A stretch of DNA of 64,000 nt from Gammaproteobacteria bacterium. Its GTDB lineage: Bacteria; Pseudomonadota; Gammaproteobacteria; Steroidobacterales; Rariloculaceae. The position numbers and the translations under genes were made by a program. Where the stretch lies: contig JAJEGN010000021.1 of the NCBI GenBank assembly GCA_022819855.1, positions 1-64,000 on the forward strand. Reading direction: 5' to 3'. This document shows, piece by piece, positions 1-64,000 of the stretch. Below the pieces are notes generated by a model. That model saw only the letters and a list, made by a program, of their open reading frames with translations, ran no database searches and was not told the DNA's origin. The first letter of the stretch is position 1, and the number at the start of each line of letters is the position of its first letter.

Positions 1-417
1 CGCGGCGACGCGCCGATCGGGCGGTTGGGGCGGTACCGCGCCGCCCTGACCGGCACGCGCGGGGGGCGGCGCGGCGGTGACCTGGCCGCCACCCGCGGGC
101 GGGGTTTCAGCCTGTTGGGCGGTAGAGGCGCGTTGCGCGGGCGCATTGCGGCTCGCCTGCACGGCAGGCGGCACAGCGCGCGAGTTGTCTTCTGCCAATG
201 CCGACGGGGGGAGCCGAATGCGCTGCCCCACCAGAATCAGGTCCGGGTTCTCAAGCTCGTTCCAGCTCGCGAGCGTGCGGTAGTCGACACCATAACGCCA
301 GGCGATCGAATACAGCGTGTCGCCGGGCTGAACGATATAGGCCGGATCCCGGTCGATGCGCGAAATCGTCCCGCACGCGGCGAGCGTGAGACAGCCGAGT
401 ACGAGCACAAGCCTCAT
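1..417 (-). CDS. nlpD: NlpD-like LysM murein hydrolase activator, 5' part
   Basis: Outer-membrane lipoprotein that in known bacteria activates periplasmic amidases during cell separation. The 138 residues visible run off the left edge. They begin with a short signal peptide and a lipobox (LAAC, Cys15), then one LysM peptidoglycan-binding domain at about residues 27-71 (starting YIVQPGDTLYSIAWRYG), then a Pro/Ala/Gln-rich linker. The catalytically dead M23 peptidase domain expected at the C-terminus lies outside the window. The ATG overlaps the yqaA stop as ATGA, so it is probably translated with the surE-pcm-yqaA group. In related genomes rpoS follows nlpD. Identification is strong from the LysM and lipobox plus the surE-pcm context. 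Confidence 0.88.
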   Translation of the reverse strand, partial: MRLVLVLGCLTLAACGTISRIDRDPAYIVQPGDTLYSIAWRYGVDYRTLASWNELENPDLILVGQRIRLPPSALAEDNSRAVPPAVQASRNAPAQRASTAQQAETPPAGGGQVTAAPPPARAGQGGAVPPQPPDRRVAA

Positions 418-995
418 TGGAAGCGGACTACCAGGTAGGCGAGCACGATCACGGCCACGGTCACCCAGCCGATCGTGTCGATGTGCCGTTTGAGCTGCCG
501 CTCCATTCGTTCGCCTCCCCAGACCAACAAGCCGGCGACGAGGAAGAACCGCGCGCCGCGGCCCAGAAACGAAGCAACGATAAACACAGGCAGCACGGTG
601 TGCAACGCACCGGCGGCGATCGTGAAGATCTTGTACGGGATGGGCGAGAATCCGGCAAGCAGCACCGCCCAGAAACCCCATTGCCCGAACCAGGCCGTTG
701 CCCGCAGATAATCTTCCCAGTAGCCGGCCGAACGCAGCACCGGTTCGACGGCATCCAGCGAGAACCAGCCGATCGCGTATCCGGCCAGGCCGCCGACGAC
801 CGAGGCGATCGTGGTCAGGAAGGCGAGCCGCCAGCCGTGGTCGGGACGCGCCAGCGTCATGGGCGCGAGCATCACATCGGGAGGAACGGGAAAGAACGAG
901 GACTCGGCGAAGCTCATCGCCGCCAGATAGCGGTGCGCGTGACGGTGGCGGGACCAGCTCATGACCCTGTCGTAGAGGGGCGTGAAGAGCCTCAT
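414..995 (-). CDS. yqaA: YqaA/DedA-family inner membrane protein
   Basis: A 193-residue SNARE-associated/DedA-like membrane protein of the YqaA family. No biochemical role is established for YqaA; DedA relatives are linked to lipid carrier recycling and envelope homeostasis. The protein has several hydrophobic segments and the family hallmarks AESSFFPVPPDVML near residue 30 and a GFSPIPYKIFTIAAG loop near residue 120. The start chosen is the ATG at 995, which overlaps the pcm stop (ATGA); the open frame continues upstream but that part lies inside pcm. The gene sits between pcm and nlpD, a known gammaproteobacterial arrangement. Confidence 0.85.
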   Translation of the reverse strand: MRLFTPLYDRVMSWSRHRHAHRYLAAMSFAESSFFPVPPDVMLAPMTLARPDHGWRLAFLTTIASVVGGLAGYAIGWFSLDAVEPVLRSAGYWEDYLRATAWFGQWGFWAVLLAGFSPIPYKIFTIAAGALHTVLPVFIVASFLGRGARFFLVAGLLVWGGERMERQLKRHIDTIGWVTVAVIVLAYLVVRFQ

Positions 996-1669
996 GTCTC
1001 GATGCCCTTGACGAGCGGCACGAAACTCACCCGCAGGAGTTCCCGGCGCTCGAATTGCGTGCCCCGGCGGGTCATGCTCACGAGCGACTGCCCGCCCGGG
1101 GCACCGACGGGAAGCACGAGCCGCCCGCCGTCCTCGAGTTGCTCCAGCAACTCCTCGGGAACGGTCTCGGGCGCCGCCGTGACCAGGATTCCGTCGAACG
1201 GCGCCTGACTTCGCCAGCCGTGCCAGCCATCGGCGTGCCGCAGACTCACGTTGCTGATCCCGAGCGACTGCAGGTTGCCCTGCGCGCGCCGGAACAGCGA
1301 CTGAATCCGCTCGACACTGAAAACGTGCCGCACGAAGGCGGCCAGGACCGCCGTCTGATACCCGCATCCGGTACCGATTTCGAGCACCTTGCCGAGTGTG
1401 CGTCCATCGCCCTCGTCCCGAACGAGTTCCTCTGTCATCGCGGCGACGACGTAGGGCTGGGAGATCGTCTGACCACGGCCGAGCGGCAGCGCCGTATCCT
1501 CATAGGCGCGGCTCGCCAGGGCCTCGTCGACGAAGATATGTCTGGGGACGTCCCGAATCCGGTCAAGCACCTCCGTGTTCGCAATCCCGTTCAAGCGCAG
1601 GCGCTCGACGAGCCGCTCGCGCGTTCGCGCTGACGTCATGCCTATTCCGGCACGCTCGCGCCGGTTCAT
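992..1669 (-). CDS. pcm: Protein-L-isoaspartate O-methyltransferase
   Basis: Transfers a methyl group from S-adenosylmethionine to L-isoaspartyl residues to start repair of damaged proteins in the cytoplasm. The 225-residue protein has the conserved PRHIFVDEALASRAYEDTAL segment, GQTISQPYVVAAMTE and the SAM-binding motif VLEIGTGCGYQTAVLA. Two starts are possible: the ATG at 1669, or the internal ATG at 1639, which gives an N-terminus (MTSARTRERLVERL) like that of Pseudomonas Pcm. The longer form carries a GIGMTS stretch resembling Xanthomonas Pcm. It lies downstream of surE, its usual partner, and overlaps yqaA by 4 bp. Confidence 0.93.
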   Translation of the reverse strand: MNRRERAGIGMTSARTRERLVERLRLNGIANTEVLDRIRDVPRHIFVDEALASRAYEDTALPLGRGQTISQPYVVAAMTEELVRDEGDGRTLGKVLEIGTGCGYQTAVLAAFVRHVFSVERIQSLFRRAQGNLQSLGISNVSLRHADGWHGWRSQAPFDGILVTAAPETVPEELLEQLEDGGRLVLPVGAPGGQSLVSMTRRGTQFERRELLRVSFVPLVKGIET

Positions 1670-1895
1670 CTAAGCCAACGTGCCTGAGACAAGATCCTAC
1701 AGCCTCCCCCGCCGAACAGCTCTTTCACACGCTTCTCGATGCTTGGGAACTAATCGATGTCCTCTAAGCCTGGCAGCCCAGGCGCAATGATAGTGGACGA
1801 TTTCCACTTCCGTGGCCCGGGATCCGCCCTCGGCAATCGGGTCGCAGTTATTGTCGGTACATCCAAATTCGCCGCGTCATCAAGGAGCTTGGCTC

Positions 1896-2642
1896 TCAGA
1901 CCCCACCCAGCCAGTCCCGCAACGAATCGAGGCTTTGATGGTCGGTCAGGTCCGTCTTGATCGGTGTGACCGACACGCAACCGCCCGCGATCGCATGGAA
2001 ATCGGTACCGGGACCGGCGTCCTGGCCGGCGCCCGCGGGGCCGACCCAGTAGATAGGCTGATTCTTGGGGTCCAGTGCCTTGATCACGGGCTCGGACTTG
2101 TGGCGAAAGCCGAGCCGCGTTGTCAATATGCCCTTGAGCTCCTCATAGGGCAGATCCGGCACGTTGACGTTGAGAATGGTGTCCTGCGCCAGGGGATTCT
2201 CGATCATTTTCCGAACGAGCATGCGAGTCACCGCAGCGGCCGTATCGAATCGTTCGGATCCGTCGAGCACCAGCGATACGGCGATTGCGGGCAGTCCGAG
2301 AAACCGGCCCTCCATGGCCGCGGCGACGGTACCGGAATAGAGCACGTCGTCGCCGAGGTTGGCGCCGTGATTGATGCCGGACACGACCATGTCGGGCTCG
2401 CTGTCGAGCAGGCCCGTAATCGCGAGGTGCACGCTGTCGGTGGGAGTCCCGTTCACGCCGTAGACGTTTGCGCCGACCTGCTCGACGCGGAGCGGCGAAT
2501 CGAGCGTCAGCGCGTTGCTCACGCCGCTCTGGTTGCGGTCGGGAGCGACGACCGTAATATCGGCCAGATCGTCAAGATTATCGGCGAGAACGCGCAGACC
2601 CCTGGCCTGATAGCCATCGTCGTTGGACAACAGAATCCGCAC
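1896..2642 (-). CDS. surE: 5'/3'-nucleotidase SurE
   Basis: Metal-dependent survival protein that dephosphorylates nucleoside monophosphates and short polyphosphates in stressed cells. The 248-residue protein opens with the metal-binding [15 protein letters not shown] motif; most SurE proteins have V or I where this one has Y. It also has the conserved [20 protein letters not shown] segment. The start is GTG, chosen because it places the invariant [10 protein letters not shown] at the N-terminus. It heads the surE-pcm-yqaA-nlpD series, but 226 bp separate it from pcm. It is transcribed away from the Smr-domain gene at 2794. Confidence 0.93.
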
Positions 2643-2793
2643 GCACCTATCCCTGGAATGGCCGCAAGGGCGTTAACTATACTGGAAGCAGGTAGCGTGT
2701 CCCACAAGCGGCCATGCGTTCGGCCCATGCTGGACACAGCACCGAAAATCGCCTTGTTCCGGGAGCGGAAACCGCACCCGACGGAGTGCTGCC

Positions 2794-3315
2794 GTGATCG
2801 ACGAGGACGACCGCAAGGCATTCGCAGCGGCGACGCGGGACGTGAGGCCGGCGAAGCCGAGCGACCGCATGGCCGTCACGAGCAGGCGCCCTGCCGCCCG
2901 TGCGACGCTGAGCCGGGCCGCCGCGGCCGAAGTGCTGCGCGAGAGTCTGGAAGGCCCAGGCCCCGTTCTGTCCGGAGACGAAGTCGCGTTTCGCCGCCCG
3001 GGCGTCACCGAGACCGTATTTCGCCGCCTGAAGCGAGGCCGGTTCAGCATCGAGGACGAGTGCGATCTGCACGGGTTGACGCAAACCGAAGCCAGGGCCG
3101 CGCTGAAGGCGTTCGTCATCGAGTGTTGCGAGCGCGAACTTGGCTGTGTGCGGATCATCCACGGCAAGGGTGCTCGATCCGGACCGGACGGCCCGGTGCT
3201 GAAGCAACTTGTCCACCGCTGTCTCGCCAGATGGGACGAAGTGCTCGCCTTCGCGTCCGCGCAACTCCGACACGGCGGCAGCGGCGCCGTCTACGTCCTG
3301 CTCAGGCGGCGCTAG
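2794..3315 (+). CDS. Smr-domain protein
   Basis: A 173-residue stand-alone Smr-domain protein. Smr domains resemble the C-terminal nicking domain of MutS2; bacterial stand-alone versions (SmrA/SmrB types) include a ribosome-collision endonuclease, but which subtype this is cannot be settled. The signature runs from about residue 90: CDLHGLTQTEARAALKAF, then VRIIHGKG and LKQLV. The N-terminal 60 residues are charged and lack a recognisable domain. It lies opposite surE, with a shared upstream region of about 150 bp, and converges on ftsB. Confidence 0.85.
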   Translation: MIDEDDRKAFAAATRDVRPAKPSDRMAVTSRRPAARATLSRAAAAEVLRESLEGPGPVLSGDEVAFRRPGVTETVFRRLKRGRFSIEDECDLHGLTQTEARAALKAFVIECCERELGCVRIIHGKGARSGPDGPVLKQLVHRCLARWDEVLAFASAQLRHGGSGAVYVLLRRR

Positions 3316-3326
3316 GAGCCGTCGCT

Positions 3327-3617
3327 CTACTGACGGCGGCCGTCGCGATACGGCGTGATCTGATAGAAGGTTTCGTCTTCGCGCACCATCCCGAGTTCCG
3401 CACGCGCCCGTTCCTCGACGGCGTCGAGCCCCTGCTTGAGATCGAGCACTTCTGCCTCGAGCGCGGCGTTGCGGCTTGCCAGCGACCGGTTGATCCCGGT
3501 CTGTTCGCTGAGCGCGGCTTCAAGCTGCCAGACTTCGCGCAAGCCGCCGTCGGTCATCCAGAGCCTGTGCTGCAACAGCACGAGCAGTCCGGCGAAAACG
3601 AGGATAAACAAGCGCAT
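3327..3617 (-). CDS. ftsB: Cell division protein FtsB
   Basis: Small bitopic divisome protein that forms the FtsQLB complex at the septum. The 96-residue length matches the family. It has one N-terminal transmembrane helix (about residues 3-19), followed by a leucine/acidic coiled coil (about 28-65) and the typical ARAELGMVREDETFYQI ending. It sits just downstream of eno (35 bp), the standard eno-ftsB arrangement. Confidence 0.93.
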   Translation of the reverse strand: MRLFILVFAGLLVLLQHRLWMTDGGLREVWQLEAALSEQTGINRSLASRNAALEAEVLDLKQGLDAVEERARAELGMVREDETFYQITPYRDGRRQ

Positions 3618-3651
3618 CGGACTTCAGTGTTTCAAGTGCCGAAAACTCCGC

Positions 3652-4935
3652 TCAGAGGTCCATCGGAAACGCCGCCGCGCCCGGGTACTCGGCGCGGTCA
3701 CCCAGCAACCATTCTATCCTGAGCAACTGATTATACTTCGCAAGGCGGTCGGAGCGGGACAGGGACCCGGTCTTGATCTGCGTCGCCGCGGTCGCGACCG
3801 CAATGTCGGCGATCGTCGCGTCCTCCGTTTCTCCGGAACGGTGCGAGACGACGGCCGAGTAACCCGCTTCGTCGGCCATCGCAACCGCGTCCAGCGTCTC
3901 GCTCAGCGTGCCGATCTGGTTGGGCTTGACCAGTATGCTGTTGGCGATCCTCTCCTCGATACCAGCCGCGAGAATGCTCGTGTTGGTCACGAACAGATCG
4001 TCGCCGACGAGCTGAATCCTGTCGCGCAAACGGCTGCTGAGCCGGCGCCAGCCGTCCCAGTCGTCCTCGGCCATGCCGTCCTCGATCGATACGATCGGAT
4101 ACCGGGCGACGAGATCCTCGAGGAAGCCCGTGAACTCGTCCGGCGTGAAACGCCGGTTCTCGGACGCCAGCGCGTAGGTTCCGTCCGAATGGAACTCGGA
4201 ACTTGCGACGTCGAGCCCGAGATAGATTTCCCTGCCGAGCGTCATTCCCGCCGCATCGACGGCTTCGGCGATCACGCGGAGCGCAGCTTCGTTCGATTCG
4301 AGGTCGGGTGCATAGCCGCCCTCGTCGCCGACGGCCGTGCTCAGACCCCGGCGCTTGAGCACGTCCCCGAGCGCGTGGAACACCTCAACGCCATATCGGA
4401 GACTTTCGGAGAAGCTCGGCGCACCGACCGGCAGAATCATGAATTCCTGGATGTCGACACTGTTGTCCGCGTGCGCGCCGCCGTTGAGCACGTTCATCAT
4501 CGGCACGGGCATGACGTAGGAATCGCGTGGCTCGAGATGTTCGAAAAGCGGCACACCCCGTTCGGCCGCCATGGCTTTCGCGCTCGCGAGCGACACGGCC
4601 AGCGTCGCGTTGGCGCCCAGACGCGCCTTGTTCGGCGTAGCGTCGATTTCGATGAGACGCGTGTCCAGTGCACGTTGATCGGCCGCGTCCATGCCGAGCA
4701 CGGCCTCCCGGATTTCGCCGTTGACGTGCGCCACCGCCTGCCGCACGCCCCTGCCGAGATAGCGCTTCATGTCGCCGTCCCTGAGTTCGACGGCCTCCCG
4801 AATTCCGGTTGACGCACCCGACGGAACCGCCGCTCGGCCATGGGCGCCCTGCTCCAGCACGACCTCCGCTTCGACGGTCGGATTGCCCCTCGAGTCGATG
4901 ATCTCGAGCGCGGCGAGATCGCGGATACGGCTCAT
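3652..4935 (-). CDS. eno: Enolase
   Basis: Glycolytic and gluconeogenic interconversion of 2-phosphoglycerate and phosphoenolpyruvate; also a component of RNA degradosomes in some relatives. The 427-residue length is normal. Visible motifs include the N-terminal [15 protein letters not shown], the metal and catalytic segments [14 protein letters not shown] and VGDDLFVTN, the catalytic Lys in [13 protein letters not shown], and [17 protein letters not shown]. It is transcribed with pyrG, whose stop is 11 bp upstream, and ftsB. Confidence 0.98.
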
Positions 4936-4946
4936 GGTTCGTGCCG

Positions 4947-6608
<1,662 letters not shown>

Positions 6609-6819
6609 CTAAAGACCACGCCGGGACGCCGTCGCCATCCGCATCGGAGTACGGATGCACGGGGCCTCGGCAAGCGGTGTGGTTACGTTCAAGACGGCAT
6701 TACAACTTACCAAAAGAACCTCGCTGCGGCCAGCCGGCAGCGCCCATGGCAGCAACGCCGTCAGTCCTTGCGCATTTGATCTACAATCGCCTGACCATGA
6801 CGCGCAGATTCCGGCAGAC

Positions 6820-8022
6820 ATGAACGCGGCTGCCTTCGATTCCGCATCGGCGCGAGTAAACGTTCCCCGCCCGGTCAATCCTCGGGTACTGGCGTCAGGG
6901 CTCGCGGTCTCGCTCGTGCTTGCGCTTTACCTGATGCAGGCATTCGGCTGGCGCCAGACTGCGCTTTTTCTGGTGGGGGTCGGCGCCGGTATCGTGCTGT
7001 ATCACGCCGCGTTCGGATTTACCTCCGCATGGCGCAACGCCGTGCACACGGGCCGCACGGCGGGACTCAGATCGCAACTCGTGATGCTGGCGGTGACGGC
7101 TCTGGTATTCCTGCCGTTGCTCGCCCAGGGCGAACTGTGGGGCACGCAACTCAACGGTTCGGTCCGGCCGCTGAGTCTTGCGGTGGTCGCCGGCGCCTTC
7201 CTGTTCGGTCTGGGCATGCAGTTGGGCAGCGGCTGCGCATCGGGAACGCTTTTCACCGTTGGCGGCGGCAGTGCCCGCATGGTGCTTACGCTGGCCGCGT
7301 TCATCGCCGGGTCCGTGCTCGGCGCTTTCCACCGGCCGATGCTGGATGAAGCCATGCCGAGCCTCGGACCCGTGTCGCTGCAGGGCGAACTCGGCACGGC
7401 CGGCGCGCTCGTCTTGACCTTCGTCCTGCTCGCGGCGGTCTGGATCGCCGCTGTGCGCCACGAGCGGCGGCGCCACGGCGAAGCCGCCCCGATCGGCTTT
7501 TCGCTGCAGGGCGCCGGGTGGCTGCGCGGCCCCTGGCCGCTCGTCGCTGGCGCACTGGGGCTGGCCGCGGTCAACGTCGCCACACTGACGCTCGCCGGCA
7601 GGCCCTGGGGGGTAACCTCCGGCTTCGCCCTTTGGGGATCCAAGGCGGCCGCGGCGATGGGTGTCGATGTCGCTTCCTGGCCGTACTGGCAGGGCGTGGC
7701 TGGCGATGCGCTTCAGGCGAGCGTCTTTCGCGACGTCACCTCGGTCATGAACTTCGGCATCATTCTCGGTGCGTTCATGGCGGCCGGCCTCGCCGGACGA
7801 TTCGCACCGGTGTGGCGCATTCCCCCGCGCTCGCTGCTCGCGGCCGTGCTCGGCGGCATCCTGCTCGGTTACGGCGCCCGCATTGCCTACGGCTGCAACA
7901 TCGGCGCGTTCTTCAGCGGCGTTTCCTCATCAAGCTTGCACGGCTGGGTATGGCTGGCCGCGGGGTTCGCGGGCAGCGCGCTCGGTACGCGGCTACGGCC
8001 GCGTTTCGGATTGGAAAACTGA
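6820..8022 (+). CDS. YeeE/YedE-family sulfur (thiosulfate) transporter
   Basis: A 400-residue inner membrane protein of the YeeE/YedE (TsuA) family. Characterised members import thiosulfate, passing it along conserved cysteines. It is hydrophobic throughout, with about 9-11 predicted segments. The duplicated family motifs are visible: GSGCASGTLFTVGGGS in the first half and AYGCNIGAFFSG in the second. The ATG at 6820 was chosen because the N-terminus then starts just before the first hydrophobic region; the open frame extends further upstream without likely coding content. No TusA/YeeD sulfur carrier is adjacent, so the exact substrate is inferred. Confidence 0.8.
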   Translation: MNAAAFDSASARVNVPRPVNPRVLASGLAVSLVLALYLMQAFGWRQTALFLVGVGAGIVLYHAAFGFTSAWRNAVHTGRTAGLRSQLVMLAVTALVFLPLLAQGELWGTQLNGSVRPLSLAVVAGAFLFGLGMQLGSGCASGTLFTVGGGSARMVLTLAAFIAGSVLGAFHRPMLDEAMPSLGPVSLQGELGTAGALVLTFVLLAAVWIAAVRHERRRHGEAAPIGFSLQGAGWLRGPWPLVAGALGLAAVNVATLTLAGRPWGVTSGFALWGSKAAAAMGVDVASWPYWQGVAGDALQASVFRDVTSVMNFGIILGAFMAAGLAGRFAPVWRIPPRSLLAAVLGGILLGYGARIAYGCNIGAFFSGVSSSSLHGWVWLAAGFAGSALGTRLRPRFGLEN

Positions 8023-8073
8023 GGCGCCAGCCCGCCTTTTCAGCGACGACGTCGGGCGTCAGGGAGTACGCTG

Positions 8074-8490
8074 TTACAGGCGAACGGCGCTGCGGGAATT
8101 CATCGGCGTCAGAACGAACGACTCCAGCGAATCCGCGGTCTCAGGTACGAAGTCTCGCTGCGACGCGAAGTAAAGGGCATTCTCGCCGAACATCCTGAGG
8201 TCGAATGCCTGCTGCCGATCGATGAGGCCCGCGACCGTAGGCCGGACGCCAGTCGTACAGACATCTCGCAGCGTGCGATACCAGAAAACATCCGTCGGCC
8301 CGCTGAATTCCACAACGGCGGCTCCCCGGGCCCGGAGGTTCGCGGCAAAGGACACGGATGCTTCGAGTGTCGGGTCTGCAAGCACGACCCATCCCTGCAG
8401 GTCCTTCGTCCGCGCGGCCAGCGAGATCGGCGCGGCGCCGAGTGCAACCGAAAGGCCGGCGGACTTCATCACGTCACGGCGAGTGAGCAT
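8074..8490 (-). CDS. Small protein with twin-arginine signal, unknown function
   Basis: A 138-residue protein with an N-terminal signal resembling a Tat leader (MLTRRDVMKSAGLSVALGAA), so probably exported in a folded state. The mature part has no domain I recognise. It has an alternating pattern around WVVLADPTLEASVSFAANLR and a WYRTLRDVC segment. The ATG at 8490 is preceded by a good ribosome-binding site (AGAGGTG). It is transcribed divergently from the flavoprotein gene at 8640, so the two may share a control region. A role connected with that flavocytochrome is inference from position only. Confidence 0.6.
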   Translation of the reverse strand: MLTRRDVMKSAGLSVALGAAPISLAARTKDLQGWVVLADPTLEASVSFAANLRARGAAVVEFSGPTDVFWYRTLRDVCTTGVRPTVAGLIDRQQAFDLRMFGENALYFASQRDFVPETADSLESFVLTPMNSRSAVRL

Positions 8491-8639
8491 GTGGTCACCT
8501 CTTGTTGAGTCCGGAAATAATACACGAATCAAGCTGGAGTACAGGCTATTCCCGCCGCAACTGCCCTGCTGTCCAACTCATGTAGAATCGGCCGGGATCG
8601 GATTGCCGCTTACGTCAGGAATCGAACGAGGATCAAGCG

Positions 8640-10319
8640 ATGGCCATACCACCCGGAGTCACTGAACAGGACTTTGCAAGCGCCCTTCAGGAATTCTCCA
8701 ATATCGTGGGCGAGGAATGGGTGTTTACCGACGACCAGGACACGGCACTCTACAAGGACGTCTATTCCATCTATCAGAACTCCGACCTTGAGCCGGAGGT
8801 CTCAGCCGCCGTCGCGCCCGATTCGGCCGAACAGGTGCAGGCGATCGTCAGGGTCGCCAACCGGTACATGGTTCCCCTGTACCCGATTTCCACCGGCAAG
8901 AATCTCGGCTACGGCGGGTCCTCGCCGATCCTGTCCGGCAGCGTCGTACTCGACCTGAAACGGATGAACCGCATCCTCAATGTCGACACGCGCAACCACA
9001 CGATGCTCGTGGAACCCGGTGTCAGCTTCTACGACGTATTCGACCACTTCAGGGAAAACAAGCTGCCCCTGACGATGGACATCCCGGATCCGGCCTGGGG
9101 GAGCCCGATCGGTCATGCGCTCGAGCGCGGCTTCGCCCATACCTACAGCGAAAACGGCCGCGATCGCTGGGACACGGTCTGCGGCATGGAGGTCGTGCTG
9201 GGCAACGGTGAGATCGTGCGCACGGGCCCCGGCGCCTGTGAGGGATCCCAGACCTGGCAGGACCAGAAATGGGGTATCGGGCCCTACGTTGACGGCATCT
9301 TCTCGCAGTCGAATTTCGGCGTGATCACCAAGATGGGCTTCTGGATCCGGCCGGCCCACGAGGGTTACCGCAGTCTCGTTGTCTTCGTGCCGAACTACGA
9401 AGACCTGGTGAAGATGGTCGATCTGGATTCCTACCTGCAGAACGCCGGCATCGTCAACGGCATGACGGCCATGGGCTCGCCCATGTTCGGCGGCGCCTTC
9501 AGGTTCTTCGCCGTACCGCCGCCCACGCCCGAGCACCGCCGGTTCCTGCAGGTGGTCGACAACAGGCGGCCGGACATCGCGCCGCTGCAGCAATACTGCG
9601 CGGAGAACCGTATCGGCGCGTGGGCTCTGGAATTGAAGTGGCACCTGCCCAACCAGATCTCGGCGGCTGCTGCGGAATACACCAGGGACCTGTTCACCCG
9701 GGAGATCCCCGGGTGCTGGTTCGGCGACGAACATGTACTTGAGTTTCCGCTCGACGACGACGTGATCTCGACTCTCAACGAACGGCCCGGAGCGCCCGAA
9801 CGCGTCAACCTGGGCATTCCCAGCCTGTCCCGTTTCGGCATGGGCGTGCGCGCGACGGGACAGCCCTCGACCAGCCAGGGGCATTTCTGGTTCGCCCCGA
9901 TGGTCCCGAAGAAGGGCGAGGAAATGCTCAGGTACCAGGAGGTCATGCAGCAGGCGCACGTGGAGCTGGGCGTGCCGTTCATGGGCAGCTTCTACGGCAA
10001 CCTGCCGATGTACTGGACCAAGCGGGTCGGTGTCGGCCTGGCCAACTGGGCGGTCAGCACGGACCCGGAAGTCAACAGGCGCACCCGCGAGCAATACCTC
10101 GCCATGACGCAGATCTGCGCGGAAAACGGCTGGACGGAATACCGTGCGCCGGCGCCGGTCCATACCGAGATCATGAGCATCATCAACAACTGGAACGACG
10201 GCTCGCTGCTGAAGCTCCACGAGGCGCTGAAGGATGCGGTGGATCCCAACGGGATATTGTCGGCGGGCCGCTACGGGATCTGGCCGAAGCACATGCGCGA
10301 GGAGATGCGAGGTGCGTAG
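8640..10319 (+). CDS. FAD-linked oxidoreductase of the VAO / 4-cresol dehydrogenase family, flavoprotein subunit
   Basis: A 559-residue flavoprotein of the vanillyl-alcohol oxidase/p-cresol methylhydroxylase family. Such enzymes oxidise para-alkyl phenols (p-cresol, eugenol, vanillyl alcohol and relatives). Residues about 55-240 form the FAD-binding PCMH-type domain, including GKNLGYGGSSPILSGSVVLDL (residues 86-106) and DPAWGSPIGHALERGF. A C-terminal cap domain follows, ending DPNGILSAGRYGIWP. I see no signal peptide. The stop overlaps the start of a cytochrome c gene, as in flavocytochromes of the PchF/PchC and eugenol hydroxylase types, so electrons probably pass to that heme subunit. The substrate, and whether FAD is covalently bound, cannot be read from the sequence. 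Confidence 0.88.
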   Translation: MAIPPGVTEQDFASALQEFSNIVGEEWVFTDDQDTALYKDVYSIYQNSDLEPEVSAAVAPDSAEQVQAIVRVANRYMVPLYPISTGKNLGYGGSSPILSGSVVLDLKRMNRILNVDTRNHTMLVEPGVSFYDVFDHFRENKLPLTMDIPDPAWGSPIGHALERGFAHTYSENGRDRWDTVCGMEVVLGNGEIVRTGPGACEGSQTWQDQKWGIGPYVDGIFSQSNFGVITKMGFWIRPAHEGYRSLVVFVPNYEDLVKMVDLDSYLQNAGIVNGMTAMGSPMFGGAFRFFAVPPPTPEHRRFLQVVDNRRPDIAPLQQYCAENRIGAWALELKWHLPNQISAAAAEYTRDLFTREIPGCWFGDEHVLEFPLDDDVISTLNERPGAPERVNLGIPSLSRFGMGVRATGQPSTSQGHFWFAPMVPKKGEEMLRYQEVMQQAHVELGVPFMGSFYGNLPMYWTKRVGVGLANWAVSTDPEVNRRTREQYLAMTQICAENGWTEYRAPAPVHTEIMSIINNWNDGSLLKLHEALKDAVDPNGILSAGRYGIWPKHMREEMRGA

Positions 10320-10680
10320 ACAACCGCTTTCGGTGCTCTGGCCAGTGGCGTCCGTCCTCCTGATCGCCATGACGGCGCCCGCGGCGATGGCGCAGGACAC
10401 TCCGCCGGCATTGGGCAAGCAGGTGTTCGACGAATGGTGCGGTATCTGTCACGGACCGCCCAACGGCGCCTCCGGTGGCGGCACCGAAACGCTGGCCGCC
10501 CTCTTCCAGGGGACCGATATCCCGGCGCAACTCGAGGACAGGACCGATCTCACGGCCGAACTGGTCAGGACGCTCACGCGGCAGGGACGGAACACGATGC
10601 CGAACTTCAGGAAAACGGAGATATCGGATTCCGAGTTGGAGGCGTTGGTCGCCTACCTCGTTGCGGATGACGCAGAATAG
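10312..10680 (+). CDS. Small c-type cytochrome, probable flavocytochrome subunit
   Basis: A 122-residue periplasmic cytochrome c. It has a signal peptide (cleavage probably after AMA, residue 26 or 27), one heme site CGICH (residues 43-47), and a likely axial Met96 in TMPNF. The start is GTG at 10312, preceded by GGAG at 10301 and overlapping the last codons of the upstream flavoprotein gene. This is strong evidence for translational coupling. Size and pairing match the PchC-like subunits that accept electrons from VAO/PCMH-type flavoproteins. Confidence 0.87.
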   Translation: MRRQPLSVLWPVASVLLIAMTAPAAMAQDTPPALGKQVFDEWCGICHGPPNGASGGGTETLAALFQGTDIPAQLEDRTDLTAELVRTLTRQGRNTMPNFRKTEISDSELEALVAYLVADDAE

Positions 10681-10762
10681 GGTTCGCTGTTTGCGCCGGT
10701 CCTGAAGCCTGTCGGTTACGTTTCTCGAAGCGGCCGGGGCGATACCCCGCTGGCGAACGCAG

Positions 10763-12118
10763 TCAATGGATCGGCGGGTGGTCCGTCCAGGCCACTTGCC
10801 ACCAGTTGCCGCGAGTCGCTGCGTCACGGGCCGCGTCGTTGATCCACAGGTCGCCGACGGCTGCGATCATGTCGCCCCGATAGATCAGCGGAACCCGGCC
10901 GCGCATCCAGGGCACGATCCCGGCTTCCTGAAACAGGCTCTTGAGCGGCCGGCTCCGACCGCGGTTCAAGGGCTTCAAGCGCTCGCCGCCGCGGCGAAAG
11001 CGCACTTCCAGTCCGGCCCGAACCCAGGCATCGGGAAGGCCGGGGCCGTCACCCGGCGCGAGAGCGAGCCGCCCCTCGGCTCCCTCCCACGGCTCACCCG
11101 GAGCGAGCTGCGCGGCTCCAGAGCGCGGCTGCAACGGCGCCAGAGGCGCGATCAGGTACAGTCGATCGCGATAGACGCGCGCTTCGGCGCCGGGCCAGGT
11201 CACCAAGGTACGGGCGTCGGGCCGCGTCACCGTCAGGCTCCGCCTGAGTTCCTCGAGTTGGGTTGCGCTCGGGACCGGCAAACCGCGCCTGCGGATCGCA
11301 AAACGAAGCGCATTGCGCTGCCGGGCCGGCACGAGCATCCGCAGCCGCTCGCGATCGATGCTGGCCGCGGCCGCATCCTGCCCGAGATCGACAGTCGCGA
11401 GTTCTTCGAGCAACCCGTCCGCCTCGCGCATATTTCCCGCGAGCCGAGCGGCCGTGATGCTGACGGCAGGCCAACGCTCCTTAAGGCGCGGCACGATCTC
11501 GGCACGCAAGAAGTTCCGATCATGAATCGGGTCGGCGTTGCCGGGATCTTCGAGCCAATCGAGTCCCCAGCGTTCGGCCTGCTCGAGAATCTGCTCGCGT
11601 GAGAAACCAAGCAAAGGCCGCCCGACGCTGACTCCGGCCAATCGGCGAAGCGGCGCGATGGCGCCCAGTCCAGTGACGCCGGTACCGCGCAGCATGCGCA
11701 GCAGGAGCGTTTCGAGCTGGTCGTCGGCATGATGAGCGGTCAGCAGGATCTCATCGGGTGCAAGCAACTCGCCCAGCGCAGCATAACGGGCTTGCCGGGC
11801 CGCCGCTTCAAAGCCCAGACCGGAACTCGTATCGACGCTGACGCGCTTGCTGCGGAACTCGACGCCAAGCGCGGCAGCGGCCCGTCGACAGTCGTCCGCC
11901 CAGTCCCCCGAGGCGGGGTGCGTCGCGTGGTCGATGTGGAGCGCCGCGAGCCGCGGCGACATGCCGAGCCGGACGAGCGAGGTCAGCAGGACAGTCGAAT
12001 CGACCCCGCCGCTGAATGCCACCGCCCAGCGCGGCGCGGCCTCATCGTCCGGCACGAGCGCGGCCAGCTTGTCCTGCAGCTCGTTGAGAAACGACTCCTG
12101 TGGCTGGCTGCCTCCCAT
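10763..12118 (-). CDS. tilS: tRNA(Ile)-lysidine synthetase
   Basis: Adds lysine to C34 of the tRNA-Ile that carries a CAU anticodon, changing its identity from Met to Ile; essential. The 451-residue protein has the PP-loop motif FSGGVDSTVLL near residue 35 and HHADDQLETLLLRMLRGTG. TilS substrate-binding and C-terminal domains follow (GERLKPLNRGRSRPLKSLFQEAGIVPWMRGRVPLIY). It lies downstream of accA, as is usual, but a 237-bp gap holding a hairpin element separates the two genes. Confidence 0.95.
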   Translation of the reverse strand: MGGSQPQESFLNELQDKLAALVPDDEAAPRWAVAFSGGVDSTVLLTSLVRLGMSPRLAALHIDHATHPASGDWADDCRRAAAALGVEFRSKRVSVDTSSGLGFEAAARQARYAALGELLAPDEILLTAHHADDQLETLLLRMLRGTGVTGLGAIAPLRRLAGVSVGRPLLGFSREQILEQAERWGLDWLEDPGNADPIHDRNFLRAEIVPRLKERWPAVSITAARLAGNMREADGLLEELATVDLGQDAAAASIDRERLRMLVPARQRNALRFAIRRRGLPVPSATQLEELRRSLTVTRPDARTLVTWPGAEARVYRDRLYLIAPLAPLQPRSGAAQLAPGEPWEGAEGRLALAPGDGPGLPDAWVRAGLEVRFRRGGERLKPLNRGRSRPLKSLFQEAGIVPWMRGRVPLIYRGDMIAAVGDLWINDAARDAATRGNWWQVAWTDHPPIH

Positions 12119-12169
12119 CTCTCTTGTCCCAAAGCGGGCGCAGTCTCCCCGGCTACCGCAAACGCAAGG

Positions 12170-12275
12170 GGAGGTGCACTACCGGTCGCTTGAAACCCTC
12201 GCGCGCAGGGATGCGCGCGCGGAGCCTACATGGATGTATTCACGGCGTGTTTCAAGCGACCGGTAGTGCGCCTCC
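12170..12275. repeat. Long inverted-repeat hairpin element between accA and tilS
   Basis: Arms at 12170-12196 and 12249-12275 are 27 bp each and complementary at 26 positions; the remaining pair would be G-U in plus-strand RNA. The 52-base middle contains two further small hairpins. One is CGCGCGCA-GGGA-TGCGCGCG (12200-12219), and the other is TACA-TGGA-TGTA (12227-12238). A related 20-bp unit, CGGYAGTGCGCCTCCCCGCC, occurs at 12261-12280 and again at 12308-12327. It is not a protein gene. It may be a dispersed intergenic repeat or a structured RNA. Confidence 0.75.
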
Positions 12276-12355
12276 CCGCCCATTGCCACAAAGGCCTTCC
12301 CGTTACCCGGCAGTGCGCCTCCCCGCCAACCAGCGCAGCGGCTTGCCATTGGAGC

Positions 12356-13315
12356 TCAGCCTTCCTTGTAGATGCCGAACCCGAAGAGCTTCTTCCGCCG
12401 GGCCGCGATCAATTCCTCGCTCGGCAGGGGCTGCAGTTCGGCCAGCGCCTGCAACAGCGCGTTCCTGACCGCTTCGCCCATTGCCGCAGGATCGCGGTGC
12501 GCGCCGCCGAGAGGTTCGGCGATGACTTCGTCCACGAGGCCGAGCTTGAGCAGCCGTTCCGCCGTGATTCCCAGAGCTTCCGCCGCGGCCTCCGCCTTGT
12601 CGGCGCTGCGCCAGAGAATCGACGCGCAGCCTTCCGGCGAGATCACCGAATAGATGCTGTATTGCAGCATGAGCACGCGATCGGCGACGCCAATGGCCAG
12701 CGCGCCGCCCGAGCCGCCTTCGCCGGTCACGAGGCTCACGATCGGCGTCCTCAGGCACGCCATCGTGAGCAGGTTGCGCGCGATCGCCTCGCTCTGGCCA
12801 CGTTCTTCGGCGCCGACGCCCGGATAGGCTCCGGCGGTATCGATCAACGTCACCACCGGAAGCCGGAATCGTTCGGCCAGGCGCATCAGGCGCTGCGCCT
12901 TGCGATAACCCTCCGGCCGGGCCATGCCGTAGTTGCGCATGACTCTTTCCCTGGTGTCGCGGCCCTTCTGCTGACCGATCACGACAACCGGCTGACCCTG
13001 CAGGCGCGCAAGACCGGCAACGATCGATGGATCGTCGGCGTACATCCGGTCTCCGTGAAGTTCCTGAAAGTCGGTGAAACAGCGGGCGATGTAGTCGAGC
13101 GCGTACGGCCGCTGCGGGTGGCGCGCAAGCTGTGCGATCTGCCACGCGCTCAGATTCGAGAAGATGCTGCGGGTCAGCGATTCGCTGCGCTTCCTGAGCC
13201 GTTCGATCTCCTCGCTGATGTTGACTTCGGAGTCGTCCGCGACGAACTTGAGCTCGTCGATCCGCGCTTCGAGCTCGGCGATCGGCTGCTCAAATCCAAG
13301 ATATTTCAGATCCAT
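12356..13315 (-). CDS. accA: Acetyl-CoA carboxylase carboxyltransferase, alpha subunit
   Basis: With AccD, transfers the carboxyl group from carboxybiotin to acetyl-CoA, giving malonyl-CoA for fatty acid synthesis. The 319-residue length matches E. coli AccA. It has the N-terminal helical region ([18 protein letters not shown]), and the crotonase-like core with [58 protein letters not shown] and [12 protein letters not shown]. It follows dnaE in the conserved cluster with a 149-bp gap. Confidence 0.97.
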
Positions 13316-13464
13316 ATCGGCGCAACTTCAGGGTTTGTCGGCACGATACCGTCAACATTCGAAGATTGGCAAGTGACCGCCTGAACCTTGACACCGGTGT
13401 GTCGGCGCCCGGTATCGCTGCCGATCGGCCGACGGCGCCTGAAACTCCGCAGGCGCGAACGGGC

Positions 13465-16400
13465 TCAGGCGACGTACTTCGGATAGTGGACCGACACATG
13501 GGTATCGCCGAGCATGCGTGCGAGGCGTTCGCGAAGTTCGCGGGTCGGCCGGATCGTCCAGTCCTGGCCGAGCGTCAGAACTGCGGCAGCCGGTGAACCG
13601 CAAATTCTGACGCAAACCTCGCACTTCCCCCCCCGGTAGGTCTCGAGGAGCCGTTTGAGGTTCTCGATCGTCGGCAGACCGCCGTTGCCGCGGTCGAGAG
13701 AGATCGTGAGGCGCCGTGCCCGTTGTTCGATCTCGGCGTTGACTCCGTGCAGGTTCTCGGCGAGCGCGGACCAGTCGTTGAGGAACCGGTCGTACCTGAG
13801 CTGGCCCTCGACGACGAGCGATGCATCCCTGGCGATCAGGTGCTGGTGACGGCTGCGAACCTCGTCGAACAAGGTGACTTCGATGCTGCGCGAATTGTCG
13901 TCGACGACGATCGTCATCGAGTTGCCCCGTCGCCGGAGGTCCATGACGGTGCCCGCGAACCTCGTTTTCGTGCGCATGCCGTTGTGCTGCGCATCCTTCG
14001 GCAGCCTGGCGACGATGCTTGCGATCGAACCCTCGGTAAAGTGGCTGCAGTGTGGCGCGTACTCGTCGAAGGGATGACCGCTCAGGTACAGGCCCAGGCT
14101 CTCGCGCTCGGCGGCGAGCCGCTCGCGGCTGCTCCAGTCTTCAACCGAGGCAAGCACCTGCGACAGCGCCCCGCCTGAATCCTCGCTGCCGAACAACGTG
14201 CTCTGGCCCGCCGAATGGTCGCGTGCGTGGCGTTGGGCGAACTGCAGGGTGTCGCCGACCGCGGCCAGCAGGGTGGGCCGGTTCTCGCCGAGTTCATCGA
14301 GTGCGCCCGCGCGCACCAGCGCCTCCAGCGCCCGCCGGTTGAGCTTGTTGGGATCGACCCGGCTGCAGAACTCCAGCAGGTTCTCGAAACGGCCGCGCGC
14401 GGAGCGCTCGGCCACGATCGCTTCGGCGAGGCCCTGGCCTACGCCCTTGATCGCCGCAAGCCCGTAGCTGATCCCGCGCTCGCCAAATACGGTGAAACCG
14501 CATTCGGAGCGATTCACGTTCGGGGATTCGAGACCGATCTCGAGCAAGGCGCAATCGTCCTTGAGCACGATGAGCTTGTCCGTATCATCGAGGTCCGCGG
14601 TCATGACGGCGGCCATGAACGCGACCGGATGATGCGCCTTGAGCCACGCCGTCTGGAAGGCAATCACGGCGTAGGCCGCCGAATGCGACTTGTTGAACCC
14701 GTACTCGGCGAACTTTTCCATGAGGTTGAAAATGGGTTCGGCAACACCTTGCTCGATGCCCCGCTCCAGGGCTCCGGCCAGAAAAACGGCGCGCTGGCTG
14801 GCCATCTCCTCGACATCCTTCTTGCCCATCGCGCGCCGCAGGAGATCCGACCCCGCGAGCGAATAACCGGCCAGTATCCGCGCAATCTGCATGACCTGTT
14901 CCTGGTAGAGGATCACGCCGTAGGTCGACCGCAGCACCGGCTCGAGTTCGGGATGGAGGTAGTCGATCTTTTCTTCGCCCTGCTTGCGGTTGATGAAGTC
15001 GTCGGCCATGCGCATCGGGCCCGGACGGAACAGCGCGATGATTGCGACGAGGTCGCCGAAACGATCCGGCTGGATCCGCCTGATCAGATCGCGCATGCCG
15101 CGGGATTCGAGCTGGAATACGGCAGTCGTCCGCAGCGTATTGAGCAATTCATAGGTCTTGCTGTCGTCAAAGCCGATCGCGTCGATGTCGATCGGCTCCT
15201 CTGCGTTCGCGGCGCGGCTGCGATTGACGGTCTCGACGGCCTTGTCGATGATCGTAAGCGTCTTCAGACCCAGGAAATCGAACTTTACGAGACCCAGAGC
15301 TTCCGCGTCGTCCTTGTCGAACTGGGTCAGGGAAGCGCCGTCGGGGTCGCGGTAAAGCGGCATGAACCGCGTCAAGGGCGCGGGCGCGATCACCACGCCG
15401 CCGGCATGTGTGCCGACATTGCGGGTCAGCCCCTCGAGCCGGCGCGCATGGTCGATGATCGAGCGGACCTGCGGGTCGGCCGCATAGCGCCGGCTCAGTT
15501 CCTCGTCCTGTTCGAGGGCCTTGTCGAGCGTCATCTTGAGCTCGAACGGAATCTGCCTCGCGATGGTATCCACGAAGCCATAGGGTTGACCCAGCGCGCG
15601 GCCGACGTCGCGCACGACGGCGCGGGCCGCCATCGTGCCGAAGGTCACGATCTGGGAGACATGGTCGGCGCCGTAGCGGCCCGCGACATAGTCGATGACC
15701 CGATCGCGTCCTTCGATGCAGAAGTCGATGTCGAAATCGGGCAGCGAAACGCGTTCCGGATTCAGAAACCGTTCGAACAGAAGATCGTGGACGATCGGAT
15801 CGAGATCGGTAATGCCAAGCGTGTAGGCGACCAGCGATCCGGCTCCGGATCCGCGGCCCGGACCCACCGGAATCGCCTGCTCGCGAGCCCAGGCCACGAA
15901 ATCGGCCACGATGAGAAAGTATCCTTCGAAACCGGTCTTGCAGATCACGCCGAGTTCGCTTTCGAGCCGCTCGAGATACGCTGCGTTCCGGTCGGTGTCG
16001 ATGCCGGAGTTCCGCAGGCGCGCAGCGAGTCCTTCACTTGCCCTTTCGCGCAGTTGCGACTCCGCCGATTGACTGCCCTCGATCGCGTATTGCGGCATGA
16101 ACCTGCTCTCGAGATCGAGTTCGTGGCTGCAGCGTCTTGCCACCTCGACGGTATTGGCCAGCGCTTCGGGCAGGTCCGCGAACCGTGCCGCCATTTCGTC
16201 CGCGGACTTCAGATACTGTTCCCTGCTGTAGTCTTTCGGCCGGTCCGGGTTTTCGACCGACCAGCCCCCGGCGATCGCGACCCGCGTCTCGTGCGCATCG
16301 AAGTCGGCGCTGTCGAGGAAGCAAACTTCGTTCGTAGCGAGTACGGGCACGCTGTTGGCCGCCGCGAGTTCGACCGCACGGCGAACGTAGGCTGTCTCGT

Positions 16401-16926
16401 CGCTTCTGCCGAGGCGCTGCAACTCGATATAGAAGCGGCCCGGCATGCGCCCGAGCCAGTCGCCGAGCACTTCCTCCTCACGCCCCGAATTCGGAGCCAG
16501 GATCGCCTTGCCGACTTCGCCGCATTGCGCGCCCGAAAGCGCGATCAGGCCGTCGAGCGCTTCCGGAGCAAGCCATTTCTTCAGGATGACCGTACGCCCG
16601 TGGCAGGAGCCGAGTTCATGGCCGAGGGTCAGCAGCCGCGTGAGCTGCCCGTAGCCTTCGGCATGCATGCAGAGCAGGGTCAGCCGCGTCGGGTCGCTGT
16701 CGTCGCGCGACTCCGCGACGTGCACGTCTGCGCCCACGATGGGCTTGATACCCTTCGCCACGGTCTCGCGGTAGAACCTTACGTAAGCCGACACGTTCGA
16801 CTGATCCGTCATCGCGATGGCCGGCATGCCGAGCGCCGCGGCCTTCTGCGCCAGCGCCTTCACGCGCACGATACTGTCGACGAGCGAATACTCGGTGTGA
16901 ACGCGCAGGTGAACGAAGCCGCTCAT
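13465..16926 (-). CDS. dnaE: DNA polymerase III alpha subunit
   Basis: Catalytic subunit of the replicative DNA polymerase. The 1153-residue length is normal for gammaproteobacterial DnaE. The PHP domain opens the protein (FVHLRVHTEYSLVDSIV). The polymerase active site includes PGRGSGAGSLVAY and PDFDIDFC, followed by the finger, beta-binding and OB-fold regions (FAGTVMDLRRRGNSM near residue 980). The ATG at 16926 overlaps the rnhB stop (ATGA) and puts the PHP domain at the N-terminus; the open frame runs further upstream inside rnhB. Confidence 0.98.
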   Translation of the reverse strand: MSGFVHLRVHTEYSLVDSIVRVKALAQKAAALGMPAIAMTDQSNVSAYVRFYRETVAKGIKPIVGADVHVAESRDDSDPTRLTLLCMHAEGYGQLTRLLTLGHELGSCHGRTVILKKWLAPEALDGLIALSGAQCGEVGKAILAPNSGREEEVLGDWLGRMPGRFYIELQRLGRSDETAYVRRAVELAAANSVPVLATNEVCFLDSADFDAHETRVAIAGGWSVENPDRPKDYSREQYLKSADEMAARFADLPEALANTVEVARRCSHELDLESRFMPQYAIEGSQSAESQLRERASEGLAARLRNSGIDTDRNAAYLERLESELGVICKTGFEGYFLIVADFVAWAREQAIPVGPGRGSGAGSLVAYTLGITDLDPIVHDLLFERFLNPERVSLPDFDIDFCIEGRDRVIDYVAGRYGADHVSQIVTFGTMAARAVVRDVGRALGQPYGFVDTIARQIPFELKMTLDKALEQDEELSRRYAADPQVRSIIDHARRLEGLTRNVGTHAGGVVIAPAPLTRFMPLYRDPDGASLTQFDKDDAEALGLVKFDFLGLKTLTIIDKAVETVNRSRAANAEEPIDIDAIGFDDSKTYELLNTLRTTAVFQLESRGMRDLIRRIQPDRFGDLVAIIALFRPGPMRMADDFINRKQGEEKIDYLHPELEPVLRSTYGVILYQEQVMQIARILAGYSLAGSDLLRRAMGKKDVEEMASQRAVFLAGALERGIEQGVAEPIFNLMEKFAEYGFNKSHSAAYAVIAFQTAWLKAHHPVAFMAAVMTADLDDTDKLIVLKDDCALLEIGLESPNVNRSECGFTVFGERGISYGLAAIKGVGQGLAEAIVAERSARGRFENLLEFCSRVDPNKLNRRALEALVRAGALDELGENRPTLLAAVGDTLQFAQRHARDHSAGQSTLFGSEDSGGALSQVLASVEDWSSRERLAAERESLGLYLSGHPFDEYAPHCSHFTEGSIASIVARLPKDAQHNGMRTKTRFAGTVMDLRRRGNSMTIVVDDNSRSIEVTLFDEVRSRHQHLIARDASLVVEGQLRYDRFLNDWSALAENLHGVNAEIEQRARRLTISLDRGNGGLPTIENLKRLLETYRGGKCEVCVRICGSPAAAVLTLGQDWTIRPTRELRERLARMLGDTHVSVHYPKYVA

Positions 16927-17561
16927 GGTCCGGCGGTCCGGCGCATTGCCGCATCGCCACCGAGCGGGGCGAAGCTCATGCGGTGGATGACGCAGGGACC
17001 GAGCCGCTCGAGCGCATCGATGTGCTCGCGTGTCGGGTAGCCCTTGTTGCGATCGAAGCCGTAGCCCGGGAACGTCCGGTGCCAGCGCCGCATCAGGCGG
17101 TCCCGGCAGACCTTGGCGAGTATCGACGCGGCACTGATGCACTGCACGCTTTGGTCGCCGCGAACGACCGCCTGCGTGCTGTAGCGGCCGGGATGGCGCC
17201 TGAACGACGGGACGCGGTCACCGTCCACCCGCACGAGGTCCGGTTGCACTGCGAGACCGAGAACCGCCCGCTCCATTGAGAGCAAGGTGGCCTGCAGCAC
17301 GTTGAGCTCATCGACTTCGCCCGGCGTCGCGGCTCCAAGCGAGAACGCGACCGCGTTGCGGCGGATCTCGCGCGCGAGCAGGGTGCGCCTGCGTTCGGTC
17401 AACATCTTGGAGTCGCGCAGGCCGGCAACCGGTTTCGCAGCATCGAGAATGACGGCGGCAGCGACGACCGGGCCGGCCAGGGGACCGCGCCCTGCTTCGT
17501 CGACGCCCGCGACAATCGCACCCGTTGCCGGAAGCGTCGGCTCCTGATGGGTCCTCGACAT
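16923..17561 (-). CDS. rnhB: Ribonuclease HII
   Basis: Cleaves RNA in RNA-DNA hybrids and at single ribonucleotides in DNA. The 212-residue protein has the DEAGRGPLAGPVVAAAV metal-binding motif near residue 20, RVDGDRVP, and SAASILAKVCRDRLM. The start taken is the ATG at 17561, which overlaps the lpxB stop as ATGA; a GTG two codons upstream is also in frame. It lies between lpxB and dnaE in the conserved order. Confidence 0.96.
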   Translation of the reverse strand: MSRTHQEPTLPATGAIVAGVDEAGRGPLAGPVVAAAVILDAAKPVAGLRDSKMLTERRRTLLAREIRRNAVAFSLGAATPGEVDELNVLQATLLSMERAVLGLAVQPDLVRVDGDRVPSFRRHPGRYSTQAVVRGDQSVQCISAASILAKVCRDRLMRRWHRTFPGYGFDRNKGYPTREHIDALERLGPCVIHRMSFAPLGGDAAMRRTAGP

Positions 17562-18757
17562 CAGCACGCGGGTTCCCGCAAGGCCAGTTTCAGCACCGCA
17601 TCAGCGGCCGATGCGCTGGCGTTCTGCCTGAGCCGTTCATGGATGGCGATCAGTTCGGCCCGGAGACCCGGTGCGTCCGCGTCGGCTTCCAGGCAGCGCA
17701 GCAACGCCGGTCCAAGTATATCGGGCCGGACCTCGCGCTGGACGAATTCAGGCACGAGGGAATGCCCGGCGAGCAGGTTCGGCAGCGAGAAGTGCGGCAG
17801 GCGCTGGATTCCCATGCGGCGGGCGAGCCAATACGTCATACCGGAAAGCCGGTGCGCCACGACCATGCGCCGTTTCAGCAAGAGGGCTTCGAGCGTCGCC
17901 GTACCCGACGCGGTCAATACGGCGTCGGCGGCCGCGAGCACCTCGCGCGCGCGTCCCGTGACATAGCGCGGCGGCGGATCGAGTTCGAGGCGATCCGCCG
18001 CCGCGCGACAGAGTTCGCCCGCCGCCTCGTTCGCAAGCGCGACGACGCAGCGCGCATCCGGGCGCTCGCGCTGCAGCCATTGCGCCGTGGCAAGGAAAGG
18101 CCCGCTCAGACGTGCGACCTCGGCGCGCCGGCTGCCGGGCAGAATCGCAATGACGGCGCCGGTCCCCGACAGTCCGAGATCCGTCCTCGCCCGATCGGTA
18201 TCGACTGCAAGCGGGATGGCATCTGCGAGCGGGTGTCCGACGAATCGGGCGGCGACGTCATGCGCTGCATAGAACTCTGTCTCGAAAGGCAACAGACACA
18301 GCACGAGATCGGTGGCATTGCGGACTTTCAGCACTCTCGACTGGCGCCAGGCCCAGACCTGCGGGCTCCCGTACTGCACGGCCGGTATGCCCCTGGCCTT
18401 GACCGCAGCCGCGACCGGGAGGTTGAAATCGGATGAATCGATGCCGACGAACACATCCGGGCGGAGCCCGACGATGCGGTCGATGAGCCGGCTGCGCAGC
18501 CTGAGCAGGCGCGGCAGGTGCGGCAGCACTTCGGCCAGGCCCATGACCGACAGCTCTTCGACGCGGTGCCAGGGTTCGCAACCCGCGTCGATCATGCGTT
18601 GACCGGCGATGCCGTGGAACCCGGCATCGGGCGCGCGCTCCCGGATCGCTTCGATCAGTCCCGCGCCGAGCGTGTCGCCCGAAGCCTCGCCCGCGACAAG
18701 CGCCACGCGCAATCGCCGACGCGCCGGCCTTTCAGCGGACGAGGCCGCGCGAACCAT
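17561..18757 (-). CDS. lpxB: Lipid-A-disaccharide synthase
   Basis: Condenses UDP-2,3-diacylglucosamine with lipid X to form the lipid A disaccharide at the inner membrane face. The 398-residue protein has the GT19 signatures VAGEASGDTLGAGLI near the start, FVGIDSSDFNLPVA, and IAILPGSRRAEVARL. The start overlaps lpxA by 26 bp. LpxB proteins in relatives are usually 375-390 residues; the extra length here is an Arg/Ala-rich N-terminus, so a later start is possible although no better ATG is obvious. Confidence 0.96.
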   Translation of the reverse strand: MVRAASSAERPARRRLRVALVAGEASGDTLGAGLIEAIRERAPDAGFHGIAGQRMIDAGCEPWHRVEELSVMGLAEVLPHLPRLLRLRSRLIDRIVGLRPDVFVGIDSSDFNLPVAAAVKARGIPAVQYGSPQVWAWRQSRVLKVRNATDLVLCLLPFETEFYAAHDVAARFVGHPLADAIPLAVDTDRARTDLGLSGTGAVIAILPGSRRAEVARLSGPFLATAQWLQRERPDARCVVALANEAAGELCRAAADRLELDPPPRYVTGRAREVLAAADAVLTASGTATLEALLLKRRMVVAHRLSGMTYWLARRMGIQRLPHFSLPNLLAGHSLVPEFVQREVRPDILGPALLRCLEADADAPGLRAELIAIHERLRQNASASAADAVLKLALREPAC

Positions 18758-19502
18758 GCGTCAGCGAACTTACGAACGGCTCAAGTTCAGGTTGCGACTC
18801 GACAGATGCCCGAAGTTCAGCGACAGCGTCTTCGAGATTCGATCCCTGCCTGTAGACGACACGATAGGCGTCGCGAATATTGCGGATCGCGGCGGACGTG
18901 AAGCCGCGCCGCTTGAGCCCTTCGGCGTTGATCCCGCGCGGCCGGACCGGCCGCCCGGACACGGTGACATATGCCGGAACGTCCTTGGTCACGTAACTGA
19001 ACATGCTGCAGAGCGAACCCTGTCCAAGCATGCAGTGCTGATGCACCGCCGTGAATCCGCCAAGCAACACGTAGTCGCCGACATGCACGTGACCGGCGAT
19101 CGACGCGTTGTTCGCGAAAATCGTGTGATCGCCGACGACGCAGTCATGCGCGATATGGGAGTACGCCATGATCCAGTTGTCGTTGCCGACGCGGGTTACC
19201 CCCTGATCCTGCACCGTGCCTCGATTGATCGTGCAGTACTCGCGGATCGTGTTGCGCTCGCCGATGAGAAGTTCGGTCCGCTCGCCGCCGTACTTCTTGT
19301 CCTGGGGATCGTCCCCGACCGAGGCGAACGAAAAGACGTGGTTGTCGGCGCCCATCGTGGTCGGACCGCGGATGACCGCGTGCGCATCGATGCGGCAGCC
19401 CGGACCGATCTCGACATCGGCGCCGATCACGGCGTAGGGGCCGACCCAGGCGTCGTCGTGAACGTTTGCCGAAGGATCGACGACGGCGCGCCGGTCGATC
19501 AA
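18732..19502 (-). CDS. lpxA: UDP-N-acetylglucosamine O-acyltransferase (TTG start)
   Basis: First step of lipid A synthesis: moves an R-3-hydroxyacyl chain from ACP to the 3-OH of UDP-GlcNAc. The 256 residues are made of left-handed beta-helix hexapeptide repeats (IGADVEIGPGCRIDAHAVI and on), with the catalytic His region SHIAHDCVVGDH. The start is inferred to be TTG at 19502, inside a TTGA overlap with the fabZ stop. This gives (M)[13 protein letters not shown], which aligns with the E. coli start MIDKSAFVHPTAIV. The longer open frame to 19583 would run through fabZ and lacks family similarity. Confidence 0.93.
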   Translation of the reverse strand: MIDRRAVVDPSANVHDDAWVGPYAVIGADVEIGPGCRIDAHAVIRGPTTMGADNHVFSFASVGDDPQDKKYGGERTELLIGERNTIREYCTINRGTVQDQGVTRVGNDNWIMAYSHIAHDCVVGDHTIFANNASIAGHVHVGDYVLLGGFTAVHQHCMLGQGSLCSMFSYVTKDVPAYVTVSGRPVRPRGINAEGLKRRGFTSAAIRNIRDAYRVVYRQGSNLEDAVAELRASVESQPELEPFVSSLTHGSRGLVR

Positions 19503-19954
19503 GGCTCTTTCCTGGTGGCCATCAGGATCTCCGCTTCGGCAACCGATTCGCCGTCGACTTCGGCGTGGCAGTCGAAGCGCCACAAGGCCTGCTTGCGGGC
19601 GGTCAGCTCGGCCCTGAGCACGAGCTGGTCACCGGGCCTGACCGTTCGCTTGAAGCGCGCGTTTCGAATGGCGACGAGATAGAGGATTCTGACGCTTTGC
19701 TCTGCCGCCGTTGCGCTCTCCCAGGCAAGCACTCCGCTCGCCTGCGCCAGCGCCTCGATGACCAGCACGCCCGGCATGATCGGATGGTCGGGAAAGTGCC
19801 CGACGAAGTGGTCTTCGTTGATGCTGACGTTCTTGATCGCCACGATCGACTTGCCGGGAACGACCTCGGCGACTCGATCGACCATGAGGAACGGGAAGCG
19901 ATGGGGCAGGCGCTCCAATACGCCTTCAATGTCCAATGAGTGCGATTCAGCCAT
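19499..19954 (-). CDS. fabZ: 3-hydroxyacyl-ACP dehydratase FabZ
   Basis: Dehydrates 3-hydroxyacyl-ACP in fatty acid elongation and competes with LpxA/LpxD for hydroxyacyl-ACP. The 151-residue hotdog-fold protein shows [13 protein letters not shown], the catalytic His in [16 protein letters not shown], and the Glu helix [15 protein letters not shown]. Its ATG overlaps the lpxD stop by 8 bp and its stop overlaps the lpxA TTG. Confidence 0.97.
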
Positions 19955-21041
19955 TGTCCCGTCCCCGCGAGCCCTCCCCGTCGGCCCGTCCCCCGATTCC
20001 CGTCCGTTCGATGGCTCTGAGGCGCTCCGCCAGCGCGTCGAGTTGCCGGAAGCGGGCGGCGCTGCGCCGCCAGCGCTGCGCCTCCTCGGCCGGCAGGCTG
20101 CCGCCGTATGTGCCTGGCTTTCGTACCGACTTCGTCACGACGCTTCTGAACGTGAACATGACGTCATCGCAGATCTCCAGGTGATTGATCATGACGACGC
20201 CGCCGCCGACCTTGCAACGCCGGCCGATTCTGGTGCTTCCGGCAGCGCCCGACATTGCCGCCATGACGGTATGGGCGCCGACCCGGACGTTGTGAGCGAT
20301 CTGCACGAGATTGTCGAGCTTGACGCCATCCTCGATGACCGTGTTCTCGATCGTCCCCCGGTCGATCGTCGTGTTGGCGCCGATCTCGACATCGTCGCCG
20401 ATCGTCACGCCGCCAATCTGCGGAACTTTCACCCACGCGCCCTCGTCCTCGGCAAAGCCGAAGCCGTCCGAACCGATCACGACACCGGGATGGATCACGC
20501 AGCGCACACCCATCGTCACGCCGTCGAGCACGGTCACGCGAGCCAGCAGGCGAGAATCGGCTCCGATGCGGACGTTCCCGCCGATCACGCTGCCGGCGCC
20601 GAGCATCGCCCGCTCGCCCACGATACTCGCCGCGCCGATCGCGACGTTCGGTCCGACGCACGCCGATTCCGCAACGAGCGCATCGGCCGCAACGGTTGCG
20701 GTCGGGTGTACTCCCGGTTCGACGTCGCGCGGCGGATGCAGGAGCGCGGCGACACGCGCGTAGGTCGCGTAAGGGTTCGAATTGACTAGGCTCGCGACGG
20801 GACAGTCCGCCCTGTGCCGTTCCTCGAGGATGACCGCGGTCGCGCGAGTGTCCTTCAGTCGGCCGCGGAAGTGAGGGTTGGCAAGGAAACTGACGGCGCC
20901 GGCGCCGGCGCCCGACAAGGTCGCGACGCGGTCGACGACAGTGCCGCTGTCGCCATCGAGCTCGCAACCGTAACGATCAGCGAGCTCACCGAGCGTCACC
21001 GGCTGCGCTGGCTCGCGCAGGCCAGAGACGTCATTCCTCAC
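19947..21041 (-). CDS. lpxD: UDP-3-O-acylglucosamine N-acyltransferase
   Basis: Third step of lipid A synthesis, adding the second hydroxyacyl chain. The N-terminal domain ([17 protein letters not shown], then [12 protein letters not shown]) and the hexapeptide-repeat beta-helix ([18 protein letters not shown] onward, with [16 protein letters not shown]) are clear. The C-terminus is extended with charged residues. No ATG suits the start. GTG at 21041 overlaps the skp stop by 11 bp and gives 364 residues. GTG at 20999 gives 350 residues and begins exactly where LpxD similarity begins. Neither has a convincing ribosome-binding site. Confidence 0.93.
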
Positions 21042-21567
21042 TGCTGGATTGTTGAAAGCTGGCCTGTATCGATTCCAGCACGTCCTGGGTGATGTCGACA
21101 GCGGTGCTGTAATACAGAACATCGGCCACGACGAGGTCGAAACCGGCCTGCCTCGCGTAGGCCTGCACTGCCTGAAGCAGGGAGGCCTGCAGATTGCCCA
21201 GTTCCTCGTTGCGGCGCAGATTGAAGTCTTCGTTCAGCTCATTGTTTTCGCGCTGGAGGTCGCGTTGCTCGTCGCGTATCTGCCGTTCGAGGCTGACTCG
21301 CTCCTCTTCGCCCATGACCGAAGAGTCGCGCTGATACGTTTCCTGCTTCTCCTGCAGCGCGGTTTGCATCGCGACGAGGTCGCGCTGGCGCGGTGCGAAC
21401 TCGGCCTCGAGCGCGGCCATCGCCTCCTGTGTCTGAGGCGCCTGCTCGAGCAGGATGCCCACATTGACGACGCCTATCCTGAGCGGCGCCTGCGCGAATG
21501 CGGTGACGGCGACGAACGCCGTGGCAAGCAGCGCGACCCGGGTCGCCACGCGCTGTTTCCTCGTCAT
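21031..21567 (-). CDS. skp: Periplasmic chaperone Skp/OmpH
   Basis: Periplasmic holdase that carries unfolded outer membrane proteins to BamA. The 178-residue protein has a signal peptide (cleavage probably after AFA, residue 25), the conserved IGVVNVGILLEQAPQ strand, a long charged coiled-coil section (about 60-130, rich in E, Q and R) that would form the tentacles, and a C-terminal FDLVVADVLYYS strand. It sits between bamA and lpxD as in other Gram-negatives. Confidence 0.93.
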   Translation of the reverse strand: MTRKQRVATRVALLATAFVAVTAFAQAPLRIGVVNVGILLEQAPQTQEAMAALEAEFAPRQRDLVAMQTALQEKQETYQRDSSVMGEEERVSLERQIRDEQRDLQRENNELNEDFNLRRNEELGNLQASLLQAVQAYARQAGFDLVVADVLYYSTAVDITQDVLESIQASFQQSSSEE

Positions 21568-21587
21568 GAGTTCAGTCCCTCAAAGAT

Positions 21588-23981
21588 TCAAAATGCATTG
21601 CCGATGGAGAACTGGAACCGTTCGATCTCGTCGCCCCACAGGAAGTCCGTCTCGTCCTGCGCGTTCAGCGGTGACGCGTAACTGAAACGCAGGAGACCGA
21701 GCGGCGCGAGCCATTCTACGGCAAGCCCCACCGACTGCTTCAAATTATCATAATCGAAATCGTAGTCGATTTCGTTGAAGCCGGTCCGGTCGTAGAACGT
21801 CACACCGCCCGTCGAGAACACGTTGCCGATGTCGTAGAAGAGCGAGATTCGCGTCGAATTGCCGAGCTTGCCCGGCGTCGGCATGATGAGTTCGAGCTGA
21901 TTGGCGACCAGCATGTTGCCGCCGTACGGATTGCCGAGGGAATCGATCGGACCCATCCAGCTTTCCTTGAAGCCGCGAACGGTGCCGGGGCCGCCGCCGA
22001 AGAAGTTGCGAAACGGCGGCGGAGAGGTGGTTTCGCCGTAGCCTTCGCCGAGCGCCAGCTCCGAATTGATCTTGAACCGCCAGGCGCCCGGCAGTCGGAA
22101 GTACTTGGTGAAATTCATCCGGGCAACGTAGTACTCGACCTCGCTGCCCGGGACGGCGGCCTGGAGATTCATGCTGAGCCGCATGCCGCTGTCGGGAAAG
22201 AGCACCCGGTTGCGCGTGTCGAACGCCCAGCCCGCGACGAGTTCGAAAGACTGGATTTCCGTTGCGGCGATCGCGGAATTCGGGCCGCCGATGTTGATCT
22301 GATTACCGTTGTTCAGTACCCACTCGCGCGCCTGCTGCGAGCTGTAGTAGCTCGTGATCAGTTCCGCGCTCTGGTAGGCGAATCCGAATCTGAGTTGCTG
22401 GTACTCCGTGATCGGATAGGCCCAGTTGAGACCTGCCGTCATCGTGGTCGTGGAGAACTGCGAAGCCACGGACGTGAACTGCTCGATGTCCTGGTAGGAG
22501 AACTGGATCGACCTCTGCAGACCGTCCATGTTGCGGTACGGGTCGGTGAAGCTCAGGTCGTAAACCTTGTAATACTCGCCACCCGTAAGGTTCAACGCGA
22601 CGCGGTTGCCGGTGCCCATGAAGTTCGAATGGATGAAGTTGCCGCCGAGAATGACCCCCTGCGTTCCCGAATAGCCGACGCTGCCGCCGAACTGTCCCGG
22701 CAGGCCCTCTTCGATTTCGAACTCGACGTCGACGAGATCGGGGCTCCCCGCCACGGGTATGGTTTCGTATTCCACGGTTTCGACGTACGGCAGGCGCTGC
22801 AGCAGGATCTTCGAGCGCTCGAGCAGATCGTTGGACAGATAGCCGCCCTCGAACTGCCGCATCTCGCGCCGGAACACCTCGTCGTTGACGTTGGCCGCGC
22901 CGTTGAAATTGATGCGCCTGACGTAGACGCGGCTCTGCGCGTCGACGAAGAACGTCACGGCGACTTCCCGCGTTTCCTCGTCGAGTTCGGGCACGGCCTG
23001 AATCTGGGGAAAGGCGTAACCGTCGCGTCCGAGCCGGATTCGCATGGCCTCCTCGCTGAACGTCAGCAGTTGCTGCGAGAAAATCTGCCCGGGCTGCGAC
23101 AGGATCAGTGCGTTGAGTTCGGCTTCCGGGATTGCGGTGTCGCCGGCCAGGCGAACGTCGGAAATCACATACAGATCGCCTTCATCGACGCTGATCGAGA
23201 CGAAAATATCCTTCTTGTCGGGCGATATCGTGACCACCGGCTGACCGTCCAGGCGGAAGTCGGCGTAGCCGCGGTCCATGTAGAACGACCTCAGCGTCTC
23301 TATGTCGCCCTCGAGAGCCTCCTTCGAATAGCGGTTGTCATCGCGGATGAACGACAGCCAGTTGCCGGTGGTCAGCTCGAATCCGTCAAGGATCTCCTCG
23401 TCGGAGAACCGGCTGTTGCCGACGATGTTGATCTGCCGGATCTGCGCGCGGTCGCCTTCCTCGATCTCGATCTCCACGCGAACGCGGTTGTCGGAAAGGT
23501 CTTCGACGGTCGCATCGACACGCGCGGCGTACTTCCCGCGGCCATAGTATTCGTCGGTCAGGAACTGCTGGACCTCGTCGAGCACGGACCGGTCGAAGAT
23601 CCTGCCCTGGGCGAGACCCACATCGCGAAGCGAGCGCTCGAGGTCCTCGTCCTCGATGTCCTCGTTGCCGGAGAACGTGAACTCCTCGATCGTCGGCCGT
23701 TCCAGCACGGCGATGACCAGGGTGTCGTCGTCGCGGCGCATCTCGATGTCCTGGAAGAAGCCGGTCGAGTAGATCCCCCGGATCGCCTCGCGAACGACCT
23801 GTTCGTCGACCGTATCGCCGATGTTGAGGGGCAGGTAGTTGTAGATCGTGCCTTCGGATATCCGCTGTGCCCCTTCCACCTGGAAGTTCTGGACGACGAA
23901 CGGCAACTGCGCCGCAACGGGCGCGGCCGCAATCAGACCGGCAAGACAGGCGATCGTTTCAGTCAGGCGTACGCGCATCAT
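21588..23981 (-). CDS. bamA: Outer membrane protein assembly factor BamA
   Basis: Central Omp85 component of the BAM complex that inserts beta-barrels into the outer membrane. The 797 residues hold a signal peptide ending VAA-Q, five POTRA domains (to about residue 420; the first starts FVVQNFQVEGAQRISEG), and a 16-stranded barrel with the conserved loop GGPGTVRGFKE. The protein ends in the C-terminal Phe signature (FSIGNAF). The ATG at 23981 overlaps the rseP stop by one base (TAATG). Confidence 0.97.
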   Translation of the reverse strand: MMRVRLTETIACLAGLIAAAPVAAQLPFVVQNFQVEGAQRISEGTIYNYLPLNIGDTVDEQVVREAIRGIYSTGFFQDIEMRRDDDTLVIAVLERPTIEEFTFSGNEDIEDEDLERSLRDVGLAQGRIFDRSVLDEVQQFLTDEYYGRGKYAARVDATVEDLSDNRVRVEIEIEEGDRAQIRQINIVGNSRFSDEEILDGFELTTGNWLSFIRDDNRYSKEALEGDIETLRSFYMDRGYADFRLDGQPVVTISPDKKDIFVSISVDEGDLYVISDVRLAGDTAIPEAELNALILSQPGQIFSQQLLTFSEEAMRIRLGRDGYAFPQIQAVPELDEETREVAVTFFVDAQSRVYVRRINFNGAANVNDEVFRREMRQFEGGYLSNDLLERSKILLQRLPYVETVEYETIPVAGSPDLVDVEFEIEEGLPGQFGGSVGYSGTQGVILGGNFIHSNFMGTGNRVALNLTGGEYYKVYDLSFTDPYRNMDGLQRSIQFSYQDIEQFTSVASQFSTTTMTAGLNWAYPITEYQQLRFGFAYQSAELITSYYSSQQAREWVLNNGNQINIGGPNSAIAATEIQSFELVAGWAFDTRNRVLFPDSGMRLSMNLQAAVPGSEVEYYVARMNFTKYFRLPGAWRFKINSELALGEGYGETTSPPPFRNFFGGGPGTVRGFKESWMGPIDSLGNPYGGNMLVANQLELIMPTPGKLGNSTRISLFYDIGNVFSTGGVTFYDRTGFNEIDYDFDYDNLKQSVGLAVEWLAPLGLLRFSYASPLNAQDETDFLWGDEIERFQFSIGNAF

Positions 23982-25354
23982 TAGCTGAACATCCTGCTTA
24001 TGTCGTTGTAGAACACGAAACTCATCAAGACGATGAGAAACACGATACCAAGTTGCTGGCCGACGAGCATGGCGCGTTCGGACAGCGGCGAGCCCTTGAG
24101 CCATTCCGCGAGCTGATAGACGATCTGCCCTCCATCGAGCAGGGGAATCGGCAGGAGATTCATGATGCCGAGACTGATGCTGACGATGGCGAGGAAGCTC
24201 AGAAACGCGCTAAATCCGGCCTCGGCGCTGTCGCCGGCATAGGCGGCGATCGAGATGGGACCGGAGACGTTGCGCAGCGACACGTCGCCGATGACCATGC
24301 GCGCCAGCATGCGAAGCGTCAATGCCGTCATCTCCCAGGTCTTCGCGGCGCCCCTGTAAAGCCCTTCCGCGACGCCGTAGCGCTCCTCGGACCGGATTCG
24401 CTCCAGCACATCGTCAGGCAGTTGCGACGGCCTCCAGGCGCCGATCCGCCCGACGCGCTCGCCGTTCTCCTCGACTTCGCCGATCCGCATCGCGAGTTCG
24501 ACTTCGCGATTTTCCCTGAGGACGAGCAAGCCGACCGTTTCGCCCGGCCGGGCCCTGATCGTCTCGAGCCAGACCTGCCAGCTCTCGATGGGCTCTCCGT
24601 CGACGCTGAGCACGCGGTCGCCGGCCGCGAGCCCGGCCTGCTCGGCCGGCGAATCCGGGTCGACACGCTCGATGTCGGGCGGCATCGTCGGACCGGGGCG
24701 GATTCCGAGCCCGCTGAAGAGCGCCTCGGGCTCCGTCAGCTCCGATACGCGGTCGCGCACATCGAGTTCGACGTAGCGCTCGTTGCCGGCCGCGTCGCTT
24801 ATGTCAAGTTCGATCCGCCCATCGGCGAGCATTTCGTCGAGGATCGCAACGACCGCCTGTTCCCAGGTCGCGGTCGACCTGCCTCCGACGGCCCGGATTT
24901 CGTCGTCGGCGCGCATGCCCGCAACGGCCGCGATCGACCCTTCCGATACCGCCCCGACGATCGGCTTGAGCGCGGGTACGCCGGACACGAACATGACCCA
25001 GTAGGCAAAGATCGCGAACAGGAAGTTGAAGCCGGGGCCGGCGGCGAGCACCGCGATCCGGTGCGGGATCGGGCGGCGATTGAAGGCCCGGTGCTGCTCG
25101 GCTTCGTCAACGGGGCCTTCGCGCTCGTCGAGCAGCTTGACGTAGCCGCCCAACGGAATTGACGACAACCAGTATTCGACGTGATCCGGCGGGCCACCCT
25201 GCCAGCGCCACAGCGGTTTGCCGAAACCGACCGAGAATCGAAGGATCTTGAAACCCAGCTTTCGGGCAACGATGAAATGCCCGTATTCGTGCACGGACAC
25301 GAGCACGCCGATGGCGACGATGAAGGCAATTATGGAGAGTGCAAGATCCACCAT
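23981..25354 (-). CDS. rseP: Site-2 intramembrane metalloprotease RseP
   Basis: Cleaves anti-sigma-E (RseA) and signal peptide remnants within the membrane. The 457-residue protein has the zinc motif HEYGH (residues 22-26) in the first transmembrane segment. Two periplasmic PDZ regions follow; the second contains SPAEQAGLAAGDRVLSVDG. The C-terminal family motif NLLPIPLLDGGQIVY and two more membrane segments complete it. ATG 25354 is preferred over an in-frame TTG at 25372, although neither has a strong ribosome-binding site. In most relatives dxr or cdsA lies directly upstream; here a 441-bp stretch without a clear gene does. Confidence 0.96.
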   Translation of the reverse strand: MVDLALSIIAFIVAIGVLVSVHEYGHFIVARKLGFKILRFSVGFGKPLWRWQGGPPDHVEYWLSSIPLGGYVKLLDEREGPVDEAEQHRAFNRRPIPHRIAVLAAGPGFNFLFAIFAYWVMFVSGVPALKPIVGAVSEGSIAAVAGMRADDEIRAVGGRSTATWEQAVVAILDEMLADGRIELDISDAAGNERYVELDVRDRVSELTEPEALFSGLGIRPGPTMPPDIERVDPDSPAEQAGLAAGDRVLSVDGEPIESWQVWLETIRARPGETVGLLVLRENREVELAMRIGEVEENGERVGRIGAWRPSQLPDDVLERIRSEERYGVAEGLYRGAAKTWEMTALTLRMLARMVIGDVSLRNVSGPISIAAYAGDSAEAGFSAFLSFLAIVSISLGIMNLLPIPLLDGGQIVYQLAEWLKGSPLSERAMLVGQQLGIVFLIVLMSFVFYNDISRMFS

Positions 25355-25795
25355 AGTCGGATCGGAAGCCAACCTCGTTGAGCTATGCCTGTGATTATTC
25401 TACCTATTCGTCGGGCGCCTTGCGCGGACCCGCAGAGGCATCGACCTCATACGGGCGGCCGCGAGCGGCCAGGAGCCCGCGGCCCATGACTGAACTGACA
25501 CCTGCCGCCGCGCCCGGTTCCTGCCCGGAACCCGAAAACGGCGAATCTGACGAGATCGTAATGTTTGGGCTTGCCGTTCAAGCACTTGCCGTTCGGAAAG
25601 GCCAATACGAACGGCCGGGAGCTTGCGCTGCAGGGGCGGATGAGGGTGAATTCGCAGCCGCCAGTTCCCGGGACGCAGGCTCCCAGGGCACGTCCGGCCG
25701 CGCGCTCCGTTACACACAGGGCGCCGACGGCCAGCGGTGTTCGGCACATTCCCGAAGCAGCGGGGCCTTCGCCACCGGCTGCCGGTGTCGAACTG
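25355..25795. other. 441-bp stretch without a recognisable gene, at the usual dxr position
   Basis: Lies between cdsA and rseP. Both strands carry short open frames (for example 25447-25749 minus and 25565 onward plus), but none looks like Dxr, UppS or any family I know, and no start with a good ribosome-binding site stands out. It holds a 10-bp direct repeat CTTGCCGTTC (25570-25579 and 25585-25594) and a CCGTTC/GAACGG inverted repeat (25589-25614). It may be a relic, a structured RNA or a spacer. Confidence 0.4.
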
Positions 25796-26620
25796 TCAGC
25801 CGACGAGCCCGCCGAATTGAAGGCCCAGCGCGTAGACGGGAACCGCGGCCGTCAGCCCGTCGATCCGGTCCATCACGCCGCCGTGCCCGGGCAGCAGGCT
25901 GCCGCTGTCCTTCGCACCGACATTGCGCTTGAGCATGCTGACGGTCAGGTCGCCGACGACCGAGACGGCGGCGGCCGCCACTGCAGCCGCAAGGAACGCC
26001 GGCAGCGGCAAGGCGAGCGCGTAGCTCGCAATCAGGGCAGCGGCGGCGGCGAAGGCAATCCCGCCGGCAACGCCCTCCCAGGTCTTGCCCGGACTGATCC
26101 GCGGCGCGAGCTTCGTGCGGCCGATCGCACGACCGACGAAAAACGCGCCGATATCGGCCGCCGCGACCAACGCGAGACCCGTGAATGCAAGCCACGGCCC
26201 TCGCGGTCCTGCTCCGTGGATATGGGTCAGGAGCAGCCAGCCCGGAAAGAGCGCCGCGAATCCCAGGGCCGCGATCGCCGTTGCGGGCAGCGGGCGCGGC
26301 CAGACGGCCAGCCCCAGGGCCGCAAGGAGCCAGCCCGCCAGCGCAAGGACGAGCGCGGCATCGGAATACGCAGCCGCTCCGGGAAACGCCAGCAGCATGA
26401 GCAATCCCAGAGCGACGACGTAGATGCCGCAGGCGCGCGGCCCGTACTGCGCGAACCGGGCCCACTCCCAGCTTCCCGCCAGCACGAAGGCGCCGAGCAG
26501 AACCGCGACCGCCGCGGTGGGCAGCAACAGGAGGGCTGCCGTGGCAGCGCCGCCGAGCACGAGCGCCGTGACGACGCGCGCCGCCAGCGGCCGGTCCGGT
26601 GAGTTGCGGCCATCAGTCAC
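25796..26620 (-). CDS. cdsA: Phosphatidate cytidylyltransferase
   Basis: Makes CDP-diacylglycerol from phosphatidate and CTP, the branch point of phospholipid synthesis. The 274-residue integral membrane protein has about eight hydrophobic segments and the full CDS signature near the C-terminus (SVVGDLTVSMLKRNVGAKDS, then PGHGGVMDRIDGL), plus SPGKTWEG. Its start is 12 bp after the frr stop. In E. coli dxr and uppS lie between frr and cdsA; both are absent here. Confidence 0.95.
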   Translation of the reverse strand: MTDGRNSPDRPLAARVVTALVLGGAATAALLLLPTAAVAVLLGAFVLAGSWEWARFAQYGPRACGIYVVALGLLMLLAFPGAAAYSDAALVLALAGWLLAALGLAVWPRPLPATAIAALGFAALFPGWLLLTHIHGAGPRGPWLAFTGLALVAAADIGAFFVGRAIGRTKLAPRISPGKTWEGVAGGIAFAAAAALIASYALALPLPAFLAAAVAAAAVSVVGDLTVSMLKRNVGAKDSGSLLPGHGGVMDRIDGLTAAVPVYALGLQFGGLVG

Positions 26621-26632
26621 GGCGTCGGAGTC

Positions 26633-27190
26633 TCAAAACTCCATGATCTCCGTTTCCTTCTCCTTGAGCAGCCCGTCGATCGCGGCGACGAAACGGTCCG
26701 TGATCTGCTGGACCTCGTCCTGCGCGCGATGGTCTTCGTCCTCGGTGATCATCTTTTCCCTGAGCAGTTCCTTGATCGAACCGAGCGCGTCCCGACGAAT
26801 GTTGCGGATTGCGATCCGGCCGGTCTCCGCTTCGCCGCGCACGATGCGCACGAGTTCCCTGCGGCGCTCCTCCGTCATGGCCGGCACCGGTACGCGTATC
26901 ACGTTCCCGGCCGACATCGGCGTCAGTCCGAGGTCGGAGTTGAGGATCGCTCTTTCGACGACTGCCACCATGGGTTTCTCCCAGGGCGTGACCGTGAGCG
27001 TCCGTGCGTCCTCGACGCTGAGCGTCGCGACCTGGTTCACCGGGACCTGCGTCCCGTAGTATTCAACGGTGAGGTGTTCGAGCAGGCCGACGTTCGCGCG
27101 GCCGGTCCGCAGGCGGCGGAACTCTCCCCTGAGCGACTCGATGCTGCGCTGCATCCGCACTTCGGCTTCCTGCTTGACGTCTTCTATCAT
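26633..27190 (-). CDS. frr: Ribosome recycling factor
   Basis: Releases ribosomes from mRNA after termination together with EF-G. The 185-residue length is exactly that of E. coli RRF. It has the N-terminal helix ([20 protein letters not shown]), [20 protein letters not shown], and the C-terminal [19 protein letters not shown] helix. The ATG at 27190 overlaps the pyrH stop (ATGA). Confidence 0.98.
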
Positions 27191-27936
27191 GAGTTCGTGC
27201 CCGTGGCTGACAGCATGTTCGTGACCGAGGTTCCGAGTTGTGCGCCGCATGCGACGCGCACGAGGTCGCCGGGGTTGTTGAGATCGAAGACGACCAGCGG
27301 CAGATCGTTGTCGCGGCACATGACGATGGCCGTCGCATCCATGACCTTGAGCCTGTCCGTGAGAACCTGGTCGAAGGACAGCGAACCATAACGCACGGCG
27401 TTCGGATCGACCGCCGGATCCGCGGAATAGACGCCGTCCACCTTGGTGGCCTTGATCAGCACATCGGCGCCGATTTCGATCCCCCTCAGGCTCGCCGCGG
27501 TATCGGTCGTGAAAAACGGGTTGCCCGTGCCCGCGGCGAAAAGCACCACCCGGCCTTTCTCGAGATGTCTCACTGCCCTGCGGCGGATATAGTCCTCGCA
27601 AACTTCATGGATCTGCAACGCCGACATGACACGCGCATACACGCCCTGACGTTCGAGCGCATCCTGCATCGCGAGCGCGTTGATGACCGTGGCCAGCATG
27701 CCCATGTGATCGGCCGTGACACGGTCCATGCCGGCCTCGGCGAGGCCGGCGCCGCGAAAGATGTTCCCGCCGCCGATGACGAGCCCGACCTCAACGCCGC
27801 GGGAGGCGACTTCGGCAACTTCGGTCGCGATTCTCTGGATGACGGGCGGATCGATGCCGTATTGCTGGCTGCCCAACAGCGCCTCGCCACTGAGTTTGAG
27901 CAGTATCCGCCGATATGCAGGCGAGTCTTGCGCCAT
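27187..27936 (-). CDS. pyrH: Uridylate kinase
   Basis: Phosphorylates UMP to UDP; an allosteric hexamer of the amino acid kinase family. The 249-residue protein has [13 protein letters not shown] near the N-terminus, [16 protein letters not shown], the phosphate-binding [20 protein letters not shown] segment, and the C-terminal [16 protein letters not shown]. It lies between tsf (42 bp upstream) and frr (overlapping). Confidence 0.97.
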
Positions 27937-27978
27937 TGAGCCCCCGCTGCTCGCGGCGATACGCCGCGGCGCCCGCCT

Positions 27979-28845
27979 TTATAGCAAAGCGGCGACCTCT
28001 TCTCCAAAGCCGGCCTGCTTCTTCTCGATGCCTTCGCCGACCTCGAAGCGAACGAAACGCTTGACCCTGGCGCCGTTCTGCGCGAGCAATTGACCGACCT
28101 TCGTGTCGGTGTCCTTGACGAACTGCTGACCGGTCAGGGTGACCTCGTCGAAGTGTTTTCTGAGCCGCCCTTCGACGATCTTCGCAACGATGTGCTCGGG
28201 CTTGCCGGTCTGGGCCGCCTGAGCCGAGAGAATCTCCGTTTCCCTGGCAACCTCGTCTTCGGGCACATCATCGATGGAAACGTAGCTCGGCGATGCCGCG
28301 GCCACATGCATCGCCAGGTCGCGCGCGAGTTCCACGCTGCCGCCGTCGAGGTCCACCAGCACGCCGATCCTGTTCATGTGGACGTAGGATCCAACGGTGT
28401 CCGGGCTCTGAAGCGTGCTGAACCTGCGCACGACGATGTTCTCGCCGATCTTGCTGATGAGCCCCTGGCGCAGTTCGCTCAGCGTCGAACCGCCGGATTC
28501 CACTTCCATGAGCGCCTCGACCGAAGCCGGCGCATGCTCGAGCACGGCCTGCCCCACGAGCGCGGTGAACTGGCGAAAGTTCTCGTCCTTCGCAACGAAA
28601 TCGGTTTCGGAATTGACTTCGAGCAGCGCGTAGCGGCCGCCGTCCGGATCGCTCGCGACGAGCACCTGCCCTTCCGCGGCGATTCGCGACGCCTTCCTGT
28701 CGGCCTTCGCCTGACCCGCCATGCGCAGCAGATCCGACGCGGCATCGATGTCGCCGCCGGCTTCGACGAGCGCCTTCTTGCAGTCCATCATGCCCGCGCC
28801 GGTTCGTTCGCGCAGTTCCTTGACCTGTGCCGGTTTAATCTGCAT
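27979..28845 (-). CDS. tsf: Elongation factor Ts
   Basis: Nucleotide exchange factor for EF-Tu. The 288-residue protein has the N-terminal UBA-like domain (VKELRERTGAGMMDCKKALV), the SEVNSETDFVAKDE-type motif (EVNSETDFVAKDENF near residue 78), and a C-terminal dimerisation region. It is 64 bp downstream of rpsB, the usual partner. Confidence 0.98.
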   Translation of the reverse strand: MQIKPAQVKELRERTGAGMMDCKKALVEAGGDIDAASDLLRMAGQAKADRKASRIAAEGQVLVASDPDGGRYALLEVNSETDFVAKDENFRQFTALVGQAVLEHAPASVEALMEVESGGSTLSELRQGLISKIGENIVVRRFSTLQSPDTVGSYVHMNRIGVLVDLDGGSVELARDLAMHVAAASPSYVSIDDVPEDEVARETEILSAQAAQTGKPEHIVAKIVEGRLRKHFDEVTLTGQQFVKDTDTKVGQLLAQNGARVKRFVRFEVGEGIEKKQAGFGEEVAALL

Positions 28846-28909
28846 GGCAGAGCCTCATTTGAAAATTGGTGAACGCCGGGACGCGACGGCTGTCGCGGCC
28901 CGATCCGGT

Positions 28910-30118
28910 CTACCCGGCCGACTTCTCCGAGGACGCTTCCCCGGCCTCTTCTTCCGCTGCCGGGGCGTCGCCGGCTTCGGCTTCGCCGCTCGATTCGGCA
29001 GCTTCCGCCGCCCCTGCAGCCTCGGCCGGCGCCGCGGCGTCTGCCGGCTCCGCGGCCTCCGGCGGCTCCGCAGTCTCCGACGTCTCCGCAGCTTCGGTCG
29101 GCGCCTCGGTTTCGGCCTCTTCCTCAGCCTCTACCGGTGCCGCTGCCTCTGCCGGCTCCGCAGCGTCTGCCGATTCCACCGCCTCGCTCGATGCGGGCGC
29201 CTCGTCAGGCGCGGCTGGCCCGGTCGATGCTTCAGCTTCCCCGGACGCTGCCGGCTCACTCGGCTCCGGCGCGGTGGCTGCAACCTTGGATCGGGCCCTC
29301 GTCCTGGTCGTCACCGTTGCCGGCGTCTTGCTCCTCGACTTCGGCCTCGGTCGCACCGACGACGTACCGGGTTCGGCGATCGGCCGGCCTTCCGCGTCCA
29401 GTTCGATGAAATCGCCTTCGCCGACAGGCACCTCCGGCAGCGACGCCTTGCCGTCGAGGACCGCGTCGGCGATGCCCTCCGTGTAGAGCCGGATCGCCCG
29501 CATGGCGTCGTCGTTGCCCGGAATCGTGTAATCGATACCGTCGGGCGAGCAGTTCGTGTCGACCACGGCAACGACGGCGATCCCAAGCTTCCTTGCTTCC
29601 CGGACGGCGATCTCCTCGTGCGCCACGTCAATGACGAACACCGCATCCGGCAACGATTCCATTTCCTTGATGCCGCCAAGGGCGCGCAGCAGCTTGTCGC
29701 GTTCGCGGGAGAGCTCGAGCATCTCCTTCTTCGTGAAGTCGCCGCCGCCGGCGTCGGTCAGTTCTTCAAGCTCCTGCAGCCGTTTGACGGACTGACGGAT
29801 CGTCTTGAAGTTCGTGAGCATGCCGCCGAGCCAGCGCTGACTCACGTGCGGCATTCCGCAGCGCACGGCCTCCTCGGCGACCGACTGCCTTGCCGCGCGT
29901 TTCGACCCGACAAACAGGATCTTGCCGCCGTCCGCAACGAGCCTGCGGACGAACTCCACTGCCTCCCGATACATCGGCAGCGTCTGCTCGAGGTTGATGA
30001 TATGGATCTTGTTGCGCTCGCCGAAGATGTATGGAGCCATCTTCGGGTTCCAGAAGCGGGTCTGGTGCCCGAAATGCACGCCCGCTTCCAGCATCCGGCG
30101 CATCGTGACGTCGGCCAT
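28910..30118 (-). CDS. rpsB: Ribosomal protein S2 with a long C-terminal extension
   Basis: Residues 1 to about 230 are an ordinary bacterial S2: [72 protein letters not shown] and [19 protein letters not shown]. Bacterial S2 normally ends near residue 240-250, but this frame continues to residue 402. Residues 256-278 are a basic patch ([17 protein letters not shown]). Residues 283-402 are almost only A, E, P, S, T and G with a strong negative charge. The frame is unbroken and ends 64 bp before tsf. An ATG with a GAGGAG ribosome-binding site supports the start. The tail is predicted to be disordered; its function is unknown to me. Confidence 0.95.
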
Positions 30119-30244
30119 GAAAGCTCCTCGTTCGGGTTATTCCTCCACGTGTCCCCGCCAGCAACCCTCGCGGCGAACCGCAAGGGCACCCGGCTCGCGG
30201 GCTCCGACACGTGTGTGTAGTCAAATTGCCTCGAAGGCGCGCGC
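30119..30244 (-). promoter_or_regulatory. Structured 5' leader of rpsB
   Basis: In the rpsB transcript, CACGTGTC (30213-30206) can pair with GACACGTG (30153-30146). Inside lies the stem CCCTTGCGG / CCGCGAGGG with a UUCG tetraloop (30186-30165; one G-U pair). The 3' side of the outer stem lies close to the translation start region. rpsB leaders in E. coli are known targets of S2 autoregulation; a similar role here is inferred from position and foldability. Confidence 0.55.
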
Positions 30245-30273
30245 TTTATACCATAGCGACCGGGCAGCAACAA
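30245..30273 (-). promoter_or_regulatory. Sigma-70-type promoter for rpsB-tsf
   Basis: On the minus strand TTGTTG (30273-30268) and TATAAA (30250-30245) are separated by exactly 17 bp. A G-rich spacer end and an AT-rich -10 stand out in this GC-rich region. It would give a leader of about 120 nt before the rpsB ATG. Confidence 0.6.
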
Positions 30274-30333
30274 CGCCGCCCTACGTATCTTTCCCCACTG
30301 ACCGCGTGGTCCGTCCGTACCGCGTGCACCGTC

Positions 30334-31104
30334 ATGGCCGCCACGATCAAGACCATCGAAGAACAGCAGAAGATGCGGGTGGCCGGACGGCTCGCCGCCA
30401 GCGTGCTCGACATGATCGGCGATCATGTGCTTCCCGGAATCTCTACCGGCGAACTCGACCGGATTTGCCACGATTTCATCGTCGGCCCATTGGGCGCGAT
30501 TCCGGCTCCGCTCAACTACAAGGGATTTCCGAAGTCGATCTGTACCTCGGTCAACCACGTCGTCTGTCACGGCGTCCCCGGCGATCGGGTGTTGCGAAAC
30601 GGCGATATCGTCAACATCGATATCACCGTGATCAAGGACGGGTTCCACGGCGACACGAGCCGCATGTTCCACATCGGCAAGACGTCCGTGATCGCAGAAC
30701 GCCTGTCGCGCGTGTGCTTCGAAGGCATGTGGGAAGGCATTCGCGCCATCCGCCCCGGGGCGCGGCTCGGCGACATCGGTCACGCCGTGCAGACCCATGT
30801 CGAGCGGAACCGCTTGTCGGTGGTGCGCGAGTACTGCGGCCACGGCATCGGCCGCGGGTTTCACGAAGACCCGCAGGTGCTGCACTACGGCAAACCCGGC
30901 ACCGGGTTCGAACTCGCTGAGGGCATGACCATTACCGTCGAACCGATGGTCAATGCGGGCAAGCGCGAAGTGAAACTGCTCGCCGACGGCTGGACTGTCG
31001 TGACCAAGGACCATTCGCTGTCGGCACAGTGGGAGCACACGGTGCTCGTCACCGACACGGGTTTCGAGGTGCTGACGCTCGGCGCCCACGATGGGGCGAG
31101 CTGA
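30334..31104 (+). CDS. map: Methionine aminopeptidase, type I
   Basis: Removes the initiator methionine from nascent proteins. The 256-residue protein has the type I MetAP metal-binding residues: Asp in VNIDITV, Asp in GDTSRMF, His in CGHGIGRGFHE, and Glu in EGMTITVEPMV and SAQWEHTVLV. The ATG at 30334 was chosen to match the usual N-terminus (IKTIEEQQKMRVAGRLAA). It is divergent from rpsB, a classical arrangement, and is followed by glnD. Confidence 0.97.
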   Translation: MAATIKTIEEQQKMRVAGRLAASVLDMIGDHVLPGISTGELDRICHDFIVGPLGAIPAPLNYKGFPKSICTSVNHVVCHGVPGDRVLRNGDIVNIDITVIKDGFHGDTSRMFHIGKTSVIAERLSRVCFEGMWEGIRAIRPGARLGDIGHAVQTHVERNRLSVVREYCGHGIGRGFHEDPQVLHYGKPGTGFELAEGMTITVEPMVNAGKREVKLLADGWTVVTKDHSLSAQWEHTVLVTDTGFEVLTLGAHDGAS

Positions 31105-31105
31105 A

Positions 31106-33796
31106 ATGGATGCGAGCCTGAGTCCGACGACTGCTCCGGAGACGCCGGTCCAGCGTATGGATCTGGCGGCGCTTGCGGCATCGCTCGAGCACGGGTCGAC
31201 GAGCGTCGCGGCCTTGCGAACGCTTCTCAAGGACGCGAACGATGAACTCAAGCGGCGTTTCCTCGACCGGGAGCCCGTTGAGGACCTCGTTGCGTCACGC
31301 TCGAACATCGTCGATCTCGTGATCCTCGCAAGCTGGCGGCAGTTTGCCGCCCCGATCGCCGAGACGACCGATCTCGTCGCCGTGGGCGGCTACGGCCGCG
31401 GCGAACTGCACCCGCACTCCGACATCGACCTGCTGCTCCTGCTCGAGAATCCCCGCCAGACCGGCGCCGACGCCGCGATCAGCCGGTTCCTGACGTTTCT
31501 CTGGGATATCGGGCTCGATGTCGGTCACAGCGTCCGCTCGCTCGACGACTGCGCCGAGCAGGCCCGCGACGACGTGACGGTGGCGACCACCTTGATGGAA
31601 ACGCGGCTGCTTGCCGGGCCCGGCAAGCTCTTCGAAGCGCTGCCGGCTCGTATCGGCGCCGGGCACATGTGGGACGCGGCGGAGTTCTACGGCGCGAAGG
31701 TCGAGGAGCAGGTGGAGCGGCATCACCGCTTTCACGATACCGCCTACAACCTCGAACCCAACGTCAAGAGCAGTCCGGGCGGACTCAGGGATATTCAGAC
31801 GATCTGCTGGATCGCCCTGCGGCACTTCGGCACCGGTGATCTCGACGAACTGCGCGAGCGCGGCTTTCTGACCGCCGGGCAGTTTCGAATCCTCGTCACG
31901 GGACGGGCCTTCCTGTGGCGCATCCGTTTCGGCCTTCACCTGCTGACCGGCCGGCGCGAGGACCGGCTGCTGTTCGATCACCAGGTCAAGCTCGCCGCCA
32001 TGCTTGGCTACGAGGACGCGACTTTCACGCTGGCCGTGGAACAGCTTATGCAGCGTTACTACCGTACGGTCAGGGAAGTGAGCCGCCTGAACGAGATGCT
32101 GCTGCAGCTCTTCGAGGAAGCGCTGCTGCTCGACGAGGACGAGGCCCCCGTACCTCTCGGGTCGGCGTTCCAGGTGCGCCACGGCTACATCGAGACCGTC
32201 GATGACGGCGTATTCATGCGCGAACCGTCGGCGCTGCTTGAGATCTTCCTGTTGATCGCGCAGAACCTGGATCTCAAGGGCATCAGCGCCCGCACCATCG
32301 CGCAGATCAAGCAGCATCTTTGGCTGATCGACGAGGAGTTTCGCCAGAACCCGCGGCATCACCGCCTGTTTCTGGACCTCATCCGGGCGCCGAGCGGCGT
32401 GACCCGGACGTTGAAGCGCATGAACACCTACGGCGTGCTTGGACTGTACATCCCCGCATTCGGACGCATCGTCGGACGAATGCAATACGACCTCTTTCAT
32501 ACCTACACGGTCGATGAACACACTCTGATCGTCGTCGAGAACCTGCGGAGGCTTTCGCTGCCGAGATTCGACCACGAATGTCCGCATGGCAGCGCCGTCA
32601 TGCAGAATCTCGAAAAACCCGAGATCGCGTATCTGGCGGGGCTCTTCCATGACATCGCCAAGGGCCGGGGCGGGGACCATTCCGAACTCGGTGCGGTCGA
32701 CGCCGAGGCCTTCTGTCTCGAGCACGGCATGAGCCGGTACGACGCGCGCGTCGTCGCATGGCTCGTCAGGCACCACCTGCTGCTGTCGATGACGGCGCAG
32801 AGGAAGGACATCAACGATCCCGTGGTCATCAACGAGTTCGCCGCGGCCGTCAGCGACGAGACGCATCTCGACTACCTCTATGTGCTCACGCTCGCCGACG
32901 TGCGCGGCACAAATCCGAAAATCTGGAACTCGTGGAAGGACACGCTGTTCCTCGAGCTCTACCGGAACACCAAGCGCGCGTTGCGGCGGGGGCTCTCCAA
33001 TCCCATCGACAAGGACGAACTGATTCTGGAGACGCAGGCCGGTGCACGCGATCTGCTCGTCGAGCGGGGCATCGAACAGGGCCGCTGGCGCGGCCTCTGG
33101 TCGACGTTCACGGACGAGTACTTCCTGCGCCACCGCCCCGAGGAAGTCGCCTGGCACACCGAGGTGCTCTTGAACGCGAAGTCGCCGGAATCCCTGGTCG
33201 TCGACCTCAACGATTCAATCGCCGAAGGCCTGACGGTCATCATGGTCTACGCGACGAGGCAACTGCGCTTTTTCGGCCGCACCACCGCGGCGCTCGACGA
33301 ACTCGCACTCAATGTCGTCGACGCGCGCATCGTGCCCACGACCGACGAACGCAGCCTCGACACCTACTGCGTGCTCGAGAGCGACGGCAGCCCGATTACC
33401 GAGCGCCGCCGGCTCGCCGAAATCAGGCAGCGCCTGATCCGCGCGCTGTCGCACGACGATCCGCAATCGGTCCGGGTCACGCGCCGGGCGCCGCGCCAGG
33501 TCCGTATGTTCCTGACCGAAGTGCAGGTCTCGATTTTCAGCGAACCGAACAATCAACGCACCGTGGTCGAACTCGTCGCAAGCGATCGTCCGGGGCTCCT
33601 GTACCGGGTGGGCAAGGTCTTCGCGCATGAGCGCGTGGCCTTGCAGAACGCGAAGATCGCGACCATCGGCGAACGCGCTGAGGACGTCTTTTTCGTCACG
33701 ACCGAGAACAACGAACCCCTCGACGAGCCGCACTGCGCAAGACTGGAGGGCGCGCTTCGCTCGGCGCTGTCCAAAGAGGACCGCAGGGAGGCCTGA
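31106..33796 (+). CDS. glnD: [Protein-PII] uridylyltransferase / uridylyl-removing enzyme
   Basis: Senses glutamine and modifies PII proteins to control nitrogen assimilation. The 896-residue protein has the nucleotidyltransferase motif [19 protein letters not shown] (about 94-112), a GlnD-type PII-UTase domain ([18 protein letters not shown]), an HD domain ([18 protein letters not shown] near residue 510), and two C-terminal ACT domains (the second beginning [19 protein letters not shown]). The ATG at 31106, one base after the map stop and preceded by GGGGCGAG, is preferred; an ATG at 31091 inside map is also in frame. Confidence 0.96.
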
Positions 33797-34614
33797 TGGC
33801 AGAGCTTGGCGACGTGATTGAAGCCGCCTGGGAGCGGCGCGGCGGACTGGTCCCCGGCAAGGTGGACGGGGAACTCGGCGATGCGATCGAAACCTGCATC
33901 GCCGGGCTCGACAGCGGCCGCTTCCGCGTCGCGGAGCCCGTGAACGGCGACTGGGTCGTCAACGAGTGGCTCAAGAAAGCGGTGCTTCTGTCGTTCCGGG
34001 TCAGGGACAACAAGGCTGTCGACGCCGGTTACACGAAGTTCTTCGACAAGGTGCCGCTCAAGTACTCGGAGTGGTCGGACGACGACTTCGAACGCGCGGG
34101 CACGCGCGTGGTCCCCGACGCGATCGTCAGGCGCGGCGCCTATGTAGCGGGCGATGTCGTGCTCATGCCGTCCTTCGTCAACATCGGCGCATACGTCGAC
34201 TCGGGAACCATGGTCGATACCTGGGCGACGGTCGGCAGTTGCGCGCAGATCGGCAGAAACGTTCACCTGTCGGGCGGCGCGGGCATCGGCGGCGTGCTCG
34301 AGCCGCTGCAGGCCGCACCGACGATCGTCGAAGACGACTGCTTCATCGGGGCGCGCTCGGAAATCGTCGAGGGCGTGATCGTCGAACGCGGCAGCGTGAT
34401 CTCGATGGGCGTGTACATCGGTCAGAGCACACGCATCTACGATCGGGAGAGCGGCGAGATTCTCTACGGCCGGGTACCGGCCGGATCCGTCGTCGTCCCG
34501 GGCAGCCTGCCGGCCGCCAACGGCAACTACAGCCTATACTGCGCCGTCATCGTCAAGCGCGTCGACGACCGAACGCGCGCACGGACGAGCATCAACGAAC
34601 TGCTGAGGTTGTAG
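33796..34614 (+). CDS. dapD: Tetrahydrodipicolinate N-succinyltransferase
   Basis: Succinylates tetrahydrodipicolinate in the lysine/diaminopimelate pathway. The 272-residue protein has the N-terminal helical part and the left-handed beta-helix hexapeptide repeats ([20 protein letters not shown] onward), with [20 protein letters not shown] and [20 protein letters not shown]. It starts on the glnD stop (TGATG). dapE at 35850 supplies a later step of the same succinylase branch. Confidence 0.97.
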
Positions 34615-34677
34615 CGTCAGCAGACACTGTACGACGGCCGGCGTGCGGGCGGCAGCGCGGGAATCGCGCCGCAGGAC

Positions 34678-35574
34678 TCAGCCGAACCGGCCCGTGATGT
34701 AGTCTTCCGTGAGCCTGTGCCGCGGGTTCGTGAAGATCGCCTCGGTGTTCCCGACCTCGACGAGCCTGCCGAGGTGGAAGTACGCGACTCGCTGTGACAC
34801 GCGCGCGGCCTGCTGCATCGAGTGGGTCACGATCACGATCGCGTAGTTTTGCCTGAGCTCGTCGATGAGATCCTCGATCCGGGCCGTCGCGATCGGGTCA
34901 AGTGCCGAGCAGGGCTCGTCCATGAGGATCACTTCCGGACTCACGGCGATCGTGCGCGCGATGCACAGGCGCTGCTGCTGCCCGCCGGACAGCCCCGTTC
35001 CGGGCTCGTCGAGCCGATCCTTGACTTCCGACCAGAGCCCCGCGCGTTCGAGGCTGCGTCGCACGATCTGGTCGAGTTCCGTGCGGTTTCTTGCGATGCC
35101 GTGGATCCGCGGGCCGTAGGCCACATTGTCATAAACCGACTTCGGAAAGGGGTTCGGCTTCTGGAAGACCATTCCCACTCGCGCGCGCAGCATCACGACA
35201 TCCATCCGGCGCGAGTAGATATCCTCGCCTTCCAGGGTGATCTCGCCCGTCACGCGCGCGGACTCGATCGTGTCGTTCATGCGGTTCAGACACCGCAGAT
35301 ACGTCGTCTTGCCGCAACCGGAGGGGCCGATCAAGGCGATGACCTCGTTTTGTCCGATGTCGAGGTCGACATTCCGGATCGCGTGATTGTCGCCGTAAAA
35401 GACGTCCACGCGCCGGGTGCGAATGACGGGGTCGGCAACGGTATAGTCGCCGACCGTCTCGTGGGCATCCGCGGTCAGCTCCGGGACCGGCACGGGCTGC
35501 GCCGGCGGGTCGGCGGCCGGCTCCGGAATGGCGTGGCTCAAGTGTTCGCTCATTGGCTGCGGAACTGCGGTCAC
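34678..35574 (-). CDS. pstB: Phosphate ABC transporter ATP-binding protein PstB (orphan copy)
   Basis: ATPase of the high-affinity phosphate importer. It has Walker [10 protein letters not shown] (residues 83-91), the PstB-typical CLNRMNDTI, signature [16 protein letters not shown], and Walker [17 protein letters not shown]. The GTG at 35574 is preferred since GGAG lies 6 bp upstream; the alternatives are TTG 35586 and ATG 35553. The product is then 298 residues, about 40 longer than usual, because of a Pro/Ala-rich N-terminus. pstS, pstC and pstA are not next to it. It faces dapE and converges with dapD, while phoU and phoRB are 2-5 kb away. Confidence 0.94.
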
Positions 35575-35802
35575 AGTGTACTCCAAACAAGCGCCCGCGT
35601 TGCGGTGTGCGCCGCGGGAACGCGCCGGACACGCTCCGCCGCCGATCGTTCACCCGCAAACCGCACGACATCGACTTCGTAGCGGTCGCCAGCGCGTTAA
35701 CATAGCGACGGGAGCATAGCAGCCGCATGTTACGGACCGATTACGGCAACCTGGTGCGGCGGGTACTCCCCGATGCGAAGATCACAGATTTTTGGTCGAG
35801 AA

Positions 35803-35816
35803 TTCAACATGTTGAA
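35803..35816. promoter_or_regulatory. Perfect 14-bp palindrome upstream of dapE
   Basis: TTCAACATGTTGAA is a perfect palindrome 33 bp before the dapE start, in the pstB-dapE divergent region and in a locally AT-richer stretch. It looks like a dimeric regulator site; the regulator is unknown. Confidence 0.35.
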
Positions 35817-35849
35817 CAGATGCCTCGGCGCCTCGCCGACGCGGCCGCC

Positions 35850-36977
35850 ATGGAACTGCTCGAACTGACGGGCGAACTGATTCGGCGGCGTTCGGTCACA
35901 CCCGACGACGCGGGTTGCCAGGAGCTGATCGCGGCGCTACTCGCCGAGTCGCGCTTTTCGACCGAAGCATTGCGCTTCGGCGATGTCCGCAACCTCTGGG
36001 CGCGACGCGGCGACGCTGCACCCGTGGTCGTGTTCGCGGGCCATACGGATGTCGTACCGTCGGGACCGCCCGGGGAATGGCTGAGCGACCCGTTCACCGC
36101 TACGGTGGCCGACGGCAGGCTCGTCGCCCGCGGCGCGGCCGACATGAAGGCGAGCGTGGCGGCCATGACCAAGGCCTGTCAGCGCTTTGCGGCCACCCAC
36201 CCGGAGCATCCGGGGTCGATCGCGGTGCTTCTGACGAGCGACGAGGAAGGGCCGGCCGTGGACGGCACCGCCCGGGTCATGGAGCTGCTTGACCGCCGTG
36301 GCGAGCTCTTCGACTACTGCGTCGTCGGCGAGCCGTCGAGCAGCGAGCGTCTCGGCGACACGGTCCGCATCGGACGCCGCGGCAGCCTGTCAGGACTGAT
36401 GACGATCAAGGGCGAACTCAGCCACGTGGCCTATCCCCTGCGGTCGGAAAACCCGATACATGCACTGGCCCGGTTCGTGAAGGCGATGACGGCGGAACCC
36501 GTCGACGCCGGCAATGCGCATTTTCCACCCACGACTTTTCAGGTGGTCAACGTGTCGTGCGACGCCGGCGCGCCGAACGTCGTCGGGGCGGACCTCAACT
36601 GCCGGTTCAATCTTCGCTACAACACCGAGTGGACCCGCGACACGCTGGCCAGGCACATCGAGAGCATGCTCGACGCGCTCGGCGTGAACTACGAACTGCA
36701 ATGGCGTGTTGCCGGCGAGCCGTTCCTGACAGCCGCCGGTCGCCTGACGGACGCGGTCGTTCGCGCAGTCAGGGAAGAGACCGGTGTCGACGCCGAACTG
36801 TCCACGGGCGGCGGCACATCGGACGGGCGCTACATCGCGCCCTACGGGATCGAGGTCGTCGAAATCGGCCCGGTGAACGCGACGATCCACAAGGTCAACG
36901 AGGAAGTCCTCGTCGCCGACATCGCGGCACTCGAGAGAATCTACTTCAGGATTGCCGAGCTGCTGCTGCTTGAATAG
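35850..36977 (+). CDS. dapE: Succinyl-diaminopimelate desuccinylase
   Basis: Zinc hydrolase that releases LL-diaminopimelate from its N-succinyl form, for lysine and peptidoglycan. With the ATG at 35850 the product is 375 residues, the same length as E. coli DapE. The start region (LLELTGELIRRRSVTPDDAG) also aligns with that protein. Metal and catalytic motifs: FAGHTDVVPSGPPGEW, ARGAADMKASVAAM, LLTSDEEGPA, and GGGTSDGRYIAPYG. Longer in-frame starts at 35727 and 35820 exist but lack family similarity. It converges with dsbB across a hairpin terminator. Confidence 0.96.
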   Translation: MELLELTGELIRRRSVTPDDAGCQELIAALLAESRFSTEALRFGDVRNLWARRGDAAPVVVFAGHTDVVPSGPPGEWLSDPFTATVADGRLVARGAADMKASVAAMTKACQRFAATHPEHPGSIAVLLTSDEEGPAVDGTARVMELLDRRGELFDYCVVGEPSSSERLGDTVRIGRRGSLSGLMTIKGELSHVAYPLRSENPIHALARFVKAMTAEPVDAGNAHFPPTTFQVVNVSCDAGAPNVVGADLNCRFNLRYNTEWTRDTLARHIESMLDALGVNYELQWRVAGEPFLTAAGRLTDAVVRAVREETGVDAELSTGGGTSDGRYIAPYGIEVVEIGPVNATIHKVNEEVLVADIAALERIYFRIAELLLLE

Positions 36978-37026
36978 AAGCCCGTGACGAGAGCCGCGCT
37001 GCATTCAGGCGCGGCGCAGGGCTTCT
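36976..37026. terminator. Bidirectional hairpin between dapE and dsbB
   Basis: AGAAGCCC (36976-36983) pairs with GGGCTTCT (37019-37026), enclosing a second stem CCGCGC/GCGCGG (36994-36999 and 37009-37014). It lies exactly between two convergent genes, starting within the dapE stop. There is no T-tract, so it may work as a structural barrier rather than a classical intrinsic terminator. Confidence 0.55.
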
Positions 37027-37028
37027 GA

Positions 37029-37532
37029 CTACCGCCGCACCCGTCCCCAGTTCGCAGCGACGCTGAGCGCACCGAGCGCCAGGAACCATATGAACACCCA
37101 GGCCGGCATGCTGAGTCCCAGAAACGACCAGTTGATCTCGGCGCACTCGCCGGAGCCCGTAAACACCATGCGCACGGCTTCGACCAGCGGAAACACGTCC
37201 AGAATGTAGTCGAGTCCGGGCCCGCAGGCCGGCACGGCGTCCGGCGGCAGGTTCTGCAGCCAGACGTGGCGTGCCGCGATCGCCGCACCCACGGCCGCAA
37301 CGGCAAATCCGAGCACTCCGTAGGCACGAGCGGACTTGCCCGCCGGTCCGTGCAGCGCCGCGCCGAGCATCACGATCCCGACCCCGATCATGGCGACTCG
37401 CTGGAAGATGCACAGCGGGCACGCCTCCAGACCGACCACATACTGCGTGTAGAGCGCATAGGCCATCAGGCCGACCACGATGCCGACACCGGCAAGATTC
37501 AACAGGCGGCGCTGCCGGCGCGTTTCGATCAT
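37029..37532 (-). CDS. dsbB: Disulfide bond formation protein B
   Basis: Inner membrane quinone reductase that reoxidises DsbA. The 167-residue protein has four hydrophobic segments, the first cysteine pair CPLC (residues 38-41) and the second periplasmic pair at Cys103 and Cys130 (PACGPGLDYILD, GSGECAEINWSFLGLSMP). The ATG overlaps the phoU stop (ATGA), an unusual partner. Confidence 0.94.
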   Translation of the reverse strand: MIETRRQRRLLNLAGVGIVVGLMAYALYTQYVVGLEACPLCIFQRVAMIGVGIVMLGAALHGPAGKSARAYGVLGFAVAAVGAAIAARHVWLQNLPPDAVPACGPGLDYILDVFPLVEAVRMVFTGSGECAEINWSFLGLSMPAWVFIWFLALGALSVAANWGRVRR

Positions 37533-38269
37533 GACGCTGCCTCCGCAGCTTCTCCCGCACGCGCGACTTCGGCTTCGATCGCCTCGACGCTCGTGTAGCG
37601 AATGTCCTTGCCGTGCACCATGTAGATCACGTATTCGCAGATATTCTTGCAGTGGTCGCCGATCCGTTCGAGCGAGCGGGCGAGCCACATCGAGTCCATG
37701 CCGCGCGAGATCGTGCGAGGATCCTCCATCATGAAGGTGATCGCCTGCCGACAGATCGATTCATAGTCCTCATCCACGACTTCATCCTCCTTGACAACCG
37801 CGAGCGCACCGTTCGCATCGAGCCTCGCGAACGCATCGAGCGTGCCCTGGATCATCTGCTTGACGTGCCGGGCCAGGTTCCTCAACTCACGGTAATTCGT
37901 CGTCGGGCGCTCGACTCCGGCCAGCCGCGCGGCGAGCCTGCCGATCTTTTCGGCTTCGTCGCCGATGCGCTCCAGATCCGTGATCGCCTTGATGATCGCG
38001 ACGATGAGCCGGAGATCGCCGGCCGCCGGTGCGCGGGTCGCGAGAATCCGGCTGCAGTCCTCGTCGATGCTGACCTCCATGCGGTTGATCTTGACATCGT
38101 CGTGCGCGACCTGCAGACCGAGTGCGCTGTCTCTTTGCGTGAGCGCCTCGATCGCGCGGTCGAGCTGTTCTTCGACGAGCCCCCCCATCGTCAGAACGGA
38201 GTTGTGGAGGCTTTCGATATCGGCGTTGAAGCTGCGCGAAATATGTTGTCGAAGATCTTCAACTTCCAC
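37529..38269 (-). CDS. phoU: Phosphate regulatory protein PhoU
   Basis: Cytoplasmic helical-bundle protein that links Pst transport to PhoR and represses the Pho regulon when phosphate is plentiful. The 246 residues contain two PhoU three-helix repeats with the metal-binding E/DxxxD type motifs (DLERIGDEAEKIGRLA and RSLERIGDHCKNICEYV). The start is GTG at 38269, preceded by AGGGAG at 7 bp spacing. It lies downstream of phoR and overlaps dsbB by 4 bp, and is detached from pstB. Confidence 0.96.
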   Translation of the reverse strand: MEVEDLRQHISRSFNADIESLHNSVLTMGGLVEEQLDRAIEALTQRDSALGLQVAHDDVKINRMEVSIDEDCSRILATRAPAAGDLRLIVAIIKAITDLERIGDEAEKIGRLAARLAGVERPTTNYRELRNLARHVKQMIQGTLDAFARLDANGALAVVKEDEVVDEDYESICRQAITFMMEDPRTISRGMDSMWLARSLERIGDHCKNICEYVIYMVHGKDIRYTSVEAIEAEVARAGEAAEAAS

Positions 38270-38302
38270 CGACTGGCTCCCTGGCAGCGATCTTCCGGAC
38301 CA

Positions 38303-39613
38303 TTATACGGCCGCTTCAGCCTGGCCTCCGCGAAACACGAGCCTGTCCGGAGCGAACCGGCATCGGAATGTGCTTCCTTCGCCCTCGACACTGGCGATCT
38401 CGAGCACTCCGTTGTGCCGCTGCACGGCGTGCTTCACGATCGCAAGCCCGAGCCCGGTGCCTCCCATGGCTCGCGACCGGCCCGGATCGACACGGTAGAA
38501 ACGTTCGGTGATCCGCGGTATCTCTTCCGCCGGGATGCCGATACCGGTATCGGTCACTTCGAACGCGGCGCCCTGGTCGTCTGCGCGCCAGACAACGCCG
38601 ACGCTTCCTGAAGCCGGCGTGAACCGCATCGCATTGTGAACCAGGTTGAAGAAGATCGAGTGCACCTCCGTCTCGTTACCGAGCAAGGCCGCATCGGTCT
38701 CCAGGCGCAAGGACACTGCCGGATGCTCCGCAGTCGCCGAATCGAATTCCCTGGTCATGAGGCTGAGCATCGTGCAGACATCGACGAAATCGTGGCTGGC
38801 GTCGCTTTCGGCGGATTCCAGGTGCATCAGTTCCATGAGGTCACTCAGAATCCGTGTCATGCGGTTCGACTGACGCAGCATCTCGGAGATCGGCACCTGC
38901 CAGCTCTCCGGCAAGTCCTCGTCGTCGGCCAGCGTGTCGAGATAACCGCTCAACACGGTCAACGGCGAACGCAGTTCGTGCGAGGCATTGGCGACGAAAT
39001 CGCGGCGCGTCCGTTCGAGCTTGATCTCGCGAGTGACGTTGCGGACGATCGCGATCCGTTGGTCGCGTCCGTAGGGAATGATCTGCAGGGCGAGCCAGGT
39101 GGACTCAATTTTCGGTGACGGAATGGTGATGCCCTCGCCGCCGGGTTCGGCGAGATAGCTCACGAATTCCGGATGCCTGATCAGGTTGTCGATCCGGCGT
39201 CCGATGTCCGTGCGCGGATCGAGGCCGAGCAGCCAGGTCGCGGCGGGATTGAACCAGACGATCTCGTTGTCGCCATTGAGGATCACGCCGCCGTCCCTGA
39301 GCGCTCCCGTGCTCTCGCGGATTTCCCTGAGCACGCGGTGGAACTTCTTCTTGCGGTTGCGCGACTTGGTCTTGATCTTGTCGACACGGGCCAGGATCTC
39401 GGCCCAGAGTCCGCGCGTTGCGAACGGCGCGACGCGCTTGCTGCCGTCGAGCATCCGATCGAGCAGATAGATGTAACGCAGGGTGTAAGCGACGTAGAGC
39501 AGGAGCGCCGCGGTCAGCCACCAGGCGGGCGCACCGAAAACCAGACCGAGCAATGCGGCGGCGGCGAGCCAGGCAGCCAGCAAGGCGACTTGTTGCGCCC
39601 ACCTTTTCGGCAA
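38303..39613 (-). CDS. phoR: Phosphate sensor histidine kinase PhoR
   Basis: Sensor of the phosphate-starvation two-component system. The protein has two N-terminal membrane segments without a large periplasmic loop, as in PhoR. A PAS domain (about 100-200, FNPAATWLLGLDP), the HisKA motif with phospho-acceptor His212 (ANASHELRSPLTVLSGYL), and an HATPase domain (NLVHNAMRFTP, DTGIGIPAEEIPRITERFYR, GGTGLGLAIVKHAV) follow. The start is most likely TTG at 39613. It is 2 bp after the phoB stop, with AGAGAGG 7 bp upstream, giving 436 residues; TTG at 39640 is an alternative. Confidence 0.95.
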   Translation of the reverse strand: MPKRWAQQVALLAAWLAAAALLGLVFGAPAWWLTAALLLYVAYTLRYIYLLDRMLDGSKRVAPFATRGLWAEILARVDKIKTKSRNRKKKFHRVLREIRESTGALRDGGVILNGDNEIVWFNPAATWLLGLDPRTDIGRRIDNLIRHPEFVSYLAEPGGEGITIPSPKIESTWLALQIIPYGRDQRIAIVRNVTREIKLERTRRDFVANASHELRSPLTVLSGYLDTLADDEDLPESWQVPISEMLRQSNRMTRILSDLMELMHLESAESDASHDFVDVCTMLSLMTREFDSATAEHPAVSLRLETDAALLGNETEVHSIFFNLVHNAMRFTPASGSVGVVWRADDQGAAFEVTDTGIGIPAEEIPRITERFYRVDPGRSRAMGGTGLGLAIVKHAVQRHNGVLEIASVEGEGSTFRCRFAPDRLVFRGGQAEAAV

Positions 39614-39615
39614 CG

Positions 39616-40308
39616 TCAAACCTCTCTGGGAGCGAAGCAATATCCCGCGCCGCGCGCCGTGCGGATCAGCTTGTGATAAGCGAACGGCGTCAGCGCCTTG
39701 CGCAACCGCCTGATGTGCACGTCGACGGTGCGTTCCTCGACGTACACATTACCGCCCCACACGCTGTCCAGAAGCTGCGAACGACTGTAGACGCGGCCGG
39801 GATGGCGCATGAAGAATTCGAGCAGGCGGTACTCGGTGGGGCTCAATGCGATCGCAGCATCGCCGATCGTCACCTGATGACTCGCGGCGTCAAGCTTGAG
39901 TTCGCCGACCTCGAGCACTTCATCGTCCGACACGCTGCCGCGCCTGAGCGCCGCCCGGATGCGCGCGAGCAACTCGCGCTGCGAAAACGGTTTGACGATG
40001 TAGTCGTCGGCGCCGGCGTCGAGTCCCGTGACCCGATCGTCCTCGTCGGAAAGTGCCGTGACCATGATCACCGGGATCGTGCGGGTTCTGGGGTCGCGCT
40101 TGAGTTGGCGCGTGAGCTCGAGGCCGCTGACGTCAGGCAGCATCCAGTCCATCAACACCACATCGGGACATCTGTTCGCGATTGCGGTGCGCGCCTCGCG
40201 CCCGTCATCGACCGCCTGGACCTCGTATCCGGCGCGGCCCAGATTGAACGCGAGCATGTCGCGTATCGGCCGCTCGTCTTCCACCACGAGGACGGTTTTC
40301 TGGGACAT
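39616..40308 (-). CDS. phoB: Phosphate response regulator PhoB
   Basis: OmpR-family transcription factor activated by PhoR. The 230-residue protein has a receiver domain with acceptor Asp54 (VLMDWMLPDVSGLEL) and KPFSQREL, then a winged-helix DNA-binding domain (LSPTEYRLLEFFMRHPGRVY, VDVHIRRLRKAL). The ATG at 40308 (MSQKTVLVVEDE) fits the family; ATG 40317 and an earlier start at 40353 are in frame. It heads phoB-phoR-phoU-dsbB. Confidence 0.96.
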   Translation of the reverse strand: MSQKTVLVVEDERPIRDMLAFNLGRAGYEVQAVDDGREARTAIANRCPDVVLMDWMLPDVSGLELTRQLKRDPRTRTIPVIMVTALSDEDDRVTGLDAGADDYIVKPFSQRELLARIRAALRRGSVSDDEVLEVGELKLDAASHQVTIGDAAIALSPTEYRLLEFFMRHPGRVYSRSQLLDSVWGGNVYVEERTVDVHIRRLRKALTPFAYHKLIRTARGAGYCFAPREV

Positions 40309-40354
40309 CGTCTTCATCCGCCAGACTTCGGTCCCACCATTAGAGACACCCATT

Positions 40355-40372
40355 ATTACAATTTAGTGACGC
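40355..40372 (-). promoter_or_regulatory. Candidate Pho box upstream of phoB
   Basis: Minus strand GCGTCACTAAATTGTAAT resembles the Pho box (two CTGTCAT repeats with a 4-bp AT-rich spacer), matching 11 of 18 positions by eye. It lies about 47 bp before the phoB start, in a short AT-rich stretch, consistent with phoB autoregulation. Confidence 0.4.
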
Positions 40373-40398
40373 CCATGCGCGTGCTGACGCGCATGGGC

Positions 40399-41082
40399 TT
40401 ACGACGACGAGGATCGCCGCCACGCACTCTCGTCGCGAAGATAGACCGGCAGTGCCGCCACGGCGGGACTGACGCGCCCGGCCGCGCAGTCGCGCTTCGC
40501 GCGCGGCAACAGGTCGCGGGCCGTTGGCAGACAGGCGCCGTACACGGCCGCGGCCTTGGCGACGTGCGCCGAGAGTTCATCGCCATACTCCGCAAAGCCG
40601 TTGCCGACAGCGACCCAGGGCTCGTTCGTTGGACACTGCAATGTCGCGGGAGCGCCGAGCCTCTCGGGCCCTTCGCGCTCGGCCAGTCCCTCGTCGACAC
40701 GGAACAGCGCCCAGTACACCTCGCCCATCCTCGCATCGACGCAGACGAGCGAGCGCCTCGATCCATGCTCCCGCCAGGCGCGTTGCGCCGCCGCGGCCAG
40801 GCTCGAAACCGCTATGACGGGCAAGCTGCAGGACAGCGCGAGACCCTGGGCGACGGCCGCCGCGAGACGGATACCGCTGAATGAGCCCGGACCGCGCCCG
40901 AACGCGATCGCGTCGAGCGAACCGAGCGTCAACCCGGCCTCGGTGACCAGTTCCCGGACCAGCGGCAGCACGCGCTCGGACTGCTCGCGCGGCGTCGCGA
41001 TCTCCCGCTCGAAGACGGCCGTGCCGTCCAGCACCGCGAGCGAGCCCACCGCGCTTGAGGTTTCTATCGCGAGTAGCTTCAT
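40399..41082 (-). CDS. tsaB: tRNA threonylcarbamoyladenosine synthesis protein TsaB
   Basis: Scaffold partner of TsaD in forming the t6A modification at position 37 of ANN-decoding tRNAs. The 227-residue ASKHA-fold protein shows MKLLAIETSSAVGSLAVLDG, the PGSFSGIRLAAAVAQGLAL loop, and VCVDARMGEVYWALF. Its ATG overlaps the stop of the upstream YoaA-like helicase (ATGA), an order also seen in other gammaproteobacteria. Confidence 0.95.
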   Translation of the reverse strand: MKLLAIETSSAVGSLAVLDGTAVFEREIATPREQSERVLPLVRELVTEAGLTLGSLDAIAFGRGPGSFSGIRLAAAVAQGLALSCSLPVIAVSSLAAAAQRAWREHGSRRSLVCVDARMGEVYWALFRVDEGLAEREGPERLGAPATLQCPTNEPWVAVGNGFAEYGDELSAHVAKAAAVYGACLPTARDLLPRAKRDCAAGRVSPAVAALPVYLRDESAWRRSSSS

Positions 41083-43034
41083 TCGGCGTACATTGTGCTT
41101 CGTTCCACCGGGGAATTCAGCGAATCCGCAGGTTCGCGCAGCCCGGCCGCGAATTCCAGCGCGGCATCGCGATCGTCGAGCAACGGCATCGGCGGGAGGC
41201 TCTTCAGAAACACGCGTCCGTACGGCCGGGTCGCGAGTCTGGGGTCGCCGAGCACGATGAGTCCACGGTCATCGAAGTCGCGGATCAGGCGACCGGCGCC
41301 CTGTTTGAGCGCGAGCACCGCCTCGGGCAACTGAAACTCCCTGAACGGATCACCCCCGTTGCGCCGGACCGCTTCGATGCGAGCCTGGATCAACGGGTCG
41401 TTGGGCGCCTGGAACGGCAGCTTGGCGATCACGACGACGCGCAAGGCGTGACCGCGTACGTCGACGCCCTGCCAGAAGCTGTTGGTACCGAGCAGAATCG
41501 CGTTGCCCGCAGCGCGAAACTCCTCCAGTTGCTGGCTGCGCGACCCTGCGCCCTGCACCAGCACGGGCCCCGGCGCCGATTGCCGCTCGAGCCAGTCCCG
41601 CGCAAGGTTGAGCGCGCGATAGCTCGTAAACAGCAGAAACGCTCCGCCGCCCGAGGCATCGATGAGCGGCCACACGTCCTCCATGAGCGCCGCCACATGA
41701 CCCGGATCGGCGGGGTCCGGCAAACGCCGCGGCAGGTAGATCCGGCCGTTTTCCGCGTGGTCGAACGGGCTCGGCAGCGTGCTCGTCAACGCATCGTCGA
41801 CGCCGACGCGCGCGAGAAAGTGCGTGAAGTCATCACCGACGGCGAGCGTCGCCGACGTAAAGATCCATGCCGCCGCCTGATCCGCCAGGCGCTCGGCCAT
41901 GGCCGCGCCGATGTCGAGCGGGGTCCAGTGCACGGCCAGCGATCGGGGCGAGACCTCAAGCCAGCGCAGCCCGTCGCCGGGATCTTCGGCCATGACGACG
42001 TCAAGCCGCCGCGATGCTTCCGCGCAGCGTTCGCGGCAGCGTCCGAGGCCCGCGCTGGCCGACTCGACGAGTTCGAGCGCGGCGCCGGCCGCTTCCACAG
42101 CGCTTCGCAGCTCGCCAAGCACGGCCACGAGCTGTCCCGGCGCAGCTTCCCAGGCATACCGCCCCTGCATCCCGGCCGCATCGCGCCGCAGGCCGACCAA
42201 CGCGCTTGCAAGCGACGCTGACGCATCGTTCGCCTCCCGGCCGAGGCCGGCCGCGTTGCCCTCGCGCACGATGTCGCGCAGCAGGGCTTCGAGCTCGCGG
42301 CTCGCGACCGACATGCTGAAGACCCGCTGGGCGATGTCCGGAAACTGGTGCGCTTCGTCGACGACGATCACATCGGCGCCGGGCAGGAGGTCGCCGAACC
42401 CGGCTTCCTTGAGCGCGAGATCGGCGAGCAGAAGATGGTGATTGACGATGACGACCCGGGCAGCCATCGCCCTGCGCCGCGCATTCACGACGAAGCAGCG
42501 CTCGATAAACTCGCATCGACTGCCCAGGCAGTTGTCAACGGTCGACGTGATCTGACCGCGCAGCGTGTGCTCGGCAGCCAGCTCGTCGAGTTCGGCCAGG
42601 TCGCCGCTCGCGCTCGACCGCCCCCACTCCGCCAGCGTCTCGAGCGTGTCGGCCGGCACCGCCTCCCGGCCATCGAGGCGTGCAGTTTCGAATCGGTGCC
42701 AGCACAGATAATTGCTCCGGCCCTTGAGCAGCGCAATCTCGACGGGCCTTCCAAGCACGGCGCCGAGCGCCGGCAGGTCCCGGTTGAACAATTGGTCCTG
42801 CAAGGTCCGGGTGCCCGTGGAGATGATCGCGCGGCGGCCCGACAGCAGCACGGGCACGAGATACGCGTAGGTCTTGCCGATACCCGTCCCGGCTTCGAGC
42901 GCGGCGTGCCGGCCGTCGTCGATCGCCTCCCCGACAAGCTCGGCCATCTGCCGTTGCGCTGCCCGGTAGGTGTATCCGGGCAAGCGTTCCGCCAGGCGAC
43001 CGCCCGGGCCGAAGATTTCCGCAAGCAACGGCAT
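41079..43034 (-). CDS. yoaA: ATP-dependent helicase of the YoaA/DinG (XPD-like) family
   Basis: Probable 5'-3' DNA helicase with an iron-sulfur cluster, acting in repair of stalled forks. The 651-residue protein has Walker A EAGTGIGKT (about 47-55). Four cysteines suited to a [4Fe-4S] cluster lie at about residues 111, 169, 174 and 180 (YLCWHRFE, DNCLGSRCEFIERCF). The DEAH box is IVVDEAHQFPD. C-terminal helicase motifs include FLLFTSYRALN, GTNSFWQGVDVRG and GAGRLIRDFDDRG. Closest by layout to YoaA, since tsaB follows with a 4-bp overlap; DinG itself remains possible. Confidence 0.92.
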   Translation of the reverse strand: MPLLAEIFGPGGRLAERLPGYTYRAAQRQMAELVGEAIDDGRHAALEAGTGIGKTYAYLVPVLLSGRRAIISTGTRTLQDQLFNRDLPALGAVLGRPVEIALLKGRSNYLCWHRFETARLDGREAVPADTLETLAEWGRSSASGDLAELDELAAEHTLRGQITSTVDNCLGSRCEFIERCFVVNARRRAMAARVVIVNHHLLLADLALKEAGFGDLLPGADVIVVDEAHQFPDIAQRVFSMSVASRELEALLRDIVREGNAAGLGREANDASASLASALVGLRRDAAGMQGRYAWEAAPGQLVAVLGELRSAVEAAGAALELVESASAGLGRCRERCAEASRRLDVVMAEDPGDGLRWLEVSPRSLAVHWTPLDIGAAMAERLADQAAAWIFTSATLAVGDDFTHFLARVGVDDALTSTLPSPFDHAENGRIYLPRRLPDPADPGHVAALMEDVWPLIDASGGGAFLLFTSYRALNLARDWLERQSAPGPVLVQGAGSRSQQLEEFRAAGNAILLGTNSFWQGVDVRGHALRVVVIAKLPFQAPNDPLIQARIEAVRRNGGDPFREFQLPEAVLALKQGAGRLIRDFDDRGLIVLGDPRLATRPYGRVFLKSLPPMPLLDDRDAALEFAAGLREPADSLNSPVERSTMYAE

Positions 43035-43195
43035 CGCGCAACTATAGCCTGTCGCGGGACCGGAGAAGATTGCGGAATCCCCGTTCAGGCACGACTTTGA
43101 CGGGCTTGAAGTGCGTCTGCGCGCCGCTGCGCTCCCGTTGGCCGGACCGTGAATGTATACTCCACCGCTTCGACATCCCCGGTTCCCGCCTGACC

Positions 43196-44941
43196 GTGAC
43201 GACGCAACTCGAACCCCTCCAAGACTGGGTCGCCGAAATCGCCGAGCTGACCCGGCCCGACAACATCCACTGGTGCTCCGGCAGCGCGCAGGAGTACCGG
43301 CAACTCATAGAGCAGATGCTCGGCGACGGCACGCTGCTCGAACTCAACCAGCAGCACTATCCCGGCTGCTATCTGCACCGTTCGGACCCGACCGACGTCG
43401 CGCGCGTCGAGCATCTGACCTTCGTGTGCACGCAGGACCAGGAAGACGCAGGTCCGAACAACAACTGGCAGCCGCCTGAAGAAGCGAAACGCACCATGCA
43501 GGCGTGTTTCGACGGCTGCATGCGCGGGCGCACGATGTACGTGATCCCCTACTGCATGGGGCCGATCGACTCTCCATACGCGCGCTGCGGCGTCGAGATC
43601 ACGGACAGCCCATACGTTGTCGCCAACATGTACCTGATGACTCGCATGGGCGATGCCGCGCTTGCGCGCATCGAGCGCGACGGCAACTTCGTCAAGGGCC
43701 TGCACTCGACGGGCGAACTCGACCCGGAACGCCGCTACATCGTGCATTTCCCCGAAGAGCTCACGATCATGAGCTACGGTTCGGGCTACGGCGGCAACGC
43801 GCTGCTCGGCAAGAAGTGCCATGCACTTCGAATCGCGAGCTACCAGGCCCGCTCGGAAGGCTGGCTTGCCGAACACATGCTGATCGTCGGCATCCAGAAC
43901 CCGGAGGGCGAAACGCACTATCTCGCCTGCGCGTTCCCGTCCGCCTGCGGCAAGACCAACCTCGCGATGCTGATTCCCCCCGAAGGTTATGAGGGCTGGA
44001 AGGTCTGGACGCTCGGCGACGACATTGCCTGGATGCATCTGGATTCGACGGGCCAGCTTCGCGCGATCAATCCGGAAGCGGGCTACTTCGGAGTCGTGCC
44101 CGGCACGAACCGCAAGACCAATCGCAACGCTTACGACATGATCGAAGCGGACACGATTTTCACGAATGTCGGAGTCACGGCCGACAACCAGCCATGGTGG
44201 GAAGGCAAGGAAACCGGCGAACCCGTGCTTGACTGGGTCGGCAAGCCGTTCGAACAGGCCAACGGCCCGGCCGCCCATCCGAATTCGAGGTTCACGGTCT
44301 CGGCGAAACAGAACCCCTGTTACTCGGAACTGGCCGATTCGCCGGATGGCGTGCCGATCTCGGCGGTCGTCTTCGGCGGCCGACGCAGCGAACTCGCACC
44401 GCTCGTCTATCAGGCCAGGGACTGGGCGCACGGCGTCCTGATCGGCGCGGGCGTCGCGTCGGAAACCACGGCCGCGGCCATCGGGCAGGTTGGCGTCGTG
44501 CGGCGCGACCCGATGGCCATGAAACCGTTCTGCGGTTACAACTACGGCGACTACTGGGCCCACTGGCTCAGTTTCGCCAGCCGCTCCGACCGCCTGCCCG
44601 GCATCTTTCACGTCAACTGGTTCAGGCGTGACGGCGACGGCAATTTCCTGTGGCCGGGCTTCGGCGAGAACCTGCGCGTGCTGCGCTGGATCATCGAGCG
44701 TTGCGAGGACCGTGTCGGCGCCGACGAAACGCCGATTGGCTACCTGCCCCGTCCGGGCGATCTCGATGTCAGCGGGATCGACGTGTCCGAAGACACGCTG
44801 CGGCAACTGCTGAGTGTCGATTCCGGGCAGTGGCGCGTGGAAGTCGATGAGATCGGCCAGTATCTGGCAAGCTTCGGCGACCGGCTGCCGCCGGAACTCA
44901 GCAGCGAGCACGACAGGATCCGAAGGGCGCTTGAAGCCTGA
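43196..44941 (+). CDS. pckG: Phosphoenolpyruvate carboxykinase, GTP-dependent
   Basis: Converts oxaloacetate and GTP to PEP, CO2 and GDP at the entry to gluconeogenesis. Class-defining motifs of the GTP enzyme are present: AGPNNNWQPPEEA, YVIPYCMGP, the kinase loop FPSACGKTNLAML with the active-site Cys, WTLGDDIAWM, and FCGYNYGDYWAHWL. The start is probably GTG at 43196 (581 residues), because similarity starts soon after (LQDWVAEIAELTRPDNI). An open frame extends to 43070 but has no family likeness. Many gammaproteobacteria use the unrelated ATP-type PckA instead. Confidence 0.95.
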   Translation: MTTQLEPLQDWVAEIAELTRPDNIHWCSGSAQEYRQLIEQMLGDGTLLELNQQHYPGCYLHRSDPTDVARVEHLTFVCTQDQEDAGPNNNWQPPEEAKRTMQACFDGCMRGRTMYVIPYCMGPIDSPYARCGVEITDSPYVVANMYLMTRMGDAALARIERDGNFVKGLHSTGELDPERRYIVHFPEELTIMSYGSGYGGNALLGKKCHALRIASYQARSEGWLAEHMLIVGIQNPEGETHYLACAFPSACGKTNLAMLIPPEGYEGWKVWTLGDDIAWMHLDSTGQLRAINPEAGYFGVVPGTNRKTNRNAYDMIEADTIFTNVGVTADNQPWWEGKETGEPVLDWVGKPFEQANGPAAHPNSRFTVSAKQNPCYSELADSPDGVPISAVVFGGRRSELAPLVYQARDWAHGVLIGAGVASETTAAAIGQVGVVRRDPMAMKPFCGYNYGDYWAHWLSFASRSDRLPGIFHVNWFRRDGDGNFLWPGFGENLRVLRWIIERCEDRVGADETPIGYLPRPGDLDVSGIDVSEDTLRQLLSVDSGQWRVEVDEIGQYLASFGDRLPPELSSEHDRIRRALEA

Positions 44942-45052
44942 GGAGCCCTCTGAACTGCCCGGACCGCCGCCGAGCGCCGCTGCGCGAGCGGTCGTATTCC
45001 ACGGCGCCCGGCAACCGGGTCGTTCGCAGCTTTCGGACTCGCGGCGCGTTGC

Positions 45053-46081
45053 TCAGTGAGCGGCCGTTGGCCGCGCCGGCACTTCGGCGGCGCGGCCCGA
45101 GTGGCGCAGGCCTGCCGCGGGTCCGGTCTGTTGTGCGGCAAGCAGACGCCTGCACGCCTCCAGGCCCGCCTTGCCGTCGACCAACTGGCCGAGTCCTCGC
45201 CGCCAGTGCCGCGCGCCCGGCTGGTGCGCGTACAGGCCCATGAGGTGGCGCGTCATCACGCGAAGCGGCGTGGCCGCTGCAAGCTCCGATTCCACGTACT
45301 CGAGGTAAGCCTCCGCGACAGCCGCGCGGGGTTCGTGGATTCCCTCGGCGAAGATCCGCGCGTCGAGTTCGCCCATGAGCATCGGCTCGGCATAAGCGGT
45401 TCTGCCGAGCATGATGCCGTCGACATGCGCAAGCTCCCTCAGGGCGGCCGGGACGGTATCGAGACCTCCGTTCAGGACGATTTCGAGCTCCGGGAAATCG
45501 GCTTTCAATCGATGCACGCGTGCATAGTCGAGCGGCGGAATCGTGCGGTTTTCCTTTGGACTCAAGCCGCTGAGCCACGCCTTTCGCGCATGTACGAAGA
45601 GCGACCGGCAGCCGGCGTCGACGACGTGTCGGACGAACTCGCGAAGGAACGCGTAGTCGTCGCGATCGTCGACACCGGTCCGGCACTTCACCGTGACCGG
45701 GATGCCGACGGCGCTCTGCATCGCTTCGACACAGGCGGCAACGAGCGCAGGTTCGAGCATGAGCGCCACGCCGAAGCGGCCCGCCTTGACGCGTGGACTC
45801 GGACAACCGACGTTGAGGTTGATCTCGTCGTAGCCGGCCGCTTCACCGAGGCGCGCAGCGCCGGCAAGCAGTTCAGGGTCGCTTCCGCCGAGCTGCAGGG
45901 CCACCGGGTGCTCGCTGGAATCGAAACGCAGAAACCGTTCGCTATCGCCGTGAACGAGCGCAGTGGCCGTGATCATTTCGGTGTAGACCCAGGCGTTCGG
46001 CGCGATCAAGCGCAGCAGATAACGGCAATGCCTGTCCGTGCGTTCCATCATCGGCGCGACGCAGAGCTTGTGAGGCGTCAT
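45053..46081 (-). CDS. dusA: tRNA-dihydrouridine(20/20a) synthase DusA
   Basis: FMN enzyme that reduces U20/U20a in tRNA D-loops. The 342-residue protein has LCVAPMMERTDRHCRYLLRL at the N-terminus, LQLGGSDPELLAGAARL, NLNVGCPSPRVKAGRFGVAL with the catalytic Cys, FVHARKAWLSGLSPKENR, and HLMGLYAHQPGARHWRR. The ATG at 46081 overlaps the upstream ligase stop (ATGA). The C-terminal 20 residues are Ala/Pro-rich. Confidence 0.96.
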   Translation of the reverse strand: MTPHKLCVAPMMERTDRHCRYLLRLIAPNAWVYTEMITATALVHGDSERFLRFDSSEHPVALQLGGSDPELLAGAARLGEAAGYDEINLNVGCPSPRVKAGRFGVALMLEPALVAACVEAMQSAVGIPVTVKCRTGVDDRDDYAFLREFVRHVVDAGCRSLFVHARKAWLSGLSPKENRTIPPLDYARVHRLKADFPELEIVLNGGLDTVPAALRELAHVDGIMLGRTAYAEPMLMGELDARIFAEGIHEPRAAVAEAYLEYVESELAAATPLRVMTRHLMGLYAHQPGARHWRRGLGQLVDGKAGLEACRRLLAAQQTGPAAGLRHSGRAAEVPARPTAAH

Positions 46082-47217
46082 GGCACCACACCTCTGGCCG
46101 TCTCCGCGATCAGGTGATCGACGACCGCACGGTAGGCCTCGTCGCTCGACGCGCCGTCCGCGAGCGCCTGCCCGTGAACTTCGAGCTGGCGGTGCGCACT
46201 CGTGCCCCGCGCGAGTATTTTCCGCGTATGTTCGACCTGGCTCACGCAGCCGAGCGCCTCGGCGTCCTCCCGCACCAGGTCGAGCAACTCCTCGAGCAAT
46301 TGCGGGAAGGGAATGACGCGACCGCGGCCGAAGTCTATGAGTCCCCGGTCGAAGCTGTAGCGCATCGCCCGCCAGCGATTCTGGCCGCTCAGCATGGGCG
46401 AGTATTCCCGCCACCGCTGATTGTTCAGGCGTAAACGATAGAGCAGGCGCAGGATGCAGCAGACCATCGCCGCAAGACACAGTGCATCCTCGATGTCGGT
46501 GCACACGTCCATGATCCGCGCCTCGAGCGTCGGGTAGCGGCCGCTCGGCCGGATGTCCCACCAGATCTTCGTCGCGTCCTCGATCAGACCGGCCTCGACC
46601 ATGATGCTGACGAGGCGCCGGTACTCGGCATAGCTCGAGAACCGCTCGGGAAGACCGGTCCTGGGCAGCGCGTCGAAGACCGTCAGGCGATAGGATTTCA
46701 GCCCCGTGTCCTTGCCTTCCCAGAACGGCGACGAGCACGACATCGCCAGCAGATGCGGCAGGAAATAGCTGGCCTGGTTCAGCAGGTCGATGCGCAGTTC
46801 GTCGTCCTCGACGCCGACGTGCACGTGCATGCCGCAGATCAATAGCCGCTGGGCCGTCGCCTGCATCTCCTCCGACAGTGCGTCGTATCGGGAACGTTCC
46901 GTGTGCTCCTGAACGGCCCAGTCGGCGAACGGGTGCGTCGACGCCGCGATCGGCGCGAGCCCGTGCCGGTCGGCGACCTCGATCACGGACCTGCGCAGCA
47001 CAAGGAGCGCGGCCTCGACTTCATCCAGGTTCCTGCACACGCGCGTGCCGACCTCGATCTGGGATTTCAGGAACTCCGGCGTGACCTGCTGGCCCTCCGC
47101 GAGTTCGGCGCACTGCTCGAGCATCGCATCGGGCATCCTCGCCACGAGGTCCCTGCTCTCGCGGTCGACGAGCATGTACTCCTCTTCGACGCCGATCGTG
47201 AATGACGGCTCGTTCAT
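46078..47217 (-). CDS. YbdK/GCS2-type carboxylate-amine ligase
   Basis: A 379-residue member of the glutamate-cysteine ligase type 2 superfamily. Relatives (YbdK, EgtA, plant GCL) join a carboxylate to an amine using ATP; E. coli YbdK shows only weak gamma-glutamyl-cysteine ligase activity. Features: TIGVEEEYMLVDRESRDLV, EFLKSQIEVGTRVCRN, ICGMHVHVGVED, SCSSPFWEGKDTGLKSYRL and WDIRPSGRYPTLEARIMDVC. Both ends overlap neighbours by 4 bp (ATGA), so it forms a tight unit with an N-formylglutamate amidohydrolase and dusA. The real substrate is unknown. Confidence 0.9.
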   Translation of the reverse strand: MNEPSFTIGVEEEYMLVDRESRDLVARMPDAMLEQCAELAEGQQVTPEFLKSQIEVGTRVCRNLDEVEAALLVLRRSVIEVADRHGLAPIAASTHPFADWAVQEHTERSRYDALSEEMQATAQRLLICGMHVHVGVEDDELRIDLLNQASYFLPHLLAMSCSSPFWEGKDTGLKSYRLTVFDALPRTGLPERFSSYAEYRRLVSIMVEAGLIEDATKIWWDIRPSGRYPTLEARIMDVCTDIEDALCLAAMVCCILRLLYRLRLNNQRWREYSPMLSGQNRWRAMRYSFDRGLIDFGRGRVIPFPQLLEELLDLVREDAEALGCVSQVEHTRKILARGTSAHRQLEVHGQALADGASSDEAYRAVVDHLIAETARGVVP

Positions 47218-48107
47218 TCGTCCGTCTCTCCTGCAGGCCACCGGGCCCGGCTGTATTCGATAGGGCGTTGCCTGTCGGACGGCACACGCGCTGCCGCCGT
47301 CAGTCGAGTATAGACCGCCTCCTGCTCGAGCACGGGCCGAAGCGCGTCCGCAAGCCGCGCGGCCCACTGTTCCTGGCCAACGTCGTCACGGACGAGGTCC
47401 TGGCGAATCTCGATGCCGGCGTGCGCGAGACCGAGCGGCTCAGCATGATGATCGATCGTGAAATCGGCCGGATGACGGCCCGAGTACGGTTCGTTGTCGG
47501 CCACGACGATATCCGGATCCTCCCTGAGCGCGCGCATCAGGGGCAGCGGCAGCCGCGGGTCCCTGTCCCAGAGCACGCCGACGTGGCAGGGCCGCTCGAC
47601 GCCGTTCGCACGGGGCGTGAAACTGTGGATGGCGATGAATACCGGCGTCTGCTCCGCGTTCGTTCCGGCGTCGATCCGCTGCCTGATCGTGCGGTGATAG
47701 GGGTGATATACGTCGCGGGCCCTCGCCCCCCTGGCCTCCATGCCGAGACCGATGTTGCCGGGCACGAGTACCCCGTCGCTGATCTCGGCAAACGCGCCGG
47801 CATCGTGCAAGGACCGATTCAGATCGACGACGAGGCGCGAATAGCCCGCGAGCACCGCATCCGCATCGAACCAGCGCGCGAGCCGGCGCGCGACGCCTGC
47901 CGCGCCGATGTCCCAGGCGATGTGGTCGGCCAGATGGTGGTCGGCGAGACCCAGCCCGTCGAGCGATCGCGGCACGCGATTCGAGGCGTGGTCGCACACG
48001 AAGATGATCGGGCGGCGACCCGATCCCTCGATCAGCTCATGAGCCGGCGGTTCGTCGTCGGCGAGAATCGAAGCGGATCGCCTTGACGAGGCTGGTTCCG
48101 GCTGCAT
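47214..48107 (-). CDS. N-formylglutamate amidohydrolase family protein
   Basis: A 297-residue zinc-peptidase-like protein of the HutG2/N-formylglutamate amidohydrolase family. Characteristic segments are IIFVCDHASNRVPRSLDGLGL, HIAWDIGAAGVARRLA, SRLVVDLNRSLHD, and IAIHSFTP. No histidine-utilisation gene is adjacent, so a Hut role is not supported; family members of this type are often found with GCS2-type ligases and may hydrolyse other N-acyl or amide bonds. It heads a three-gene overlapping operon. Confidence 0.86.
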   Translation of the reverse strand: MQPEPASSRRSASILADDEPPAHELIEGSGRRPIIFVCDHASNRVPRSLDGLGLADHHLADHIAWDIGAAGVARRLARWFDADAVLAGYSRLVVDLNRSLHDAGAFAEISDGVLVPGNIGLGMEARGARARDVYHPYHRTIRQRIDAGTNAEQTPVFIAIHSFTPRANGVERPCHVGVLWDRDPRLPLPLMRALREDPDIVVADNEPYSGRHPADFTIDHHAEPLGLAHAGIEIRQDLVRDDVGQEQWAARLADALRPVLEQEAVYTRLTAAARVPSDRQRPIEYSRARWPAGETDE

Positions 48108-48206
48108 CCGTAGTCAGGTCTGGAATCGAACGGCCGACGATTCTGACACAATCGCCCGTGGAGGTCTCTCGCTCTTCGTTGCGACGTCAGTCGGCGCAAC
48201 GGCGCG

Positions 48207-49751
48207 CTACGGCTCGCAAGCCGCCTGTTCTGCGGCGTCGTTCAAGGGAACGATACCGTCGAGGTAATCGCCGAAACGCTCCGCCGACAGGCCGAAGGGG
48301 TCGAACACACCGCACACCCTGGGCGCCACGCCGTCCAATGCCTCGCAGTTCCCGTCGCTCAACGATTCGTCAAGCAGCTCGGACAGCAGAACGGCCCGGC
48401 CGTCGATCCAGGCTGCCAGGATGTCCTCGTGCGTGGCGGTCAGTACCGCATCGTAAGGATCTCCGCCCGCGTACCTCACAAGCATCAGATCGGCCGCAAG
48501 CCCCGGCTCGATCGCGCCGAACCGGTCTTCCAGGCCCAGTGCATAGGCGCCGTTGGCCGTCGCCATGCGCCACAGCGCTTCGCCCGACAACGCCACTTCA
48601 GCGTCTTCGGCCACCCTCCGCGCACACAAGGCCTCCTCGCGCATGTTGAACGAACCGCTCGGCGACCAGTCCGTCGACAGCGCGATCCGTACGCCGTGCT
48701 CCAGTGCGCCCGCGATGTCCACGGTCTCTCCGTACAGCGCGAGATTGGAGCGCGGCGACCACACCAGCGTGACATCGAACTGGCGCATCGCCGCGTAGTC
48801 CTCGCGGTCCGTTGCCACGCCGTGAACCAGCGCGTAGCGTCGGTCGCGCCGCTGCGCTCGTTCGAGATAACGCGCTACCTCCGCCCTCGCCGCGCAGCTC
48901 GAGGGCCTGCCTTCGCCGACATGCGCAACGTATGCCATGAACGGCAGCTCGTCCTGCGCAGGCGGGAACCGGTGGACCGGACCGCCGGCGCACTCCTGGT
49001 CGAGATCCTCGACCACCCGAAAGGAGAACGGAAACGTCGTCACGTCCGCTTCGGCCTCGTAGAGGATCGGGTCGCCGTCGAGGACGTGCCGGTTGATGTT
49101 GCGAATCACGCCGGGAACGCCGCCGGTCCCGGCGATGGCGGTCGCGCCGCCGAGCAGGTGGCGCAACTCCATGGCGATGAGTATCGCGTTCGATTCCGGA
49201 TCGTCGGCGTCGTGGTAGTGCGGCTCGGGCAACGGCAACGGCATCGTTCCTCCGACTCCGAGCCGCCATTCGTCGCGGTGCGCATAACCCGGATTCAGGT
49301 TCGGATCGGGAAACGCGTGACTGTAGGCAGGGTGCTCGTGTGCATTGACGAATCCCGGTGAAACCACGGCCCTGCCCCGGCAATCCAGGACAGCCGCATC
49401 GGGATACGCCTCGCGCAGGGCGTCGAAGTCGGCCACGGCGCCGATCTGGCCGTTGAAACGGATATGCACGCCGTGGTCCGGCCTGTGTCCGTCCACCAGC
49501 AGCAGATCGGCGCCGACGATCAGTCCCGGAATGCGATCGCCTGTCGCGCCGGCCGGCGTCAGTTCACAGTACACGGCGTTCGCCGCCTGGGCATCGGCAA
49601 CTGCATGGGGAAGGGGCACGGTGCACGCACCGAGCAACAGCGACGGAAGAAGTCCAGCCGGGGGACAACGGGAAACGCGCCGGCCGGTCTGCCGCTCGGC
49701 GGCGGACATCGTCGGGACCGTCATGGCGGAAATGCCGTGTTCGCCGGTCAT
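48207..49751 (-). CDS. Probable lipoprotein amidohydrolase (metal-dependent deaminase/hydrolase)
   Basis: A member of the amidohydrolase superfamily with the N-terminal HxH metal motif (SPGFVNAHEHPAYSHAFPD). A later His region (YALVHGVATDRED) and the catalytic Asp segment (RIALSTDWSPSGSFNMREEA) are also present. A second small beta-sandwich part (DRFGAIEPGLAADLMLV) completes the fold. The N-terminus has a hydrophobic stretch ending in a lipobox-like LLGAC, so it probably works outside the cytoplasm as a lipoprotein. Starts at 49751, 49724 or 49709 are all possible. It is divergent from a TonB receptor, suggesting the two handle the same compound. Confidence 0.78.
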   Translation of the reverse strand: MTGEHGISAMTVPTMSAAERQTGRRVSRCPPAGLLPSLLLGACTVPLPHAVADAQAANAVYCELTPAGATGDRIPGLIVGADLLLVDGHRPDHGVHIRFNGQIGAVADFDALREAYPDAAVLDCRGRAVVSPGFVNAHEHPAYSHAFPDPNLNPGYAHRDEWRLGVGGTMPLPLPEPHYHDADDPESNAILIAMELRHLLGGATAIAGTGGVPGVIRNINRHVLDGDPILYEAEADVTTFPFSFRVVEDLDQECAGGPVHRFPPAQDELPFMAYVAHVGEGRPSSCAARAEVARYLERAQRRDRRYALVHGVATDREDYAAMRQFDVTLVWSPRSNLALYGETVDIAGALEHGVRIALSTDWSPSGSFNMREEALCARRVAEDAEVALSGEALWRMATANGAYALGLEDRFGAIEPGLAADLMLVRYAGGDPYDAVLTATHEDILAAWIDGRAVLLSELLDESLSDGNCEALDGVAPRVCGVFDPFGLSAERFGDYLDGIVPLNDAAEQAACEP

Positions 49752-49811
49752 GGGCGCGCCAGCATAACGGCCGCAACTGCCCACGCCAACCAGATAAGGA
49801 GCGTGAGTCGG

Positions 49812-52800
49812 ATGTTGACAGGCGTGTACACTGCGTGCCCGCGCAAGCTCATGGTCGATTCAGGCTATATCGTGTCCCGACAGCTCGTCGCAGCCCTGCG
49901 TTCTGTCGTGTTGCTTGGCGCCGTTCTGACCGGCGCCGCCGGGCATGCGAACACGTCCGCCAGCCTGAGCGGCATGGTGACCGATCCGCGCGGCCAGGGC
50001 GTGAGCGACGCCCAGGTGTCGATCGTTCATCAGCCTTCCGGCACCGCGGCGCAGGCGCTGACCGCGGCCAGCGGTGCGTTCTTCCAGGGCGGCCTGCGGG
50101 TCGGCGGACCGTTCGAGATCGGCGTCCGGGCTGCGGGTTTTCGCGAACTGCGAATGACCGACGTGATGCTGCGCCCGGGGCCCCAGACGCCCCTGGCGAT
50201 CGTTCTTGAACCGGTGGCGGTCGACGAAGTCGTGGTCACCGCAGCCGCCGCCCCGCTGCGGGATCTGAACAACGGCGTGGGCTCCGCATACAGCGCCGCC
50301 GACATGGACGGGCAGCCCGGCATTCATCGCGACGTCATCCGCACGCTTCTGAGAGACCCGCTCGCGCAGTCGGACGGTCAGGGGCATCTCGCGGTCGGCG
50401 GCGCCAACCCCCGTTTCAACGGCCTGGCCATCGACGGTTCCCTGCAGCAGGACGACTTCGGGCTCGGCGCCAATACCTACGCCACGGAACGTTCGCCGAT
50501 CAACCTCGACGCCGTGGAGTCGGTCTCGCTGGTGGCGTCGGACTACTCGGCCGCGGCGGCGGGCTTCACCGGCGGGCTGGTCCAGATCACGACCCGGTCG
50601 GGCACGAACGAGTGGGACGGCTCCGCGTTCTTCTATCGTCACGGCGACGGGTTGGTGGGCGAACGCCATGACGGCGGCACGTTCTCGCCGGCGCCCTTCG
50701 AGGAGACCGAGGCCGGTGTGTCCATCGGCGGTCCGATCGTCAGGGACCGATTGTTCGTCTTCCTTTCCTATGACGAATTCGACTCCGCCTCGCCGGTGGA
50801 TTTCGCCGCTTACGACGCCGCCAACGGCATCCGGCCAGGCCTCTTCGACGCGCTTGGCGGAGTGCTGCGGGACACCTACGGCTACGACCCCCTGGGGCGC
50901 CCGAACGCCAACACGCCGACCCGTTCCGAACGGGCACTGGCGAAGCTCGACTGGAACCTGTCCGACGCGCATCGGCTCGCCTTCACCTGGCAGGCCAGCG
51001 AGGAAATCGACACGCGGGTGCTCGCCAGCGGGTTCGAGTCCGCCTGGTACGACGTTCCGGTGGACCTGGATGCGTTGTCGGTACAGGCCTGGTCCGACTG
51101 GACGGATCGGCTGGCCACGGGTCTCCGGGTCAACCGCAAGACGTTCCGGCGGGGACAGATCTGTCGAGCGGGCCGGGAGGTCGGCGCGCTGGAACTCGAC
51201 CTCAGGCCGGAGCAACTGGCGGGCACGGCCCTGGACGGCCTGCTGACGGACCGGGTCACGCTCACCGCCGGCTGCGACCGTTTCCGTCACGCCAACGAAT
51301 ACGACGACGAGCGCCTGCAGTTGTACGCCGATGTGGACTACTTCCTTGGCGACCACATCGTCAAGGCCGGCTTCGAAGCCGAACGCTTCGAGCTATACAA
51401 CCTGTTCGTTCCGGGCTCCCGCGGCCGCTTCGTGTTCAACGGCTTCGACGCGGTCCGCAACGGCGTGGCCCGGGTGGATTACGTCAACGCCGTGTCCAAC
51501 GATCCCCGGGACGCCGCGGCCGCCTGGGGCTACCGCAAGCGCGCCTTCTTCATCCAGGATACCTGGGCGGCCACTCCGGATCTCGAGCTGACCGCCGGAC
51601 TGCGCTACGAGCGTTTCACGCAGGACGACGCACCGGCATACAGCGCGCCAATCTTCGCGGCCTACGGCGTGCGCACCGACGCCAATCTGGACGGCGCAGA
51701 CCTGTGGATGCCCAGACTCGGAATACGTTACACGGGGCTCGAGCGCACCGTGATATCAGGCGGCGTGGGGCTCTTCGCCGGCGGCGACCCGAAGGTGTGG
51801 ACCTCCAATGCCTTCCAGCCGCCCGTGGTGTTCGCGCGTCTTCGGGAGGCCGCCGACGTCTCGCCCTTCGCGGTGCCGCCCGCGCTCCTGCAGCAGGTGG
51901 CCGCCGGTACCGCGCTGCCGGTGGACGCGATCGCCGAGGATTTCGAGACCCCGTCGGACTGGAAGGCATCGATTCGCATGGAGCGGGAGTTCGACCTGCC
52001 CCGTCTGGGACGCGACTTCATGGCCACGATCCAGTACCTGCATACCCGCACGAACCGGAGCTTCCTGTGGCGGAACCTCGCCCATACCCGCCTCGCGGCC
52101 GCGCAGCCCACCGGCCAGTCCCCGGACGGCCGTATCATCTACGCGGATCTCGACAACCTGGGCCTGCTCAACCTGACCACGCTCGGTAACCACGGGGGCG
52201 GCCGCGGCCAGGTCTTCTCTGCCGCCGTTTCGAAAGCCTGGGATTTCGGGTTCGACTTCTCGGCGAGCTACGCGTGGCAGGACGTGGAAGCGGTCGCCGA
52301 AGGCGTCTCGGCGCGCGGAATATCCAACTGGCGCAGCCTCACCGTGGCGGACCGCAATTCCCCGGACGCCCGCCGTTCGCCCCACCAGACGACGCACTCC
52401 TGGAAGTTCAACTTCGGTTACGAACGTGCCGTCGGCGGCCTTGACGTGCGGCTGAACGTCTTCGGCAGAATCTTCACCGGCGACCTCTTCACCTATACCT
52501 TCGATGTCGACCGCGGCAACGCCCTGTTCGGACGCGCCGGGGCCGGCGAGAGCCCCTACGACGCCAACCCGCTCTACGTTCCGGCGCACAACGATGCCGC
52601 CGTCGTCTACGCATCCACTTTCGATCAAGATGGATTTCGGGATTACATCCGGGGCACGCCGGCCGGAATCCACGCGCCATACTCGGAAGACAGCGGCTGG
52701 AACCGGATCTGGGATCTGCGCCTTCGCATCGAACTGCCGGGGTTGCGCGGCCTCACCCGATTCTTCGGCGACAGCCGCGCGAGCGTGGTGCTCGACATCG

Positions 52801-53084
52801 AGAACTTTCCCAACCTTCTCAACGACCGCTGGGGACGCTTCGATTCCGGTCCGGGTTTCGGGCAGGCCGCCATCGTCAGAGGCGACCTGGTGCGCGCTGT
52901 GGACGTGGCGAACATGGGGGTCGACACGGCACCGGCGTTGATCGGCGATGCGCCCCGCGGCGCCTGCCGGATCCCAAACGACTGCCTGTACCGTTTCAAC
53001 CGCTTCGACGGCGAACCCAGGGCGATCACAAGTCCGTCGCGATCCGTCTACCGGATCAGGCTGGGCGTGCGGCTGGATTTCTAG
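49812..53084 (+). CDS. Oar-like TonB-dependent outer membrane receptor
   Basis: A 1090-residue outer membrane receptor. Order of parts: signal peptide (hydrophobic VVLLGAVLTGAAGHA), a carboxypeptidase-regulatory-like beta-sandwich (SLSGMVTDPRGQGVSDAQVS; about 45-140), a linker with VDEVVVTAAA, a plug domain (HLAVGGANPRFNGLAIDGS; FTGGLVQITTRSGTNEWDG), then a long barrel ending in RLGVRLDF with a terminal Phe. The ATG at 49812 is preceded by AAGGAG. The layout matches Oar/OmpA-related TonB receptors that import large or peptide-like substrates. The facing amidohydrolase is the only clue to its ligand. Confidence 0.88.
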   Translation: MLTGVYTACPRKLMVDSGYIVSRQLVAALRSVVLLGAVLTGAAGHANTSASLSGMVTDPRGQGVSDAQVSIVHQPSGTAAQALTAASGAFFQGGLRVGGPFEIGVRAAGFRELRMTDVMLRPGPQTPLAIVLEPVAVDEVVVTAAAAPLRDLNNGVGSAYSAADMDGQPGIHRDVIRTLLRDPLAQSDGQGHLAVGGANPRFNGLAIDGSLQQDDFGLGANTYATERSPINLDAVESVSLVASDYSAAAAGFTGGLVQITTRSGTNEWDGSAFFYRHGDGLVGERHDGGTFSPAPFEETEAGVSIGGPIVRDRLFVFLSYDEFDSASPVDFAAYDAANGIRPGLFDALGGVLRDTYGYDPLGRPNANTPTRSERALAKLDWNLSDAHRLAFTWQASEEIDTRVLASGFESAWYDVPVDLDALSVQAWSDWTDRLATGLRVNRKTFRRGQICRAGREVGALELDLRPEQLAGTALDGLLTDRVTLTAGCDRFRHANEYDDERLQLYADVDYFLGDHIVKAGFEAERFELYNLFVPGSRGRFVFNGFDAVRNGVARVDYVNAVSNDPRDAAAAWGYRKRAFFIQDTWAATPDLELTAGLRYERFTQDDAPAYSAPIFAAYGVRTDANLDGADLWMPRLGIRYTGLERTVISGGVGLFAGGDPKVWTSNAFQPPVVFARLREAADVSPFAVPPALLQQVAAGTALPVDAIAEDFETPSDWKASIRMEREFDLPRLGRDFMATIQYLHTRTNRSFLWRNLAHTRLAAAQPTGQSPDGRIIYADLDNLGLLNLTTLGNHGGGRGQVFSAAVSKAWDFGFDFSASYAWQDVEAVAEGVSARGISNWRSLTVADRNSPDARRSPHQTTHSWKFNFGYERAVGGLDVRLNVFGRIFTGDLFTYTFDVDRGNALFGRAGAGESPYDANPLYVPAHNDAAVVYASTFDQDGFRDYIRGTPAGIHAPYSEDSGWNRIWDLRLRIELPGLRGLTRFFGDSRASVVLDIENFPNLLNDRWGRFDSGPGFGQAAIVRGDLVRAVDVANMGVDTAPALIGDAPRGACRIPNDCLYRFNRFDGEPRAITSPSRSVYRIRLGVRLDF

Positions 53085-54281
53085 TCAGCGGCGCGACCGG
53101 TAGAAGCCGGCGATGCTCGCGACAACGTACTCGATCTGCGCAGCGGTCAGTTCCGGATAGATCGGCAGCGCGAGCGTTTCGGCGGCCGCCCGGCGCGCAT
53201 TGGGGAAATCGTCGGCGGCGTGGCCGAGATTCGCGAAGCAGGCTTGCTCGTGAAGCGCCAGCGGATAGTAGATTTCCGTGCTTACCCCCCGCTCGGCCAG
53301 CCAGGTGCGCAGATCGTCGCGATGCTGCGCCCGAATGACGTACTGGTTGAAGATGTGACGGCCTTGACGCGCAGGTGGAGCGGTCACGAACTCTTCGATG
53401 CCCGCCGCCTGGATCAACTGGCCATAGCGCACCGCGTTGGCCTGCCGGGATTCGGTCCATCGATCGAGATGGTCGAGCTTGACGAGCAACACGGCCGCCT
53501 GCAGCGCGTCGAGCCGGAAATTACCGCCGACTTCGTCATGCAGGTATTTCGTGTGGCCGCCGTGGACGCGAAGCTTCCGGATGCGTTCAGCGAGCGCCGC
53601 GTCGTTGCTGACGCACATGCCCGCGTCGCCGAAGGCGCCGAGATTCTTGGTCGGGAAAAAGGAAAAGCAGCCGATCGCGCCGATGCTGCCGGCCCGACGG
53701 CCGTCGCGGAGGCCGCCGGCGCGCTGTCCCTGACCGAGTTCCGCACCGATGGCCTGGGCGGCGTCCTCGACAATCGGCAGGCCGTATTCGCGGGCGAATT
53801 CGAGCAGCGCATCCATGTCGGCCATCTGACCGAACAAGTGTACGGGCAGGATCGCGCGGACGCGTCCGCCCGTTCGCGTGTTCACGAGGTCGGCGCCGTC
53901 GCGCTCGCACTCTGCGCCGAGAAAGTCGGCAACGGCTGACGGGTCCAGATTGAAGGTCGGCCCGTCGATATCACAGAAGAGCGGCCGGGCGCCAAGCCGG
54001 GCGATCGTCCCGGCCGTCGCGAAGAACGTGTAGGGCGTGGTGATTACCTCGTCGCCGGGTCCGATGTCGAGCGCCATGAGCGCAACGAGCAAGGCATCGG
54101 TGCCCGACGACACGCCGATCGCGTGTCGGGCCCCGGAGTATTCGGCGATTCGCCGTTCGAACTCCTCGACCTTCGGACCGAGCACGAAATACTGGCTCTC
54201 CGAGACCTCGCGAATTGCGGCCTCGATCTCGTCGCGAATCGCGGAGTACTGCGCCTTGAGATCGATGAGCGGGACCTGCAT
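53085..54281 (-). CDS. DegT/DnrJ/EryC1/StrS-family aminotransferase
   Basis: A 398-residue PLP-dependent sugar aminotransferase. It has MQVPLIDLKAQYSAIRDEIE, SSGTDALLVALMALDIGPGD, PVHLFGQMADMDAL, VEDAAQAIGAELG and the PLP lysine in FSFFPTKNLGAFGDAG, plus GGNFRLDALQAAVL. Such enzymes make amino-sugars for surface polysaccharides, O-antigen or secondary metabolites. Some 20 residues between QAIGAE and GSIGAIGCFSF are an Arg/Gly-rich insert. Its stop abuts the TonB receptor stop without a gap. Confidence 0.92.
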   Translation of the reverse strand: MQVPLIDLKAQYSAIRDEIEAAIREVSESQYFVLGPKVEEFERRIAEYSGARHAIGVSSGTDALLVALMALDIGPGDEVITTPYTFFATAGTIARLGARPLFCDIDGPTFNLDPSAVADFLGAECERDGADLVNTRTGGRVRAILPVHLFGQMADMDALLEFAREYGLPIVEDAAQAIGAELGQGQRAGGLRDGRRAGSIGAIGCFSFFPTKNLGAFGDAGMCVSNDAALAERIRKLRVHGGHTKYLHDEVGGNFRLDALQAAVLLVKLDHLDRWTESRQANAVRYGQLIQAAGIEEFVTAPPARQGRHIFNQYVIRAQHRDDLRTWLAERGVSTEIYYPLALHEQACFANLGHAADDFPNARRAAAETLALPIYPELTAAQIEYVVASIAGFYRSRR

Positions 54282-54301
54282 GGTTCAGCCGACCTCGGGA
54301 A

Positions 54302-54934
54302 TCAACCGTTCGTCGCGACTTGCTTGCCGGAGAGTTCGGCACGAGCCCGCTCGAGATCTTCAGGCGTGTTGACGCTCGCGAGCCTCGTCGCGTCCTGCGA
54401 ATCGACCCAGCGGACCGGGGACGCTGCCAGCAGGCCGCTCAGCGAGCGCTCTCCGGCCCTTTCGCGCCGGCGCACGACCGCATGCGCACCCGGTTCCCAG
54501 ATCGTGCACAAGGGTTCCGGCTTGCCTTCCCGGTGGCGAAACGCCGTTGCGAGCGCTGCCGTGTCCCGATTCCCGATCAGCATGTGCAACATCGCCTCGT
54601 CGACGAACGGCATGTCGGCGGCGAGCAGCAGCCAGGCGACATCGCCGTAGTGCTTCCAGGCAGCCAGCAAGCCGGCAGCGGGACCCCTGGCGGCGCGGTC
54701 ATCGTCGACGATGTGCGGGAGACCGCGGTAAGGCTCGGTATCGGCCTGGCCCGGACGTACGGATACGAAAGCGCGCTCACAGGCCCGATCGAGCATCCGC
54801 CACGCAACGATCGCCTGCGGATCGCCGAACAGGGCGAGATTGCCCTTGTCCCGACCCATCCTGCGGCTCTCGCCTCCGGCCAGCACGAGGCCCCACAACG
54901 GTGGCCGGGAATCGCTTTTGTGGAAGCTGCTCAA
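54302..54934 (-). CDS. mobA: Molybdenum cofactor guanylyltransferase (TTG start)
   Basis: Attaches GMP to molybdopterin to make the bis-MGD type cofactor. The 210-residue nucleotidyltransferase-fold protein has LAGGESRRMGRDKGNLALFG, IVDDDRAARGPAAGLLAA, and the metal Asp in LLLAADMPFVDEAML, ending near SVNTPEDLERARAEL. The start is inferred to be TTG at 54934 in a TTGA overlap with the upstream hydrolase gene; the open frame further upstream lies within that gene. No other moco genes are adjacent. Confidence 0.88.
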   Translation of the reverse strand: MSSFHKSDSRPPLWGLVLAGGESRRMGRDKGNLALFGDPQAIVAWRMLDRACERAFVSVRPGQADTEPYRGLPHIVDDDRAARGPAAGLLAAWKHYGDVAWLLLAADMPFVDEAMLHMLIGNRDTAALATAFRHREGKPEPLCTIWEPGAHAVVRRRERAGERSLSGLLAASPVRWVDSQDATRLASVNTPEDLERARAELSGKQVATNG

Positions 54935-55884
54935 TCGAGCCGCTTTGTCTCGAACGACCAGTCGGGGTCGCTGCACAGTCCACAATCGTCGCCCAGGAAC
55001 ATGGCGGCTGCCTTCGCATCGTTGCGAAGGGTCCACTCGAGCCAGTTCACGACGACCTGCGCGGCCGCGCCGCCGTTCGGCTCGTTGTAGGTCCCCCCGT
55101 GCCCCTTGTCGATGTTCGCGACGGCTACCGGCACATGATCGATACGCCGGTAGTCGTCCATGCCGTTCTCGTAGGCGATGTCAGTCGGCCCGCCGAGAAC
55201 GTAGAGCGTCGGGAAGTGCAGGTCTTCGAGCACGTCCTTCGTGACTTCCATACCGGCCAGAGACGTAACCCGGTCGTTGAATACGCCGCTGTTCATGATG
55301 ACCGCCGTGTCGACCCGGGTATCCCGCGCGTTGACCAGGGCCTGCAGACCGCCGCAACTGAAGCCCGACACGGCAACGGCATCGGGGTCGACCCGTCCGA
55401 AGTACGGGCTGTCTTGCGCTGCATTCATTGCCAGCGCCCAGTCGACCGCTTCTGCGAGCTGTTCGGGGCGCGTGGGCTGGACACGCCCGGCGGACTCATC
55501 CTCGTCGGATTCGCTCGAGGTCGTTTCCGCCGGACGCTCGACGGCGCCCGGCCCGCTGTAGATGCCGCCTGGCGCGATCGCGAGATAGCCGTGCGAGGCG
55601 ATCTCGAGCAGGTGCAGGCGGGAACTGGCCGCATCGTCGCGACATCCACCGTTGCCGAAGACATAGACGCCGAGTTTCGTGTCACCCAGTCCAGCCAGAT
55701 TCGCGGGCCGGTACACGACCTGATCGGGCAGACCGGGCTCGACGAGCTTCACGGCGGGAAACGGTCCCGTGCCGGGCGTATCCGGCGGTGGCTCCGAAGC
55801 GGGGCGCGACGGTGCCTGCGCCTGGATTGCCGCACCGACAAGAAACCCCAAGACCACCAGGGTCCGAAGTGCACTTCGCTTCAT
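54931..55884 (-). CDS. Secreted alpha/beta hydrolase
   Basis: A 317-residue exported alpha/beta-hydrolase. It has a signal peptide (cleavage near AQA, residues 22-24), a conserved VYVFGNGGC oxyanion-region segment (residues 73-81), nucleophile Ser176 in VSGFSCGGLQAL, a late Asp region (YVLGGPTDIAYENGMDDY), and His in NIDKGHGGTYNEP. The substrate is unknown. It is divergent from another secreted esterase (55990) across a 105-bp region that contains CGCGAAAC twice (55903-55910 and 55963-55970), and its stop overlaps mobA. Confidence 0.78.
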   Translation of the reverse strand: MKRSALRTLVVLGFLVGAAIQAQAPSRPASEPPPDTPGTGPFPAVKLVEPGLPDQVVYRPANLAGLGDTKLGVYVFGNGGCRDDAASSRLHLLEIASHGYLAIAPGGIYSGPGAVERPAETTSSESDEDESAGRVQPTRPEQLAEAVDWALAMNAAQDSPYFGRVDPDAVAVSGFSCGGLQALVNARDTRVDTAVIMNSGVFNDRVTSLAGMEVTKDVLEDLHFPTLYVLGGPTDIAYENGMDDYRRIDHVPVAVANIDKGHGGTYNEPNGGAAAQVVVNWLEWTLRNDAKAAAMFLGDDCGLCSDPDWSFETKRLD

Positions 55885-55989
55885 GTCGCCATCCCCTCGC
55901 CTCGCGAAACTTGTTGCTGCCGAACCCGTATTCTAGGCTTGTCCGGCAGCGTTTCGACAATTCGCGAAACCGACAGGAGAGCAACCGGC

Positions 55990-57081
55990 ATGAACACGCA
56001 ATTTCTCGTAGGCGTGCTGTCGCTCGGCGTGACCGCCGGCGCACTCGCGCAGGGACAGCCCTCACCGGCCGATTCGCTGGTCTCTCCCCTGATCGCCGAC
56101 GGCGCCGTGACTCTGCAGATCCACGCGCCGAATGCGGAGCGCGTCACCGTCATCGGTGACTGGATGGCGACCCGCGACGCGCTCGAATTGAGTGCGAATG
56201 CCGACGGCATCTGGGCGATCACGATCAACGACCTGAGGCCGGACTACTACAGCTACACCTTCAACGTCGACGGCGTGCCCACGCTCGATCCGCGCAACCC
56301 CGAAATCAAGCAGGGGATTCGCCGGGTCGACAACATGTTCTACCTGCGGGGAGCCGAGACGGCGTTTCAGGACAATCAGCCGGTACCGCACGGTCAGATC
56401 CGCAAGGTCTGGTACGAATCGGATACGCTCGGCATGCAACGGCGCATGCACGTCTATACGCCGCCGGACTACGACGACACGGACCGCTCATATCCGGTTT
56501 TCTACCTGCTGCACGGGGGAGGCGACGAAGACTCGGGCTGGAGCACGATCGGTCGTGCCGGGTTCATTCTCGACAACCTGATCGCGGCCGGCGATGCACG
56601 CCCAATGATCGTCGTCATGCCGAACGGCAGCCTGCCCGAAGCCAATCGCGCCGATTTCGAGCGCGAACTCATGAACGACATCCTGCGGGTGGTCGAGGAA
56701 CGGTTCCGGGTCGAGATCGGGGCGAAGAGCCGAGCTGTCGCCGGACTGTCGATGGGCGGCTCGCACACGACCCAGGTTATCGGGCGCAATCCCGACGAGT
56801 TTGCCTACGTTTCAATCTGGAGTTCCGGCTTCTCGTCGGCGGAAGAGTACGAATCAGCCTATGCCGATTTCTTCGCACAGGCAGAGCAGGTCAACGAAGA
56901 CGTCGAACATTTCTCGATCATCGTCGGCACCGATGACTTCGCATACCCAGGATCGGTCACGCTGAGCGAGACGCTGGCGAAGCACGGCATCGAGCATGAG
57001 TTCATCGAAACCGGCGGTGGGCATACGTGGCTGAACTGGCGGCAGTATCTGCACAACTTCGCACGGGAACTGTTTCAGTAG
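55990..57081 (+). CDS. Secreted esterase with N-terminal E-set (CBM48-like) domain
   Basis: A 363-residue exported esterase of the enterochelin esterase/feruloyl esterase D group. Parts: signal peptide (cleavage near ALA-Q, residue 20), an immunoglobulin-like E-set domain (about 35-120, VTLQIHAPNAERVTVIGDW), then the esterase domain with YPVFYLLHGGGDEDSGW, nucleophile Ser254 in VAGLSMGGSHT, Asp in GTDDFAYPG, and His in ETGGGHTWLNWRQYL. Similar proteins cleave ester links on plant or algal polysaccharides or siderophores. The ATG is preceded by AGGAG. It is divergent from the hydrolase at 54931. Confidence 0.85.
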   Translation: MNTQFLVGVLSLGVTAGALAQGQPSPADSLVSPLIADGAVTLQIHAPNAERVTVIGDWMATRDALELSANADGIWAITINDLRPDYYSYTFNVDGVPTLDPRNPEIKQGIRRVDNMFYLRGAETAFQDNQPVPHGQIRKVWYESDTLGMQRRMHVYTPPDYDDTDRSYPVFYLLHGGGDEDSGWSTIGRAGFILDNLIAAGDARPMIVVMPNGSLPEANRADFERELMNDILRVVEERFRVEIGAKSRAVAGLSMGGSHTTQVIGRNPDEFAYVSIWSSGFSSAEEYESAYADFFAQAEQVNEDVEHFSIIVGTDDFAYPGSVTLSETLAKHGIEHEFIETGGGHTWLNWRQYLHNFARELFQ

Positions 57082-57174
57082 GCGCGCATCGAACACGGCA
57101 CGGAGTTTGTTCCCGCAACTTGCTTCCAGGTACGTTAGCGCGCGTTCCGTTTCAACATCAGATCACGTTGCGCG

Positions 57175-58323
57175 TTACTCCTGAACCGCTGCCAAAGCCG
57201 ACCGAATATCTACCAGAAGATCGGACGTTGCTTCCAGGCCAACCGAGAAGCGAATCAACCCGTCGGTGATCCCGATGCGACCGCGCTCCTCGGGCGAGAG
57301 CCTGCCGTGAACCGCGGCGGCGGGGCGCACGATCAACGACTCGGCCCCACCAAGACTGGGCGCATTTGCCGGTAGCGTGAGCTTCGAGAGGAACGCCTCG
57401 GCTTGATCGACGCCCCCCTTGAGCTCGAACGAGAGCATGCCGCCAAACCCGTCCAGCAAACGCGCGGCACGCTCATGCTGGGCATGGTTACGCAAACCGG
57501 GGTAGTTCACGGTCGCGACGGCCGGTTGCCCGGCAAGAAACCGGGCGATCTCCCCCGCACTCCGGGACTGATGCCGCACCCGCAAAGCCAACGTTTTCAA
57601 CCCCCGCTCAAGCAGAAAGCAGGCATGCGCATCCAGGTGACCGCCAAGATGGTCAAGCATCTTCTTGACCCTGCGAACATGAGCAGCGGAACCTGCTACC
57701 GATCCGGCGATGAGATCACTGTGGCCGCTCATGTACTTCGTGCAACTTTCGACAACGATGTCGAAGCCAAGTGTCATCGGCCGACAGTTGACCGGGCTTG
57801 CGAAGGTGTTGTCGATGATGGAGATGAGTCCATTCTTCTTTGCGAAGGCGGCTACGGACTCGAGGTCAGCCAGTTGGACAAGCGGGTTTGTCAGCGTTTC
57901 CACATAAATCGCACGGGTGGTGTCTTGCAGTTTCGCGGTCCATGACTCGGGGTCCTGGACATCGATAACCGTACGCGTCACGCCCAGCCGGGCCAACTCA
58001 CGGCTCACGAGTTCGTTCGTTCCCCCGTAGAGACAGTCCTGCACGAGAAGGTGATCGCCCGCGGAGAGCAACGACAGCAGCACACCGGAGATCGCCGCCA
58101 TGCCGCTCCCCGTCACGAGCGCCGCCTCAGCCTCCTCCAGAGCCGCGATACGTTCGCCCAGGACTGTATGGTTGGGCGTGTTGCTGAGCCGCATGTACCG
58201 AATATCGTGGTAGTCCTCCCCTCGGTACTCGAAGGTACTGGTCTGAAAGACGGGGGTAACTATCGACCCATGATCTCGCGGTCTGATCGAACCGGCGTGC
58301 AAGCTCTTTGTTTCAAGCTCCAT
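57175..58323 (-). CDS. Cys/Met-metabolism PLP-dependent enzyme (cystathionine gamma-synthase/lyase type)
   Basis: A 382-residue trans-sulfuration family enzyme. It has SLHAGSIRPRDHGSIVTPVF, YMRLSNTPNHTVLGERIAALE, ALVTGSGMAAISGVLLSLL, the ETLTNPLVQLADL and DNTFASPVNCRP segments, and the PLP lysine in VVESCTKYMSGHSDLIAG. The family includes cystathionine gamma-synthase, cystathionine lyases and methionine gamma-lyase; the sequence alone does not settle which. Family members usually read SR(T/S)GNPT where this has RLSNTPN, a departure worth noting. It is divergent from the Rpn-type gene. Confidence 0.88.
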   Translation of the reverse strand: MELETKSLHAGSIRPRDHGSIVTPVFQTSTFEYRGEDYHDIRYMRLSNTPNHTVLGERIAALEEAEAALVTGSGMAAISGVLLSLLSAGDHLLVQDCLYGGTNELVSRELARLGVTRTVIDVQDPESWTAKLQDTTRAIYVETLTNPLVQLADLESVAAFAKKNGLISIIDNTFASPVNCRPMTLGFDIVVESCTKYMSGHSDLIAGSVAGSAAHVRRVKKMLDHLGGHLDAHACFLLERGLKTLALRVRHQSRSAGEIARFLAGQPAVATVNYPGLRNHAQHERAARLLDGFGGMLSFELKGGVDQAEAFLSKLTLPANAPSLGGAESLIVRPAAAVHGRLSPEERGRIGITDGLIRFSVGLEATSDLLVDIRSALAAVQE

Positions 58324-58495
58324 CCATACCCTCCCACAATGAAGAGGCTCTTTTGAATTTCGAGTGGGTTACGCAGTGTGGGGATTGAACCCGTGGAAGT
58401 CGAATCCGCGAATCGTCCATCGCGGCGCCGTTTCCGCGCGTTTCGCCGAGTAATGTCTATTTCGAACTGCCGGCGTCTCCTGCAAGACTCCCGAC

Positions 58496-59572
58496 ATGGA
58501 CCACGACGCCGCCTGGAAACGCCTGTTCGGCCTGCCCGCCCTCATTGAGGATCTACTCGAGGGTTTCGCAAGCCCCGTGGCCGAGCACCTCGACTTCGGT
58601 ACGCTGCGGCAACTGTCGGCGAACTCGGTGGACGCCGACGCCCGGCAACGGCACGGCGACGCGGCCTGGCGCGTGGACTTCGACGACGGCAGCGGTCGGT
58701 CTCTCGTGTTGCTCCTGGAGTTCCAATCCACGGTCGATCCTTCAATGGCCACTCGGATGCACGGCTACGCCGAGGCGGCCCGCGAGCGGCTGCGTCGGCA
58801 GGGGGAGGTGGACGCGGACGGCGAGGTCCGGGTGTTGCCGGTGGTGCTGTACTCGGGGGACGGCCCATGGAACGCCCTGGGCGGCGTCGCGGAAGTGGTC
58901 GTCACGGCCGACGGGGAGCCATGGCTGCCGCTGCGCGGCCTGTACCTGCTGCTTGACGCGAACCGCCGGGCGCGGGAGGATTTGCCGCAGGACAACCTCG
59001 TCGCTGCAGTGTTCGAATTGAACGCTGCGGAGACTCTGGACGAGCTGCGCAACCGAGTGCGGTCGCTGCTCGACCGGTTGCGCGGTGAACCGCGGCGCGC
59101 GGTGTTCGACTGGCTGCGCCTGGTAGCCCCGAGGATGTTCCCGCAGGCGGACGCGGCGGCGGCGGTCGCGTCGCTGGAGCGCGAGTTTGCAGAATTCGAG
59201 ACGGAGGACAGGACCATGATGGCATTGGCGAAGCGTGTCCAGGAGTGGGAGGCCGAGTGGCATCGGCAAGGCTTCGAGGAAGGGCTTGAGCGGGGCCGGG
59301 CTCAGGGGCGCGAGCAAGGCATGGAGCGAGGCGAAAAGCGGGGTATCAAGAGGGGGCTGGAGCAGGGCCTTGCGGCGGAGCGTGAACTGCTGCGCCGACA
59401 GGCGGCCCGCAAGTTCGGCGCCGCGGCCAGCGACGCGCTGGTCCGCCATCTCGCCGATATTTCCGACCCGGACCGTCTCGCCGGAATCGGGGAGCGCATC
59501 GTCGATTGCCGTACGGGCGCCGAGCTGCTCGAGTCGCTCGATGCGGACCCGGACGGCGCCGACGCGCATTGA
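58496..59572 (+). CDS. Rpn/DUF4351-type putative nuclease (recombination-promoting)
   Basis: A 358-residue protein of the Rpn (PD-(D/E)XK transposase-like) family. The N-terminal nuclease-like half has DHDAAWKRLFGLPALIEDLL, then WRVDFDDGSGRSLVLLLEFQS, holding the acidic and E-x-Q residues of the core. Between about 250 and 300 is a Gly-every-four-residues helix (EGLERGRAQGREQGMERGEK) rich in Arg and Glu, typical of this family. A short DUF4351-like C-terminal segment follows. E. coli Rpn proteins promote RecA-independent recombination and have DNase activity; a defence role has been proposed for some. It marks the start of the accessory patch. Confidence 0.75.
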   Translation: MDHDAAWKRLFGLPALIEDLLEGFASPVAEHLDFGTLRQLSANSVDADARQRHGDAAWRVDFDDGSGRSLVLLLEFQSTVDPSMATRMHGYAEAARERLRRQGEVDADGEVRVLPVVLYSGDGPWNALGGVAEVVVTADGEPWLPLRGLYLLLDANRRAREDLPQDNLVAAVFELNAAETLDELRNRVRSLLDRLRGEPRRAVFDWLRLVAPRMFPQADAAAAVASLEREFAEFETEDRTMMALAKRVQEWEAEWHRQGFEEGLERGRAQGREQGMERGEKRGIKRGLEQGLAAERELLRRQAARKFGAAASDALVRHLADISDPDRLAGIGERIVDCRTGAELLESLDADPDGADAH

Positions 59573-59712
59573 CCGCCACACGAACTCAACCGGCATCGCT
59601 ATAACAACAACTTTCGCGGAGTCAGCGGCAGGCCGTCACACGACGAGGATATCCCAGCGGTCGGGACGACCGTCGACGCGTGACCAACACTTTCGCTCGT
59701 GCATCAACTACC

Positions 59713-60072
59713 TCAATCGACCGGTCGCCTGAGCGTCGCGCCCTCCGCGTTGAACGGGTCGCCAACGACAGTTGCACGGGAAAATCGTGCTTCTGCCCGC
59801 GTGATTTCTACCCTACCGATCTCGGTTTCCTCGGACCCCAGGACTTCTCCGATGTCCGGATCAATGAACTCATCGCCGACTTCGAATGCGACGAGTTGCT
59901 GGCCCGGCGCCAGTATGGCGTCGCCGTAAGTAACGATCACGGTACCGTCGTCCTGAACTTGAATGACTCTCATGGGAATCTGCGCCGTCACGATCGATTC
60001 GGAGACTCTGGCGGCGAGCACGCGCTGCACGTCCGCAATCGGTGCTTTGCCTGCGGCGTGGATTGTTGACAG
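59713..60072 (-). pseudogene. 5'-truncated fragment resembling the C-terminal domain of FlgT/CsgG-type proteins
   Basis: About 120 codons are open after an in-frame TGA at 60073-60075. The residues read IPMRVIQVQDDGTVIVTYGD, then VGDEFIDPDIGEVLGSEETE, IGRVEITRAEARFSRATVV and a final ATLRRPVD. This pattern (small beta-barrel with a VGD...DPxTGEVLG...IGxVxIT core) resembles the C-terminal domain of FlgT and related envelope lipoproteins. No N-terminal part, signal peptide or good start precedes it; a GTG at 60030 could start a 105-residue product. A gene remnant is the simplest reading. The family assignment is from memory of the motif. Confidence 0.4.
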
Positions 60073-60169
60073 TCAAGTATCCTATGAACCGGATCGGGCG
60101 ATCGAGTCCCGACTTGCGAGCGCTAGGCGGTCAGGGCGATTCCCAATGAGTCCTGCGCGCACGCTGTGC

Positions 60170-60197
60170 TTGGTACACTCGCACTCAGTGCTATAGA
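60170..60197 (+). promoter_or_regulatory. Candidate promoter and operator of the toxin-antitoxin pair
   Basis: TTGGTA (60170-60175) and TATAGA (60192-60197) are 16 bp apart. The spacer contains a perfect GCACT-C-AGTGC palindrome (60181-60191), well placed for repression by the HTH antitoxin. Confidence 0.5.
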
Positions 60198-60231
60198 ATC
60201 ATCAGGATGACAGTCGCTGGCGGGATCCGGA

Positions 60232-60621
60232 TTGCAGACGTTCAAGACCAAGGCGTTCGCGCGTTTCGCGAACCGGGAAGGATTGGTCGACGCTGCGTTG
60301 TGCGACGCCGTCCGCCGCGCCCAAAAGGGCCTGATCGACGCCGACTTGGGTGGCGGCGTCATCAAGCAGCGGATTGCACGCAAGGGCGGGGGCCGGTCCG
60401 GCGGTTTTCGCACGATAGTGGCGTTTCGCCGTGACAAACTGGCGTTTTTCGTCTACGGATTTGCCAAGAGCGACCGGGCGAACCTGCGCCGGGACGAACT
60501 TGCGACCTTCCGACTGCTGGCCGACGAGTACCTGGCGCTCAACCGGGACGGGTTAGCGGCGGCGCAGGCGGTTGGAGCCATTATCGAGGTGAAATGCGAT
60601 GACCAAGCAATACAAGAGTGA
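60232..60621 (+). CDS. RelE/HigB-type toxin (TTG start)
   Basis: A 129-residue protein of the RelE-like toxin family with the HigB-2 pattern: QTFKTKAFARFANREGLVD, KGLIDADLGGGVIKQRIARK, GGGRSGGFRTIVAFRRDK and FFVYGFAKSDRANL. Relatives are ribosome-dependent mRNA interferases. No ATG suits the start; TTG at 60232 gives the family N-terminus. The 3' end overlaps the antitoxin gene by 23 bp, with toxin before antitoxin as in higBA. Confidence 0.8.
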   Translation: MQTFKTKAFARFANREGLVDAALCDAVRRAQKGLIDADLGGGVIKQRIARKGGGRSGGFRTIVAFRRDKLAFFVYGFAKSDRANLRRDELATFRLLADEYLALNRDGLAAAQAVGAIIEVKCDDQAIQE

Positions 60622-60916
60622 GGCGCTGGCCGCCGCGCACGAGGCGGCGCTCGGTTTGGCCGAGGCAGGCGTCATGTCCAAGAAGACGATGCGCGTGTTC
60701 GACGAGATGTGCCTGACGCCGGTCGAGGCGATGTCGCCGGAAGACATTCGGGCGCTGCGGCTCCGCGAGAACGCAAGCCAGGCCGTGTTCGCCCGGTACC
60801 TCAACGTGACCGCAGGCTTGGTGAGCCAGTGGGAACGCGGCGAGAAGCGACCGCGGGGGGCGTCGCTGAAGCTGCTGACGCTGGTCGCGAAGAATGGGCT
60901 GGGCGCGGTGGCATGA
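60599..60916 (+). CDS. HigA/Xre-type antitoxin, DNA-binding
   Basis: A 105-residue antitoxin with a C-terminal helix-turn-helix domain: IRALRLRENASQAVFARYLN then VTAGLVSQWERGEKRPRGAS. The N-terminal 45 residues likely bind the toxin. It probably represses its own promoter through the palindrome at 60181-60191. The stop overlaps the start of a short frame at 60913 (ATGA). Confidence 0.82.
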   Translation: MTKQYKSEALAAAHEAALGLAEAGVMSKKTMRVFDEMCLTPVEAMSPEDIRALRLRENASQAVFARYLNVTAGLVSQWERGEKRPRGASLKLLTLVAKNGLGAVA

Positions 60917-61143
60917 GTGTGAAGGAAGCGAGTTTCGATAAGGGCAACGTGCAAGATGGCGGGAGTCGAATCCCTGACGGGAGCCTTGTGTTGACGACAG
61001 CGCAGGCGAAGCCCGAACGGGTGCGTCGGCCAACCGCGGGCATCGTCGTGGATCGCATTCGCAACGAGACTCGGGACGAGTCGAAAAACGGTCGTTGGTT
61101 TGAACAGTTGTTCAGGCGCCTCGCGCTTCAGCAGCCCGAATGA
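60913..61143 (+). pseudogene. Short frame after the antitoxin, likely N-terminal fragment of a larger protein
   Basis: A 76-codon frame starts inside the antitoxin stop (ATGA) and reads into NETRDESKNGRWFEQLFRRLALQQPE, then stops. The ending resembles, from memory, the N-terminal segment of large predicted helicase or restriction-like proteins, where it is followed by a nuclease domain; nothing like that follows. Just after it another frame carries different coding-like sequence. I read it as the front end of a deleted gene, but it could be a genuine small protein co-translated with the antitoxin. Confidence 0.35.
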
Positions 61144-61287
61144 GTGGGGCCGCGACGCCCAATTCGAACGCGCGGGCGATCCGGGCGACCGCCGATGCCC
61201 GACGCTGGCGACGCTCATTGAGCGCATGGACATGCTGTAGGACGAAAGGCAATCGCTCGCGGTAGAGCTATGGACGCTGCGCTCTGC
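61139..61287 (+). pseudogene. Decayed coding fragment with an internal TAG
   Basis: A frame offset by one from the preceding fragment reads NEWGRDAQFERAGDPGDRRC, PTLATLIERMDML, then TAG (61238-61240), then DERQSLAVELWTLRSA. Composition and the single nonsense change (a CAG to TAG change would restore Gln) look like a dead gene end. I do not recognise the family. It meets the truncated hydrolase of the opposite strand at about 61287. Confidence 0.35.
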
Positions 61288-62088
61288 TAACGGATATGGA
61301 TCATTGCCCTCCCAGTCCGCGCTCTTGTAGTGATAGTACGCCCGAAGAAAGGCGTGAAGACCCTGCGGCGCATGCCACATGTCTTCATTGGCTGTTCTTG
61401 TCGTGTAGTAGCGCTGATAGTGTTTTCTCGGACGCGGCAGTCGGGCGAGTTCCTCATAGATCTGAAGTGCATTCGTGTCGGACTGTCGATCCGTGTCATT
61501 CGCCGTACCGAATGGGATATTTGGCGTACCGCCAAATGGCGCGCTCATTAACACAACTGAGCGAAAAACATCCGGCCTCGAAATCGCACACCACGCAGCA
61601 ATCGGCGATCCATAATCGTGGCCGACCACCGCGGCCAATGAACGATAGCCGAATGCATAGACGAGGCCGAGAAGATCACGGACACGATTGAGAGGACGGA
61701 ATGGCGCAAGATCAGTGTCGTAGTCACGATTCCAGCCCGTCGTCCGTCCGTAGCCACGCAAATCAGGGGCGATGACGTGGTATCCGGCTTCAGCCAGTGG
61801 AACCATTACCTTACGCCAGCTATAGGCGAGCTCCGGAAAGGAGCCGTGCACCAAAAGCAGCGCCGGGCGATCTCCTGCTTCAAAACCCGCTTCCAGCACG
61901 TGCATTCGCAGCCCATTGATGTGTTCAACGAACCGCGAGCGCACGCCGGCGGGCAGCCAGCTCGACGGATACGGGTCAATGTCTTCTTCGGCGTCGGGAC
62001 TGCGTTGACCGAAAGATTCGAATGCAATCGATATTGGACCCAATATCGCCAGCGACTGCATGAGGCACCTGCGAAGATGGTCTGTCAC
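61288..62088 (-). pseudogene. 3'-truncated epoxide-hydrolase-like alpha/beta hydrolase
   Basis: From a GTG at 62088 (GAGG 8 bp upstream), 267 codons match epoxide hydrolase or haloalkane-dehalogenase-like enzymes: RMHVLEAGFEAGDRPALLLV, the HGSFPELAYSW oxyanion loop, IAPDLRGYGRT, nucleophile Asp158 in VVGHDYGSPIAAW, and YYHYKSADWEGNDPYPL. Similarity then stops. The frame itself continues to 60553, but through the reverse complement of the fragments and the toxin-antitoxin genes, so that part is not real hydrolase. The catalytic acid and His of the C-terminal part are therefore missing. A chimeric 511-residue product is conceivable but unlikely to be active. Confidence 0.7.
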
Positions 62089-62167
62089 TGTTGATGCCTC
62101 TCTTTGACTCCGCCGGTCATCAATCTTGCATCGTGACCGGGAAGCGACAACGACTCAACTGGCCGGG

Positions 62168-63811
62168 CTACTGCGACAACCCGACAGCTGCAGCATGTTC
62201 ATCCCACAGCGAAAGCAACTCAGCCATTGTTGCTTCGTTCTCCGCGGCGACGTTATTTTGCTCGGAAGGATCATTCACCAGGTTAAAGAGCTGCCAAAGC
62301 GACTCCTGCGCTGGATCCGGCATCAGGACAATCTTCCAGTCACCCTTTCTAAGCGACTGATTACCATAGTATTCCCGGGCGAAATAGTCGTTCTCGTGAA
62401 CCGAATCAATTTCTCCCTCAAATATCGGTACAAGCGATGTTCCGGCGGGTGGGTGGATGTCCCGCCCTCGATATCTCGAACCCGGTAGTTCCGCTTCTGC
62501 CAGCTCCAGAAAAGTAGGCAGCAAATCCACAACCGAAGTCGGAGCGGAATTAGTCTGGCCGGCGCGAATTGCGGTGGGGTAATAGACGAAGGCCGGCACA
62601 CGAATTCCACCTTCATAGACGCTGGTCTTATCACCCCGGAATGGACCGCCTGATACCGCCGACCAATCCGGCCCGTACGCTACGAACGAGTCACCTGCTC
62701 CCAGATTCTCAAAACTGTTGTCGCAGCAGCGGGCAATCCATTCGCCAAGACCGGCTGCCAATGGGCCGAAGTCAACGCTGTGCGGGTCTGCACCATTGTC
62801 CGACATAAAGAATATCAGCGTGTTGTCGAACTCATCGACTGCCTGCAGGTATGCGATGAGCTCCCCGACGTAGCGATCCATATCGCTGACCATAGCCGCG
62901 TAAATCTCCATCCTGCGCGACTGCGTCCGCTGTTCCTCTGCGCTCAATGAAGCCCAGCGCGCCGTAAACAATGTAGGATCAACCGCAGTTGCCCCTTCAG
63001 GCAAAAGTCCTTGTTGTTCCATCCTTGACAGTCTGCTGCGATAAAGAACCTCATAGCCCTCTTCGTACAGGCCGTCAAACTGTGCGATAGATTCCCGCGG
63101 CGCCTGGAGGGGCCAGTGAGGCGCTGTATACGCGAGGTATGCGAAAAAAGGTCTGTCCTCTGTGCGGTCCGTATCGATGTAGTCGATCAGCTTTCTCGTG
63201 TAATCGCGCGTCGAGTAAAAGTCATCATCTACTGAAAAGATTTCACCGTTGTCTTCGCGGTATAGCGCTTGTTCGTCTACACCTCCGGCGGTCAGCCCAC
63301 CCAGATGAGCGGCGGCGCCTTCAAGCAGTGCGAATGACCTTCTAAACCCGCGGGCTGCGGGACTGGTTTGCTCTGTCAAGCCCAAATGCCATTTGCCGCT
63401 CATATATGTGTTGTAACCGGCATCGGTCATCAGGTCCGCCAGACTGGCCACCCCGAAATTCAGATAGCCCTCATAACCCGGCTTACCAAACCGCTCGTTC
63501 GGAAACTCAGCCATCGTGCCAAGACCCGCGAGATGGCTGTTCGTTCCGGAAAACAGCATCGAGCGCGTTGGCGAGCAGGTTGGCGATGCATAAAAGCTTG
63601 TGAGGACCATGCCCTCATTCGCCAGCATGTCCAGATTGGGTGTAGGAATCTCGCTACCGAACCGACCCAGGTCGGTGTAGCCCATATCGTCTGCAACGAT
63701 CAGAACGATATTCGGCCGGTTATCCTGACCGCCTGGACTACAGGCAGCCAAAATGACCGAGACACATACAAGCAGTGAATACAGTAGCGGTACTCTCTTT
63801 GCCTTTCTCAC
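62168..63811 (-). CDS. Lipoprotein sulfatase (arylsulfatase type)
   Basis: A 547-residue type I sulfatase. It has a lipoprotein signal (LLVCVSVILAAC, Cys24), the metal-binding NIVLIVADDMGYTDLG, the sulfatase motif CSPTRSML with Cys79 as the residue to be converted to formylglycine, GKWHLG, and a later YFAYLAYTAPHWPLQAP-like stretch (FFAYLAYTAPHWPLQAP). The GTG at 63811 is preceded by AGGAAA; a TTG at 63844 is also in frame. No formylglycine-generating enzyme is in the window. The gene looks more AT-rich than its surroundings. Confidence 0.9.
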   Translation of the reverse strand: MRKAKRVPLLYSLLVCVSVILAACSPGGQDNRPNIVLIVADDMGYTDLGRFGSEIPTPNLDMLANEGMVLTSFYASPTCSPTRSMLFSGTNSHLAGLGTMAEFPNERFGKPGYEGYLNFGVASLADLMTDAGYNTYMSGKWHLGLTEQTSPAARGFRRSFALLEGAAAHLGGLTAGGVDEQALYREDNGEIFSVDDDFYSTRDYTRKLIDYIDTDRTEDRPFFAYLAYTAPHWPLQAPRESIAQFDGLYEEGYEVLYRSRLSRMEQQGLLPEGATAVDPTLFTARWASLSAEEQRTQSRRMEIYAAMVSDMDRYVGELIAYLQAVDEFDNTLIFFMSDNGADPHSVDFGPLAAGLGEWIARCCDNSFENLGAGDSFVAYGPDWSAVSGGPFRGDKTSVYEGGIRVPAFVYYPTAIRAGQTNSAPTSVVDLLPTFLELAEAELPGSRYRGRDIHPPAGTSLVPIFEGEIDSVHENDYFAREYYGNQSLRKGDWKIVLMPDPAQESLWQLFNLVNDPSEQNNVAAENEATMAELLSLWDEHAAAVGLSQ

Positions 63812-63929
63812 GATCGTTTCCTGAGTTTGTAACGCTAACTGCAAGAAGGCACATAGCTGCTAAGGCACGGCAAATCTGCAGCCGCTTTCAATTGTCCTGC
63901 TCACCTCGAAATGCGAGCGTTGCCCTGAG

Positions 63930-64000
63930 CTAGTTATTGTTTCTCGTCAGATAAGTGATGATGTCGTCGAGCTCGGCATCACTGATTTCGGTTCTTCTCG
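63930..64000 (-). CDS. C-terminal end of a cytochrome c family protein (partial)
   Basis: The last 22 or so codons of a gene that enters from the right edge: RRTEISDAELDDIITYLTRN ending at TAG (63932-63930). This is the typical C-terminal helix of class I cytochromes c, and it resembles the end of the cytochrome at 10312 (KTEISDSELEALVAYL). The heme site lies outside the window. Confidence 0.6.
   Translation of the reverse strand, partial: RRTEISDAELDDIITYLTRNNN

What the first reader, a model, noticed from the sequence alone, without database searches (positions are those of the whole stretch)
46078..48107. Three-gene overlapping operon: N-formylglutamate amidohydrolase, YbdK/GCS2 ligase, dusA
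Both junctions are 4-bp ATGA overlaps, suggesting stoichiometric production. A ligase that makes amide bonds and an amidohydrolase that breaks them form a plausible small-molecule or peptide-tailoring pair. No histidine degradation gene is near, so the HutG label is probably wrong. The pathway these two enzymes serve is not described as far as I know.
Basis: partly seen in the sequence, partly recalled or inferred. Interest (0 to 1): 0.55.

Follow-up and report, generated by a model that had tools for sequence, protein, structure and literature searches.

The report
Amide-making and amide-breaking enzyme pair
Two neighbouring bacterial genes, one predicted to build an amide bond onto glutamate and one predicted to cut such bonds, form a widely conserved two-gene unit that is probably mislabelled as histidine breakdown and whose small-molecule substrate is still unknown.

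Summary
FGase (PF05013, 47214-48107 -), GCS2/YbdK ligase (PF04107, 46078-47217 -) and dusA (45053-46081 -) abut with two ATGA overlaps. The quoted range leaves dusA out.

"HutG" is wrong here: 22 bits against a 279-bit cut-off, no urocanase in the genome, no hut genes in any of 101 neighbourhoods searched, and HutG lies across the longest branch of the tree with different motif residues.

FGase followed by GCS2 is a conserved unit: 62 of 80 relatives, always tight. dusA is a local bystander (7 of 80).

Nearer FGase relatives sit in clusters with glutamine-synthetase-like ligases; the literature proposes γ-glutamylglycine amidohydrolase for this family there (PMC6529630, PMC9397018; PMC10132767 by gene order). 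I infer that GCS2 makes a γ-glutamyl amide or dipeptide and FGase hydrolyses it. Some genomes without a detected FGase carry another Zn-amidohydrolase beside GCS2.

The substrate is unknown and no activity is shown. Known families in a little-described combination.

The parts
47214..48107 (-). FGase-family (PF05013) amidohydrolase, 297 aa; proposed γ-glutamyl-amide hydrolase, not HutG
   Evidence: Pfam 139 bits; 22 of 279 bits against HutG model; HSFTP motif at residues 161-165; AF2 model pLDDT 88.7 matching 2ODF
46078..47217 (-). GCS2 / YbdK-family carboxylate-amine ligase (NF010039), 379 aa; proposed γ-glutamyl ligase
   Evidence: Pfam 193 bits; NF010039 505 vs 371 bits; YbdK 1R8G/1TT4 homologue
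47214..47217 (-). ATGA overlap of FGase stop and GCS2 start
   Evidence: sequence
46078..46081 (-). ATGA overlap of GCS2 stop and dusA start
   Evidence: sequence
45053..46081 (-). dusA, tRNA dihydrouridine synthase; co-oriented bystander
   Evidence: Pfam 257 bits; NF008774 458 vs 269 bits; follows GCS2 in 7 of 80 relatives

Best explanation
The functional unit is the two-gene pair FGase-GCS2. Proposed mechanism: GCS2 uses ATP to activate the side-chain carboxylate of glutamate as an acyl phosphate and couples it to an amine or amino acid X, giving γ-glutamyl-X. The FGase-family enzyme hydrolyses a γ-glutamyl amide back to glutamate plus X, or plus a version of X changed meanwhile by enzymes encoded elsewhere. 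Together they are the make and break ends of a γ-glutamylation route, analogous to amine-catabolism clusters in which a glutamine-synthetase-like ligase is the 'make' enzyme and an FGase-family γ-glutamylglycine amidohydrolase is the proposed 'break' enzyme. Shown here: the genes, overlaps, families, conserved pairing, distance from HutG, and shared group and motif with FGases of such clusters. Inferred: γ-glutamyl as the acyl group, the direction of each reaction, that both act on one metabolite, and any intermediate steps. Unknown: the identity of X. dusA is a passenger.
For: (1) FGase directly upstream of GCS2, same strand, in 62 of 80 loci, all tight. (2) A second, divergent pairing in the reverse order: GCS2-FGase next to each other in 8 of 21 FGase neighbourhoods examined in the class, 7 of them with C39-like peptidase and RLAN/RimK ATP-grasp genes. 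(3) FGase also neighbours the other kind of γ-glutamyl ligase, PF00120: RpiR-FGase-TRAP-GS-like-ALDH-Fe-ADH in L050 and L051, the gene order printed for Phaeobacter MED193, where that position is named γ-glutamylglycine amidohydrolase and is more abundant with phosphatidylethanolamine (PMC10132767); PF05013 is proposed for this step in S. coelicolor and C. salexigens (PMC6529630; PMC9397018); two annotated plasmid loci have GS-family + permease + FGase. (4) Tree of 95 FGases: pair-type, GS-linked and solo in one 76-row group (SH-aLRT 85); all 12 HutG apart on a 2.71 branch; HSFTP and NxPY versus HSIRS in HutG. (5) Partner replacement: of 10 genomes with GCS2 but no FGase detected, 3 have an AstE/AspA-like gene and 1 an M20 gene next to GCS2, and 1 an M20 gene one gene away. 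(6) Outside FGase itself the closest solved folds listed are poly-γ-glutamate hydrolases 3A9L and 5ONJ, Z 13.2. (7) The own genome has a single PF00120 gene, so no extra GS-type γ-glutamyl-amine ligase is evident.
Against: No enzyme of either subfamily is assayed here; in the passages I saw, the published hydrolase role rests on context and proteomics. FGase occurs without GCS2 (same-order G017 keeps FGase and dusA but no GCS2 was found), and in the class 10 of 21 FGase neighbourhoods have no GCS2 beside FGase. GCS2 occurs without a detected FGase (10 of 18 unpaired-locus genomes, drafts). In the phylum at most 15 of 22 genomes with close GCS2 have it away from FGase. No ALDH, ADH or transporter for a γ-glutamylation route was seen beside the window pair, and a ligase and hydrolase with nothing between would be futile unless regulated. 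Poly-γ-glutamate hydrolases stand only about 1 Z above muramoyl-alanine amidases. The FGase-GCS2 distance correlation (r 0.89) is also expected from shared descent. The AspA-like swaps are three similar loci, perhaps one event, and in one the gene is split into two ORFs. Two papers place FGase in oxidant-stress contexts (PMC9751292; PMC8315932), which my reading does not explain.
Confidence: 0.57

Rival explanations
1. The FGase is an ordinary HutG-type N-formylglutamate deformylase and its place beside GCS2 is incidental.
For: Same superfamily and shared catalytic-looking residues H40, R91, D95, N97, R98, H161, E233.
Against: 22 of 279 bits, no HutG-model match in the own genome, no urocanase, HutG clade far apart, no HutU/HutH/HutI in the window or 100 neighbourhoods, pairing in 62 of 80 loci.
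Confidence: 0.04
2. Glutathione-type thiol metabolism: GCS2 is a γ-glutamylcysteine ligase and FGase recycles γ-glutamyl-cysteine or glutathione derivatives, perhaps under oxidant stress.
For: The YbdK paper title cited in PMC2588565 claims γ-glutamyl:cysteine ligase activity; FGase is listed near chlorite dismutase, together with a γ-glutamylcyclotransferase, in PMC9751292.
Against: The own genome and the three other class genomes with a close GCS2 all have PF04262 gshA, so the first glutathione step is covered. gshB was not searched.
Confidence: 0.1
3. The pair makes and trims short poly-γ-glutamate or γ-glutamyl-glutamate, for example as an osmolyte or side chain.
For: Poly-γ-glutamate hydrolases are the closest solved folds outside FGase (3A9L, 5ONJ, Z 13.2).
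Against: Margin over other amidases is about 1 Z; no polymer gene was identified near the window pair; fold does not set specificity.
Confidence: 0.1
4. Protein or peptide tagging: GCS2 attaches, and FGase removes, a glutamyl group on a macromolecule, as PafA and Dop do with Pup.
For: Dop and PafA appear among GCS2 structural neighbours; the divergent cassette includes RimK-like and peptidase proteins.
Against: Closer structural neighbours are YbdK and glutamate-cysteine ligases; no conserved small protein stood out among clustered neighbours, although ORFs under 80 aa were left out of that clustering.
Confidence: 0.06
5. The two enzymes serve different reactions and share only regulation or ancestral order.
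For: Each occurs without the other; G017 keeps FGase and dusA without GCS2.
Against: Adjacency in two orders in distant subfamilies, and other Zn-amidohydrolases beside GCS2 where FGase was not detected.
Confidence: 0.13

Closest known systems
Ethanolamine γ-glutamylation clusters (Phaeobacter MED193 RpiR-GGAH-EtoVWX-ETAGA-GAADDH-GETADH; S. coelicolor GlnA4/SCO1615)
   Same: FGase-type hydrolase encoded with a γ-glutamyl-amide ligase; the window FGase falls in one 76-row group with FGases of clusters with that gene order and shares motif residues with them
   Different: Ligase is GCS2/YbdK-type, not PF00120; no transporter, ADH or ALDH beside it; two genes only
YbdK-family carboxylate-amine ligase (E. 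coli YbdK, PDB 1R8G; Salmonella 1TT4)
   Same: TIGR02050 above cut-off; same fold
   Different: 23-25% identity in the structural alignment; subgroup NF010039; most genomes with only distant YbdK-like hits are not in the FGase list
C39 peptidase - RLAN/RimK - GCS2 - FGase cassette (RLAN = PF14401)
   Same: Same two families adjacent
   Different: Reverse order, distant sequences (FGase 27-30% identical to the window's in five compared; GCS2 22-26 bits in the three detected), two extra genes
HutG N-formylglutamate deformylase (TIGR02017)
   Same: Same superfamily and catalytic-looking residues
   Different: 22 of 279 bits, different motif, no urocanase in the genome
Atu2144 (PDB 2ODF)
   Same: Closest solved FGase, 32% identity, Z 36.1
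   Different: Deposited as a hypothetical protein; no function given

Membership tests
HutG N-formylglutamate deformylase | Scores above TIGR02017 curated cut-off | tested here: not met
   22.1 vs 278.75 bits; no match at E 0.001 in own genome
HutG N-formylglutamate deformylase | Histidine-degradation pathway in the genome | tested here: not met
   No urocanase PF01175 in own genome, 97.7% complete; hutH and hutI were searched only in the window and fetched neighbourhoods, none found
HutG N-formylglutamate deformylase | HSIRS residues of HutG at 161-165 | tested here: not met
   Window HSFTP; HutG I163 12 of 12, R164 11 of 12, S165 12 of 12. That this motif defines HutG is my observation on 12 rows
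FGase superfamily PF05013 | Pfam gathering score and fold | tested here: met
   139 vs 28.9 bits; 2ODF Z 36.1, 2Q7S Z 23.6
γ-glutamylglycine amidohydrolase (GGAH) of ethanolamine clusters | Same FGase subgroup | tested here: inconclusive
   76-row group with 5 GS-context rows, SH-aLRT 85; shared residues. The published Phaeobacter and Streptomyces proteins were not in the tree; L050/L051 stand in by gene order
γ-glutamylglycine amidohydrolase (GGAH) of ethanolamine clusters | Gene cluster with PF00120 ligase, ALDH, Fe-ADH and transporter | tested here: not met
   Neighbours scanned are amidohydrolase, TonB-type receptor, DegT, DusA, PEPCK, helicase; the single PF00120 gene is on another contig
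γ-glutamylglycine amidohydrolase (GGAH) of ethanolamine clusters | Hydrolyses γ-glutamylglycine | not testable with these tools
   needs enzyme assay
YbdK-family carboxylate-amine ligase | TIGR02050 / NF010039 above cut-off | tested here: met
   295 vs 176; 505 vs 371 bits
YbdK-family carboxylate-amine ligase | ATP-dependent amide formation | not testable with these tools
   needs enzyme assay
RLAN/RimK-GCS2-FGase cassette | RLAN-RimK ATP-grasp and C39-like peptidase genes adjacent | tested here: not met
   None among the 8 proteins scanned between 41079 and 54281

The most novel reading that the evidence does not exclude
FGase-GCS2 is a portable γ-glutamylation module: a GCS2-type ligase and a Zn-amidohydrolase that can be FGase, AspA-like or M20. 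It would reversibly cap an amine or amino acid with glutamate, as a store, a detoxification form or a signal, and be the GCS2 counterpart of the glutamine-synthetase-type amine pathways. The pair moves between phyla as one unit.
Probability: 0.33. Interest if true: 0.62.

Novelty: new variant of a known kind. Interest (0 to 1): 0.42.

Why it matters
Many proteins labelled N-formylglutamate amidohydrolase are probably not HutG. If the window subgroup is a γ-glutamyl-amide hydrolase, a large set of annotations would change, and the widespread, little-characterised GCS2/YbdK ligases would gain a partner that tells experimenters which products to look for.

Tried and rejected
Glutathione supply as the main role: not favoured, because gshA is present; gshB was not searched. 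Three-gene unit with dusA: rejected, 7 of 80 relatives. The amidohydrolase 48207-49784 as a fourth operon member: not favoured, because L062, the closest relative (90% GCS2 identity), has DegT ending just before FGase and no tblastn hit for the amidohydrolase or the TonB-type gene. Fusion of FGase and GCS2: two long ORFs (L102, L103) were checked and each has one recognised domain. Promoter/terminator scan 44700-50000: none found where shuffles give 0.4 and 2.2, uninformative. Viral contigs: no relative of FGase. Literature on the GCS2-FGase pair: searches gave no description in their listings; Iyer et al. 2009 on amidoligases (recalled) is not held and may mention it. Six papers were opened; only passages found by term were seen, no whole text or whole section: PMC2588565, PMC6529630, PMC9751292, PMC8315932, PMC9397018, PMC10132767. 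The tree carries a long-branch warning at the HutG/type-II join and was not rebuilt with the mixture model. L158 was put in the 'GS' group although its stretch shows ALDH and permease but no glutamine-synthetase gene. Several neighbour names (for example the PQQ-dehydrogenase-like gene, MFS, universal-stress genes) are by eye only.
Full report
On the minus strand FGase (47214-48107), GCS2 (46078-47217) and dusA (45053-46081) follow each other with ATGA overlaps at 47214-47217 and 46078-46081. The range given in the finding stops before dusA. Pfam and NCBIfam assign the families clearly: GCS2 is above the cut-off of NF010039 (505 bits, cut-off 371), while FGase scores 22 bits against the HutG model, whose cut-off is 279.

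Histidine degradation is excluded as far as tested. The own genome (97.7% complete) has one PF05013 gene, no urocanase and no match to the HutG model. HutU, HutH and HutI-type proteins from true HutG neighbourhoods found nothing in the window or in the 100 neighbourhoods L042-L141, about 1.76 million bases, whereas they hit 8, 7 and 3 of the 12 HutG loci. In a tree of 95 FGase-family proteins all 12 HutG rows sit on one side of a branch 2.71 long (the program warns that long branches meet there). Residues differ too: HSFTP at 161-165 in the window against HSIRS in HutG, R172 against P, and NxPY at 205-208, which HutG lacks. Likely catalytic residues (H40, R91, D95, N97, R98, H161, E233) are common to both, so the protein looks like an active enzyme with another substrate. 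Which of them bind metal is by analogy with the carboxypeptidase-like fold and was not tested.

The real unit is FGase-GCS2. FGase lies directly upstream on the same strand in 62 of 80. All 62 junctions are tight: 23 overlap, 31 have 0-30 bp, 7 have 31-60 and 1 has 97. By record title they include Alpha- and Gammaproteobacteria, seven Bryobacterales/Terriglobia bins and one Gemmatimonadaceae bin; the FGases of these last eight form one group beside alphaproteobacterial ones, which suggests transfer of the pair, with the usual caution about metagenome bins. Of the 18 other loci one (L113) has only 167 bp upstream and cannot be judged. FGase is elsewhere in 8 of the 18 genomes and was not found in 10. 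The distances of the two proteins correlate over 63 pairs including the window (r 0.89, best of 2000 permutations 0.16), which common descent alone could also give.

Wider survey. In the class, FGase is in 22 of 143 genomes and a GCS2 match in 11 of 143. I fetched neighbourhoods for 20 of the 21 other FGase genomes (not G114). With the window that is 21: order FGase-GCS2 in 3 (window, L044, L049), a divergent GCS2 next to FGase in 8, and no GCS2 beside FGase in 10, of which L052 is cut by the contig end. Seven of the 8 also carry the C39-like peptidase and RLAN/RimK genes (L053, L054, L055, L057, L058, L059, L061; clusters, families confirmed by Pfam for L055 only; in L058 FGase was placed from its search hit). 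In the phylum, 22 of 398 genomes have a GCS2 of 425 bits or more; 21 of these 22 have an FGase match, against 99 of the other 376; at least 7 of the 22 are adjacent (the match list was cut short). This is not corrected for phylogeny.

What does the FGase do? Its relatives without GCS2 are telling. In L050 and L051 the order is RpiR regulator, FGase, TRAP transporter genes, a glutamine-synthetase-like ligase, aldehyde dehydrogenase and iron alcohol dehydrogenase (Pfam run on L051, L050 by homology). This is the order printed for the ethanolamine cluster of Phaeobacter MED193, where that position is called γ-glutamylglycine amidohydrolase and is more abundant on phosphatidylethanolamine (PMC10132767, table and legend passages; its Pfam family was not stated there). 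The role is proposed for PF05013 in S. coelicolor (SCO1615) and C. salexigens (PMC6529630; PMC9397018). Annotated plasmid loci in Klebsiella (L156) and Rhizobium (L157) also have FGase with a glutamine-synthetase-family gene and an APC permease; Pseudorhizobium (L158) has FGase, aldehyde dehydrogenase and permease only. These five FGases lie in the same 76-row group as the window protein (SH-aLRT 85). So the same hydrolase subgroup keeps company with two kinds of ligase, and glutamine synthetases are among the structural neighbours of the GCS2 model.

The hydrolase slot also appears exchangeable. In L084, L105 and L115, genomes where no FGase was found, the gene next to GCS2, on the opposite strand, is AstE/AspA-like (Pfam hit in L084 and L105; in L115 two overlapping ORFs that match L084 at 46 and 52%). 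In L102 an M20 peptidase gene is the neighbour, and in L126 one lies beyond a luciferase-like gene. These are 5 of the 10 loci without a detected FGase; they are few and may represent two events. In the other five (L087, L089, L120, L121, L138) I recognised no such gene next to GCS2, by Pfam or by eye.

Structure models agree with the families. FGase (pLDDT 88.7) matches Atu2144 2ODF (Z 36.1) and a Ralstonia FGase 2Q7S (Z 23.6); next come poly-γ-glutamate hydrolases (3A9L and 5ONJ, Z 13.2), only about 1 above peptidoglycan amidases. GCS2 (pLDDT 81.5) matches YbdK, then glutamate-cysteine ligases, then Dop/PafA and glutamine synthetases. Two GCS2 stretches (110-126 and 176-187) are modelled poorly.

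Reading. The best account is a γ-glutamyl ligase and a γ-glutamyl amide or dipeptide hydrolase that serve one route. The substrate is not known. Points against: no dehydrogenase or transporter was seen beside the pair, neither gene strictly needs the other (G017 of the same order keeps FGase and dusA without a detected GCS2), and no activity has been measured. Glutathione is an unlikely product because gshA is present in the own genome and in the other three class genomes with a close GCS2. Two papers put FGase in oxidant-stress settings: near chlorite dismutase, in a table that also lists a γ-glutamylcyclotransferase (PMC9751292), and behind a predicted BcrS sigma-factor site in Brucella (PMC8315932); I have not explained these. 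The genome has a second GCS2 on another contig and a single PF00120 gene.

dusA is a bystander: directly after GCS2 in 7 of 80 relatives. The amidohydrolase and TonB-type receptor genes upstream have no match in L062, where DegT precedes FGase.

Novelty. All families are known and the hydrolase role is proposed in print for another ligase type. I found no text on the GCS2-FGase pair, but a paper likely to mention it is not held. I therefore call it a new variant of a known kind.

Noticed in passing
L053, L054, L055, L057, L058, L059, L061: Conserved cassette C39-like peptidase - RLAN/RimK ATP-grasp - divergent GCS2 - divergent FGase in the same class; its product is unknown.
   Followed up: partly
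L084:8939-9955, L105:8932-9975, L115:8887-9911: AstE/AspA-like gene divergent from GCS2 where FGase was not found, with NAD synthetase and phosphofructokinase genes nearby.
   Followed up: partly
L095:4555-9615, L100:1706-6786: Cyanophycin-synthetase-like gene (Pfam in L095, by eye in L100) and an S51-peptidase gene directly upstream of GCS2.
   Followed up: no
21 of 62 paired loci, e.g. L066:5528-9046 and 11295-13217: A gene of a GGDEF-containing cluster ends within 400 bp upstream of FGase; in 14 of 80 loci another starts within 400 bp after GCS2 (domains confirmed in L066). c-di-GMP control or mere synteny is untested.
   Followed up: partly
48207-53084: Amidohydrolase with a signal-like N-terminus (by eye) and a TonB-type receptor sit between DegT and FGase; not found in L062.
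   Followed up: partly
G000:C6:4030-5148 (L003, L037), outside the window: Second YbdK-type GCS2, 41% identical to the first, beside what looks by eye like a PQQ-dependent dehydrogenase.
   Followed up: no
L156 (Klebsiella plasmid): Glutamine-synthetase-family, APC permease, RpiR, FGase and isochorismatase genes on a plasmid typed as conjugative; 45 Klebsiella plasmid records hold an FGase match.
   Followed up: no
L060:9218-12435: FGase and GCS2 beside an arginase-family gene, without the RimK and C39 clusters.
   Followed up: no
PMC9751292 table, passages only: FGase and a γ-glutamylcyclotransferase, with close Bradyrhizobium-type accession numbers, are listed near chlorite dismutase genes; a possible stress link.
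   Followed up: no
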